NCBI GenBank assembly: GCA_947561715.1
Contig: OX387198.1
Coordinates: forward strand, 12,214,001 to 12,278,000
Length of the DNA stretch: 64,000 bases
Direction of reading: 5' to 3'
DNA from: Ascidia mentula
Taxonomy: Eukaryota; Chordata; Ascidiacea; Phlebobranchia; Ascidiidae
Below are positions 1 through 64,000 of the stretch, one piece after another (the first letter of the stretch is position 1; each line of letters begins with the position of its first letter). The position numbers were made by a program, and so were the translations under genes. The notes under the pieces were generated by a model. That model saw only the letters and a program-made list of their open reading frames with translations, ran no database searches and was not told the DNA's origin.

Positions 1-226
1 GTGCGCATGCAAATTTTGACTGGTGGTATTGCTGTATTTTTTGCGTACAAAACAACAAAATAGCAGGAAGAAATGTACATAACATGAAATAAACATTATG
101 AGGGTGCAGTATAAAAAAAATGAAGAAAAAAATTATAATAAACAAACAAAAAAAAATTTTTTTTTTCGCCGAAGCAAAAAAAACACCAATTTCCAAAAAA
201 AAATAGAACACCTTCATTACTTATAG
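1..226. other. AT-rich sequence, no gene seen
   Basis: A- and T-rich runs with no coding or repeat structure that I can name. Confidence 0.6.
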
Positions 227-289
227 TTACAGGTTTTTATTCTGGTTCCATAACACTGGTTTTGCTTTCCGGACAATAGACAATTGAGT

Positions 290-960
290 AATTCTTTTCT
301 CAGCATAACAATCGCCAATGGTTTTCGGAAGGGTATATCCAAAACATATCCACAAAAAGTTCAATGATGATGATTTGGTCATGTCACAGTCACCTCTGTA
401 ACATCCCTGATGCATAATTTGCTATCAAAGCATCATATATTGAACCATATTCATGCAATTTGTTCAAGAATCAAAGGGTTGTGAGTGTCGTTGAAGGCAT
501 GACTCAGTAAATACGGTCGCTTCAATTTCATACAGCTGATTTTTTCCTTGTCTTTTTTCTAGAGTGTCTCTGTCATGTTGTGGCTAAGGCTTATACACTG
601 GTAGTTGGCTTGTATATTCAATTATTCATATTCTTTTCTTTGCATAGCAATCGCCAATTGTTCTCGGAAGGGTATATCCAAAACAGAACCACAAAAAGTT
701 CAATGATGATGATTTGGTCATGTCACAATCACCTCTGTAACATCCCTAATGTATAATTTGCTATCAAAGCATCATATATGGAACCATATTCATGCAATTT
801 GTTCAAGTATCCAACAGTTGTGGGTGTGGCTGTGGGTGTCACCCAGTAATTAGGGTAGCTTCAATTTCATACAACTGATTTTTTTCCTTGTTTTTTTCTA
901 CATTGTCTCTGTTATGTTGTGGAAAAGGTTTATATGCACTGGTAGAAGGCTTGTCTATTC
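290..960. repeat. Direct repeat of about 350 bp
   Basis: Bases 290-600 and 645-960 are similar in the same direction. On the minus strand both copies keep a short open stretch (GCYRGDCDMTKSSSLNFLW). I cannot tell whether these are exons. Confidence 0.6.
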
Positions 961-1090
961 AATTATCAATATACTTTGATGTTATGCCTTCTTTTTCATC
1001 AACTTGCTGACATACACTACCAGAAACAAAAAAAATTTTTTTAGAAGTGCTGTCAAATTCATCTGCTATCAGTTAGCAAATGCCTGAGCT

Positions 1091-1395
1091 TCAGTTATAG
1101 TGTAGCGTGGAAGCATTAAATACTCTAATGTGGGTTAAGGGCCTAGATTTCAGTTATGGTGTAGTCTGGAAGCATCAAATACTCTAATGTGGGTTGGGCC
1201 CAGATTTCAGTTATGGTGTAGCGTGGAAGCATTAAATACTCTAATGTGGGTTGGGCCTAGATTTCAGTTATGGTGTAGTCTGGAAGCATTAAATACTCTA
1301 ATGTGGTTTGGGCCTAGATTTCAGTTATGGTGTAGCGTGGAAGCATTAAATACTCTAATGCGGGTTGGGCCCAGATTTCAGTTATAGTGTAGCAT
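1091..1395. repeat. 57-bp minisatellite
   Basis: Five full units and a partial one start at 1091, 1150, 1207, 1264, 1321 and 1378 (first unit 59 bp, the rest 57). Because 57 is a multiple of three, an open frame runs through, but it is not otherwise gene-like. Confidence 0.9.
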
Positions 1396-1834
1396 AATAA
1401 CTTTATACTCTGTGGGTTGGTGTATGACTGGAACTATTATATTTTGGTTTTGCTTGGCTTACTTTGCACAAGCTCAGACCATCAGAATGAAGCATGTTGC
1501 CAATGTGTTTAGATCCATTAACATAATTTAGGTCATTCTATTTTGACTATGTTGGTTTCAACAAAAGACAAATGACATTTGAAGCGACAAGTCAAACAGA
1601 AGACACAAATCAAAAGGTTTGTTATGATTTTATTTAAAAAAAAAAATTTTAAATGCTACTTGAATTTCAGCTGAACATCTGCAATGCTTCTGTTGGAATA
1701 ATACATCTGTGGAAAAAAAGTATAATTTGAATAAGGTAAGAATTACTGTTAAGTCTTTAAAGTTCATTTTGTGTGGTCCTTTTTACTCCTTCCCAAAAAT
1801 GAAATTATTTTTTATCATACTATGGATATGGTAG

Positions 1835-2545
1835 TGTCGTATTGTTGCGAGGTGTTTATTCGAGGTACAAACTAATGGAATGACACAATGGGCGAATAAA
1901 CCACGAGGGACGAGAGTAAAAGAAAAAAGGCAATTTGTCCGGTTCGCTGTAGGAGCGCAAACGTAGTTAGAGAGGCCGCTACATGACCCCCCTCCAGAAA
2001 CGGACATATATCAACACTGAAAACGAAGAGGAATACGAATGTTGCCACGCGTGCGCGTGTGTCTGCCTGAATGTGAAAAGTTGGGCTGGTGCTCCGGTGG
2101 GCCCAGTGATGTATGCGAGGGTTCAGGTGGAACCAGAAAAGGCGGAGTCGAAGTGTGCGAAACCGGCTCGGACAGCCCCGGGTCGGATGGCGGTGGGTGG
2201 TGCGTTGATGTCGGGGGTCGACCGCGGCGAGGAGGCACAGCCACCTGTACCGGTTGTGTGAGGTCGACATGTGCAGGCTTCACACGGTCGATGGAAACGG
2301 CCTGATTGTGTCCACCAATGGCAAGCGTAAAAGTCTTGCTATTGCGATCAAGGACGCGATATGGGCCATCGTATGGCGGCGTAAGCGGGGGTCGGTGTCC
2401 ATCTTTGCGTACAAAAACGTACGGGGTCGTGCTTAACGCTTGTGGGAGCATTGTGCGAACGGGACCATGGCGTGACATCGATGTCGGCACCAGTTGACGC
2501 ACTGTGTCCCTCAACGATGGAATGACATCTTGAGGGGTAGGAATG
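1835..2545 (-). mobile_element. Gypsy-type LTR relic: end of pol and short LTR
   Basis: A minus-strand stretch encodes the tail of a Gypsy integrase (PPYDGPYRVL, SIDRVKPAHVDL, then a basic proline-rich end). A polypurine tract (near 1984-1995) and a probable LTR of about 149 bp (1835-1983) follow. Its upstream side is cut off at about 2543 by the inverted-repeat element. Fossil, heavily truncated. Confidence 0.75.
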
Positions 2546-5168
2546 GATGTGCAACGGATAACACTGGGACCAAACATGTCCTCTTCAGTCTTTCGCTAGG
2601 TTTAGAATATCGTTATCCATGTTTTTTTTTTAAATGGAGATCCCAAGGCTTTAGATTTGAGCTTTCCCAGGCGACTATGGTAGTCGTTGTCAAGTTCATT
2701 CAAGCGGTGCAACCTTCAAGCCTGTCCCTGCAGAACATTGTTATTCAAGCCGCAAACTACCTTTGAAGAAAAGATCGTCAATCACGTCAGCAATGATCTG
2801 GACAACATTACACACACGCAAAAAGACGTGGGCGTACTATTTCTTAACGAAGAACACGTCTCTTTCACCTAATCTCCGTTTCCGTTTAAAAACCATCGAA
2901 TACCACTGCTTTGCATCGATGCTTTATCGACTTTCCACCAACCTCCGACAGTTTCAAAAAAATAATACACGGTTTTGGGGTCAATTTAGCGTCAGGTATT
3001 TCTGCTTTCTTGCTTCTGGGCGAGTCATGTTTGAGATCAACGGCATGAAATAATAGAGTTTGTGCATGAAACAAGCCTTGTTAAACAATGGTTCTAATGA
3101 TGTGACCGTTATACCTAGAGATTCGTTATATTTCCTTACAATGTTCCTTGCACTACTAATACACAACGTAGGTCAGACCGGAATTTAACAAGGCAAGTAG
3201 GGTTGTAACGATAAGACTGCACTGCGACTCCTCTTACACAAGCACGTACCTATCGTCAATTCAACACTATTGCCAACTGTTCAGCAATGACACATGTAGA
3301 ACAATCAATGAGGTTTTAAAGGGTAAAATGCAGTAAAATTAAAGTTTAGTGTTGGATAGCGATATTTTCGGATTATCGATATTGGGAGTTAACGAGGTTC
3401 GCCTATAATTGTTGTGCCGATAGTAGGTTGAATCACTGTATGTCATTTCCTTGTATTTGTGCCCCAGGTTTCTCATTCACAAAAAATAATAGTACTCAAG
3501 AACTTACAGATACCCATCGGAGTCACTTGGTAATACCCGTTTGCGAGCTGGACTGATGGATTTTGTTCGAATATTCCAAACAATTTATATGCCTTGATCA
3601 GTGAGACAGCAACGTTCTTCCCAGCATCGTCGGAAATAATTCACGTCAAGCATTTGGTGTTGTTCTACTTGTTTCTGCATAAATGTTGTTTAACTGCTTG
3701 CAATGCTGTTTGCGTTTCGCATAAAACTCTTCGCTGCTGTATTTGTTTAGTTGAATCCCAACAATATCAGGACGTGAAACACAATTTCTCAAAACAACTA
3801 GTTCTTGCTTGTAATAAAAGTAAGTTGGCAGTAAAAAATAAAAGTAAATAATTCTTTACATTAATGTATTTTCTTAATCAAGACGACAGTATGCGAGAAT
3901 CGCAGTTGACTAAATGTTTGAGGCAAAATGGATATGAACCAGGTGATCATCACGCTTTATAGTACACTTGTGACTGTCCATCACCGATATGGAATAAGGT
4001 GTGGTTATATCGTACACAATTGACCATGATAACTAAAAAACTTTGTAGGAAGTTGAACTTGGTGATAAACAATAAAAAAAATTTGGAAAATCTAAAGGTG
4101 ATACGTTTTGTGACGCAGGGCAAAGGGCAATATTTAATAGGCACACCTTCATTAAAGTTAATCCCATTAATAAAAGGCATTGCGATTCAGGTAAACTCGC
4201 AACGAAACAATCACCCGCAGCACGAACGCGCGCCGTTAATACAAGAAAACAAAAGCAAGGATTAAAGCAACAAGAAAAGTACGTTACAACTGTAAGACAC
4301 AGCAATAAAACATCAACAATATCTTTCCACGAATCCTGGGAAGGATCATTCTTTAGATGTTTATTGAAGGTTGGCTAAGGTTTAACCATTTGGCCATTGA
4401 TTGTTCTACAATTGTCACTGCTGAACAGTTGGCAATAGCGTTGAATTGACGATAGGTACGTGCTTGTGTAAGAGGAGTCGCAGTGCAGTCTTGTCGTTAC
4501 AACCCGACTTGCCTTGTCAAATTCCAGTCTGACCTACGTTGTGCATTTGTAGTTCAAGGAACATTGTAAGGAAATATAACTCCGAATCTCTAGGTATAAC
4601 GGTCACATCATTAGAATCTTTATTTAACAAGGCTTGTTTCATGCACAAACTCTATTATTTCATGCCGTTGATCTCAAACATGACTCGCCCAGAAGCAAGA
4701 AAGCAGAAATACCTGACGCTAAATTGACCCCAAAACCGTGTATTATTTTTTTGAAACTGTCGGAGGGTGGTGGGAAAGTCGATAAAGCATCGATGCAAAG
4801 CTGGTTTTATTCGATGGTTTTTAAACGGAAACGGAGATCAGGTGAAAGAGACGTGTTCTTCGTTAAGAAATAGTACGCCCACGTCTTTTTGCGTGTGTGT
4901 AATGTTGTCCAGACCATTGCTGACGTTAATGGCGATCTTTTCTTCAAAGGTAGTTTGCGGCTTGAATATCAATGTTCTGCAGGGACAGGCTTGAAGGTTG
5001 CCCCGCTTGAATGAACTTGACAACGACTACCATAGTCGCCTGGGAAAGCTCAAATCTAAAGCCTTGGGATCTCCATTTAAAAAAAAAAACATGGATAACG
5101 ATATTCTAAACCTAGCGAAAGACTGAAGAGGACATGTTTGGTCCCAGTGTTATCCGTTGCACATCCAT
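2543..5168. mobile_element. Long inverted-repeat (foldback-like) element
   Basis: Arms at about 2543-3320 and 4400-5168 are inverted copies ending in ATGGATGTGCAACGG. The centre (about 3320-4400) is unique AT-rich sequence with no recognisable transposase. It interrupts the Gypsy relic at 1835-2545. No clear target duplication is seen. A half-arm also starts the second duplication block (46440-46780). Confidence 0.75.
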
Positions 5169-6354
5169 ACAATCCACATACTATGGTAGTATGCAAGGCC
5201 CACCCACTCTCGCTCGTATACTCTTCAAGTATACAGAGGTATAGCACATTGTCACGACGAAAATACGCACAAGATAGGGTTGTCACAGCCTTGCAAACAC
5301 TGAGCCCCCGGTAATTTTGGCAACCACGCATAAATGGTTGTTAGTACAAGCCATTTACCAACACCTAAGGGGCCAATACCACATCGCCAGACATTAACCC
5401 TGCCGAAACTATGGTATTTATGTAGCCACCTGTGTTTTTTGTCGTGCCTAATACGTTGGTCGATCAAATATCAAGTTTTTCACACGTTTGAACAGGCATC
5501 AAGCTATTTGGAAATTAGAAAAATATAATGGAAACACCGACCTAGCCATGTTGCTTCACCACTTCATAGTGTAACATAAACAACACTGGAATATCGACAA
5601 CGCAAAATGTTATCAGATTGTTTTTGTATAGAACAGACCAAGTCCACCTATTAGACGTTTTTAAAGATGAATGGTTTCACAAAATCAACTCAAAAATAAA
5701 ACTTAATCGCCCTTTATTGCCCATTATAAAGTAAGTGTTTTTAGGGCATATCGCCCCTGTTTCCACTAACAGCGTGGCAAGCATGATAACCGTTATCAGT
5801 GCCGTTGCGTAAGGTCAGGTCGTTGCCGGCAAATTGCCTTAAATTTGTTACTATTCTTTTCTGCCGTTGTTCTGCCTTTTTTTTCCATCCACCCACCGCT
5901 TCTATTGGTTTTATTCAAGGCAGTTTAATGAACCTTATAGTTTTTGCTGAAGCCGACATTTGCTTACCCCGTCTTTACATCTGCAAAGTTTGTGAGTCTT
6001 TTTTGCATTGACATTCTTATATTTATGTTAGTTTTGAAACGTGTTGTTTATGTGTTTTAGTGATACTGATGATGCTTAAAAGCATAAATGAAATATATAC
6101 GATGGAAAAACCCATAAATGAAAACATATAAGTGAAAAGCTTTGTAAAACAAAATACTTGGTCTGTCGTTATAAATGCAGTAGTAATTTGACTCTGGCAT
6201 ATAAAAACATATCGTCAGCAAGTTAAAGGAAGTCAAACGTTGCTTTGTGCTCAACAATCAAAAATTATCGGAATATATTCACAATTGCCAATAGTTAATC
6301 TACAAAATGGGCATGATCGATCAAGCCTAAAACCAACACAAATTTTCGTGTCTT

Positions 6355-9300
6355 TTATGGTTTATAGATGGTTTGGAAGACACGAATAAACTCAATCAGG
6401 GCAGTCCTCAAGCTTTGTGAACTTGTGTATGTAGGTGGATATCTGAAAAAAAAACTTTTTAGTTTAGACTTAATTATGTTTATTTCTTCAATCTCATATA
6501 AGAAGCCCGCGTTGCACTCAGATGTGGATCGCATTTTCTTCGTGTTTGAGGCAAACAGCAGACTTCGTCTGGCCTTAGATGGTAGTATAGTCACTAACGC
6601 TACACTGATGAGACCTAACAGGTAGAAACAATGGCTCAACATGCAGCATAATTAAACATAGTATTGGCTTCATTGCTTTAGCAATAAAGTTGTGCTAATC
6701 TATAACCAAACAACCTACTGATTTCCAGTTTGTGTATTTTTTTCAGATTTTTTCAAGCAAACACATTCTATCACATGCCAATGCACATGACCTCACTTGA
6801 CAGCCTCCACTGTTATACCCAGCGAAAGGCCCTTAGGTAAGAAGATCTCTTGAAACATTTTGTTGATTATTAAATAAATTGCGCCAACTTAAACACGAAA
6901 ATAGGTCGTATTGTTTACTTGGTTTTAACTTGAAACAAAAATATTAGTTTTTAGGAATTGCCTTTGTTTACGAACTGAAAAGCCAACACCAGAAAACAGC
7001 AGTGGCACATTTTTTTACAAAGCCCTAATTTTCATTTAATTAAAATGAATGCCACCTAACTAACAAATAAAGTTATCCAGGTAAGCGTGGTCCCGTGAAA
7101 CAAGAAATTACCACTGACTGTAAATAAAGACAGACAGAAAGAAAGACAAAATATGTGTAAAGAAATTGCACGAATTCCATAAAACGTACAGACCTTAACT
7201 CTAACATTGTCGCCGGTTTGGGTTAAAACGTGCTGTTGAAATTACAAATAATGATTTCTTTTTGTCTGAGGGTCCATTTTATCTTACATTGATGTAGGTT
7301 TTAAATTGAAACAGGTTTTAAACAGTCGTAAAAAAATTCTGAAGCTTATTTTTACACGTTTGTAATGTTTAATATTCCTATAGTATCATTTATGTGAATC
7401 TATTGGCAGTTTTGCAGGGCCTTTGGAACACTTGCACGACAGTAAAAAAATGGAAAAGTAATGGCCATATTTATTCCGCATTATACACCGGTGCTATGTG
7501 AAGAGTCAAAATTCATTGCGCTTTCTTTCTTGAAAAGCAAATTAAATTTTGGCCCAACTATGCGTTACTGTGGGACACAGCTGGTTTAGGTAACAAATTG
7601 TTGGAGACTAAAAACTTATATTTGCAGTAATACCAACCTTGCAGCGAGAATGTAGCAGAAGTATTGATTGCTAAATTGTCCGGAAAGTCGCGTTGAACCT
7701 TGGGTAAACGAACCGGAACTCGTTGCGTCATGTCCACCTCCATCAGCTCCCAAGTTTCCCGATTCCTGAAGTCAGATATTTCTATCATTTTAATTGTTAG
7801 TTATAAAATTATTCCAATAAATAGGAGAGAGGCCATATTCGTCCATAAGAAGGGCAAGGATAGCATTTAACCCCTCTAAACAGACAAAAAAGCACATAGA
7901 AAATAATCTATTTTCAAAACTATAATATTGAACAGCAGGTATCTGCAATATTATATCAAATTAACTCCCCTTCGTTTGTTTGAAAATTATAAAATCATTC
8001 ACCGACGGGTCTGCTCTATGCGGGTATGAAATGAACAACGAGCGTTTCCGCTACAATTTACGAACTAAGTTATTCCAAATAACTTACTGTTAACAATTGC
8101 AACAGCAAAGCTAAATAAAACGTGATCTAACATAGCGGTAACATGCAGCATTAACAGCGTTCATAGGCGAACAGTATAAACAGTGTTCTTTACTTAGGCT
8201 AGAGTGCAATGACCCAACGGTTCAGATTTGTCCAGCGGGCCGCAGTTTGCCCGTGTCTGTTGTGTACTCGATTGGTCTTGGAATTTTTATATACGACCTT
8301 TAAAATTTTTACATATAGCAACATTTGAAAATATTCGTGAAAATTTGCTTTTGAAGGACGATTCTTCAATAGGACTCAAACATTTATACCTCAATAAAAA
8401 AACTTTGTCCACTACGTTTTCGGTTTCTGATCAACATCGCCAAGATAAAGGGATGATCGGTAACCGATGTAACCGTGAACGATCCATCTTCAGCCCTGAA
8501 TAAATACAAGCATTTGGCGAGTAAATAAAGCTTTCATTATTCTCCATACCACCTGTATGTTTCGTTGTAATGTATTGATATTGGTTGATCGCTGTCTTTC
8601 CAAACTCGTAACTGGAAATCACAACACTGTAGTAAGTTGTAAATGCAAAAAGATTCGTTTTATTTGAATTCTCTTTACCATATTTCCGCGATCGTACATA
8701 TCGCCTCCACCGTCATTTATACTGTCATTTCGGTTACCATCGTATTCAAACTGGTAAAAATTTGGAATTGAAGTTTGGAAAGATCGAGTTGCAGCTTTAC
8801 TGAGTGCTCTCACATATCGCTCCAATTCTCTTTTTTCTTAAAAACAAAACGTAAGTCAAGATGCACTGATGAGACTTCCCAGGTCGAAACAGCGGCTCCT
8901 TATGCAGCTCACTTAAAAATACCTTTACGCTTGGAATAGCAATTTATTCTTTTCGCATTTAATTACATCTTCCAGTATTTTCGTGTTTACATGTGAATCA
9001 ATTAGGCTGTAATCCCATAGGCGGAAATCTGTTAACTTGAAATTTTTTTGGCTTAAATTTTTACACGTACCGCCGCAAACGCTCTCTTTCATTTTTCCAG
9101 AAGACGTTGTAGTCTGATTCTTCAAAGTTTCCATGACGTTCCTAAACCTTGCAACTTCACCTAAACAACAGAACATTGGTGGTCGCATAATGACGAGCGT
9201 TTCCTTGAAGCTTGGTTGTTTATCTATCACTGACGTCACACTGTTAGTGATGCGCTTCCGTATCTCGTGAGATGATCTAAACCAGGGGTTCTTAAACTAA

Positions 9301-12300
9301 TAGGGCGCTCTCTAGGGGGCGCGGAAGGTGGAGCAAAAGTTTTGCAAAACCCGTCTAGCGACCAATCTATGATCTATTTAGTTTTTTGCGTACCCAAACC
9401 TTATGAAAATTTGAGCAAAGATTTAGCTGTTTGTCCGCAAAACAAACTACGGGGTAACTGTTGATGCGATGTTTGTCATTGGGATGACGAAAGTAGTTTT
9501 AACTTACTGGTTAGTGGTTTTGTATTTGTGAGGTGCAGCCTACATGCGATGTTCATCGCAATTCACTAAACCACGCATTAAACACCTGGATTAAGAAACA
9601 ACACTCATTTCTTATGTTCTCTCGTTGGTGAGTGATATTACAAATAAATAAAAACCTCTTTTTGAATTAGATTCCTTTGAGGGTTGGAAGGGGGTGCTAG
9701 ATTTAATAAATAATCTCAGGGGGCGCGACTAAAAAAGTGAAAGAACCACGCACTGATCTAATCTAATCTAATGTGGATGGGGTAGCGATAAATTTGGGCA
9801 TGGAAATTTCTTACCTGTAACATAACTTTGCAGGGCTTGCATATCAGCGATGGTGCCATTTCTATAGTTTTCTAAGTTATCTGAATAAACAGGAAGTTTT
9901 GTGAGTAGAGTTAATCGTTTGTAAGTTTGGATTACAACGAAGTGAACATAATGTGATTTTCTGGGACAAAAACGTTTCAAAATGTTTTTGCAGCCGTTTG
10001 CATGCAGTGTTACCCCCTGAAAAAGTCAGAACATTACCCTTAATAAGTGAATATTAACTATACGTCTCAACGAATTCCTTTACACATTTTGCCCTACCTA
10101 ATGATTGAATAAAACGTTAAAAGTAATATTTTTACCCTGTACCGAGGTTACGCTTCCCTGGATAGCTCTCATGCTTTGGTTGCTTCCATCCCGATGTATC
10201 TCCAGTTGACCTGAACGTAGGCTATGTATTTTTCACATTGCAAGATGTTTAATTTGTTACATTTTAAGTATATAATGCTTTTGTGCTTCAATATCAACAA
10301 TGTTAGTATCTCTCAAGGGTTGTCAAAATAATCTCGTTCAATTATTCAACTTTAGATCCTTCGCAAATGCTGCGCTGGTGAAGATTTATTAAGGCCACTT
10401 AAAGGAAAATATTTCTTTATAATCCACAATTTCTAAGATATTCAACTGTGTTTTCAGGCTCTTGCTATACTGTTGCTCCAGGTTTAGTTTAATGTAATGT
10501 GCTGTTTTGATTATAAAAGTATGACTTTACGCAGATTTTACACAATCAAATAAGTTATGTTAAATCCATACCTGAATACTGCATTTTAACTTTAATAATA
10601 AACATGGCCCATTAATTCAACTTAGAATATTCAAGCATTGTTTAAATTTTAGGCAAAATCCAAGTATAATGACACATAACGAAGAATGTCTCCCATGTCA
10701 CCAAAAGCATAGAAAGTAAAAATTAGGGTGTTGTCGAAATTTAATTTTGTTGGCGAAATTTAATTCAAGTTAATCGAATATTTGCATTTACCCCGTGTGA
10801 TTCACATTAGGACAAAACATAATATAATATTTTGCACATGTTTCAAGTAAATACGGTCCTTACTTTGTATCAATGCTACACTTCTCTGAATTCCTTGAAT
10901 TACAACTGTGGTTTCATTTCCACGAATTTCCATTTGACCTGAAAACAACATAGTCGGCATTTCCTCATCACCATTTTAATTTTGCAGACCTAGTGTAGCA
11001 CAATTGTTTTTTTATCAGGATAAAGGACTAGTGGTACCACAGGTTGAGAAACACTGCCCTATGTGCTTTAATTGAGAATATTCCAATCTTTTGAACAGCT
11101 TTCAGAAAACAAAGATCCTTACTTTGTATCGATGTTAAACTTCCCTTTATGCCTTTGATCACAGCAGTAGACTCATTTCTATAAGTTTCCATATGGCCTA
11201 AACACAACATAGTAATCATTTTTGTAAATTTTTAACACCTTTTCACTATCTTTGTAATCCTATGATCCTTAATTTTTTGCGCAAATAAAACATATTAGTT
11301 ATATCACTTCTCAACGCTTGGATTTGTGAAGATGTTGTCATTTGTTTCCGTAACGCGTTAATGTACTGATATGTAGATTTTTGCTGATCTAAACAACAAG
11401 TTTGGTATGTTTATGTTTCGAACGATGATGGCACAGTGATTAGTTATAACATAGTACCTTTTGTAGCAATAGTCCAAGAAATATAGTAATCTTGGACTAT
11501 TAAACGGGGAACGTTTTTAACGGTTAGTGTTCAAGCGGGGTTTTATCAGACAGGAAATGTTTGTATTCCTATTTTATTGCTCTGAAATCTGGTTGAAAGT
11601 TTAGATTGATACATGGCCAATAATACGTTGTTGCTAAAGGAAGAATAAGTTTAAAGTAAAACGAAGTTCGTTCACATGCAAAACGCAGAAATGGAATCGC
11701 CAACTGCAAAGTAACATTTTTGGCGATCTCCGTTGTGGCATTTTTGTCGTTAGGTTTACTAGCATCAAAGTCATGTAGAATTAGGCATACAAATTCACAA
11801 ATAATAATCAAAATGGTCATTACCTTGTATTGCGGACATATTCATCCGAATTTCCTGCATGTTCTGAGTAGTTTCATTTCGATACATTTGCATTTCGCCT
11901 AGACAAACATTGGCATAAATAACTTTTGTAACAAACCAAATAACGAATCAATTATGAAGTTGTATTTGAATAAGACGCTTTTTAAATCATTTAATCGTTG
12001 CGTTTACTGAAACTAAGAAACTGACGATGCCCACAGGGCGAAATATATATTCCAAACAACAGCCAGACTGACCCTGTTGTCAAAAGCTATTGCTTTGTGT
12101 GCATATAGTGCCATTACGGAAGTTACATAGCGATTGCTAGGCCAACATTTGCTGCCTGTGGTTTATATCTAAATGTTTTAATATTTGAAGTAATTACAAT
12201 GGAGTTTGTTCAATCCTGTTCGTTAATATTATGTGCAGTTAAAACTTACGAAGGACATTTTCACTTTTTGCGGATTGAATTGTTGAAGTTGTGGACATAC

Positions 12301-15300
12301 GTTTCTGCAACTCTTGTATGTAGTGATGTGTAGCATTTTGACGACCTAAATTCCAAGTTTATTGTGTTAAGTTTTCTCCATTGACATGTTCATGTTATGA
12401 TAATTAGTTGCACATATTTATTTTTTCTGATTTGAAACTCAAATCAGAAACAACAGTCATAGAAAGGATGAGCATGTGAGCGACAATTAAGAACAAACCG
12501 TAATACAATATTTTGCACAACATTTAGATAACAAAGGTCCTTACCCTGTATTGATGTTAAACGTCTCTGCATTCCTTGCACACAACAAAGTTATCAAACA
12601 TTTTTGTGACTTTTTAACAACTTTCTACTGTTTATTTATTCCCATGATTCTTTGTGGTTTATAGGTGAAATTAATGGATATTATTACACTGTTACTACAG
12701 GAAGGAAAAAGTGTTTGTTTTCTTCTAGTTTCATTACAACAGCGTTCCTTAAGTTACAAAATGCAGTAATGGAATCGTCAAACTGCAAAGCAACATTTTT
12801 TGCACACGTCCGTTATGGAAGTTTTTTTCAAGAGGTTTATTGCCATCACATCCCACAGGACTAAATCATTTAAATTTACAAGTTTTAATTAAAATGGTAC
12901 TAACCTTGTAATGCAGATGCATATATCCGAATTTCTTGCATGTTCTGAGTAGTTTCATTTCGATACAATTGCACTTCGCCTTAACACACATGGCATAAAT
13001 AACTTTTGCAACAAACCAAATAATGATTCAATTATGAAGCGGTTAAGATATTTTGTAATTTTACGAATGCACTTTTTGTTTAAGTTGTCAATGCTGTGAG
13101 GATTTAAATGCTTTGCCACACAATCAGAAGTTACTCACCAATCACAAAATTCTGCAATGCTTGAATTTGTGTAGTTGTGGTCATCTGTTGAATTTCACGA
13201 TATGAAGTATTCTGAAAACTCTCCATCTTTCCTAAAGGGCAAGTATAAAATATTTTTTACTGCCACATCATTGTGGTTCAATTGTTTCCATAAAACTTCT
13301 TTTCCTTTTTTGCGCATTCCCTGACATATTTACAACATGGCAAATGTTTGATTTGTAGTTTGTTAAACATCGGCATGTGCGTTTGTTCTTCCTTTCTGAG
13401 CGATAAGGTCATGCTTTGCAAGGAGTGTGACAGACGTGGAGGGTTATGTGATAATCAAATGCTGGCAACGAGGTTATTTGTTAATTGTCGGAAAAAAATA
13501 AGTAAGTGCTTTTTTGTGGTAGAGAGTCGCCTGGTTCATCACTATGAATGCTCCGTACGAATTTGCTCACTTTAACACCAATACAAAGATGAAGTTGTCT
13601 TGGCATAATAATCTTTGATGTATGTTTTACCAATTTTAATTTATTTACTGAAAATACCTATTTACATTATAAGTTCACATGCTCTGAAGGTTTTCCAGTT
13701 TTCCAGTAACATTAGGCAGATAAAATTTTGGTGAATTTAGGCATTCAGATATAAGCTGATTAACGTCTTATGGCGCCCGGGCATCCTTGCGAATAGGGAT
13801 CTTTTGTGCAAGCACGTTTTACTTCCTGATTCATGAAATTTATATGGGACAGAACTGTTGCATAGTTAAGGCAGTCGTGCCAACGTCTGTACAGCAATCG
13901 CGACGCGGATATCTGGTTATACATCTGCTGTGGTTTGAAACAATTTCATGGATAACAAACAATCGTCACAAACATTGCTCTCAACATGAAACCGTTAAAA
14001 AACTAGCCTTTTTTACGACAAGCATTATTTTTTTATTTTAAATATAAACCATATCATATTGCTGTACACGAAAATTGTGAATGTCTGCCTTCGTTAGGTA
14101 ACCCATACCTTGCATTAAACTTAGATTTTCTTTAACTTCTTGCAACTTCTGAGTAGATATGGTTTGATGTATTTTCAATTCACCTAAACATAACGTGATG
14201 TGTTTTATTGCTTTGAAAAGTCAAGGAAATACTAAATGGAATCGTCAAACTGCAAAGTAACATTTTTGGCGATCTCCGTTGTGGAATTTTTGTCGTTAGG
14301 TTTAATAGCATCAAAGTCATGCAGAATTAGGCATACAAATTCACAAATAATAATTGAAATGGTCATTACCTTGTATTGCGGACATATTTATCCGAATTTC
14401 CTGCATGTTCTGAGTAGTTTCATTTCGATACAATTGCATTTCGCCTAGACAAACATTCGCATAAATAACTTTTGTAACAAACCAAATAACGAATCAATTA
14501 TGAAGTTGTATTTGAATAAGACGCTTTTTAAATCATTTAATCGTTGCGTTTACTGAAACTAAGGAACTGACGATGCCCACATGGCGAAATATATATTCCA
14601 AACAACAGCCAGACTGACCCTGTTGTCAAAAGCTATTGCTTTGTGTGCATATAGTGCCATTACGGAAGTTACATAGCGATTGCTAGGCCAACATTTGCTG
14701 CCTGTGGTTTATATCTAAATGTTTTAATATTTGAAGTAATTACAATGGAGTTTGTTCAATCCTGTTCGTTAATATTATGTGCAGTTAAAACTTACGAAGG
14801 ACATTTTCACTTTTTGCGGATTGAATTGTTGAAGTTGTGGACATATGTTTCTGCAACTCTTGTAGGTAGTGATGTGTAGCATTTTGCTGACCTAAATTCC
14901 AAGTTTATTATGGTAATATTTCTCCATTGACATGTTCATGTTATGATAATTAGTTGCACATATTTATTTTTTCTGATTTGAAACTCAAATCAGAAACAAC
15001 AGTCATAGAAAGGATGAGCATGTGAGCGACAATTAAGAACAAACCGTAATACAATATTTTGCACAACATTTAGATAACAAAGGTCCTTACCCTGTATTGA
15101 TGTTAAACGTCTCTGCATTCCTTGCATCAAAGTAGTACTTTTATTTTCGAGAATTTCCATTTGGCCTGAACACAACAAAGTTATCAAACATTTTTGTGAC
15201 TTTTTAACAACTTTCTACTGTTTATTTATTCCCATGATTCTTTGTGGTTTATAGGTAAAATTAATGGATATTATTACACTGTTACTGCAGGAAGGAAAAA

Positions 15301-18300
15301 GTGTTTGTTTTCTTCTAGTTTCATTACAACAGCGTTCCTTAAGTTACAAAATGCAGTAATGGAATCGTCAAACTGCAAAGCAACATTTTTTGCACACGTC
15401 CGTTATGGAAGTTTTTTTCAAGAGGTTTATTGCCATCACATCCCACAGGACTAAACCATTTAAATTTACAAGTTTTAATTAAAATGGTACTAACTTTGTA
15501 ATGCAGATGCATATATCCGAATTTCTTGCATGTTCTGAGTAGTTTCATTTCGATACAATTGCATTTCGCCTTGACACACATGGCATAAATAACTTTTGCA
15601 ACAAACCAAATAATGATTCAATTGTGAAGCGGTTAAGATACTTTGTAATTTTACGAATGCACTTTTTGTTTAAGTTGTCAATGCTGTGAGGATTTAAATG
15701 CTTTGCCACACAATCAGAAGTTACTCACCAATCACAAAATTCTGCAATGCTTGAATTTGTGTAGTTGTGGCCATCTGTTGAATTTCACGATATGAAGTAT
15801 TCTGAAAACTCTCCATCTTTCCTAAAGGGCAAGTATAAAATATTTTTTACTGCCACATTATTGTGGTTCAATTGTTTCCATAAAACTTCTTTTCCTTTTT
15901 TGCGCATTCCCTGACATATTTACAACATGGCAAATGTTTGATTTGTAGTTTGTTAAACATCGGCAAGTGCGTTTGTTCTTCCTTTCTGAGCGATAAGGTC
16001 AATGCTTTTCAAGGAGTGTGACAGACGTGGGGGATTATGTGATAATCAAATGCTGGTAACGAGGGTATTTGTTAATTGTCCGAAAAAATTAGGTAAGTGC
16101 TTTTTTGTGGTAGAGAGTCGCCTGGTGCATTATTATGAAAGCTCCGTACGAATTTGCTCACTTTAACACCAATACAAAGATGAAGTTGTCTTGGCATAAT
16201 AATCTTTGATGTATGTTTTACCAATTTTAATTTATTCACTGAAAATACCTATTTACATGATAAGTTCACATGCTCTGAAAGTTTTACAGTTTTCCAGTAA
16301 CATTAGGCAGATAAAATTTTGGTGAATTTAGGCATTCAGATATAAGCTGATTAACGTCTTATGGCGCCCGGGCATCCTTGCGAATTAGGGATCTTTTGTG
16401 CAAGCACGTTTTGCTTCCTGATTCATGAAATTTATATGGGACAGAACTGTTGCATAGTTAAGGCAGTCGAGCCAACGTCTGGACAGCAATCGCGACGCGG
16501 ATATCTGGTTATATATCTGCTGTGGTTTGAAACAATTTCATGGATAACAAACAATCGTTACAAACATTGCTCTTAACATAAAACCGTTAAAAACTAGCCT
16601 TTTTTACGAAAAGAAATATATTTTTATATGTGCAAAAAAAGCCATAATATTGCAAAGCTGCAAACAGGGTGTGTACACGCACTGTTTCGACCTGTAAGGT
16701 CTCATCAGTGCAGCTGTTGTGTGGCACTGTGCTAGCTTTCACACTAGCAGGCACACTAGTCTCCACTTTGTGGTACCTTTCGGTCAACGTCGATCTGCAG
16801 GGTACCCTATACTAGGTACCGAACAACAGAGACGACGAACCACTGTGGAGCGCACTATGGCCAAACGGAACTGCTTGGTAACCGATAGTGCAAAAGGCAT
16901 AAATAAATGATTCGGTTACCAAGCAGTTCCGTTTGGCCATAGTGCGCTCCACAGTGGTTCGTCGTCTCTGTTGTTCGGTACCTAGTGTAGGGTACCCTGC
17001 AGATCGACGTTGACCGAAATGTACCACAAAGTGGAGACTAGTGTGCCTGTTAGTGTGAAAGCTAGCACAGTGCCACACAACAGCTGCACTGATGAGACCT
17101 TACAGGTCGAAACAGTGCGTGTACACACCCTGTCTGCAGCTTTGAAATATTTTTTTATTTTAAATATAAACCATATCATATTGCTGTACACGAAAATTGT
17201 GAATTTCTGCCTTCGTTAGGTTACCCATACCTTGCATTAAACTTAGATTTTCTTTAACTTCTTGCAACTTCTGAGTAGATATATTTTGATGTATTTTCAA
17301 TTCATCTGAACATAACGTGATGTGTTTTATTGCTTTGAAAAGTCAAGGAAATACTAAATGGAATCGTCAAACTGAAAAGTAACATTTTTGGCGATCCCCG
17401 TTGTGGAATTTTTGTCGTTAGGTTTACTAGCATCAAAGTCATGCAGAATTAGGCATACAAATTCACAAATAATAATCAAAATGGTCATTACCTTGTATTG
17501 CGGACATATTTATCCGAATTTCCTGCATGTTCTGAGTAGTTTCATTTCGATACATTTGCATTTCGCCTAGACAAACATTGGCATAAATAACTTTTGTAAC
17601 AAACCAAATAACGAATCAATTATGAAGTTGTATTTGAATAAGACGCTTTTTAAAACATTTAATCGTTGCGTTTACTGAAACTAAGGAACTGACGATGCCC
17701 ACAGGGCGAAATATATATTCCAAACAACAGCCAGACTGACCCTGTTGTCAAAAGTTAGTGCGTTGTGTGCATAATGCCATCACGGAAGTTACATAGCGAT
17801 TGCCAGGCCAACATTTGCTGCCTGTGGTTTAGATCTAAATTTTTTAATATTTGTAATTACAATGCAGTTTGTTAAAAACCTGTTCGTTAATATTATGTGC
17901 AGTTAAAACTTACCAAGGACATTTTCACTTTTCGTGGATTGAATTGTTGAAGTTGTGGACATATGTTTCTGCAACGCTTGTATGTAGTGATGTGTAGCAT
18001 TTTGCTTACCTAAATCCCAAGTGTATTTTATTAAGTTTTCTCCATGGAAATGTCCATATTAAGACAGTTGCACATAATATTTTTTCCTGTTTTTAAAGTT
18101 AAATCAGGAACAATAGTGAACACAAGAAGTTGTTACGTCCATTGAAATACCCCTCCTGGTTGCAGCAACAACAAAATATTACCTTTTATTTCATTTGCGA
18201 TGGAGTTTGTTTGGTCAATACTGTCATGATTATCACGAATTAAACTTCTAATCACAGAAAGGCGACCCTCGTTAGTCAATGTGAAGTTCTTGTGGTCGAA

Positions 18301-19196
18301 ACGAATTTGAAGTATTTCCTGGTATAAATCTTAGTGGAAAGATTAAACTGTGAGTTTGGATGTTTGCGATGTCGGTAGCAAGCCATGCATAAAAAATGGT
18401 AGTATGCCATCCATAAGTATTAAAATTAAACGAAACACGTGTTATAGACCAACGAACCTTTGAGAAACTCAAAATTTTCTGTAATGATGTCCATTTTTTT
18501 TTCCAAAATATCTGAAACCATTGACAAAATCGTTTGGGGTCACTAAAGATAATCAAATCGATAACTCTAACCGTTTTGTTCTTTGAGCTGACTGGTAAGT
18601 ATTGTTTTAGGAGAACCGCGTTGTTTGCTGGGTGCGACGTTAAGTTCTGTGTAAAAATATATGTACTATTTAAAATAATGTATCATTTATTTAAACAATA
18701 CCACTTACTTGCTGGGAGGCCACTAAGTTTTGCATCAATCTACAAAAATATGAATGAAACGTTCGGTTTAAGCGCAGGAAATATATGCACTGTATGCGTT
18801 GTATTATTATAGTTTTCATTAAAGTCCAACATACATTAAACGCACTAAAACGGTATTTTGTTTAATGCATTGATGCTTACCCAAAAGCACGTTGCACCAA
18901 AACCAACTAACATAAAGATGCCAAATAACAACACTGAAACTCCCGCAATCTTTATTGTCTTTTCCATCAAGCGCTCCATATTTCGTAACTGCCCTGAGGT
19001 TTCATCGCGGGGAATTTTGTTTGTCGTTTCGCATGACGAACCAGCAGTGCCACCTAAAACAAACGGAAAAGAGCCACATTTTAGCTACAAAACTAAACCC
19101 AATGAGCTTCATGAATATTGATCGGTTTGGTATGTTACCTTGATCAAACGATGTCGTTGCCATTTGTTGTAATAATTCTCCTCTTTCTTTACTCAT
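6355..19196 (-). CDS. Gene A: type II membrane protein, long modular coiled-coil stalk, C-terminal head domain (29 exons)
   Basis: Exons, high to low: 19139-19196, 18881-19053, 18709-18739, 18458-18511, 18183-18329, 17914-18009, 17492-17566, 17231-17305, 15729-15821, 15495-15569, 15091-15165, 14796-14891, 14370-14444, 14109-14183, 13139-13231, 12905-12979, 12250-12345, 11824-11898, 11308-11388, 11123-11197, 10864-10938, 10136-10210, 9815-9880, 9071-9160, 8679-8836, 8553-8611, 8390-8495, 7638-7765, 6355-6442. They total 2538 nt in one frame (845 aa). The start (MSKERGELL) is kept in F. Residues 1-56 look cytoplasmic, 57-77 is a membrane helix (GVSVLLFGIFMLVGFG), 78-666 is the stalk of phase 1-1 exons, and 667-845 is the head domain (DGGGDMYDRGN, LRVWKD, DHPFILAML, YFCYIL). 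The head is shorter than in F because exon 7638-7765 fuses two F exons in frame. The donor after exon 11308-11388 (GTGATA) is weak. Family unknown to me; a surface protein is inferred from the layout. Confidence 0.75.
6601..6650 (+). repeat. Decayed hammerhead-like repeat
   Basis: CTGATGAGACC is followed by AGGTAGAAAC and an ATGCAGC end. The GAAA segment survives but stem III and the cleavage site do not. It lies in the last intron of gene A. The duplicate at 53859-53908 has lost CTGATGAG but keeps AGGTCGAAAC. Confidence 0.5.
8861..8910 (+). repeat. Decayed hammerhead-like repeat
   Basis: The sequence keeps CTGATGAG, a stem II that can pair around CCC, and CGAAAC, followed by the TGCAGC end. 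Stem III and the cleavage triplet no longer match. It lies in the gene A intron upstream of the head-domain exons. Confidence 0.5.
9283..9755. mobile_element. hAT-type MITE (473 bp)
   Basis: The ends read CAGGGGTTCTTAAACT and, inverted, CAGTGCGTGGTTCTTTCAC, like Charlie-type hAT ends. Flanks ATCTAAAC (9275-9282) and ATCTAATC (9756-9763) are an 8-bp target duplication with one change. It lies in a gene A intron and has no transposase. Confidence 0.8.
11691..14235 (-). repeat. Intragenic exon cassette, unit 1
   Basis: This 2.5-kb stretch of gene A is repeated directly in the next unit, with landmarks at 11691, 14236 and 17358 showing the same sequence. It carries stalk exons at 11824, 12250, 12905, 13139 and 14109, plus a decayed exon near 12541. 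Gene F has none of this expansion: its exons at 59283 and 58766 are adjacent. Unequal crossing-over between intron repeats is the likely origin. All exons are symmetric, so a whole cassette can be added without breaking the frame. Confidence 0.85.
12541..12582 (-). pseudogene. Decayed stalk exon in gene A
   Basis: The 3' half of a 75-nt stalk exon with its donor is present. Compared with the intact sister exon at 15091-15165, about 46 bases covering the 5' half and the splice acceptor are missing. Because neighbours are all phase 1-1, skipping it leaves the gene A frame intact. Confidence 0.7.
16656..16715 (-). ncRNA. Hammerhead ribozyme, type I layout (left arm)
   Basis: Mirror copy of the right-arm ribozyme, read on the minus strand, with the same CTGATGA and GAAA core and stems. 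The cleavage triplet is GUU rather than GUC (base 16663), which still fits the NUH rule but is usually slower. Confidence 0.8.
17082..17141 (+). ncRNA. Hammerhead ribozyme, type I layout (right arm)
   Basis: All core parts are present in order: stem I 5' strand AGCTGCA (17082-17088), CTGATGA (17089-17095), stem II GACC/GGTC with loop TTACA (17096-17108), GAAA (17109-17112), stem III ACAG/CTGT (17112-17115 with 17130-17133), cleavage base C at 17134 (GUC triplet), and stem I 3' strand TGCAGCT (17135-17141), which pairs fully with the 5' strand. Cleavage is predicted after 17134. Family knowledge: such motifs occur in retrozymes and Penelope-like elements of animals. Confidence 0.85.
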
Positions 19197-19462
19197 GTTT
19201 CGGATCCTCGCGTTACGTACTTTGCTACAACTGTATTTTGTTGAAATGAAATAGTTTAAATAAAACTATTTGAAGGAAGCCTAAAATCGCGTCGCCTATG
19301 TTCCGCTCGAATGTGAAGTACTTCCAACTTTCGGTACTGAACGGTATGTTGGGCGGAGCAGGAAGTTTCAGGCCCTCGATTGACTGGAGCTGACTCAACC
19401 GATTGCTCTATCAGCCATAATACATTTCTGAAAAACGCTGCAGAGCCACCAAAAATTACAAC

Positions 19463-21810
19463 ATAAGCCTCTACTGTTACCTAAAGTAAAGTCTTCGTAA
19501 AATATTGATTGACTGTGTCGTCCTTTTGTGTGCATCTGCAGTGCGAGCACGCTTTTTGCCCATTGCCTTGTTATCCACTAAAGATCACTGTTTCCATGAG
19601 AAGTTGGGAGATCGACCATTTCATTTCTTCTGCAAGCAGTGCGCAAGCTTCGCTTTCAAGCTACTCTTGTATCTTTTTAGCGGAAAAACCTACTTGGTTA
19701 GGAGTTCAAACCTTTACATGCAAGAGAAAAAAGTAGCATCAAAAAGCCTACATATTTTTAAAACTTTAAAGAAGTGACTTGATTTGACATGATTTGGCTG
19801 CAAATCTACAGCAATCAGATCGATCATTTGAATTTTAAACACGCGCAAGTATTGGAAAAAGGAGAATTTCTGAATATGAATGTTTGTCTCTAAATATTTT
19901 AGAAGATGGGAATTTTACAGAAAAATTTATATCAGAAAAAAGTCATCTCTACAAACTGCAATGGGTATGTGGATTTTGCTACGTGCATATCACGTATCTG
20001 AAGATTTAACTACTACTGCAACGAATCAGCAATATTGTAAACTTCACTGTAAGGAAAGAGCCCCAAATGAGTCATTGATGTATCATGGTGAATCCCAATG
20101 ATTGATATTTGCACTATACGAAAACAAAATTGGCCGATGTCAAAAATCAAGACCCAAAAAGTTTGCTTAATCAAAATCAGACTTGCATTTATGTTGAATA
20201 AAATTGTTTCCTTATGTGTTATTTTCCTGCTTGGTTTGTGACGTGGTTATAGCTCTTACCCATATATATTTAAATGTGCGTCAGCAGCCGCAATGCTACT
20301 TCCGCGTGTATAGGGCTATTTTGCAGTGAATATATTTCTCGAAACTGGTAAGTGACGTAAGATGTGGTGCAAACCGTGAATTTGGATTGCCGCGAAAGAT
20401 GCAATTCTACTTCCTTATTTGCAGGACTGCAGCGCTTAGTATATTTGTTTCAATACACACCAATACAAAATAGTACTTTTTACTCAGCGAACATTCCTCA
20501 AATTCTTGTCAAACAGTAAAAGTCGCGGGTCCCGTGACCCATAAACGCCACTTGACCCCACTTGTTCGGGTCCCGTGAACTTTTTTTATTGTTGAAAAAA
20601 GTACGACAGCGGCGAATAATTGAAGAAAACAGAAAGAAAAAAAGAAATAAAGAAATAAAGAAAAAAATACAAGCACAAGGGCGGGAATGGGAACAGAGAG
20701 ACAAATTACATGGGTACACGTCAAGCAGGGTACGACTACTTTCTTTGAAATAGATTTTCAGTTTTTTTTGGACCAGCAATGTTCAACTTAATAGGTCTTG
20801 TCGATTGAAATATGAGTACAAATTCCGTCATTGCCTTTGTTTACAACCTGATTTCAGACACCTTAGAAAAGTGTTAGCGACCCCAGTGGATGTCGCGATC
20901 CAAAAGTTAAAACCACTGGGCTTTCTTTCTTCCTTAATTAGCACATTTATGATTATCTTCAAAGTTTGCTAGGCGTTAATTCAAGTATTAGTAATCAAAT
21001 GAAACCAATATTACCACTACTATGATATCTGCGGAAGCCCGCATCCCATTATAGTGCAATTGGTTGATGTGGAATAACAGAAATGTTTGTGACAACAACA
21101 ATGAATTTAGCTATTGTTATATAGGTTAATGGTGTTCCATTTATTATCTTAGTTTGTTGATTTTAAGGTTTTTCGCAACAATCATTGCTAGCCTTTATTA
21201 CTAATCCTTTGCGCGGAGTGGACAAAAGTAAAACGACAGTAGTAAGGGTAATCCCCAATGAGGGTTCGTGACCTGGCTGTGTTCTGGTGTAGTAGCATCT
21301 ACCCCTGTTTACATGAACAATTGAAGCGAATGTGCTGCACTCTATCGCTCCTCCCGTTTTTTTCCGCAGGAGGAGCGACAGAGCGCTCAATCGCTCTCGC
21401 GCTCCATCCCTTCGAATGAGGTGTATTGAATTCGTTTCGCTTTCAATCCACTTGGAGAGCAGAAGAATGGGAAGGGGTGCTTTGTCACATTGCATTAGAT
21501 AAATGATAAACATGAAAAAATAAGTGCTTGACATAGGTTTAATTTTGTTTTAGGTGTAGACCGTCCACAATGCTTGCAGTGTAATGGATTCCAGCACACT
21601 CATTTATTTCAGTTTATTTCTTGTTTTTTCTCCGATTCCATGGCTATTTCAAGAGAACCTCGCTTTTTTTAGATGTTTGTTTATTTTAACACGTTTTTAG
21701 TCAACAAAAATTATTAAACCTCCCATGTAAACACATGCCAATTATGAATCGGATTGGGATGTTTCAATGCGTTTCACTTCCGGCCAATCCGATTCGCTTG
21801 ACATATAAAC
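19463..21810. other. Spacer, no gene recognised
   Basis: No convincing exon. A hAT-like end (CAGTGG...CCACTGG) near 20890-20920 may be a tiny MITE relic. Short open frames here lack splice context and family motifs. Confidence 0.5.
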
Positions 21811-21818
21811 CACTAAAG

Positions 21819-22549
21819 CAGTGGTTCCCAAGCTTTTGTGGTTGGTGACCCCCTATATTGATTTAAACTAACTTGCGACCCCCACCATTTTTTTCCAACA
21901 GCAATATCAATCAAAGTGCATTTTACAGTATATCATTTATTGGCAATCACTTTGCTCCATAAGACGGCTGACTTGCAACTTCATAGCCACGTTTGAAATC
22001 CGTGGTTGAGTTTGACAACGCTAAAATCTGAAAACTACCTCCCAAGTCAAATCTCTGACGTTTCAAACCGGCTTCATGACGTTTGAAGAATTCCTAATCT
22101 TTTTTTCACGTGTTGGGGGTGCATGGTGTGTAAATGGCGGTTTAATTTGGACGGCTTGATTCAGCACTGCACCACGTTGCACAAGACACACGGAGGCTTT
22201 TCAGTGCAAGTGCAGATTATGCGGGTAAATCCAAACTTCAAATATTCTTCAACATATTTACGCTTCTTCTCCATGACCAGAGTTAAAGAAAAACACTGCA
22301 CCTTGATATCTCACTGCTACTTACAACTGAACGCCCTAAACTGCTTTTGATACTTTCATTGTTGATGACAATAATTGCTGTGTTGTTTCAATGACAATGC
22401 CTGTGCACAATGTTAGTGGCACACAGCCTACTGCTTATCGTCCCTGACAAGACAAACCGATAGTAGGCCCAACTAGTTGTAGCCTATGTGTTGTAACAAG
22501 TTATGAAAACATCACATATATGTCGCGACCCCCAGGTTGGGAACCACTG
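21819..22549. mobile_element. hAT-type MITE (731 bp)
   Basis: The ends CAGTGGTTCCCAAGC and GGTTGGGAACCACTG are inverted repeats. A perfect 8-bp target duplication CACTAAAG flanks it (21811-21818 and 22550-22557). No transposase frame is seen inside. Confidence 0.9.
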
Positions 22550-22644
22550 CACTAAAGGTTTGTCCGGGTCGTCGTTTTTGCATGGCGTTAGCAATCATTA
22601 ATACTTCGACCACAAAAACACACTATCCAGTTACAGCTTTATTA

Positions 22645-22704
22645 TTGCAAAACTAAATTAGACCTTTCAGGTCAAAACAGTGGCCATCTGTCTGCAGCTC
22701 AAAT
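22645..22704 (+). repeat. Hammerhead-related repeat
   Basis: Stem III and the cleavage end (ACAG, CTGTC, TGCAGCTC) match the intact ribozymes, and stem II can form. The CTGATGA core reads CTAAATTA and GAAA reads AAAA, so it is unlikely to cleave. Confidence 0.45.
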
Positions 22705-24194
22705 AAGCAATCATATTCTTTTTGATGCACTTGATCACCTGTTGAGCTACTGCTAAATGCAAGTTTACTAAAGTAGTTTTACTCTGCTTTCCATTCATAA
22801 GCACAAGGATCGCTGGCAGCTTCTGTACAGATATAGCGACTTCTATGATGTCACACAACAATTATATCGCTTTCACACGATCACGTTTGCAACGGTTCAA
22901 TAGAACATTTGATCAGCTGTATCTTAGAAACCTGAGGCAGATTCAAGCTACATTTTTAACAAAAAAATTTTATAATCATTTCCTGGTTTAATCATTTACG
23001 ATAATCAGAATAAAAGCAAGAAAATAACGTTAAAATACGACGCACGAACACGTCAAACGGGTGCTTGAAGAAACCGTGGCACATAAATAAGCTCAAATTC
23101 ACTCATCTTAAACCAGTCATGGGCACAAAGCTTTGTTTTTCATTGTATTATGAAAGGACGGCAAGAACAGGAAGAAATTCAAACGATAGGGAAATTGGCG
23201 AGTAGTTTTTTCTACTATACGCTGACATCGGTCAAAATACATAGCAGTAGTCGAGAAATGACAATTCGTCCAATATATGCTGAAAATGGTATGTCGTGTT
23301 ATTTCAGAAGTCTACGTAAAGCGTAGATACTTCCCAATGTTGGTCAACTTTGGATTATTCAACACATAGGTAAAAGTAGAAAAGAGAACATGTATTAAGA
23401 GAACATGTACCGCCTAATGAATCTCAAAAGAAATAACAATTGTTGTCTGCAAATTTAGTTTAGCGCACAACAGAACATGAAACAATTCAATGATTAGTGA
23501 ATAGGTATTGCAATATACATATACAGGCAGTCACGTGACATCGCTATAACAGCGACACAAAGAGGAAGAGGAAAAGGGCAAAGGCTGCACAACAAGAAAC
23601 AATAGACACTAAAGCGGAAACAAGTTGTATGTACAAAAACTTGCATATTAAATGTTATGACTGTATGGCATGTCAACAACATTCTAGTTGTGAGGGCATA
23701 TATCAAAACTTGATATTGGATTTCTACAGCTAACAAAAACTTTTTCCTAAACAATAGTACGACGCAACAAAACAAATTGTGGCAACGTATAGTTTGCAAC
23801 CTTTATAGTAACATCAACTTTCATATTTGAAAGAACTATTTATTGTCCTCTGATTGCTTGTCGCTGTTTTATGGATCAAAAATCGTTTGACAGGCGTGAA
23901 GAAACATCACAATTGCCGCTCTCAATGTGCTTGAACTAGTATATTCGTTTGGATACCTGAATGACGAAAAAATTAATTGCATATATCCTAATGACTCATT
24001 GGCTGACATTACATGAAAGTTTGACACGCGTGTTTTTCTTAAATGATCACTATTGTGGCAAGTACCATGCTTAAATGACCATCATTTCCTAAAACAATAT
24101 CTTTCAAATAAGCACCAAACGTTTATAACCATCATCTGTTGTGACAATTTCTGTGTGATAATTTTATCAGAAAATAGTTCCTTGGTAATAATCA
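22705..24194. other. Spacer, no gene recognised
   Basis: AT-rich sequence with short open frames only. Nothing matches the gene family or a known element. Confidence 0.5.
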
Positions 24195-24358
24195 CATAAT
24201 AGGGCATTTTTTAGAAATATTGAACTTTCATTTATTCCACAAATTTGCTTGTGAATCTTCACATCACTTTCAGTGGGTGCACTACTGAAATACCAACCAA
24301 GGAAATCCAGGTCTTTGAAAACTAGTTTAAACTGCTCCTCTTTCGTAAGTAATATTCT
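24195..24358 (-). pseudogene. COP9 signalosome subunit 6 (CSN6) exon fragment
   Basis: The minus strand reads [19 protein letters not shown], then [20 protein letters not shown], matching my memory of CSN6 (TKEEQFKQVFKELEFLGWY, HVHKQVCEI, ESPLFLK). The start of the exon appears shifted by one base (EYYL remains in another frame), and the homology stops soon after FLK. An acceptor-like CACAG precedes it. No other CSN6 exons are seen. Confidence 0.6.
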
Positions 24359-25016
24359 CTGTGTGGGTAATAACCAAATAGGGATCAAATAAACACGAAA
24401 AAATTGTATTGGCGATCTTATGTTTTTGTCAGAGCAGCGAGTACCAAAAAATGTAATTAACATCTATTAAGTAGCAAACCAATGACGAAACCCGTATATA
24501 TATTTGTTGCAACCAGTGCTAAAAATAACATGAAATCGATGCGGAACAGTAAAATAAGGTTGGTGTGTCCGAAACAATCACGTGAAGCCTAAATTGAAAT
24601 TTAAAAATCTCACCTGATATACAAAAACGCAATGGTATGGTTTTACTTTTTTTCCTGGAAATTCAGTCATTGCAGTAAGATTTTTTTTTACTTTGTCGCA
24701 ACGCGTTTGGTAGGGTGCAAATTTACAAAGATTTTCGTATGTTTTCACAAACTTACAAAATCTGACTTGTTCCTTTCATAACATTTCGGAAACTTTATTC
24801 TTAAATATGTGTTTTTTCTAAATATGTGGTATTCGTAAATAACGCATATTTGTAAACAAGAATATGTGGTTTTGTTTTCTACTAAGCCTAACTTTTGTAA
24901 TAGGCCATATATCTGTGGCATGCTTTACTGTTTACGTTCTGTGTTAAGACTTGTGTCGTTTTTATTTTGTTGTACCATTGCAAAGAATCACAACTGCGTT
25001 CAGGTGTAATTTGTCT

Positions 25017-25136
25017 TTATTCTGCTTGGGTTTTTAGAAATTTTCGCATTTCAACTGCAAGCACATCAGGCCTGTCCAAGGTCACCCAATGGCTACACCC
25101 TTCTATCTTCTTTACAGTGATATTTTCCACAGCATC
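25017..25136 (-). pseudogene. Epoxide hydrolase terminal exon, second copy
   Basis: A 120-nt terminal exon (ITVKKIEGCSHWVTLDRPD, ending LKTQAE and stop) with a good acceptor. It closely matches 28814-28924 along with about 180 bp of downstream sequence. No other exons of this copy are seen up to 28600, so it is an isolated duplicate or the end of a gene with distant exons. Confidence 0.6.
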
Positions 25137-27929
25137 CTGAAAATACAAAACAAGGGATAAAGACTGGTCAGGATGTCAGAAGAAAAATACTTCACTTTGT
25201 CATTTGTTACTTTGTTTGTGAAAATCAAGATTTGGCCGAAAAAGCAAACAAAGTGAACAAATACAAACACAATTTCGAATCTTTTGTTTTTTAACATATT
25301 CAGACTTCAAATTTAAAACGTTGTGATACAAAAACAGCAAAGACTATGTGTCATGAATTGGCATTTGCCAAATGAGGCGTAACGATGCACGTGCAATAAC
25401 GAGGGTGGCACTTCAGTCCAATTCGCGGCTAAAGGTAATAGCGATATCAGTTTGCGAGATATCACAGCAATGTGGCTGTGTACAATTGCACATTGACTAA
25501 ACCTTGGTAAACAAAAGTTTCAAAAGGGTGGTTTATTGTTCGACGCACGTATAAAGTGTTTTTTTCGTCATTTTTCACAGATTTACGGCGCGCAAAAGTT
25601 TCGTTCTGTTTTAAAGTTTGGAAATAGTGGAATGAATCTATCACCTTGTAACGAGCCAGATAGGCTATTGGGACAAACAAAACTTTCAAAAATACTGTTT
25701 TCACTAAAAAAAGATGTTTACTCTATTTATTCGAAATTTCGTCATTCGATTAAACAACAGTTTTTTCTACGTTTGAAAAATAGTTTGTTCAGTTTGTTTT
25801 TCATTTATAAATATGGAAACGGTGATATTTTATAACTTATGTAGGCCTACGTGCTTATGCTAAGAAAGTTGTTCTAGATGCATTCCTGAACAGTAAAATT
25901 GTCGATCGTAAGCTGATGGAAGAATTTATCCAAACAACTCTTAAAGGATAATGTCTGTACAACTGATGTACAACTGATAATGTTTTTTTTTTCCAATGAA
26001 GAATTGTTTTTCTGCAAACAAACGAGCATAGCAGACAGAAACGGATATGTTTTGGGCATTTCAATAAAGTATTGTTTTGCCCATATAGGCCTTGAGTTGA
26101 GCTAATTTAAAAAAAAAATTGGATAATTTAAATCGATTTTCTGAGAAATCAAGTACTTTAGTAATGTAAAAAATGACAAAATCAAAAGGAATTAGAGGAC
26201 TCCGTACCAAACTTTTGCTGAGCACTGTTGCGTGAAGAATATATGCCGACACAGCCGGTACCAAACAAACCGACACCAACTGCAAACAAGCGTGGACGTC
26301 GAACCGCTTTTTCAACGGCAGTGATCTTGGTGTTGTAACATACGTCACTGTAACCAGTGCTTGTGTTGCGTAATGTTTCATGTGCAGCATTGCACAGGTA
26401 TTTCATAATCCATTTCGTTTGCAGCATTGTACAAGCATTTGCAAGCTCGTTACCAGATGTATTGAATATTTCGCAACTTTCGACCCAAGTGGAAACAAAA
26501 CCTCAAAAGATTAATCCATTGCATGTTTTCGAGTAAAGTGATTCATTCAACATCCTGTTTACCACATAAGATGTTCTCCTATGCTCATGTCACACCATAC
26601 CTTTGTTCTTGTACTATGTTAACCCAAGTGATGTATAACGGCATGTGACTAAACCAATCAACTAGCTTCCGATAATCCAAGTATAAACAGTCATATGCGC
26701 CTGTTAATTCGGCTATTTTCATTGGGTTCGATTCTATTATATATCATATTACTGGTATACTGCTGTTCTGATATTAACTGCAAGACTCTCTCAATCTGGT
26801 AGAATCAGCGTTCGCATTGCAGAGTTTCGTAATGTACCGTTTCAATGAAGCTGTTGACAGTTTTCAATACAATAATTACCCGGGAAATTATCCAAGTTCT
26901 GGTTGCCTTACAGAACGAGACAGAAATCTCGCGCTCACGCTATCGAGGCACTGGTAAATATCTCTGAGACACTTTTGAGTTATTTACAGTATTGTGACCT
27001 TTTCAGTAAATTAGGGTTACGTAGGTGTAATGCTTACCGAAAGATAAGGCAGGTAGGCTGTCTCAAGAACATGGCCCTCCATTCCCCACACAACCAAAGT
27101 CGGTTGGGTGATTATTTCCTTTTTCTTTTTCAACCTCAAACCGTTATAAAGCGGATTTACTGCGAAAATATTTCAGTAAATCGGATTTCACAAATGTATT
27201 TAATGACTTATGTATGTGGTTATATGCGACAGTTTATGTAACTTTAGATTCACGAACGTAGATTTAAACATGTAGTCATCGGAACCTCAAAATATATAAA
27301 CATCCGGAAAATTTTCTAATTTTCGAGCAAGTGGGATCTTGATTTGGTATTCTGGTATCTAAGTGGTATATAATTAAAGTAGAGACTGAACACTGCGTTT
27401 TTGTTCAGATTGGTTCCGCTTGAATGCACCTGGTAACTTCGCGGTAGTTTCAATGAAAATGCATGGAAAAAAGTTGTGTACTCGCATGTTTTTTCGTGAT
27501 CGCTGGATTTGTAGCTTTTTAGTTTAGTTTTGGGCGTTGGTACAACTACTAGAATACTACTGCTAACATATTAGGACAAAACATCAGTCGTCGGGCAGAT
27601 ACACAGAGCAGAGGTAGCGATTGCATGCCACACTTTTACCGCAGAACTCACTGTGGCATCTTGTTTGCCAGTAATTGCCGATTTCTATGAATGCGCATTT
27701 TTCTCTACACTGATGTGTGTTGCAATAATAAGAGACCAAGTTTTAGGTGACAACGCAACGTGGTTTTGTCCTTTTTGTGTCCGACAACTGTGCAGCACAG
27801 TGCTACGTCATTTTCATTCTTGCAAAAGGTTTTTTGTGTTGCGAGCGGACATTTTCTGGTGAGTCCATTTGTACATATGTGTGAAACGACTCAAGAATCA
27901 AATAACCGAAATGTGTAAATTGTAATTTT
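25137..27929. other. Spacer, no gene recognised
   Basis: A minus-strand frame at 26182-26427 has a hydrophobic glycine-rich stretch but no splice context I trust. Otherwise nothing is recognised. Confidence 0.45.
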
Positions 27930-28542
27930 GGCTAATTTAACTGCGATGACTTAGAAGTCTGTTCGCTGAACAGTATAGCTGCCCTTGTTAAAGTGATTAA
28001 GTTTACAAACGGTGTTGACGCTGTCTTTGTACTCACAGTGTCTCTCTTGCATTTGTACACACGTGAAGCGTATGGTATGCGATCTTCTGTCGCCCAAAGT
28101 TATCGGTGAGCATTGTGTGTGTTACGTCATAGTGGCGCATTGTAGTTTATGTTGCCTGTTTCGTTTAGGTGTGCGACAGTAACTGCTTGGACCGTCTTTG
28201 TGGTCCAGAGTTTCCCGGTTCCGAAATAGTTGGTGAGCCTTGTGCTGTAATTATCTACGTGAAGTGTATTTGTTTGACACATTGCCTTCTGTGTAGAAAC
28301 CGTGTTCTAAGGGTCCACGTGTCCTATACGTGTCTTTCGTCTCCTCCCGACGTCTGTACCGTCTATACATCGAATACATTCCATCTTGCATACGAGTGCG
28401 TACTGCACATTCGATAACAAACATAACATCAACTGAGTGAGCGAGTTTGAGGCCCAATAAAGATACGCGTTTTAACTGCGGGAATTCCGCCTCGTGTGAC
28501 GTTCCGCGCCAAGAACCGGGGCGCGTTCAACGGACGTTACAC
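27930..28542 (+). repeat. Possible solo LTR
   Basis: The segment is richer in GC than its surroundings, has a poly(A) signal (AATAAAG near 28457) and ends in GGACGTTACA. It lies just before the epoxide-hydrolase 3' fragment. I could not fix its left end or a target duplication. Confidence 0.35.
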
Positions 28543-28813
28543 ACTGATTTTCAAATCAAGTTTTGTGTCCTAAATACATACCTGCATAGATAATCTTAAA
28601 ACGAATCACGCATGTTTGTAAAAAAGAATATGTGGTTTTGTTTTCTACTAAACCAAACTTTTTGTAATAGATTATATATTTGTGGTATGCTTTTCTTTTT
28701 ACATTCTGTGTTAAGACTTGTTAATCATGTTTTAATCATGTTGGTAATGAAACACCGTTGCACCATTGCAAAGATTCACAACTGCGTTTAGGTGTAATTT
28801 TTTGTTATTCTGT

Positions 28814-29171
28814 TCAGGTTTTAAGAAATTTTCGCATTTCAACTGCAAGCACATCAGGCCTGTCCAAGGTCACCCAATGGTTGCACCCTTCTATCTTCTT
28901 TACAGTGATATTTCCCACAGCACCCTGAAAATACAAAACAAGGGATAAAAACTGGTCACAATTTTATTTCTCATTCTTATAATTAGGATTTTGCTCCTTT
29001 ACCAGAAAGCGGCCACATGTAGAACGTTCATGATTATTATTCTGTCAATGCATTCCGGGAAGACCTGGGCACAATACAAGGTGACTGTTGCATCCCAGTC
29101 GTGTGCAACTATTACAGCCTTCTCATAACCGATGGCGTAAATTAATTGACGCACGTCGTTCGCCAAATAAT
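28814..29171 (-). pseudogene. Epoxide hydrolase (alpha/beta hydrolase) fragment
   Basis: Exon 29003-29171 encodes the nucleophile region (ANDVRQLIYAIGYEKAVIVA, then HDWDA), like the HDWGG nucleophile elbow of animal epoxide hydrolases, and has proper splice signals. Exon 28814-28924 is a terminal exon (ITVKKIEGCNHWVTLDRPD, ending MRKFLKT and stop) with the catalytic His. The cap domain and acid residue that should lie between are absent (only 78 bp separate the exons), and no 5' exons are visible. The elbow G is D. Most likely a pseudogene. Confidence 0.7.
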
Positions 29172-29544
29172 CTAAAAAACGTAGTGGACAAAGTTTTTTT
29201 ATTGGGGTATAAATGTTTGTATCGTCCTTCAAAAAAACAAATTTTCCCAAATATTTTAAAATGTTGTTTCATGTTAAAATTTTAAAAGCCATATATGAAA
29301 ATCTACTTCACAACAGACACGGACAAACTGCAAGCAGCAGGACAAATCTAAGCCGTTGGGTCATTTCACTCTTAATAAAGAACACTGTTTATACTGTATA
29401 CTGCTTTTTTTTTAGACAAAATGCCCCGCCTTGCCTTTCTTATGGACGCCTATGGCCTCTCTCCTGTTTATTGGAATAATTTTATGTCTAACAATAAAAA
29501 AATGAACAAATTGTAGATATAATATATAATATCATAATTTATAA

Positions 29545-30039
29545 ATGCTGACACTGAAGCGAGTTGCTCTTTATTGTACGAGCGTGTCTTGAAAACTGAA
29601 CACAAACCAGGAACACTTAACACAAAGCGAGAGAACGTAGAAAGAAGGCAACATATACGCTACGTTACACTCCACCACACAAGTCCCCTCCAGAAGAAAA
29701 TATAAAGTTTGAACATGTAATAAGGTTCGGTAAGACAAACGCCCAGGGTGGCGAACTTTACGACCAAAACGAGGTCGCTTAAATACACAATCGGGAAAAT
29801 GTGTTCGGGCAGTACAAGGCGATGAATGATGCTGGCGTTTCGCGGATGTCATTCTGCTGCAAGCTGGCACGCTTGCGAGGTCTGCCCCGTTTGGGCGGCT
29901 GTGTTACTGCGACCGAATTGGTAAGGTCCACGTGAGCCGGTTTGATTTTGTCCACGGAAACTTTGTGGTGGCGTTCAGGCAAATCCAGCGTAAAAGTTTT
30001 ACTGTCGGGTTCAACTACGCGAAGAGGACCTTCGTGCAT
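29545..30039 (-). mobile_element. Gypsy-type LTR relic, same family as 1835-2545
   Basis: The minus strand encodes the same integrase tail (EGPLRVVEPDSKTFTL, KPAHVDLT, PPKRGRPRK). A polypurine tract lies near 29680-29697 and an LTR-like end leads down to about 29545. Truncated fossil. Confidence 0.7.
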
Positions 30040-31037
30040 TACTTAGTTTGGGTAATTATGAATCCGTTGCAGGACTACTGTTGTCTTTCTTTGATTTCAA
30101 TTGACAAACCAGTACGAGAAACGCCTTTGTATGTTATAACAGGACAGATTTTTATGTTTATTTGGGTTGAAAGGCACACAAACGACGATCGCCTAAAAGC
30201 AAAACCAGTTCACTGATTAATTGCATGCCTGTCTGTATTTCTATAATTTGAATTTAAAACCACACAAAGAGTCAAAATAGTCCGTGGCACAAAATCGTCC
30301 GGACTTCTTGCTTGAATTACGCGATCAACCCACATACGACCGAGGACAACGGACAAAACACAAGATTTCCACCTTTGTCTTTGCTTTCAACATTTGAATA
30401 ATTGTTAATTCGTTGCTTCATTTGCGTTTTTGTCAAGAGACAATCAAAAAAAGACAAGAAGCCAGCAAAATAAAGGCTCCTGCAAACTGTTTTGATTTCT
30501 GGAAAGCATAAATTTGATAAACGTTTCAAAGCAGTGTTGAGTGTGAAACGATTCGTGTAACATGATAGTGGTGTTGCAGGTTTTAAACCTAAGAGAAACG
30601 ATAGAGATTGCCCATAAAATATAATGCAAGGTTATATAGAAGTTTTATTTTTGTTCTCAGGCATATATAAACGAGAAAATATTGCAAAAATATATACAAG
30701 AATGCAGGAAACTGCGTTTACCCAGCTTTATTATACAAGGTAAAGCGATTTACGGAAATAGGTAAACTATTTAAGCCTACAATCGTAAGAATAAGAGAAA
30801 TCAATGTTTGTCGAGGACTTTTAGACACTACCGGTAAGGTGAGCCTTATGGCGTTAAATGTGAAACAAATTATTGGTATAAATTTTTTGTGAAATATTCG
30901 GTGATACCCATTTTGACTTTGGGATACGACAATATCTTTTCTAGTAGATGAAGTAAAAAATTTTTTTAATCATCAGTCATAGTTGTTGAATTGTCCACCG
31001 TTGGCATATGGACCGAAGGCTGCTGTGCGTGTGCATG
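30040..31037. other. Spacer downstream of gene B, no gene recognised
   Basis: AT-rich sequence following the Gypsy relic. It would include the 3' UTR of gene B. Confidence 0.5.
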
Positions 31038-34000
31038 TTATGGTTTGTAGAGTGTTTGAAAGGTCCTGACCAGCTCCACAATGGCTGTTCTTAGGCTGTT
31101 TGAACTCATACGCTCGGATGGATACCTGAACCAAACACACGTATTGGTGCTTAGAAGTAATATGTATATGGCAACAAAAACATTGATTAAATCTTCATAA
31201 ATTAAAAATCACGCAAAAACGTAACAAAGGTAAAAGTTTGCTTTCCACTAGCAATTCAGCATTTTTTTGCAAAACGTGTTATATTGTGGCAAAATGTATG
31301 GAGCCGCTTGTTACCACAAACAAAAATCGTGAATTAAGCAAAGTTAATTTACAAACGCATGGTATTATTCAATGTAGTGCACAGTTTTTGAAAGTAGACG
31401 CATCTTATACGTTTAAGTACAAACCTAACCTAACAAACATCAATTTACATATTCCCTTGCCACGTCAATGGTATTATTTACGTATCGCACCTCGAAGCGA
31501 GGATGTAGCAGAAATATTGATTGGTAAATCGACCAGAAAGCCTTGCAGTGTTGTTCGTGTTTCGTGTACCTGGGTCGTTGTCAGTGAAGTAAAGAGTGCT
31601 GCTTCCGGTAGAGCCAAACAGCTGTTATAAAATATACACGTTTTTCTCTCCATGATAAAATTATCCTACTGCTCAAAACCAACAATAGTAATTTGAGTGT
31701 GTTAAACTAACAGGTGTTTGTCTGTGGTTCTCAACTTCTAGCAAATTGATACAAATCAATCAGTCAATTGTTACGATTTAAAGCTTTTATCTTATTTCTT
31801 ACGTCAGTGCTTGACATGCTTAGAAATATTTGTATGATGGATGGGTCGGATGTTCCATACACTTGATAAATTCGGTATGACGAGTAGATTGAACCTTGTG
31901 TGAACGAACCAAAGTCAGTTGCGTAACTTCCTTGTCCATCAGCTCCTAAGTCTCCTGATTCCTACAATGACAAATATTTGTCCTCGATGTTAGATCGTGC
32001 ATGCAGTTTTGCAGACTGGAGAAAGTTTAATTTGCTCTATATCTCAAAAACACATCATTTCCCACGTATTTTATCAAGATAGTACGGTGTGCAAAAACTA
32101 CTACTGTAACCATGCGAATCGTGACCCCGACAGCCTTTCCAAATCCAAAAACGGTTTACGAAGAAGGTATTTTAAAAAAGATCTGGAAATCCTGCAACAA
32201 TACCTCAATAAAAAGATTGTTTACACTTCGCTGGTTTAGATTTTGGCTTAACATGGCCAAGACAAATGGGTGATCGGCAACGGAGGTAACATGAAAAGAT
32301 CCATCGTTGGCACTGTGCACATATAAACAAGACCTTAGTGCTCCTTTCAGACAATTCTAAACTATTAAATTACCCACCTGTACGTGTTGTTATATTCTAT
32401 TGAAATTGGTTGGCTGCTGTCTTTCCAAACTCGTAACTGTAACATAAATCGTGCTATAAGTGTTGGACAGGGACCTGTGCGGGTTGTTTCGAAACTCGTA
32501 ACTATATAAGTACTGAACAGGGGAAAACTGCGCCATCTCTAAGATATATTTCATAAAATATATGTACCTTATTCCCGGTGTCATACATGTCCAGTCCGCC
32601 ATCCGTTATGCTATTTGCGTTACCATCGTAGCGAAACCGATAAAAATTCGGAATTGTAGTTGGGAAAGTTTGGTTGGCAGCCTTGCTCAATGCTTGAACA
32701 TATCTCTTTAGTTGCCATTTGCCTTTTAACAAAACATCCCCATACGTTTTTGGAAAACTCCATGATTTTTATCACTGTTTTAACAACTTTTTCGGTGTTG
32801 TTTCATATATGTTTTATTAGCATGTGTGACACAGTTGTTGGCCTTAAATGGTTGGGGTTTTAACATAGTTTGTACATCGTTAGACCTACCGCCCAAAACA
32901 GCTGTCCGTAATGTTGCGACGTCCTGAGCAGTTTCGTTTAGAAAACTGATGCATTTGCCTGCGAACAAAGCAAATATTTCACTAAACACAAACCTAACAT
33001 AAATTAACACCATATATCTTCTAGACCAATTTTGGTTTCACTACTTTCTATACTGGTTGATGTGATCCTTGACATTGTAACGCTGGAATATCCGAAATAG
33101 TTTGATATTTCATAATTTTTTTAACTAGAGTCATGATTAACATAGTTAGTTTCCTGTAGACCATAATGATTGATATTCGAATTTGTTTACCTTCGACAGA
33201 CGTTATGCTGTTAGTGATGTATTTCTGAAAGGTTCCAAGTTGATCTATAAACTCACTAGGTTAGGAAATGGCAGTTTTTGTATAATTAAGCAACACATTA
33301 GTTCTTATTACCCCCGACTCCAATGAGAGAAGTTTGCAAAGTCTCAATAATTTCCATTGTAATATTTTCATTATTTTGGAGTTGATCTGAAAAACAATTT
33401 TAAATGGCTTTTTAGAGAGAAAATTCTGAGTAAAAATTCTATACTTCCGCATTTATGAATGGTTTTACCTCGAACTAATGACACGGAGTTGTGCAAAGCT
33501 CCGATGTCTTTTTGAGTGTGATTTTCCAGCTTCAAAACCGTATCTGCAATGAAACCAGATGTGCAGATTAATCATATTTATATACATTGACCAACATGCC
33601 ACTCTAAACACTAAGCTTTTAAAAACAAATATCAATGCTATGGAGTTGCTAGGTAACATGATCTGTCGGACTATCCCGACAAGCTGAAGCCATTGCCGGT
33701 CAGTGATGTGACAACAGCTATGAAAAGGTGGAGGTGGCGTCATCATTTAAAGTTCGCCCGACTGCAGTATAGTAAACAAGTACAACTGTGAGGTGCTGCA
33801 TTTTGAAATTTTATGGTTTCTTTACCGCGTAGTAAAAAAACTGAGTTTTGAAATGCTTGGAAGTTGTCTTGAGTGATGCCATCGTATTTCATCAACGTAT
33901 CTGCAAAAACATGAATTATTAAACTTAGTGGTGAGATGCAGTAGGTTACAACACTAAAACACTGTGGTGTTTTTTTGATAATTTACACCATCTATATTTG

Positions 34001-34617
34001 CAAATTGTCGATATTTCTACATACCTTCTTTAACTTGAACAAACTGCATTAAGACCTGAAAACAAAATAAATAGCATCCACAATTGATTGATTCTCATCA
34101 GGATATTACTTACCACAGCAAATCCTGTTCCTATGAAAATCAGAACAATTACATTCAACCCCACAAATAACAGCTTCATGTTCTTCACACTCTGTTTAAT
34201 TTCATCACCGAACTTTGACAAGTTATCAGTTTCTGTCGTTCTTCTGGGATGGTTCATCGCAATCTGCTGTGGTTCTTCGTAAACTGCAACGCAAACCGTT
34301 TAGATATATAAAATTCTTCACCCCTATACCTGCCCAATTTAACGTTTTTTTTAAATATTCGGATTTCTGGCCATTTCTAAACTATTGTTCATTTTAGACC
34401 AAAACAACGATTCAAGACAAAAGTTGCCAATTGTTACAAGAATTTGAGTTTAGATGCTTTATTTTCACGATATTCGTTATCCAAAGGCTTATTGTTTAAA
34501 CCCTATGGGAGCTGATTGACTTTATAATAAGGTACCAATCCCTTACCCAGCTATCTGCAACTCACCGTTTTGCTGACAATTCGGGTAAGCTTCCATTTCA
34601 TAACTTGTATTGTTCAT
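31038..34617 (-). CDS. Gene B: type II membrane protein, short coiled-coil stalk, C-terminal head domain (14 exons)
   Basis: Exons, high to low: 34566-34617, 34114-34283, 34025-34055, 33826-33900, 33469-33543, 33312-33386, 33191-33244, 32890-32958, 32568-32722, 32378-32436, 32204-32312, 31803-31961, 31491-31621, 31038-31125. Total 1302 nt, one frame, 433 aa. Residues 1-54 carry VYEEP at 18-22; 55-74 is a membrane helix (LLFVGLNVIVLIFIGTG). The stalk (75-200) has sequons at module position 8 (ENHT, ENIT, LNET). The head (201-433) shows DGGLDMYDTGN, LRVWKD, DHPFVLAML, LGADGQG, DPSIIQIFL and QYFCYIL. Exon lengths and phases match F and D, which supports the model. The start is the first ATG giving the same 52-nt first exon as D; the frame is open further upstream and shows some likeness to D there, so a longer N-terminus is possible. 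Function unknown. Confidence 0.8.
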
Positions 34618-35886
34618 TTGTGACCAAAAGGATAAACGATTTAACTGAAAGCTGTCTGAATATGACTTCGTTTTTAGAAAGTGGTTTCGCACTTTCCGTC
34701 CTTCGCAGTTACAAGTGACACTAACTCCATCTAAATTTAGAGCACAAGACTTGTGCGAGATTGTATGAATCAAACTAGAATATTTTTAGTTCAACTGTGA
34801 TTCATTGAATTAATCGCAAAAATGAATCAACGACATAACATTATAAAACCATTGTAAAGTACACAACAAACGTTTTTCTGAAACATCATCTTTTGTGATA
34901 AACTTTTTCAACTTTATTTTTTTTGCCTGGTGTATAAAGTTGCGCAACTGTCACCTTGTTTTTAGTTTGAACTCTGTGTTGCATGTCATTATTGCAACAC
35001 TTATAGCAAAGATGATAAATAGTCTATGAGTCTACATGCATATATTTAAGTGACTCATAGATGTGTCATAAAAACCTTTAAGACAAAACGACTGATTGGA
35101 GGAAAAAGGACTTCCCCGTTAAAGAAAGAATAAGGGTTGATCATTCTCTTTTGCTTATGTACCTACTTTTTTGTAAATGTGTAGCTTTGATTTTGTTTCA
35201 GTCCTGGTTATCAGAATAAACAGAACAGACCAATCTAACACATTGTAGACCAAACGCCTTCGCATTACCATCGCATTTGTTCTTCTGTATAGGCTGCTGT
35301 TAAGTGAGTATATGAGTCATGCGATAGTGATGCTAATGCGTTTGAATGGTCTCCAATGATTTGTTATACCCATTGTTGTGCGCGACTGCGAGACGTTACG
35401 TCTCAAAGCGCCTGATATTGACTGTTACATCAGTGTAACCAGAATACAAAAATCACAATAACAATAGATTGGGCTGGATTTAAAACCCTGCAATTGTAGC
35501 GGCTGTGCCTTTTTCGGTAAGTTGGGCCAAAGTGAGCGGCAAGGAAGCATTTGTTTGTTGGGCAAAAAATGGTTTTCCCAATCAAAGTTAAATTGAATCA
35601 CAACTGTTACATTTCCCGAGCGATCATTGGTGCAAAACACGTAAGTAAAAGTTTCGATGAAACAGTTCTTTGCAGCGAATCATTTAACTTTTTATTTTAA
35701 GCTACAACCTTGAAAAGCATTGCGAAACCCACGCACTTCCTACTGCTTGGATAATACGTGAAACAAGTCATTATGATTCGATTCTGGTGAAAGAGTATTT
35801 AAAGTGTTGGAAAGGTTCATTTACTACACTGCGTATAGTTTGGATCCTCGAAGTTGCTGGTGGCAGGACGGTTTAGAATTTTTATC
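34618..35886. other. Intergenic region between divergent genes B and C
   Basis: The 5' ends of B (minus) and C (plus) face away from each other here, so both promoters should lie in this 1.27 kb. No specific promoter motif is certain. Confidence 0.5.
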
Positions 35887-38430
35887 ATGGCTAAAATGAG
35901 TGGCAATGGTTGTGAAATGTCCGCTGTTTCAAATTTGCAGAACAACAGTAAGTTTAAGCTCATGACGCAAAGAATTTACTGTTGTTAAGTAACCAATAAC
36001 TTTGCAGAGTTTAAAACATTAATATGATAATTAATTTTCCGCAGTTTATAAGGAAACGAGACAGCTTGGTGTTGTGGTCATGCTTGACTGAATATACACG
36101 GCAGCAACAGAGCGCTTGCAAACCACAGCCGCGTGATTCGTGGAATGTGCCGCAGTCCATTCTGTGTGATTCCTGTTTGTGTGCGTGGTATTTTAAATGC
36201 AATTTACTTCCCTATAAATGCGTGTGTGCTTGCCTTGTTTTTCATTCTATGGTTTTGCTATAATTCGAATGAATACAAAGAAACACAACAGAGTTATTGG
36301 CGACGAGGACGGGATCAACCAACTGAACGATTTTAGTTCGCCCGAAGATGGAAAAAGTTGCGAAGCTCATTCAAGAACAGTTACAACAGCAGAAAAAGCG
36401 TCACGATGAACAGCAAGAGGAGCAGCAAAAGCGTCACGATGAACAGCGAGAAGAACAACGAAGGTGTTATGAAGAACAACGTAAGTGTCACGAAGAACAA
36501 ATGAAGTTGATTTTTGCCCTAGTTGAAAAGACTGGTTCAATTAGAAACGCTGCACCTTCCGTTGCTACGACAAGGTTTTCGTCATTTGACTCAACATCGG
36601 AGTTGTGGAACGACTACTGATCGAGGTTTACTACGTTTATACGGACACATGCTGTACCAGAAACGAGGGTGGCTCAAGTTTTTTTGACCAACCAAACTAC
36701 CACAACGTACAAACTTTTATCCAATCTGACTGGATAAAGCTCTTTTGCAAAGACCGTCAAAGATCTTTCTATTAAAGACATTGAAGCCTTTATGAAGGAA
36801 TATTCGATCCAAAGCGATTTGTTATTCGGAAACGATTCAAGTTTTGGAGCAACATGCAACGCAAGCCAGGGGAAACGGTGCAAGAATTGGCTGCACGCAT
36901 TCGCCACGACGCAGGCACGTGCGATTTTCCCTCGATTGGAAACCCGCTGGACGAAGCGCTGCGCACAAGGTTAATTTGCTCCATAGCCAATGAAGCCGTG
37001 CTGAAGGCAATTTTCAAAATCAACGCTGATGAGCTGACATTTATGAGCTGACGCGTGCTATTGAAGTTGCCATGCAAACACAAGATGCTGCAAAGGTTGC
37101 AAGGGAAACCGTTTATGGAACACGGTGTCGGAGCATAAAGTTCGGGATGCAAAGAAAACTGCTGTGATGTCACCAACTACGGTTGTTCAAGAAGAAGATT
37201 TCTTGCAACCGCTGCGGAAAGGCAGATCATATTGCACCCAATTGTCGATATAAAACAGCAAGAGGGTAACCGTTACCATTACCGGCAAAGCATGTCTATT
37301 GGAGAAGGACCCCGCAACAAACGGAAACTTTATTTCTGTCGAGAAAAGTTGGCAAACCGTTTTTGAAGCAGTCAAATAGGCGTTTCAACTCGGCGACAGA
37401 ACATGTTGTTCCAATTGTGGGGCCATTTGAGGCAAACATGAGCAAGGTAGAATTTTTCGTCTCCCAAATGCCGCATTTAAATCTGCTTGGACGATGCGCT
37501 ATCCAATCCTTGCACATTTCTTGCTAGTTCACAGTCCCGACGAGCAGTTGCACGCACACATTTACAAGAAGCTTGCAAATAACTTTGAACAATACCCAGA
37601 CCTTTTCGAGACCGAATTGGGATGTTTGAAGGATTTTGAACTAGAGGTAAAGTTTACAAAGGACGTGAAGCCCATATTCTGCAAGCCAAGACTTGTTCCA
37701 TTTGCGTTCCAAGACGATGTCAACCAAGCATATGACGCTGGCATCTCAAGAGGTATTTGGACTCAAAGGTTCAAATACGGTCTTATCAAACATCAGGAAT
37801 TTGGAAAATTGGGATCTAACGGTAGTGGAAGTTACACCATGCATTCCGGCTCGTTTTGGCAAGGTTCAATCCACTCTTCATATCGGACTTATCAGCTGTT
37901 TGGAGCGGACAGTCCATCCATCATTAAAGTATTTCTGAACATGTACAGTGTTGAGGTATGAACATATTCTTAAATACAAAACTTCCCACACATTATGTAG
38001 CTGAGAACGACATACTTAGGCAGATTAAACCTAATTTGTAATTATGTTTGTTGATTGCAGCTTTTCAACTCGACTGGGACGGATAACCCAATAACATTGT
38101 ATCATCCTCAAGGATTACATCCTTGTGACAAATTACACTGATAACGTTGCAGAGGTATTCGGAAGATTTAGCAACCGATACTTCTGTTATTTTCTTGCCT
38201 CCGGGTAAGTCTGTGCACAGAGCAAAGCAGGATTTTTGAAACCTCGAAAAAATATTTAAATGTAAAATTGGTACATTTACGAATTTTCCTACACCAACCA
38301 TTTCATAGACAAAAACGAACAGCGCTTATGTACTTGCAGATATCCATCAGTGGCTATGGATTACTCTACAATGCGGTCTACCTTAAAGCATTTTGTTTCT
38401 AAATTTCCCGTCATCTTTAATGATTGCTAG
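35887..38430 (+). pseudogene. Gene C: remnant of a family member broken by an LTR element
   Basis: Exon 1 (35887-35947, 61 nt, MAKMSGNGCEM) ends in phase 1 before GTAAGT. Exon 2 starts at 36045 with IYKETRQLG, like the IYDEPP and VYEEP starts of D and B, and is cut after 25 nt by an LTR at 36070. Past the LTR relic, three head-domain exons remain: 37797-37955 (159 nt, as in B, D and F), 38061-38204 and 38340-38430, ending in TAG. The middle one is 13 nt longer than its 131-nt homologues and shifts frame near its centre. The rest of the membrane exon, the stalk and the first half of the head are missing. Its orientation is opposite to B and D. Confidence 0.75.
36070..37770 (+). mobile_element. 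Ty3/Gypsy-type LTR retroelement fossil, 3' truncated
   Basis: A 221-bp LTR (36070-36290) has matching inverted ends TGTTGTG/CACAACA, followed by a primer-binding-like TTGGCGACGAGGACGGG. A gag-like region with a charged coiled coil starts near 36348, a zinc knuckle lies near 37200, and a piece of reverse transcriptase with the KPRLVPFA-type motif lies near 37690. The fossil is broken in several places and lacks most of pol and the 3' LTR. It sits inside exon 2 of gene C. Confidence 0.75.
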
Positions 38431-38943
38431 GTGTTAAGATAAGTATTATAAACCACTCTATAGGGACAAAATGTGCTCCTAACATCATACCATTGTTATC
38501 ATCGTTCACATTGCCCAAAAACATTGGACTAGACAGAGTTACGTGACTGGAAAGCAACTTGTTGCAACCATTGCCGGACAATATACGTCACTTTTTGTTT
38601 AGGCGAGGTTTAGAAAACCAGAAATAATCCAGTTTACAACATCGGAACGCTGCATAAGTGGTTGAATTGTATCACGTAAACCGTTGTTCTACATGTTTAT
38701 AGGCACATCTGATATATTTGTGACAAAAATAAAACAGAAGGCAATATAAATAAATGCACATTTTTCGCCTTAAAATTTGCTTTCTTTGTAATCTAAATTT
38801 AGTAGAAATGCATGAGTCGGTGACAAAGAGTAGTTATAACGATGTCAAACATTGTATGTCAGAAAATGTCAGGTTTATTAAGTGATTTGCACCTTGGAAG
38901 AACATGACTAGTAACAAAACTCAGGCAATAAAGCGGCTACAAC

Positions 38944-39114
38944 CAGTGGTGAGATTCAGCCGGTTCGCACCGGTTCTATAGAACCGTCTCACGAAATTTT
39001 ATGAGATCAACGAACCGGTTAGCATTACTGGTTACTGTCAGTGTAACAGAACCCGCTGAAAAATATGACTTTTGTGATAGAACCGGCTGACAAAAAATTT
39101 GAATCCCACCACTG
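38944..39114. mobile_element. hAT-type MITE (171 bp)
   Basis: The ends CAGTGGTGAGATTCA and TTGAATCCCACCACTG are inverted repeats, with the perfect 8-bp target duplication GCTACAAC at 38936-38943 and 39115-39122. It lies between genes C and D. Confidence 0.9.
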
Positions 39115-39587
39115 GCTACAACCAATACAATATTTTGCAGAAGCGAGTCACGTTTGAAGTAACGTTTGGGTTTAGTATGTTTGCAAGTCTTATTTGTCAT
39201 CGTTTAGGTTAGTTGAATAAAATCTTGGTAGAAGTTTTTGATATCAACTGGATAACATTGTCACAAAACATCAAAACAAAATTACATAATCCTTAACTAA
39301 TAATCAATATACGTATTTTGAACCAATATTGAATCAATTCCTTTTTTGTAAGTGAGCAGGAGTCGCTAATCATATTATTGTCAAAAAGAATTATTACATG
39401 TCGTTGTGCACACACTTTTTTTAATAAACTGTGTCATCGCGCTCTTACATTTTTCATAAACTGTATCAGAAAATAAGCTACACTACCCTAATTGTTATGC
39501 AGAAATGTTTCATACTATCGTATGATAAGCAGATCCAATTGGGCTGCTATGCCCACGAGTCTAATTGTTATTGAAATAAAGCACGTA

Positions 39588-42500
39588 TTACGGCCTATAA
39601 ATTGTCCGAAATGTTCGAATAAAATTCTTTAGAGCAGTTTGAAAGCTGCTTTCGTTTATCTGCACTGATGGATATCTGAAAAAAGGAAAATACAAATATT
39701 AATTTTTATCTGAAAAACGGTATTGGAAAATCGATATCTAGATAACTACAATCCGTTCGGGGGTAAACCGCATCATAGGTTAAATTTCACATATACAGGA
39801 TGTATTGAATGAAAATACGTTTTGCTGTACTGGGTTTTAACGGTGCCTACGCCATTTTATGTTTCACGTTTGTGCGTAGTAACTTCGCGTGGAAAATAAA
39901 ATGATTTGATTTTGACTTTTGATTTGATTTACTGTATATCTTCAAGAATTCCTAATAATCAATTTCATGTTCTTTATATGCACAACTTACCCTGAAACAA
40001 GAAAGTAGCAAACGTATCGGTTGCTAAATCGACCGGAAATGTTTACAACGTTGTTGGTGTAATTTGTTCCTGGGCTGTTGTCGTTAAAATTTAATGTCAT
40101 TCTTCCAGTAGAGTTGAAAAGCTGTTAGAAACAAAAAAATAGTTATAAATCTATCGTAAGCTCTATACAATTCATGCCAAAGTTATTTTATACCTCAGGA
40201 CTTTTCATGGTCAGGAATATTTGTATGATGGATGGGTTTGATGGACTTGAAACTTGGTAAACCCTGTATAAAGTGTTAATTGAAGCCACTGTAAACCCGC
40301 CAGAAAACAAAACGTCATTTCCTTCTCCATCAGCTCCCAAGTCTCCGAACTCCTGAAAATACGGATTTTGTCTGCAAAGAAATGATGGCAGAAACTACAT
40401 ATGAGTTTCAGTAGACGTGGAAAATTGTTGAATTTGACTGAAGGAGAAGAAACAATTATTTACATATTTAGTCACTACACAAAACTACCTCAATATTAAA
40501 CCGGTGTTCACTTTGTTCGTCATGGTTTCTTACTAACATCGCCAAGATAAACGGATGATCGGTAGCGGAAGTAACGGTAAACGATCCATCCTCGGCACTT
40601 AAAAACAAAAATTAATACAATCTGGAAGTTAAGATTTTCTGAGAATTTCCTAACTAACCTGTAGGTTTCGTTGTATTCTATTGATATTGCTTGATTGTAA
40701 TCTTTCCAAACTCGTAACTGATAATCAGACGAATAGCTTTAGAACTAAATAAAGTAGTAACCGGATGCGTCTATTACCGAGTTTCCTCCATCGTACATAT
40801 TGTGTCCACCATCGCTTATACTGTTACGGCTTCTACCATCGTAATCGAACTGGTAGAAATTAGGGATGAAAGCAGGAAATATGAGTGACGTAGACTTCCT
40901 GATTGCTCTCACGTATCTCGCCAGTTCCACTTTGTCTGGGGCAAAACGAACAAAATTTAAAGATTTTTATCACCATTAATTGTGAGATTTATTCAGGAAA
41001 TTTGTTTGATTATTTTCCATGCTTACAAAATCAATTTGGCAGAACAAGAGAATATTATTTTATAAAGACGACAATTTTACGTTTCCTTCACAATTTTGCT
41101 TTAACTCTTTTCCGTTTTTCCGAAGATTGTTCTGGCTCCTTTCCTTCGATTTGTTAATAACCAAAAGAGGCAAACCAACTGCAACGCACAGCTATATACC
41201 CATACAAAAATATTCTTTCTTTTACAGCAATGTTTTTGGTTAAAATTTTGTTTGTACCATATGTAAATTACTAATGCAAAAGTGAATGTAACAATCTAAC
41301 CACCAACTCCTTCAAGTTCCTTCTTGCACGTCTCTAACTTGGAGGATTTTTCAACAACCTTCATTAGGCTACCTTTCATTTGTTTGAGGTATTTGATGCT
41401 ATCTAATGAATAATGTATTGACGTACCCTTTTTCAGCATTCTGTGGAACAAGTACGTCTCAGTTTGTGTCTTACCTGTTGGCCAAACTCCAATTTCGTAT
41501 TCTTCCAACTTCTGGAACGTTATGTTAAAACCCTTAAGTAGGGTGTCTAAAAGTACAGATAGCACATTTTTTTTCAACCACGAACACAAATATTCATATT
41601 TATACCTTGTAGGAACACCAATGGGTTTTTCAGTAATTTTATCTTTGCCGAAGTATCATTTGTTTCCATTTGATCTGAAAATATGCAATCTTGCATACAA
41701 GTTTGTACTGCGTGTTCTTTTTAAAGCAAATATTGTTTGCGCAAAACTTGAAGCAAACACACGTGGTTTTATCATGATGATACGATATTGCAAAATATTT
41801 CGTGCAAACCAACATCTTGTAAAAGAGTAATGTTTATATCATATTGCACATCCAAAAGATGACTTGCTATGAGAAAAAATAAGGGTTGGTCATAACTTTA
41901 AAACATTTTTGGCGAAAAAACTAACTTGAAACGGCGACTGGTTTCTGAGATACAGCTAATCAACATTACGTTTAAACCGTTGCGACCGTAAAAATCGTGC
42001 GAAAACGAGATTATTGTTGTGTGACGTCACAGAAGGCGCTTAAGTCGTGCGAGTGCTGGCAGCGAGGGTTATGCATAGGAATAGAAACAATTGTAAAACT
42101 GGTTTAGTAGTTTTTTATTAAACAGGAGCACAACAAGTGAATAAGTGCAACAAACGGATTTTGATTGTTAATTTGAGCTGCAGACAGAGGGAGGCTGTTT
42201 CGACCTATTAAGTCTTATTTAGTTGCGCAATAATAAAACAGTTACTGGGACATGGTGTTCTTGTGGTTAAAGCAATTATGATCGCTAACGTGATGCATGA
42301 ACTTTTTGAAAAACGACAGAGACAAACCGTCAATTTAGCATTGTTGTTTTGTCCACTTACAGCGAAAGAAATAAGTAATTGAATTTCGAGGCTGGCAAAG
42401 ACCGCCGAGAAAACCGACCAATTTGGCTGATTATGCAAAACAGTTATTCTGTCACAGTACCACATTTTGTCTGGCAGAAGCGTTGCCTCATAAATGATTG

Positions 42501-43747
42501 AATTAATTGGCCAGAATCAACCACCAATGTATTTTACGCAATATAGTTCGTAACTAGAAATGTTGGAATCATCAAATTAAAGTCGATCACAAAAGTGAGG
42601 TTAAACACAAAAGTTAGGTTAAAGTTATGACATCACACCCAAATGATGTCATGAAACCTTGTCATGACCTTTGAGGCAACGTAATTTGTGGATTCTCCTA
42701 TGATTGAAACTATTCGATATCTGCTATATAAGGCGCCTTCTCCAATGAAAACAATGCATTTTTTTGACGCGAGCGCCTTGTGTAGCGTCAAAGTCGCTAC
42801 AGCGAAAAAGATTTACGATTTTTGGTCGCCGCTACTTTTCGTGCAGTTTTCTACACTTTTTAGTTGACGTAGAACCGAGAAACTTTGGACGTATGTTGTT
42901 GTAGATGTATCTTTAGTGTTACGCAAAATTGCCATGACCGTGTTACATGCACCTTATTTTATGCAATACATAATGTAAGAGTTAATCTTATTGTGGCAAA
43001 CTTTTGTTCTTATACAAACCTTTAATTTGGATGGTCTGAGTCCAAACCTTTAATGGAAGAACATTAATTAAAAAAAGTAAAAAAGATCAACCAGACAGAA
43101 TAACTATGAACTTACCAAAGCGGAGATTATTGCAATGGAGATCAGAATAATCACAACCAACACTACGAGCAAAACCTTGACAAGCTTCAAACTTTGTTTT
43201 AGTTCTGTATTTAGCTTTAACAAACTATCACATTCATCAAGCGGTGGTTCATCGTAAACTGCAAACAAAGCACGACAAGAGCTTAACCTATTCAGCCATC
43301 GTCACCAGTGTTGGGTTAAATTATGACGATTGGCCTGAAAATACACATTCATTGGGCTCATCAAGAATAAGGGTAACAACGCTGGCGAACACTGCGACAG
43401 TTCTTTAATCTATTTTAAATCAAGCTTGTAGAAGAAATAACTTTTGATATGAAGAAGACGTTGTGGACATTTTAACCTCTTTAATTCTGAACTTACGCCG
43501 TAAGGTTATTCAGGTCGCCTGTTTTTTTGGCTGACCCGTAGGAATATGTGCCTTGTTTGCCTAATGGTTTTACCACCACAACTGCCACTAATAAAGTTTG
43601 TTTATGCCACATTGGTCGCCACATCGTAAATTATATGTTTCAGTCGTTAAATTACCTCGACGAAATGCAAAATCTATTTATCTCTAAAAACTTACTGTGC
43701 TGATCATTATTCGGACGAGCGGGAATTTCGAAACCTCTGTTGTGCAT
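39588..43747 (-). CDS. Gene D: type II membrane protein, one long stalk exon, C-terminal head domain
   Basis: Exons, high to low: 43696-43747, 43116-43258, probable 41606-41642, 41304-41546, 40778-40935, 40659-40717, 40489-40597, 40194-40352, 39991-40121, 39588-39675. The model is 1179 nt (392 aa). The 37-nt third exon is the weakest call, but an exon of length 1 mod 3 is needed there. Residues 18-23 are IYDEPP; 44-65 is a membrane helix (VKVLLVVLVVIILISIA). The stalk is short, with FNIT at module position 8. The head shows DGGHNMYDGGN, LRVWKD, DHPFILAML, LGADGEG and NRYVCYFL. Inside the 243-nt stalk exon, GTAAGA at 41469-41474 could serve as an earlier donor and give a 72-nt in-frame alternative. 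The frame is open upstream of the chosen ATG. Confidence 0.72.
41650..43110. other. Gene D intron, no further exon found
   Basis: Apart from the hammerhead-related repeat at 42172-42234, the intron holds no recognised element. Confidence 0.5.
42172..42234 (-). repeat. Hammerhead-related repeat
   Basis: On the minus strand it reads CTAAATAA, AGGTCGAAACAG, CTGTC, TGCAGCTC. It shares the same altered first core segment as the copy at 22645, while GAAA and the stem III/cleavage end are intact. Confidence 0.45.
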
Positions 43748-45725
43748 AGTATTTGACCAAAGTATTAACTGGTCAAACGTAAAGTTCGTTGGACTTGTAT
43801 CAGTCAGCTCCAGATATGCGCTGGGAAAAGTTTGATATACTGTGCTTCAAAAACGGCAGATGAGATCAGTTCTACCACATATAAAATATAATACCAGTTC
43901 TAAATAACATTCAGACAAAAATTGTTTGGCCCAAACCAGGATTTTACTGCCTTTGTATAAATATACGCCAGATACATCATAAACTGCAAACGGAACAAAT
44001 GTACCTGGACTTTTCTTCTGCCAAGTTAAAGCTATGTAAAGAGTGTATACACAGTACATTACACGATTCGATTTACTTGAAAGAAAAACGTTTTAGTTGG
44101 CCTTTGTTGCCTAATTAATCGCCTACATGGCAGCAAAAGGTAAACAAACTTCGGCGCGCCAAAATTTAATTACCATGAAAGCGTTCGATGTTGTGTTGTC
44201 AGGAAACTTTGTATAATACAGTTGACATTAGTTAATATTCTATTAGTGACAAGGAAAAACAAAAAAAGGTATTTACATTTTCGGTTACCGAATAACTAAA
44301 AATTTCACGAATAAACGGACACACAGAAATATAGTAACGCAATCTTTCGATCTGGATTTTATGAAAACTATTGATGGATTGCATACATTACTATAGAAAC
44401 ATATATATCTTATTACCAAGCGCACCATCACTGCTGTACCCAAACCTTTACATTACCCTAACGAACTCACACAACGACCGTGAAACCCACCGAGACTATG
44501 GGCCGTTTGCGCACCTGCCATCCACGCAAAGTCAATCAGGCATGTCGAATTAAAAATAAACATTGAATAGGAACTACCAAGTACATAACAACGCGAATGC
44601 ATTAAAAAACGTTACCTCGCCACGTGTTGTCGTTCTGACAGCGTTTTGTGAATTGCAAAAAAACAAAATTTTCGTGTTCCATTCATTCAAAGTTATTCGT
44701 TTCTGATTTGCATTGCGCTGCACAAAAATGAAACATGGTCTCCCAACAAGTTCAGTTAACCCCATACATGGTGCAGATGCTAAATACGTACAATAATACG
44801 TTGATTTATTCATACATTTAGAGGTCTAAATGACAAGAAACAGATAGGCCACATCAATTAAGCAGTCATACCCAACAACATTTACAAAAATAGATGAATA
44901 AAAATCTTCTTTCAATAAATAATAAATTTGAGTTTTCGTGACAATACCAACAAAACCAAAGTGGCTGAAACGATTAGTGCAACAATATTGCACAGTAGCG
45001 GTTGCTGCTAAATAAACGGCGGCCCACGAACGTTCCTTGTTTTGACCATCTCTATTTACAACGACAATGATGTTGAGTAGGTATGGAATATTGGGTAACT
45101 ACAACGAAAGACTTTTCATGCTTATTTGGGCAGAAAGAATTGTTTGACTTGTTTTTCAATAGGCCTTGTTCGCCGCAAAGCTGTTTAATATGTACACCAT
45201 AATAACTTTGTTTGCATGGCAGGTGCGTAAACCGGTAATGATTCAGTCCGCTGGCGTTTCTAAAGTTTAATCTGAAAGTGGTTTGTGATTTGATTAATCG
45301 TTTTCAATCGATGTTTTGTACAGTGGAGCAGCAATTTATTCGTAAAATTAGTACTTACAGGATACTGGTTATGTGCACTTAGCAAAAGTGATTTGCCGTT
45401 ATGCGGAATTTATTCGTTTGTTTTTGATGGGAAGCAATTTTCCGCATGGTTTTAGCGGTAAACTGTCAGAGCAGCATGGCCCAGGCTTTTGTTGAGGTCA
45501 GGCTTGGGCAAACGCAAGATATAGCCTACTGTGTTTCTAGCTCGCTCGAAGTCCGCCCATCAAAGGGGTTCTTTGGCAGATAGTTGAAAATCGTTGGTTC
45601 GATCATAACCAAAGCGATAAACAATGGTATTTGCTGTTGTTGTATTTGTTGTATAACATGTACTACTTTTAGGATAGAAGTAGAATAACGCAACCACAAA
45701 CTTTTGTTTGCCTCTCAAAACAAGT
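43748..45725. other. Intergenic region between divergent genes D and E
   Basis: D (minus) and E (plus) start on either side, as B and C do. The stretch next to D is open in the frame of its first exon and could hold an extra 5' exon. Nothing else is recognised. Confidence 0.45.
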
Positions 45726-46347
45726 ATGTATAGTCCAAGTTACGCAACGTCCTTTATCCAGCCTTCGAATAATCAACAAACTCGTAAGTTTTGGGATGGT
45801 TAAAAGGAATTTGTACTTTTCCTCAGTATATTCAACTAACTTAATTTTATGATTTACTCCATAAATATATATTGTAGGATACGAGCAGTCACGACCTGGT
45901 GAACATAAACAGTTGTCAGATGTACGTTCTGAACTTATGCAAAGCTTGAAGATGGTCAAGATGTTGTTGGTGATGTTGGGGGTGCTTATTCTGATGTTAA
46001 TTGTAACAACATTAAGTTTGGTACGTTTATAGTATTCGCTACAGTTATATTTTGTAACGTAAATACCTGGTAGAAGATGCAGCAAAATTAATATTTCCTT
46101 TTTTAGGTTTCAACACAGACCGGTAAAATCAAAGGTATGTGACCTTTTTTCAAACTGGTAGTGGCTATGTGCATTGACCACAATTTTTAACTTTTCTTAC
46201 CTAACCAGTATCATAACATTGAGTCTTGTCATGTACACCCTGGAAGCTTTTCGTAACATGTGATAATTTCAGATCAGTTGAAATCAAATCAAGATAATGC
46301 TAAAGAACAGTTACAACATGCAAAAAATACAGTGAAATCCGTGCAAG
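45726..46347 (+). CDS. Gene E: 5' half of a family member (partial)
   Basis: Exons 45726-45783 (58 nt, MYSPSYATSFIQP), 45878-46020 (143 nt), 46107-46134 (28 nt) and 46273-46347 (75 nt) join in one frame with phases 1, 0, 1 and 1, the same order as in genes A, B, D and F. Exon 2 encodes a membrane helix (KMLLVMLGVLILMLIV). The 75-nt exon reads as a stalk module (DQLKSNQDNAKEQL). No further exons follow: at about 46440 the sequence becomes the duplicated block with gene F in the opposite direction. The gene has lost its stalk and head, so it is either a truncated copy or a fragment. Confidence 0.72.
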
Positions 46348-46780
46348 GTAAGAATAATATCAACGTTTATTTGCACATGATTCCGAAAAAATTAATCGTT
46401 GTCATTTAGCATTGAAATTATCACGGGATTTTGAGACGTGAGACGTGTTCTTTGTTAAGAAATAGTACGCCCACGTCTTTTTGCGTGTGTGTAATGTTGT
46501 CCAGACCATTGCTGATGTGATTGACGATCTTTTCTTCAAAGGTAGTTTGCGGCTTGAATATCAATGTTCTGCAGGGACAGGCTTGAAGGTTGCACCGCTT
46601 GAATGAACCTGACAACGACTACCATAGTCGCATGGGAAAGCTCAAATCTAAAGCCTTGGGAACTCCATTTAAAAAAAAAACATGGATAACGATATTCTAA
46701 AACTAGCGAAAGACTGAAGAAAACATGTTTGGTCCCAGTGTTATCCGTTGCACATCCATACAATCCACATACTATGGTAG

Positions 46781-47248
46781 TGTTACGCTTCTTAAAATAA
46801 ACGCTTTCCTTGGTTCTCAGGACGCTGCATTCACGGCTAACCACAAGCCTGTTCCAGCACAACCGTTTAGATAAAATCTTGTTCATAAAACCATAAAAAT
46901 TGCACAGCCGAAACACAATCTCCCCAAAAACAGTCTCCCCAACGATTTTTCTTAGCGTCTCGTGTTCGTCCGGTTTTTCTTTTCTCTCGCCAGTCATTGG
47001 CCCAACCGTGTCACGTGAGAAGGGAGCTAGCGCTACGATATCAAATCAACGTGCGGTGACTGGTGCGTTCGAGACACTTAAATAATAAATTCCAAAATAT
47101 AAATCAATACAAAACATTTAAGTGAACAGGTGGAAGGTGAAATAACAAAAGGTGAAAAAGAACGTGGCGTAAAAGAGTACGTGATTTAACGAAAGCGTGA
47201 AACTTGGAAATGAAACGCAAACAAGTGGGCAAATTCTTTTGCGCTACA
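46781..47248 (-). repeat. Gypsy 3' LTR
   Basis: Left copy of the 468-bp terminal repeat, next to the polypurine tract and therefore the 3' LTR of the minus-strand element. Confidence 0.92.
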
Positions 47249-50200
47249 CACTCCCCCCTCTATGTCGAGGCACTCCCGTGCAGACTTATGGGGAATAGCG
47301 CTGAGTGGGACGGCGATTTACGCGAAGGCGACTGGCAATTCCGTTGTCATCGCGAGAGTTCGGTGCCTGCGCATTTTCTTCGTTTTCGGTGATATTGGTC
47401 CAGGTCACCACTTTTGTCGTGGGGTCTCCCGTAGGTTACAATGTCCGGACTTCCTCTTCCACGGTTGGTCGCCCCTCCGTCTTGTCCGCCCCTTCACCTT
47501 GAATTTGTTTGAGGCGATTATAATGGACGACTTTTCGGTGTCCTTCTTCGTCCTCGATCTCATACGTCACGGCTGACTTGATGTCCACCACTTTGTACGG
47601 GCCTTTGAACGGAAGGTGAAATTTCCTCGCCATCCCTGGCTTCACCGCGGGGTCTGTTAAGAGAACAAAATCACCCACATTCAGCGGTTTGCCCCTCTTA
47701 TGTCGGTCGTACTGCGACGCCATGCGCCGTCTTTGTTTCCGCAACGTTTCACGGGCCACCTCTTCAGCTAACTGGAGCCTAGCGCGTAGCCCTTCCAGTG
47801 GTTCCGGGAATGGATCGCGCTGGGCGGGAGCACCGAATAAATCTGCTGGGAGTCGTAGAGCGTGGCCATTTAACAAATAATGTGGTGACACACCTGTACT
47901 TTCATGGACACTCGCATTATAGGCGGCGACCACCGCCGACAGCGCCTCATCCCAGCACCGTTCATCGCGCTGTACGTAATTCCGTATCATGGAGAGTATT
48001 GTTCGGTTGTTGCGTTCGCACGCACCGTTTCCTTGAGGATGATACGCGGTCGTCCGGGTCTTTCGGCAGCCCATCAACCGTGCTAGCTCTTTAAATAAAA
48101 TAGATTCAAAGTTTGCACCTTGATCGGAATGGATTACGTCCGGGACGCCGTGTACCGTAAACCAACGATGAAACATTGTCCCGGCTACGTCTTCTGCCCT
48201 TTACGTCCTGAGTGGCCATGCGCGCACGTATTTAGTGAATATGTCGCATGCAACCAATACGTATTGATTACCACTGGAGGTCGCCGGAAGTGGCCCCATT
48301 ATGTCCACCTCGACCCGCTCCATTGGTTGCATCTCCCCGGAAGGAACCAACGGAGCGCGGGGCCTTGCTGTAAACTTCTTACTTCTTTGGCAGTGGCGAC
48401 AGGAACGGACATATGCCTCAACATCGGTCCTCCAACCGGGCCAGAAGTGTCTTTCTTCGATCTTCGAACAGGTTTTTGCCATCCCGAGATTGCCACCGCC
48501 AAGTGGTGCGTCGTGCAAAACGGACATAATCGTTTCTCTGGTGGTCTGTGGAGTGATAAGGCGGTACACACACGCCCCCGGTTGATGTAAGGAGTCACTC
48601 GTTTGATACAACAAGTTGTTTTGAACGATTAACCGCCCGAATTGCCCCCAAAGGTGTTTGGTCATCGTCGAGGCAGACCTAACAGTTCGGTAAGGTGGTC
48701 TCTTGCCAAGGTTTAACCACCTAAAAGCCGGGGAAATTTCGGGGTCGTCGTGTTGGGCTTTACTTATTTCCTCGTATGGCAGTCCAATGGAGCGACGCAA
48801 GTCTAAGGAATAAACTTCTTCTGTACCGTTGCGACGACTGTTTGTGCCGTAGGAAGTGTTGACCGGAAATGGCATCGCTTCTTCCTCTTCATTGGTCAAG
48901 CGGCTTAGTGCATCGGCGTTGCCGTGTTTTTTTCCCGGGCGATGAATCAGTGTGAAGTCGTACTCTGCGAGGCGTTCAAACCAACGCGCACACTGGCCAT
49001 ACATCTCCCGCGACTTCCACAACCAGCGGAGTGACGAATGATCAGTCCGCAGGAGAAAGTGCCTGCCAAGCAAATAACACCTATACAATTTAACGGCGTA
49101 TACTACAGCTAACAATTCTTTTCGCGTAGTGGAATAATTGCGCTCAGCTTTCGATAGCGATTTGCTGCCATAGGCGATCACATGTTCTTTGCCATCTACT
49201 ACCTGGTACAACACACATCCCACCGCGTTATTGGAAGCGTCGGTATCTAATACAAAAGTCGCTGAAAAGTCCGGGTGCTGTAGAATAGGTGCTTGTGTAA
49301 GGCGTCGCCTTAGTTCGTCGAATGCATCTTGTTGCTCTTCCCCCCATTTGAATGTTCGACCCTTTTCTGTGAGCTTGTGTAACGGACCAGCCACCCGAGC
49401 ATAATCTTTGATAAATCTGCGATAATAAGAAGTAAGGCCAACGAATTGTCGAACACTCCTCGGGGTAGGCCAGGAACTTACAGCATCTATTTTGCCGGGA
49501 TCGCAAGACACTCCTTTATCGGAAATCACATGCCCCAAAAAACTTACTTGCGATTGAAACAAATTGCATTTGGTCGGTTTCAACGTGAGACCCGCCTCTA
49601 CTAACCGATCGAGTACTCTACTTAAACGATCCATGTGCTCTTCAAAGGTAGTGGCATACACTATAATATCGTCGAGGTATGCCAAAGCGCCGCGCCATTC
49701 CATCCCGTTTAGAACTAGCCGCATTCATCTCTGAAAACTAGCCTCGGCATTGCACAGTCCCATGGGCATAACATTAAACTCGTAAAGTCCCATGTGCGAA
49801 GAAAAAGCGGTTTTCTCTCGGCAGTCATTCCGCATTGGAATCTGCCAATAGCCTGACTTAAGATCAAGAGTTGAGAAAAACTTCGCATGAGCCATTTCGT
49901 CTAAACTATCGTCCACCCTTGGTATCGGGTAGCTACACTTTTTCGTAAGAATGTTTATTTGCCGGTAATCCACACAAAACCTCGTCTCACCAGACTTTTT
50001 CCGAACCAGAACGACGGGACTTGACCACGGCGATTGCGAAGGGCGCACCAAACCCTGTTGCTCCATCTCCCCGACAATTTCCTCCACTTTCCTTTTGTTT
50101 CCTGGGGCCATCCGTCGTGGCGGTTGTCGGACCGGTGCATGATCACCTGTATCTATCGCGTGTTCGGCCAAGTGGGTCCGACCGAGATCCCCTGCCTCTG

Positions 50201-52137
50201 TGCAAAACGCGGCTTGTTTCCTAGAAATTAATTCTTCGACACGTTTTTTCTGAGCGGACGTCAGTCCCTCATTAATTGAAACGGAATCTATAATCCTACC
50301 CGCTCCTGAGCGGCCGGCCTTTGGGGTTCGTTGCGCTGTTGTCGTGATCGAAGCAATATATTCACTGTTGATGCAGCCTCTGTCTTCGCACTCACAACCT
50401 GGCGGTGGAAAGGATTCCACTGCAACACAGTTGTCGTCAGACGAACATGTGACGTTGCCGGAGGTCAGTATCGGAGTCAGGCGAGCAACATGCGAATCTG
50501 CAAGCAACCTCACCGGGTCGTCGGACAAATTTGCTAAAAATACCGGAACAGTTGCTTGCGAAGTTATAGTTACATACGTTCCGCCGAATAAACTATTTCG
50601 GAGTGTGAAGTCAAGGTTTTTCTCAACAAGAACTTGCATCGCACTAGGGACATTTTCTGGGGGATTCCTTATGAATGAACCAACAACGCATACCTCTGAA
50701 AACGGTGGGATCGTCACATCTTCTTTTAGACGTACATCTGTGCGTTTACAGTGGAAGGGGGAAGAAAGTAGAGCCGCGGAACCCGATCCAACGTAGAACA
50801 ACATTTTTTTGTAACAGAGTTGGCAACCGTTGCTCTGAATGAAGTCCAGGCCTAAAATGCATTCTTCTTGAATGTAGCGTGTCACGCACATTCTTTGCGA
50901 TAAGCGTAACCCGCAAATCCTTACGTCAACATCGACAGCGCCGTCCATCAAAATAACTTCTCCGGAAGCGTTGACATACTCTGTTTCCAACGGTAAGGGT
51001 TGTAACACCCCATTAGGCGTAGCTTTAAGTGACTTATATACGCGACGGTTTAATACGCTTATCGTAGCGCCGGTGTCTACTAAAGCGCACACGATCCGAT
51101 CTCCCAACAATATGTTCAGGTAGCGCTTTTGTTTGTTCGTCTTGGCTATTCCTTGCACGGTAACCCGCGACTTACTTGGTGTCGGCCTTTGCTGGGCGGT
51201 GTTCACCACCTGCGATGGGGATTGTTGACTTGATGGTCTAAAAGGTGTAGATTTAATCGTCCTATCGCCGACGCGTGGTCGACCACAATTTCTTGCCACA
51301 TGGCCACGTACCCCACAGTTGTAGCAAGCGCTTGTAGACTTACTTGGGCGCAACCTTGGTGGTCCGGGTCGCTGGAGAACGTCGAAATCACGGCGCATGG
51401 CATCGAGCTCGTTACGAAAGCTATCAATAGATCGCTGCACATTCGAATTAAGCTCGACCAAAGTGTTTTTGAGTTCGACCAACTCAGGATTTCGGGTTGA
51501 AGTTATCGATGTAACGGGAAGAGAGCCGTGTGACACATCGGACTCGACGACCATTTTAGCACAAACACTGAAATCCCGCTGTGGACACTTTTGTCTAACT
51601 GAGTCCACTAGTTGGCGGTCCTTGAGACCCCGCAATAAAGCGAGAAGCATCACCTCATTTTTAATGGCGGCGTCGGCTGCCCTCGGGTACGCACGGGCGG
51701 CTAAAGCTTCTATGGCATACACGAAAGTTCTACCGTCTTCTTGTGGCCCTTGGATTCGGTTGACCAACTGGCTTCTTAGCGCGCATTGGCCAGTGGCGTT
51801 TACTCCGACTGCTTTGGCTTTAGTAACTATCTCTTCAAATTGCATTTCGTACAGATTATCGGCCCCGTTTTGAATATCCCATATGAAGTCTTTGTCAACA
51901 TTTGTTAAGAAAAGGTGCTTCTTAACCTCTTCGGTAGCCTTTATGCTGGCGCAATAAGAATTAAAAACTTGTAAAAATGAGTTAAAATTGTCTCCGTTTC
52001 TAAAATGCGGGGGAGTCAAGCCGATGTTAAAAGCCATCTTCCGGATCAAGAAAAAATATGACGAACCTTGGTCCTTTCTCGTGTGACAGGAACTCTTCTT
52101 CTGTGGTTGCAGCGTCCTGGCGTGCTCGCCAATTTCG

Positions 52138-52605
52138 TGTTACGCTTCTTAAAATAAACGCTTTCCTTGGTTCTCAGGACGCTGCATTCACGGCTAACCA
52201 CAAGCCTGTTCCAGCACAACCGTTTAGATAAAATCTTGTTCATAAAACCATAAAAATTGCACAGCCGAAACACAATCTCCCAAAAAACAGTCTCCCCAAC
52301 GATTTTTCTTAGCGTCTCGTGTTCGTCCGGTTTTTCTTTTCTCTCGCCAGTCATTGGCCCAACCGTGTCACGTGAGAAGGGAGCTAGCGCTACGATATCA
52401 AATCAACGTGCGGTGTCTGGTGCGTTCGAGACACTTAAATAATAAATACAAAAATATAAATCAATACAAAACATTTAAATGAACAGGCGGAAGGTGAAAT
52501 AACAAAAGGTGAAAAAGAACGTGGCGTAAAAGAATACGTGATTTAACGAAAGCGTGAAACTTGGAAATGAAACGCAAACAAGTGGGCAAATTCTTTTGCG
52601 CTACA
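52138..52605 (-). repeat. Gypsy 5' LTR
   Basis: Right copy of the 468-bp terminal repeat. The coding region starts just inside it on the minus strand. Confidence 0.92.
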
Positions 52606-53616
52606 GTAGTATGCAAGGCCCACCCACTCTCGCTCGTATACTCTTCAAGTATACAGAGGTATAGCACATTGTCACGACGAAAAGACGCACAAGATAGGTT
52701 GTCACAGCCTTGCAAACACTGAGCCCCCGGTAATTTTGGCAACCACGCATAAATGGTTGTTAGTACAAGCCATTTACCAACACCTAAGGGGCCAATCTCA
52801 CATCGCTACACATTAACCCTGCCGAAACTATGGCATTTATGTAGCCACCTGTGTTTTTTGTCGTGCCTAATACGTTGGTCGATCAAATATCAATTTTTTC
52901 ACACGGTTGAACAGACATCGAGCTATTTGGAATTTAGAAAAATATAATGGAAACACCGACCTAGCCATGTTGCTTCACCACTTCATAGTGTAACATAAAC
53001 AACACTGGAATATCGACAACGCAAAATGTTATCAGATTGTTTTTGTAAAACTTAATCGCCCTTTATCGCCCATTATAAAGTAAGTGTTTTTAGGGCATAT
53101 CGCCCCTGTTTCCACTAACAGAGTGGCAAGCATGATAACCGTTAACAGTGCCGTTGCGTAAGGTCAGGTCGCTGCCGGCAAATTGCCTTAATTTGTTACT
53201 ATTCTTTTCTGCCGTTGTTCTGCCTTTTTTCGATCCACCCACCGCTTCTATTGGTTTTATTCAAGGCGGTTTAATGAACCTTTTAGTTTTTGCTGAAGCC
53301 GACAGTTGCTTACCCCGTCTTTACATCTGCAAAGTTTGTGAGTCTTTTTTTACATTGACATTCTTATATTTATGTTAGTTTTGAAACGTGTTGTTTATGT
53401 GTTTTAGTGATACTGATGATACTTAAAAGCATAAATGAAATATATACGATGGAAAAACCCATAAATGAAACATATAAGTGACAACAAAATACTTGGTCTG
53501 TCGTTATAAATGCAGTAGTAATTTGACTCTGGCATATAAAAACATATCGTCACCAAGTTAAAGGAAGTCAAACATTGCTTTGCGCTCAACGATCAAAATG
53601 GTTTATAGATGGTCTT

Positions 53617-56600
53617 TTATGGTTTATAGATGGTTTGGAAGACACGAATAAAATCAATCAGAGCAGATCTCAAGCTTTGTGTACTTATATATGCAGATGG
53701 ATATCTGAAAAAAGAAATTAGTTTAGACTATGTTTATTTCTTCAATCTCATATAAGAAGCCGTTGCACTCAGATGTGGATCGCATTTTTTGCGTGATTGA
53801 GGCAAACAGCATTATTAAAAGACTTTAAAAGGCGAAATGGTAGTATAGTCACTAACGCTATACTAATTGGACCTAACAGGTCGAAACAATGGCTCAACAT
53901 GCAGCATAATTAAACATAATATTGGCTTCATTTTTTCAGCAATAAAGTTGTGCTAATCTATAACCAAACATCCTACTGATTTCCAGTTTGTGTATTTTTT
54001 TCAGATTTTTTTAAGCAAACACATTCTATCACATGCCAATGCACATGACCTCACTTGACAGCCTCCACTGCTATACCCAGCGAAAGGCCCTTGGAAGATC
54101 TCGAAACATTTTGTTGATTTATTAAATAAATTGCACCAACTTTAAACACGAAAATCGGCCGTATTGTTTACTTGGTTTTAACTTGAAACAAAAATATTAG
54201 TTTTTAGGAATTGTCTTTGTTTACAAACTGAAAAACCAACACCAGAAAACAGCAGTGGCACATTTTCTTTTACAAAGTCCTAATTTTAATTCAATTAAAA
54301 TGAATGCCACCTAACTAACAAAGAAAGTTATCCAGGTGAGCGTGGTCCCGTGAAACAAGAAATTACCACTAACTGTAAATAAAGACAGACAGAAAGAAAG
54401 ACAAAATAAGAGTAAAGAAATTGCACGAATTCCATAAAACGTACAGGCCTTAACTTTAACATTGTCGCCGTTTTGGGTTAAAACGTGCTGTTGAAATTAC
54501 AAATAATGATTTCTTTTTGTCTGAGGGTCCATTTTATCTTACATTGATATAGGTTTTAAATTGAAACAGGTTTAAACAGTCGTAAAAAAAATTCTGAAGC
54601 TTATTTTTACACGTTTGTAATGTTTAATATCCTTATAGTATCATTCATATGAATCAATTGGCACTGAGTTTTTCAGGGCCTTTGGAATACTTGCACGACA
54701 GTAAAAAAAATGGAAAAGTAATGGTCATATTTATGCTGCATTTGTTGTACACCGGTGCTATGTGAAGAGTCAAAGTTTATTGCGCTTTTCTTCTTGAGAA
54801 GCAAATTAAATTTTGGCCCAACAATGCGTTACGGTCGGACACAGCTGGTTTAGGCAAAAGTTGTTGCAGACTGAAAACTTGTATTTGCAGTAATACCAAC
54901 CTTGCAGCGAGAATGTAGCAGAAGTATTGATTGCTGAATTGACCGGAAAGTCGCGCAGTGTTGTTCGTGTAACTTGTACCTGGTTTATTGTCTTTAAAGT
55001 GAAGAGTGCTGCTTCCAGTTGAATCAAAAATCTGCAACAAACAAAAGCAAGAACATTGGATACATATTAAAATTTAACCAATGTGCGGTGTTACAATATT
55101 TCCTGTTACTTCAACCTTTTTATTCAATTTCTTACTTCAGTGCTTGACATGCTTAGAAATATCTGTATGATGGATGGGTCGGGTGTTCCATACACTTGAT
55201 AAGTCTTGTATGATGAGTAGATTGAACCTTGTGTGAACGAACCGGAATCCGGTGCGTAATATCCGCCTCCATCAGCTCCCAAGTCTCCAGATTCCTGAAG
55301 TCAGATATTACTATCAATTTTTTTGAATAAAAAAGCCAAAGCTTAGATGCTGTTAATCCTTTTAGGTCAATTTTATTTGTTAGTTATAAAGTTATTCCAA
55401 TAAACAGTAGAGAGGCCATAGGCGTCCATTAGAAAGCAAGGAGAGCATTCAACCCCTTTAAAGAGACAAAAAAAGCACATAGAAAATAATCTATCTTCAA
55501 AACTAAAATATTGAACAGCAGGTATCTGCAGTATTATATCAAATTATCTCCCCTTCCTTTGTTTGAAAATTATCAAATGATTCACCGACGGGTCTGCTCT
55601 TTATGGGTATGAAATGAACAACGAGCGTTTCCGCTACAGTTTATGAACTAAGTTATTCAAAATAACTTACTGTTAACAATTGCAACAGCAAAGCAAAATA
55701 AAACGTGATCTGACGTAGCGGTAACATGCAGCATTAACAGCGTTCATAGGCGAACAGTATAAAGAGTGTTCTTTACTTAGGCTAGAGTGAAATAACCCAA
55801 TGGCTCAGATTTGTCCAGCGGGCCGCAGTTTGCCCGTGTCTGTTGTGTACTCGATTGGTTTTGGAATTTTTATATATGACCTTAGAAATTTTAACATATA
55901 GCACCATTTGAAAATATTCGTAAAATTTTGCTTTTGAAGGACGATTCTTTAATAGGACTCAAACATTTATACCTCAATAAAAAAACTTTGTCCACTACGT
56001 TTTCGGTTTCTGATCAACATCGCCAAGATAAACGGATGATCGGTAACCGATGTAACCGTGAACGATCCATCTTCAGCCCTGAATAAATACAAGCATTTGG
56101 CGAGTAAATACAGCTTTCATTATCCTTCCAAACTACCTGTATGTTTCGTTGTAATGTATTGATATTGGTTGATCGCTGTCTTTCCAAACTCGTAACTGGT
56201 AAATCACAAAACTGTAGTAAGTTGTAAATGCAAAAAGATTCGTTTCATTTGAATTCTCTTTACCATATTTCCGCGATCGTATATATCGTGTCCACCGTCA
56301 TTTATACTGTCATTTCGGTTACCATCGTATTTAAACTGGTAAAAATTTGGAATTGAAGTTTGGAAAGATCGAGTTGCAGCTTTACTGAGTGCTCTCACAT
56401 ATCGCTCCAATTCTCTTTTTTCTTAAAAACAAAACGTAAGTCAAGATGCACTGATGAGACTTCCCATGTCGAAAAAGTGGCTCCTCATGCAGCTCACTTA
56501 AAAATACCTTTACGCTTGGAACAGCAATTAATTCTATTCGCATTCAATTACATCTTCCAGTATTTTCGTGTTTACATGTGAATCAATTAGGCTGTAATCC

Positions 56601-59600
56601 CATAGGCGGAAATCTGTTAACTTGAAATTTTTTTTGGCTTAAATTTTTACACGTACCGCCGCAAACGCTCTCTTTCATTTTTCCAGAAGACGTTGTAGTC
56701 TGATTCTTCAAAGTTTGCATGACGTTCCTAAACCTTGCAACTTCACCTAAACAACAGAACATTGGTGGTCGCATAATGACGAGCGTTTCCTTGAAGCTTG
56801 GTTGTTTATCTATCACTGACGTCACACTGTTAGTGATGCGCTTCCGTATCTCGTGAGATGATCTAAACCAGGGGTTCTTAAACTAATAGGGCGCTCTCTA
56901 GGGGGCGCGGAAGGTGGAGCAAAGTTTTGCAAAACCCGTCTAGCGACCAATCTATGATCTATTTAGTTTTTTGTGTACCCAAACCTTATGAAAATTTGAG
57001 CAAAGATTTAGCTGTTTGTCCGCAAAACAAACTACGGGGTAACTGTTGATGCGATGTTTGTCATTGGGATGACGAAAGTAGTTTTAACTTACTGGCTAGT
57101 GGTTTTGTATTTGTGAGGTGCAGCCTACATGCGATGTTCATCGCAATTCACTAAACCACGCATTAAACACCTGGATTAAGAAACAACACTCATTTCTTAT
57201 GTTCTCTCGTTGGTGAGTGATATTACAAATAAATACAAACCTCTTTTTGAATTAGATTCCTTTGAGGGTTGGAAGGGAGTGCTAGATTTAATAAATAATC
57301 TCAGGGGGCGCGACTAAAAAATAGTTTTCTAAGTTATCTGAACAAACAGGAAGTTTAGTGAGTAAAGTTAATCGTTTGTAAGTTTGGATTACAACGAAGT
57401 GAACATAATGTGATTTTCTGAAACAAAAACGTTTCAAAAGGTTTTTGTAGCCGTTTGCATGCAGTGTTACCTCCTGCAGAAGTCAGAACATTACCCTTAA
57501 TAAGTGAATATTAACTATACGTCTCAACGAATTCCTTTACACATTTTGCCCTACCTAATGATTGAATAAAACGTTAAAAGTAATATTTTTACCCTGTACC
57601 GAGGTTACGCTTCCCTGGATAGCTCTCATGCTTTGGTTGCTTCCATCCCGATGTATCTCCAGTTGACCTGAACGTAGGCTATGTATTTTTCACATTGCAA
57701 GATGTTTAATTTGTTACATTTTAAGTATATAATGCTTTTGTGCTTCAATATCAACAACGTTAGTATCTCTCAAGGGTTGTCAAAATAATCTCGTTCAATT
57801 ATTCAACTTTAGATCCTTCGCAAATGCTGTGCTGGTGAAGATTTATTAAGGCCACTTAAAGGAAATATATTTCTTTATAATCCACAATTTCTAAGATATT
57901 CAACTGTGTTTTCAGGCTCTTGCTATACTGTTGCTCCAGGTTTAGTTTAATGTAATGTGCTGTTTTGATTATAAAAGTATGACTTTACACAGATTTTGCA
58001 CAATCAAATAATTTATGTTAAATCCATACCTAAATACTGCATTTTAACTTTAATAATAAACATGGCCCATTAATTCTACTTAGAATATTCAAGCATTGTT
58101 TAAATTTTAGGCAAAATCCAAGTATAATGACACATAACGAAGAATGTCTCCCATGTCACCAAAAGCATAGAAAGTAAAAATTAGGGTGTTGTCGAAATTT
58201 AATTTTGTTGGCGAAATTTAATTCAAGTTAATCGAATATTTGCATTTACCCCGTGTGCTTCACATTAGGACAAAACATAATATAATATTTTGCACATGTT
58301 TCAAGTAAATACGGTCCTTACTTTGTATCAATGCTACACTTCTCTGAATTCCTTGAATTACAACTGTGGTTTCATTTCCACGAATTTCCATTTGACCTGA
58401 AAACAACATAGTCGGCATTTCCTCATCACCATTTTAATTTTGCAGACCTAGTGTAGCACAATTTTTTTTTTATCAGGATAAAGGACTAGTGGTACCACAG
58501 GTTGAGAAACACTGCCCTATGTGCTTTAATTGAGAATATTCCAATCTTTTGAACAGCTTTCAGAAAACAAAGGTTCTTACTTTGTATCGATGTTAAACTT
58601 CCCTTTATGCCTTTAATCACAGCAGTAGACTCATTTCTATAAGTTTCCATATGGCCTAAACACAACATAGCAATACTTTTTGTAACTTTTTAACACCTTT
58701 TCACTATCTTTGTAATCCTATGATCCTTAATTTTTTGCGCAAATAAAACATATCAGTTATATCACTTCTCAACGCTTGGATTTGTGAAGGTGTTGTCATT
58801 TGTTTCCGTAACGCGTTAATGTAGTGATATGTAGATTTTTGCTGATCTAAACAACAAGTTTGGTATGTTTATGTTTCGAACGATGATGGCACAGTGATTA
58901 GTTATAACATAGTACCTTTTGTAGCAATAGTCCAAGAAATATAGCAATCTTGGACTATTAAACGGGGAACGTTTTAAACGGTTAGTGTTCAAGCGGGGTT
59001 TAATGACACAGGAAATGTTTGTATTCCTATTTTATTACTCTGAAATCTGGTTGAAAGTTTAGATTGATACATGGTCAATAATACGTTGTTGCTAAAGGAA
59101 GAATAAGTTTAAAGTAAAACGAAGTTCGTTCACATGCAAAACGCATAAATGGAATCGTCCAACTGCAAAGTAACATTTTTGGCGATCTCCGTTGTGGAAT
59201 TTTTGTCGTTAGGTTTACTAGCATCAAAGTCATGCAGAATTAGGCATACAAATTCACAAATAATAATCAAAATGGTCATTACCTTGTATTGCGGACATAT
59301 TTATCCGAATTTCTTGCATGTTCTGAGTAGTTTCATTTCGATGTATTTGCATTTCGCCTAGACAAACATTGGCATAAATAACTTTTGTAACAAACCAAAT
59401 GACGAATCAACTATGAAGTTGTATTTGAATAAGACGCTTTTTAAAACATTTAATCGTTGCGTTTACTGAAACTAAGGAACTGACGATGCCCACAGGGCGA
59501 AATATATATTCCAAACAACAGCCGGACTGACCCTGTTGTCAAAAGTTAGTGCGTTGTGTGCATAATGCCATTACGGAAGTTACACTTGCTATTGCCAGGC

Positions 59601-60987
59601 CAACATTTGCTGCCTGTGGTTTAGATCTAAATTTTTTAATATTTGAAGTAATTACAATGGAGTTTGTTCAAACCTGTTGGTTAATATTATGTGCAGTTAA
59701 AACTTACCAAGGAAATTTTCACTTTTCGTGAATTGAATTGTTGAAGTTGTGGACATATGTTTCTGCAACGCTTGTATGTAGTGATGTGTAGCATTTTGCT
59801 GACCTAAATCCCAAGTGTATTGTGTTAAGTTTTCTCCATGGAAATGTCCATATTAAGACAGTTGCACATAATAATTTTTCCTGTTTTTAAAGTTAAATCA
59901 GGAACAATAGTGAACACAAGAAGTTGTTACGTCCATTGAAATACCCCTCCTGGTTGCAGCAACAACAAAATATTACCTTTTATTTCATTTGCGATGGAGT
60001 TTGTTTGGTCAATACTGTCATGATTATCACGAATTAAACTTCTAATCACAGAAAGGCGACCCTCGTTAGTCAATGTGAAGTTCTTGCGGTCGAGACGAAT
60101 TTGAAGTATTTCCTGGTATAAATCTTAGTGGAAAGATTAAACTGTGAGTTTGGATGTTTGCGATGTCGGTAGTAAGACATGCATAAAAAATGGTAGTATG
60201 CCATCCATAAGTATTAAAACTAAAAGAAACACGTGTTGTAGACAAACGAACCTTTGAGAAACTCAAAATTTTCTGTAATGATGTCCAGTTTTTTTTCCAA
60301 AATATCTGAAACCATTGACGAAATCGTTTGGGGTCACTAAAGATAATCAAATCAATAACTCTAACCGTTTTGTTCTTTGAGCTGACTGGTAAGTATTATT
60401 TTAGGAGATCCGCGTTCTTTGCAGGGTGGGACGTTAAGTTCTGTGTAAAAATATATGTACTATGTAAAATAATGTATCATATATTTAAACAATACCACTT
60501 ACTTGCTGGGAGGCCACTAAGTTTTGCATCAATCTACAAAAATATGAATGAAACCTTCGGTTTAAGCGCAGGAAATATATGCACTAGTATGCGTTGTATT
60601 CTTATAGTTTTCATTAAAGTCCAACATACATTAAACGCACTATAACGGTATTTTGTTTAATGCATTGATGCTTACCCAAAAGCACGTTACACCAAAACCA
60701 ACCAACATAAAGATGCCAAATAACACCACTGAAACTCCCCCAATCTTTATCGTCTTTTCCATCAAGCGCTCCATATTTCGTAACTGCCCTGAGGTTTCAT
60801 CGCGGGGAATATTGTTTGTCGTTTGGCATGACGAACCAGCAGTGCCACCTAAAACAAACGGAAAAAGTGCCACATTTTAGCAACAAAACTAAACCCAATG
60901 GGCTTCACGAATATTGATCGGTATGTTACCTTGATCAAACGATGTCGTTGCTATTTGGTGTAATAATTCTCCTCTTTCTGTACTCAT
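53617..60987 (-). CDS. Gene F: duplicate of gene A with short stalk and complete head domain (18 exons)
   Basis: Exons, high to low: 60930-60987, 60676-60848, 60503-60533, 60252-60305, 59977-60123, 59708-59803, 59283-59357, 58766-58846, 58581-58655, 58322-58396, 57593-57667, 56657-56746, 56264-56421, 56137-56195, 55973-56078, 55136-55294, 54901-55031, 53617-53704. Total 1731 nt, 576 aa, one frame. Residues 1-56 are cytoplasmic, 57-77 the membrane helix, 78-343 the stalk and 344-576 the head. It lacks the cassette exons of A and one 66-nt exon (remnant near 57321-57340), but has the full 159-nt and 131-nt head exons that are fused in A. All lost exons are phase 1-1, so the frame holds. Most exons align base for base with A, which supports coding status. 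Confidence 0.78.
53859..53908 (+). repeat. Decayed hammerhead-like repeat (copy in gene F)
   Basis: Counterpart of 6601-6650 in the last intron of gene F. Only the stem II/GAAAC half and the ATGCAGC end are recognisable. Confidence 0.45.
56446..56495 (+). repeat. Decayed hammerhead-like repeat (copy in gene F)
   Basis: Duplicate of the relic at 8861. CTGATGAG is kept, but the second half of the core is changed (TCGAAAAA) and stem II is weakened. It was present before the block duplication. Confidence 0.5.
56869..57320. mobile_element. hAT-type MITE, right end deleted (copy in gene F)
   Basis: Same element as 9283-9755, inherited with the block. Its last part is missing because of the deletion that also took half of the adjacent stalk exon. 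Confidence 0.8.
57321..57340 (-). pseudogene. Remnant of a 66-nt stalk exon in gene F
   Basis: The acceptor and first bases of the exon equivalent to 9815-9880 (gene A) remain. A deletion of roughly 0.1 kb removed its 3' part and donor together with the right end of the neighbouring hAT MITE. Confidence 0.7.
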
Positions 60988-61253
60988 GTTTCGGATCCTC
61001 ACGTTACGTACTTTGCTACAACTGTATTTTGTTGAAATGAAATAGTTTAAATGCAACTATTTGAAGGAAGCCTAAAATCGCCTCGCCTATGTTCCGCTCG
61101 AATTTGATGTACTTCCAACTTTCGGTACAGAACGGTATGTTGGGCGGAGCAGGAAGTTTCAGGCCCTCGATTGACTGGAGCTGACTCAACCGATTGCTCT
61201 ATCAGCCATAATACATTTCTGAAAGATGCTGCAGAGCCACCAAAAATTACAAC

Positions 61254-62130
61254 CTAGCTAGTTTACAAGGAGCCTAGTATTTGCGCATTTTCAAATCATT
61301 TTTTGGCCAATAATACGTTCGACAGCTAATTTTGAAGTGAAAGCTCCATTTGGTCAAAGACGGACCCCATGAAACAAATCCATATCATATCATAATTGAT
61401 TAACGCTTGGCTTGACTCCCGTTGTATTGTTATTAATTACTTATGGCCCTCAAGGAAGCACCAATAGATCCATGAAGGGTTTTTCGGGCATTGCGCGTTT
61501 CAAAGACTTCCTTATTGAACACGTTTGCGTGCGATTGTAAGTCACGTGGGAATGAACAAAAGCATGAAATTGTGCCAATTGTGTGAATTCATCATATCGG
61601 GTACAGAGTTAAACCTAAACTTTTACGATTTTTTAAAGATACGCTACATTTTTTGTGGCGATTGTGGCGAAATATTTTTAATTTTTCAGTTAGTTTCTAT
61701 GTATTTCTATTCAAACGTAACGTCGTGAAGTGCAAATATTTAATATTAATTTCAGTGAAGATTGGAATTAGGACAATGGTGTGCGACAACCTATAACCTG
61801 ATTGTAGTATATTAACCAATTGTCGGGAACACGTGTAGTCCATTGGCATTCTTATGCATAGGCATTTATTAATGTAGAAAACTGCATTTCGTTTGTGTTA
61901 TGTTCATAATGCTCTTAAATATCTATCACTCAATTGACAATATTTTTGGAAGCGTTACAGCGAAAATTCCGATTAAAGAGAAATTTCCGATTATATTTTC
62001 ATTTTTACCTGTTTTGATTAAGATAATATGTAATATATCGTTACCGAATGCCAAATGCCAGTATTTTGTTTATCTTTAAATCGGCGGACTAAACCATGCG
62101 CCAATTGACAACCAACAATAGGAGCGGTAT
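61254..62130. other. Spacer between genes F and G, no gene recognised
   Basis: Unique AT-rich sequence between the end of the duplication block and the orphan stalk exons. Confidence 0.5.
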
Positions 62131-62134
62131 TTAC

Positions 62135-63722
62135 CCTGGACAATATTGTTGTATGCTTGCATCTGTTGAGTAGTTTGATTTCGATGAATTTTCAATTGGG
62201 CTAAAAACAACATGAAAGTTTATATTTATTGATAAGTTTGAATAATTTTGTTTGCAAATTGCAGTATATTTTTTGTCAATTCCAATATTTGCAGTTGAAT
62301 CAATGACTTGATAAGTACAGTTGAAAATTCTTACCATGGGCATGGATATTTCTTACCTGTAACATAACTTTGCAGGGCTTGCATATCAGCGATGGTGCCA
62401 TTTCGATAGTTTTCTAAGTTATCTGAATAAACAGGAAGTTTTGTGGGTAGAGTTAATTGTTTGTAAGTTTGTTGTACAACGAAGTGAACATAATGTGATT
62501 TTCTGAAACAAAAACGTTTCAAAAGGTTTTTGTAGCCGTTTGCATGCAGTGTTACCGCCTGAAGAAGTCAGAACATTACTCTTAATAAGTGAATATTAAC
62601 TATACGTCTCAACGAATTCCTTTACACATTTTGCCCTACTTAATGATTGAATAAAACGTTAAAAGTAATATTCTTACCCTGTACGTAGGTTACGCTTCCC
62701 TGGATAGCTCTCATGCTTTGGTTGCTTCCAACCCGATGTATCTCCAGTTGACCTGAACGTAGGCTATGTATTGTACACATTAGTTTTCAGGCTCTTGCTA
62801 TACTGTTGCTCAATTTTTAGTTTAATGTAATGTGTTGTTTTGATTATAAAAGTGTGACTTTAAACAGATTTTACATAATCAAATAAGTTATGTTAAATCC
62901 ATACCTGAATACTGCATTTTAACTTTAATAATAAACATGGCCCATTAATTCAACTTAGAATATTCAAGCATTGTTTAAATTTTAGGCAAAATCCAAGCAT
63001 AAAGACACATAACGAAGAATGTGTCCCATATCACCAAAAGCATAGAAAGTAAAAAATTAGGGTGTTGTCGAAATTTGATTTTGTTGGCGAAATTTAATTC
63101 AAGTTAATCGAATATTTGCATTTACCCCGTGTGCTTCACATTAGGACAAAACATAATACAATATTTTGCACATGTTTCAAGTAAAAACGGTCCTTACTTT
63201 GTATTAATGCTACACTTCTCTGAATTCCTTGCATTACAACTGTGGTTTCATTTCCACGAATTTCCATTTGACCTGAAAACAACATAGTCGGCATTTCCTC
63301 ATCACCATTTTAATTTTGCAGACCTAGTGTAGCACAATTGTTTTTTTATCAGGATAAAGGACTAGTGGTACCACAGGTTGAGAAACACTGCCCTATGTGC
63401 TTTAATTGAGAATATTCCAATCTTTTGAACAGCTTTCAGAAAACAAAGATCCTTACTTTGTATCGATGTTAAACTTCCCTTTATGCCTTTCATCACAGCA
63501 GTAGACTCATTTCTATAAGTTTCCATATGGCCTAAACACAACATAGTGATCATTTTTGTAACTTTTTGACACCTTTTCACTATCTTTGTAATCCTATGAT
63601 CCTTAATTTTTTGCGCAAATAAAACATATTAGTTATATCACTTCTCAACGCTTGGATTTGTGAAGATGTTGTCATTTGTTTCCATAACGCGTTAATGTAC
63701 TAATATGTAGATTTTTGCTGAT
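62135..63722 (-). pseudogene. Gene G: orphan stalk exons of a third family copy (runs off the right edge)
   Basis: Exons, high to low: 63642-63722, 63457-63531, 63198-63272, 62678-62752, 62357-62422 and 62135-62200, all phase 1-1. The first five match gene A exons 11308 to 9815. The sixth (AQLKIHRNQTTQQM) has no counterpart in A or F and keeps the sequon at position 8. No head-domain exons lie downstream before gene F begins, so this end is truncated. The sequence stays alike to A up to the window end. It could still be spliced to something unseen. Confidence 0.6.
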
Positions 63723-64000
63723 CTAAACAACAAGTTTGGTATGTTTATGTTTCGAACGATGATGGAACAGTGATTAGTTATAACATAGTAACTTTTGTAG
63801 CAATAGTCCAAGAAATATAGCAATCTTGGACTATTAAACGGGGAACGTTTTTAACGGTTAGTGTTCAAGCGGGGTTTTATCAGACAGGAAATGTTTGTAT
63901 TCCTATTTTATTGCTCTGAAATCTGGTTGAAAGTTTAGATTGATACATGGCCAATAATACGTTGTTGCTAAAGGAAGAATAAGTTTAAAGTAAAACGAAA
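62340..64000. repeat. Third, partial copy of the stalk region
   Basis: The sequence follows 9800-11680 (gene A) and 57340-59120 (gene F) in the same direction, with one deletion near 62780 of the stretch found at 10240-10450. It continues past the window edge. Confidence 0.85.

Follow-up and report, generated by a model that had tools for sequence, protein, structure and literature searches.

Introduction

In the available sections of the report by Cervera and de la Pena (2020; PMC7229834), metazoan non-LTR retrozymes are many-copy elements with a unit of 150–450 bp that carries a type I hammerhead ribozyme and occurs in direct tandems; their target duplications (TSDs) exceed the 4 bp of plant retrozymes. 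Penelope-like elements (PLEs) are strongly favored there as the movers of retrozymes, on the grounds that both occur together and have hammerheads and tandem copies in common. Its main text contains none of the words inverted, head-to-head, and opposite.

PLEs, according to the part of Arkhipova et al. (2013; PMC3846280) that is available, have head-to-head pLTRs and TSDs of 8–10 bp, and one of the inverted pLTRs may bear a 31-bp tail; self-priming was proposed there for the PLE palindromes. PLE hammerheads are described, in the excerpts available, as minimal variants without helix III or loop–loop contacts. A purified PLE enzyme acts on AT-rich DNA in vitro, cutting and extending its two strands from two adjacent internal start sites, and the interval between these sites is the tail; for the anole PLE, the in vitro work detected neither a difference in start site between the strands nor a requirement for hammerhead cleavage, and the start site is not homologous to the target (Frangieh et al., 2024; PMC11167929).

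We analyzed a stretch of 64,000 nucleotides from chromosome 2 (contig C2) of the ascidian Ascidia mentula (contig OX387198.1, positions 12,214,001–12,278,000; "the window") that contains two hammerheads in an inverted arrangement. In the same assembly, mitochondrial COX1 reads open with the invertebrate and with the ascidian code, the latter giving glycine at positions that look conserved by eye, and its best protein match is from Phallusia (87%). We conclude that they were probably brought in by one insertion of a metazoan retrozyme, taken as non-coding, through two-ended target-primed reverse transcription, with a PLE enzyme acting in trans as the most likely agent.

Results

Anatomy of the window copy

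Two inverted arms (16653–16885 and 16912–17144) lie 26 nt apart in the window with an outward hammerhead at each end, so the palindrome that a first-pass annotation had described at 16653–17144 is present; its limits, however, give way to those of the TSD-bounded insertion (Table 1). The ungapped match between the arms reaches 312 nt at 87% identity; beyond the cleavage sites, the left arm continues for ∼35 nt and the right arm for ∼9 nt.

The same annotation held that a sister cassette lacks the insertion, and the empty site is indeed found: the cassette aligns as 13210–14036 plus 14026–14782 (∼96% identical), its match to the left flank reaching 16627 and that to the right flank beginning at 17148, with an 11-bp overlap, and comparison of one flank with the other lengthens the TSD of the window copy from 11 to 15 bp. 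The insertion was also called recent; this is true relative to the empty sister cassette and only in that relative sense, because the insert is shared, whole or in part, by five duplicated chromosome 2 loci (L014–L017 and L020) and is therefore older than those duplications. The inner junction in the sister loci L014–L016 is identical to that of the window copy; in L020 the left hammerhead is gone, and in L017 the right arm ends short of its cleavage site. Long cassettes are repeated within the window at 91–98% identity (e.g., 9864–12457 with 57321–59911 and 11689–14036 with 14234–16627), and further copies of them are found along chromosome 2 at 12.07–12.28 Mb.

Table 1. Features of the head-to-head insertion and of the sister cassette (window positions).
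Feature	Position	Strand	Basis or remark
Left TSD copy, 15 bp	16613..16627		14/15 identical to the right copy here; 15/15 in sister locus L015
Whole insertion, head-to-head retrozyme pair, 516 bp	16628..17143		TSD boundaries and empty sister cassette
Long tail, ∼35 nt of the next unit past the left cleavage site	16628..16662	-	
Left hammerhead, stem I to stem I, GUU triplet	16656..16715	-	cleavage between 16663 and 16662
Left arm, unit nt 291 back to 51	16663..16903	-	
8 extra nt at the inner junction	16904..16911		L014–L016
Right arm, unit nt 69–291	16912..17134	+	
Right hammerhead, GUC triplet	17082..17141	+	cleavage after 17134
Short tail, ∼9 nt past the right cleavage site	17135..17143	+	
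Right TSD copy	17144..17158		
Sister cassette with empty site (around 14026–14036)	13210..14782	+	

The window holds other mobile or ribozyme-like sequences. A Ty3/gypsy-type LTR element occupies 46780–52605 on the minus strand; its 469-bp flanking repeats are 98.5% identical, it has protease, RT, RNase H, and integrase domains, and its coding stretch consists of three adjacent open frames with two in-frame stops between them. Hammerhead-like motifs of the form CTGATGAGAC..GAAA occur at 6605, 8866, and 56451, with a damaged core near 53860; the motifs stand in duplicated window cassettes, their flanks are older and different, and they are perhaps relics of an older hammerhead family.

A 291-nt family with three forms

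The exact core CTGATGAGACNNNACAGGTCGAAA occurs 762 times in the 195.8-Mb assembly (386 on the plus strand, 376 on the minus strand), with no matches to the reversed-pattern control, so the conserved core does have other genomic copies. We read the anatomy of 58 stretches around core copies (the L-numbered loci) against a 291-bp unit taken from L028 and numbered from the cleavage site. The copies take three forms, that is, single partial units, direct tandems of the 291-bp unit (L026, L028, and L029), and head-to-head pairs; direct and head-to-head forms stand side by side even inside one locus (L026 and L028). The first-pass annotation had set the inverted pairing apart from the direct repeats of typical retrozymes and had proposed a genome search for direct-repeat forms and PLEs. 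Both were found, the PLEs as GIY-YIG matches that we presume to be PLEs, and the two forms in L026 and L028 do away with the proposed distinction. As judged from their sequences, the elements fit a metazoan non-LTR retrozyme family, and each window arm is a truncated copy of its unit.

L028 contains seven full units on one side and four on the other; with one of these 11 units as the reference, 10 are identical and one is 99.3% identical to it. Single-arm copies of about one 291-nt turn (L027, L041, and L049) look as if copying had halted on reaching its own start. The insert itself as a PLE was ruled out: 516 bp, made of pieces of a 291-nt unit, is too short for an RT plus GIY-YIG open reading frame.

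A diverged subfamily (L056, L057, L058, L060, L064, L067, and L071) has TGCAGCTCTC right past the cleavage site; where its ends are visible, they also lie ∼7 or 38 nt past that site. Open frames of 146–171 aa with similar peptides run antisense across the retrozyme in L033 (1562–1999), L034 (2335–2847), and L069 (1247–1711); they are probably due to chance.

Opposite-strand neighbors are divergent

Among the first 100 of the 762 cores (all of contig C1 and the start of C2), neighbors within 3 kb are divergent in 10 cases, convergent in none, and on the same strand in 5. Several of the divergent pairs are equally spaced (409 twice, 450–460 three times), so some are probably duplicates and the number of events is about 7. 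In the 18 consecutive listed loci L054–L071, divergent pieces occur in eight: L054 and L055, which have one junction in common, L058, L059, L060, L062, L068, and L070, the last scored by eye from a short inverted piece. Since L054–L071 were selected by their exact core, core conservation is kept out of the evidence. The head-to-head arrangement is a regular product of this retrozyme family.

We made the same count for two protein domains. Among 121 GIY-YIG matches, listed from 150 scored of 382 candidates, neighbors within 8 kb are divergent in 17 cases, convergent in none, and on the same strand in 7. Among the best 150 of 1254 RVT_1 candidates, the corresponding numbers are 0, 1, and 1, a weak control with very few pairs.

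Outer ends occur in two windows

Perfect end repeats of at least 10 bp flank 27 of 54 clusters, as compared with 8 of 432 swapped-flank pairs; for this count, L014, L016, L017, L020, L022, L023, and L055 were left out as duplicates and clusters shorter than 60 nt were skipped. Although the 27 repeats range from 10 to 15 bp, 23 of them are 11–14 bp; at least one, the self-complementary repeat of L058, may be an internal match.

Most outer ends fall beyond the hammerhead cleavage site, that is, within the next unit, and they are found mainly in two windows past this site: 4–19 nt (short, S) and 35–47 nt (long, L) when the end is placed where similarity to the unit stops, or about 5–12 and 31–46 nt when it is bounded by the TSD. 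In 20 of 28 divergent events, one end is S and the other is L (L on the left in 12, S on the left in 8); there are no S/S events, and all 20 events tabulated with both ends in the windows are mixed. If the ends were chosen independently at even odds, 20 mixed events of 20 would be expected with a probability of about 1e-6, a value that must be read with caution, as we set the windows once the end positions were known. The other eight events comprise five with one end outside both windows (L019, L034, L021–L023, L042, and L050), L060 and L068, which are unscorable for tails, and L054/L055, which have the same inner junction with short/long ends in L054 and long/long ends in L055. One of the measurement passes that contributed to the tail table left out L057, L062, L063, L070, and L071; for L070, the left end (37) is a visual reading. 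The target ends match the RNA beside the start point over 0–7 nt; these short matches are at most suggestive.

These ends bear on more conventional origins. Inverted arms with a target duplication look superficially like a MITE-type DNA transposon with terminal inverted repeats; however, the two termini of a pair differ in the 20 mixed events, arm lengths vary freely, and direct tandems and single arms occur in the same family. A chance inversion would also produce convergent pairs. As to an assembly error, L014–L016 share the same junction, and the assembly was built from HiFi long reads according to the available part of its description (PMC11109543). We therefore regard a MITE, chance inversion, palindromic amplification, or assembly error as extremely improbable.

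The two arms end independently

Inner ends were measured at 20 loci (a set without L019, L021–L023, L042, L043, L047, L050, L051, L060, L068, and L070), with L014 and L016 dropped from the offset count. The inner ends of the two arms lie 15–206 unit nt apart, and more than 30 nt apart in 15 of the 18 events; at the junctions, the arms either overlap by 0–6 nt or are separated by 1–25 extra nt. Thus, the two arms of a pair end at unrelated positions in the unit, independently of each other.

A palindrome could also arise by fold-back, that is, by a cDNA that snaps back or an antisense RNA that primes itself; this is the self-priming put forward for head-to-head PLEs in the available text of PMC3846280, and the window copy, taken alone, would agree with it, since its arms are offset by only 18 unit nt around a 26-nt loop. 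However, the offsets of more than 30 and up to 206 unit nt in 15 of the 18 events are not a fold-back outcome, and each outer end has its own tail, in two different windows. We consider fold-back improbable, and because the inner ends are independent we favor two separate cDNAs.

Arms at the same locus are more alike than permuted partners (mean identity 0.979 vs 0.958 in 18 events; none of 5000 permutations reaches the observed value), and this is also true of the 12 young events (0.989 vs 0.980; again none of 5000 as high). At single loci, arms from elsewhere are often as close as an arm's own partner (mean rank fraction 0.24), and gene conversion is another route to similar arms within a locus. 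The arms continue across the cleavage site, so they were copied from either a circle or a multimer that had not been cut; the near-identical units of L028 and the single arms of about one lap favor a circle, without proving it.

Folding of the hammerheads and of the palindrome

Both window hammerheads have a 7-bp stem I (AGCUGCA/UGCAGCU), a stem II (GACC/GGUC), CUGAUGA, and GAAA, with a GUC cleavage triplet on the plus strand and GUU on the minus strand, in agreement with the complete core that the first-pass annotation had assigned to each arm. The cores are type I and intact as judged from the sequence and from the fold of a trimmed 67-nt motif, for which the minimum-energy structure has the hammerhead topology (−19.8 kcal/mol; −17.6 kcal/mol for the active fold drawn by hand). 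In an 85-nt context, a rival GCACUG/CAGUGC stem that covers the core is favored over the hammerhead (z −0.68), and the same stem is favored in the predicted fold of the 291-nt unit. No Rfam family matches either window hammerhead site at the gathering score; below it, RAGATH-1-hammerhead and Hammerhead_3 match at both sites, along with other sub-threshold families, several of them produced by the hairpin.

The plus transcript of the insert is predicted to form a single long hairpin (−494.6 kcal/mol, z −49.6) in which the hammerhead strand pairs with the opposite arm; the minus strand has the same arms. It had been proposed that a transcript would contain one active ribozyme and could also form a 233-bp hairpin; in the model these are competing folds of one strand, and the hairpin buries the hammerhead. 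The window palindrome would thus be an insertion footprint whose transcript should bury its ribozyme, and we do not expect it to be a good ribozyme source.

This prediction also bears on whether the locus is selected, with the palindrome maintained because transcription of either strand gives an RNA that cleaves itself or forms a double-stranded hairpin. Both window cores are intact; however, the predicted hairpin buries the ribozyme, junctions and arm lengths vary by locus as those of insertion by-products would, and L020 and L017 have each lost or failed to reach one of the two functional ends. A selected dual-ribozyme locus is very unlikely. On the evidence of ends, junctions, and loci we have rejected it, as well as fold-back, a MITE, and chance inversion or assembly error.

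Discussion

A model for the insertion

Around the duplications, end positions, orientation bias, and junctions that we observe, we infer the following order of steps, with a circle and an enzyme, for two-ended target priming. The retrozyme RNA would self-cleave and then close into circles. A PLE endonuclease/RT would make a staggered cut in the target that leaves the duplication of ∼12 bp seen at the loci, and both target 3′ ends would prime cDNA inside the RNA, at the positions where the outer ends are found; one cDNA would start 4–19 nt and the other 35–47 nt past the cleavage site. Each cDNA would pass through the cleavage site, at times for several laps, and stop independently of the other, and the inner cDNA ends would be joined by the short overlaps or patches that are seen in the products. 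The outcome would be two units back to back with their hammerheads outward.

The divergent layout that the retrozymes share with the presumed PLEs (17:0 among the 121 GIY-YIG matches listed) supports a PLE enzyme. Against it, only 1 of 15 GIY-YIG matches on C1 lies within 5 kb of a core (0.48 expected); because the GIY-YIG matches are not near the cores, the retrozyme cannot simply be a terminal repeat belonging to them. Beside the GIY-YIG arrays, no RVT_1 match was found among the best 150 of 1254 RVT_1 candidates.

Some GIY-YIG matches sit in open frames of up to 892 aa, in tandem with a 2870-bp period. At G000:C67:6134028-6146916, five matches (two minus, then three plus) in open frames of 559–892 aa have a period of exactly 2870 bp on each strand; this looks like a tandem array, arranged head to head, of an element that we presume to be a PLE. 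Separately, contigs C15, C21, C49, and C51 contain RVT_1 matches in open frames that are 3977 to 19197 codons long, which is odd for an animal genome.

The two target ends might instead be primed by a LINE. Twin priming by L1 yields divergent pieces whose inner ends overlap briefly where they join, and the retrozyme pairs have both features; LINE-type reverse transcriptases are also abundant in this genome, as judged from the best 150 RVT_1 matches. However, neither poly-A nor a LINE 3′ end is found at the outer ends of the copies examined, the ends lie in two windows inside the RNA, as PLE ends reportedly do, and the best 150 RVT_1 matches are not biased toward divergence (0 vs 1, very few pairs), whereas the GIY-YIG matches are. 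The retrozymes also differ from twin-primed LINE inversions in that they are not limited to 5′-truncated single copies (e.g., the multi-unit arms of L026 and L028). We judge a LINE to be a rather unlikely agent.

Comparison with described elements

With respect to the published descriptions in their available sections, the Ascidia elements resemble metazoan retrozymes in the 291-bp unit, the type I hammerhead, the direct tandems, the 762 exact cores, and TSDs of more than 4 bp; unlike them, many copies are head to head, with one short and one long tail. They resemble PLEs, within the same scope, in the head-to-head layout, the short TSD, and the tail of ∼30 nt on one arm only; starts inside the RNA, tandem units, a hammerhead, and, at the window copy, an AT-rich target are further similarities. 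They are unlike PLEs in that no PLE protein is seen in them, they are a tenth of the size, and their arms stop independently of each other instead of meeting at a palindromic junction. In contrast to the anole PLE, the pairs follow a rule of one start of each kind and show short matches to the target.

Retrozymes, head-to-head PLEs, the one-arm tail, and extension of both strands by a PLE enzyme are already known; what seems to be new is that a retrozyme shows an insertion anatomy of the PLE type, with the rule of one short and one long end. We found no report of head-to-head retrozymes in the openly licensed literature, in so far as its text was available, which is weak evidence of absence.

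Implications

In this minimal element with its fixed unit, the junctions, target repeats, and ends can be seen at many loci, where they match the insertion anatomy reported for PLEs. The finding bears on the origin of head-to-head PLE structures: arm ends that are independent fit two cDNAs and not fold-back. The head-to-head joining probably reflects copying of the RNA into the two target strands at once; if so, retrozymes would be tied to Penelope-type enzymes.

We tentatively suggest, as a possibility that falls short of being the probable one, that one coupled reaction copies the retrozyme circle from the two 3′ ends of a staggered target cut, through a PLE-type dimer in which each polymerase uses a different one of two start sites ∼26 nt apart. 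If so, the rule of one short and one long end would be an in vivo record of an asymmetric complex, and PLE enzymes would mobilize hammerhead circular RNAs in trans.
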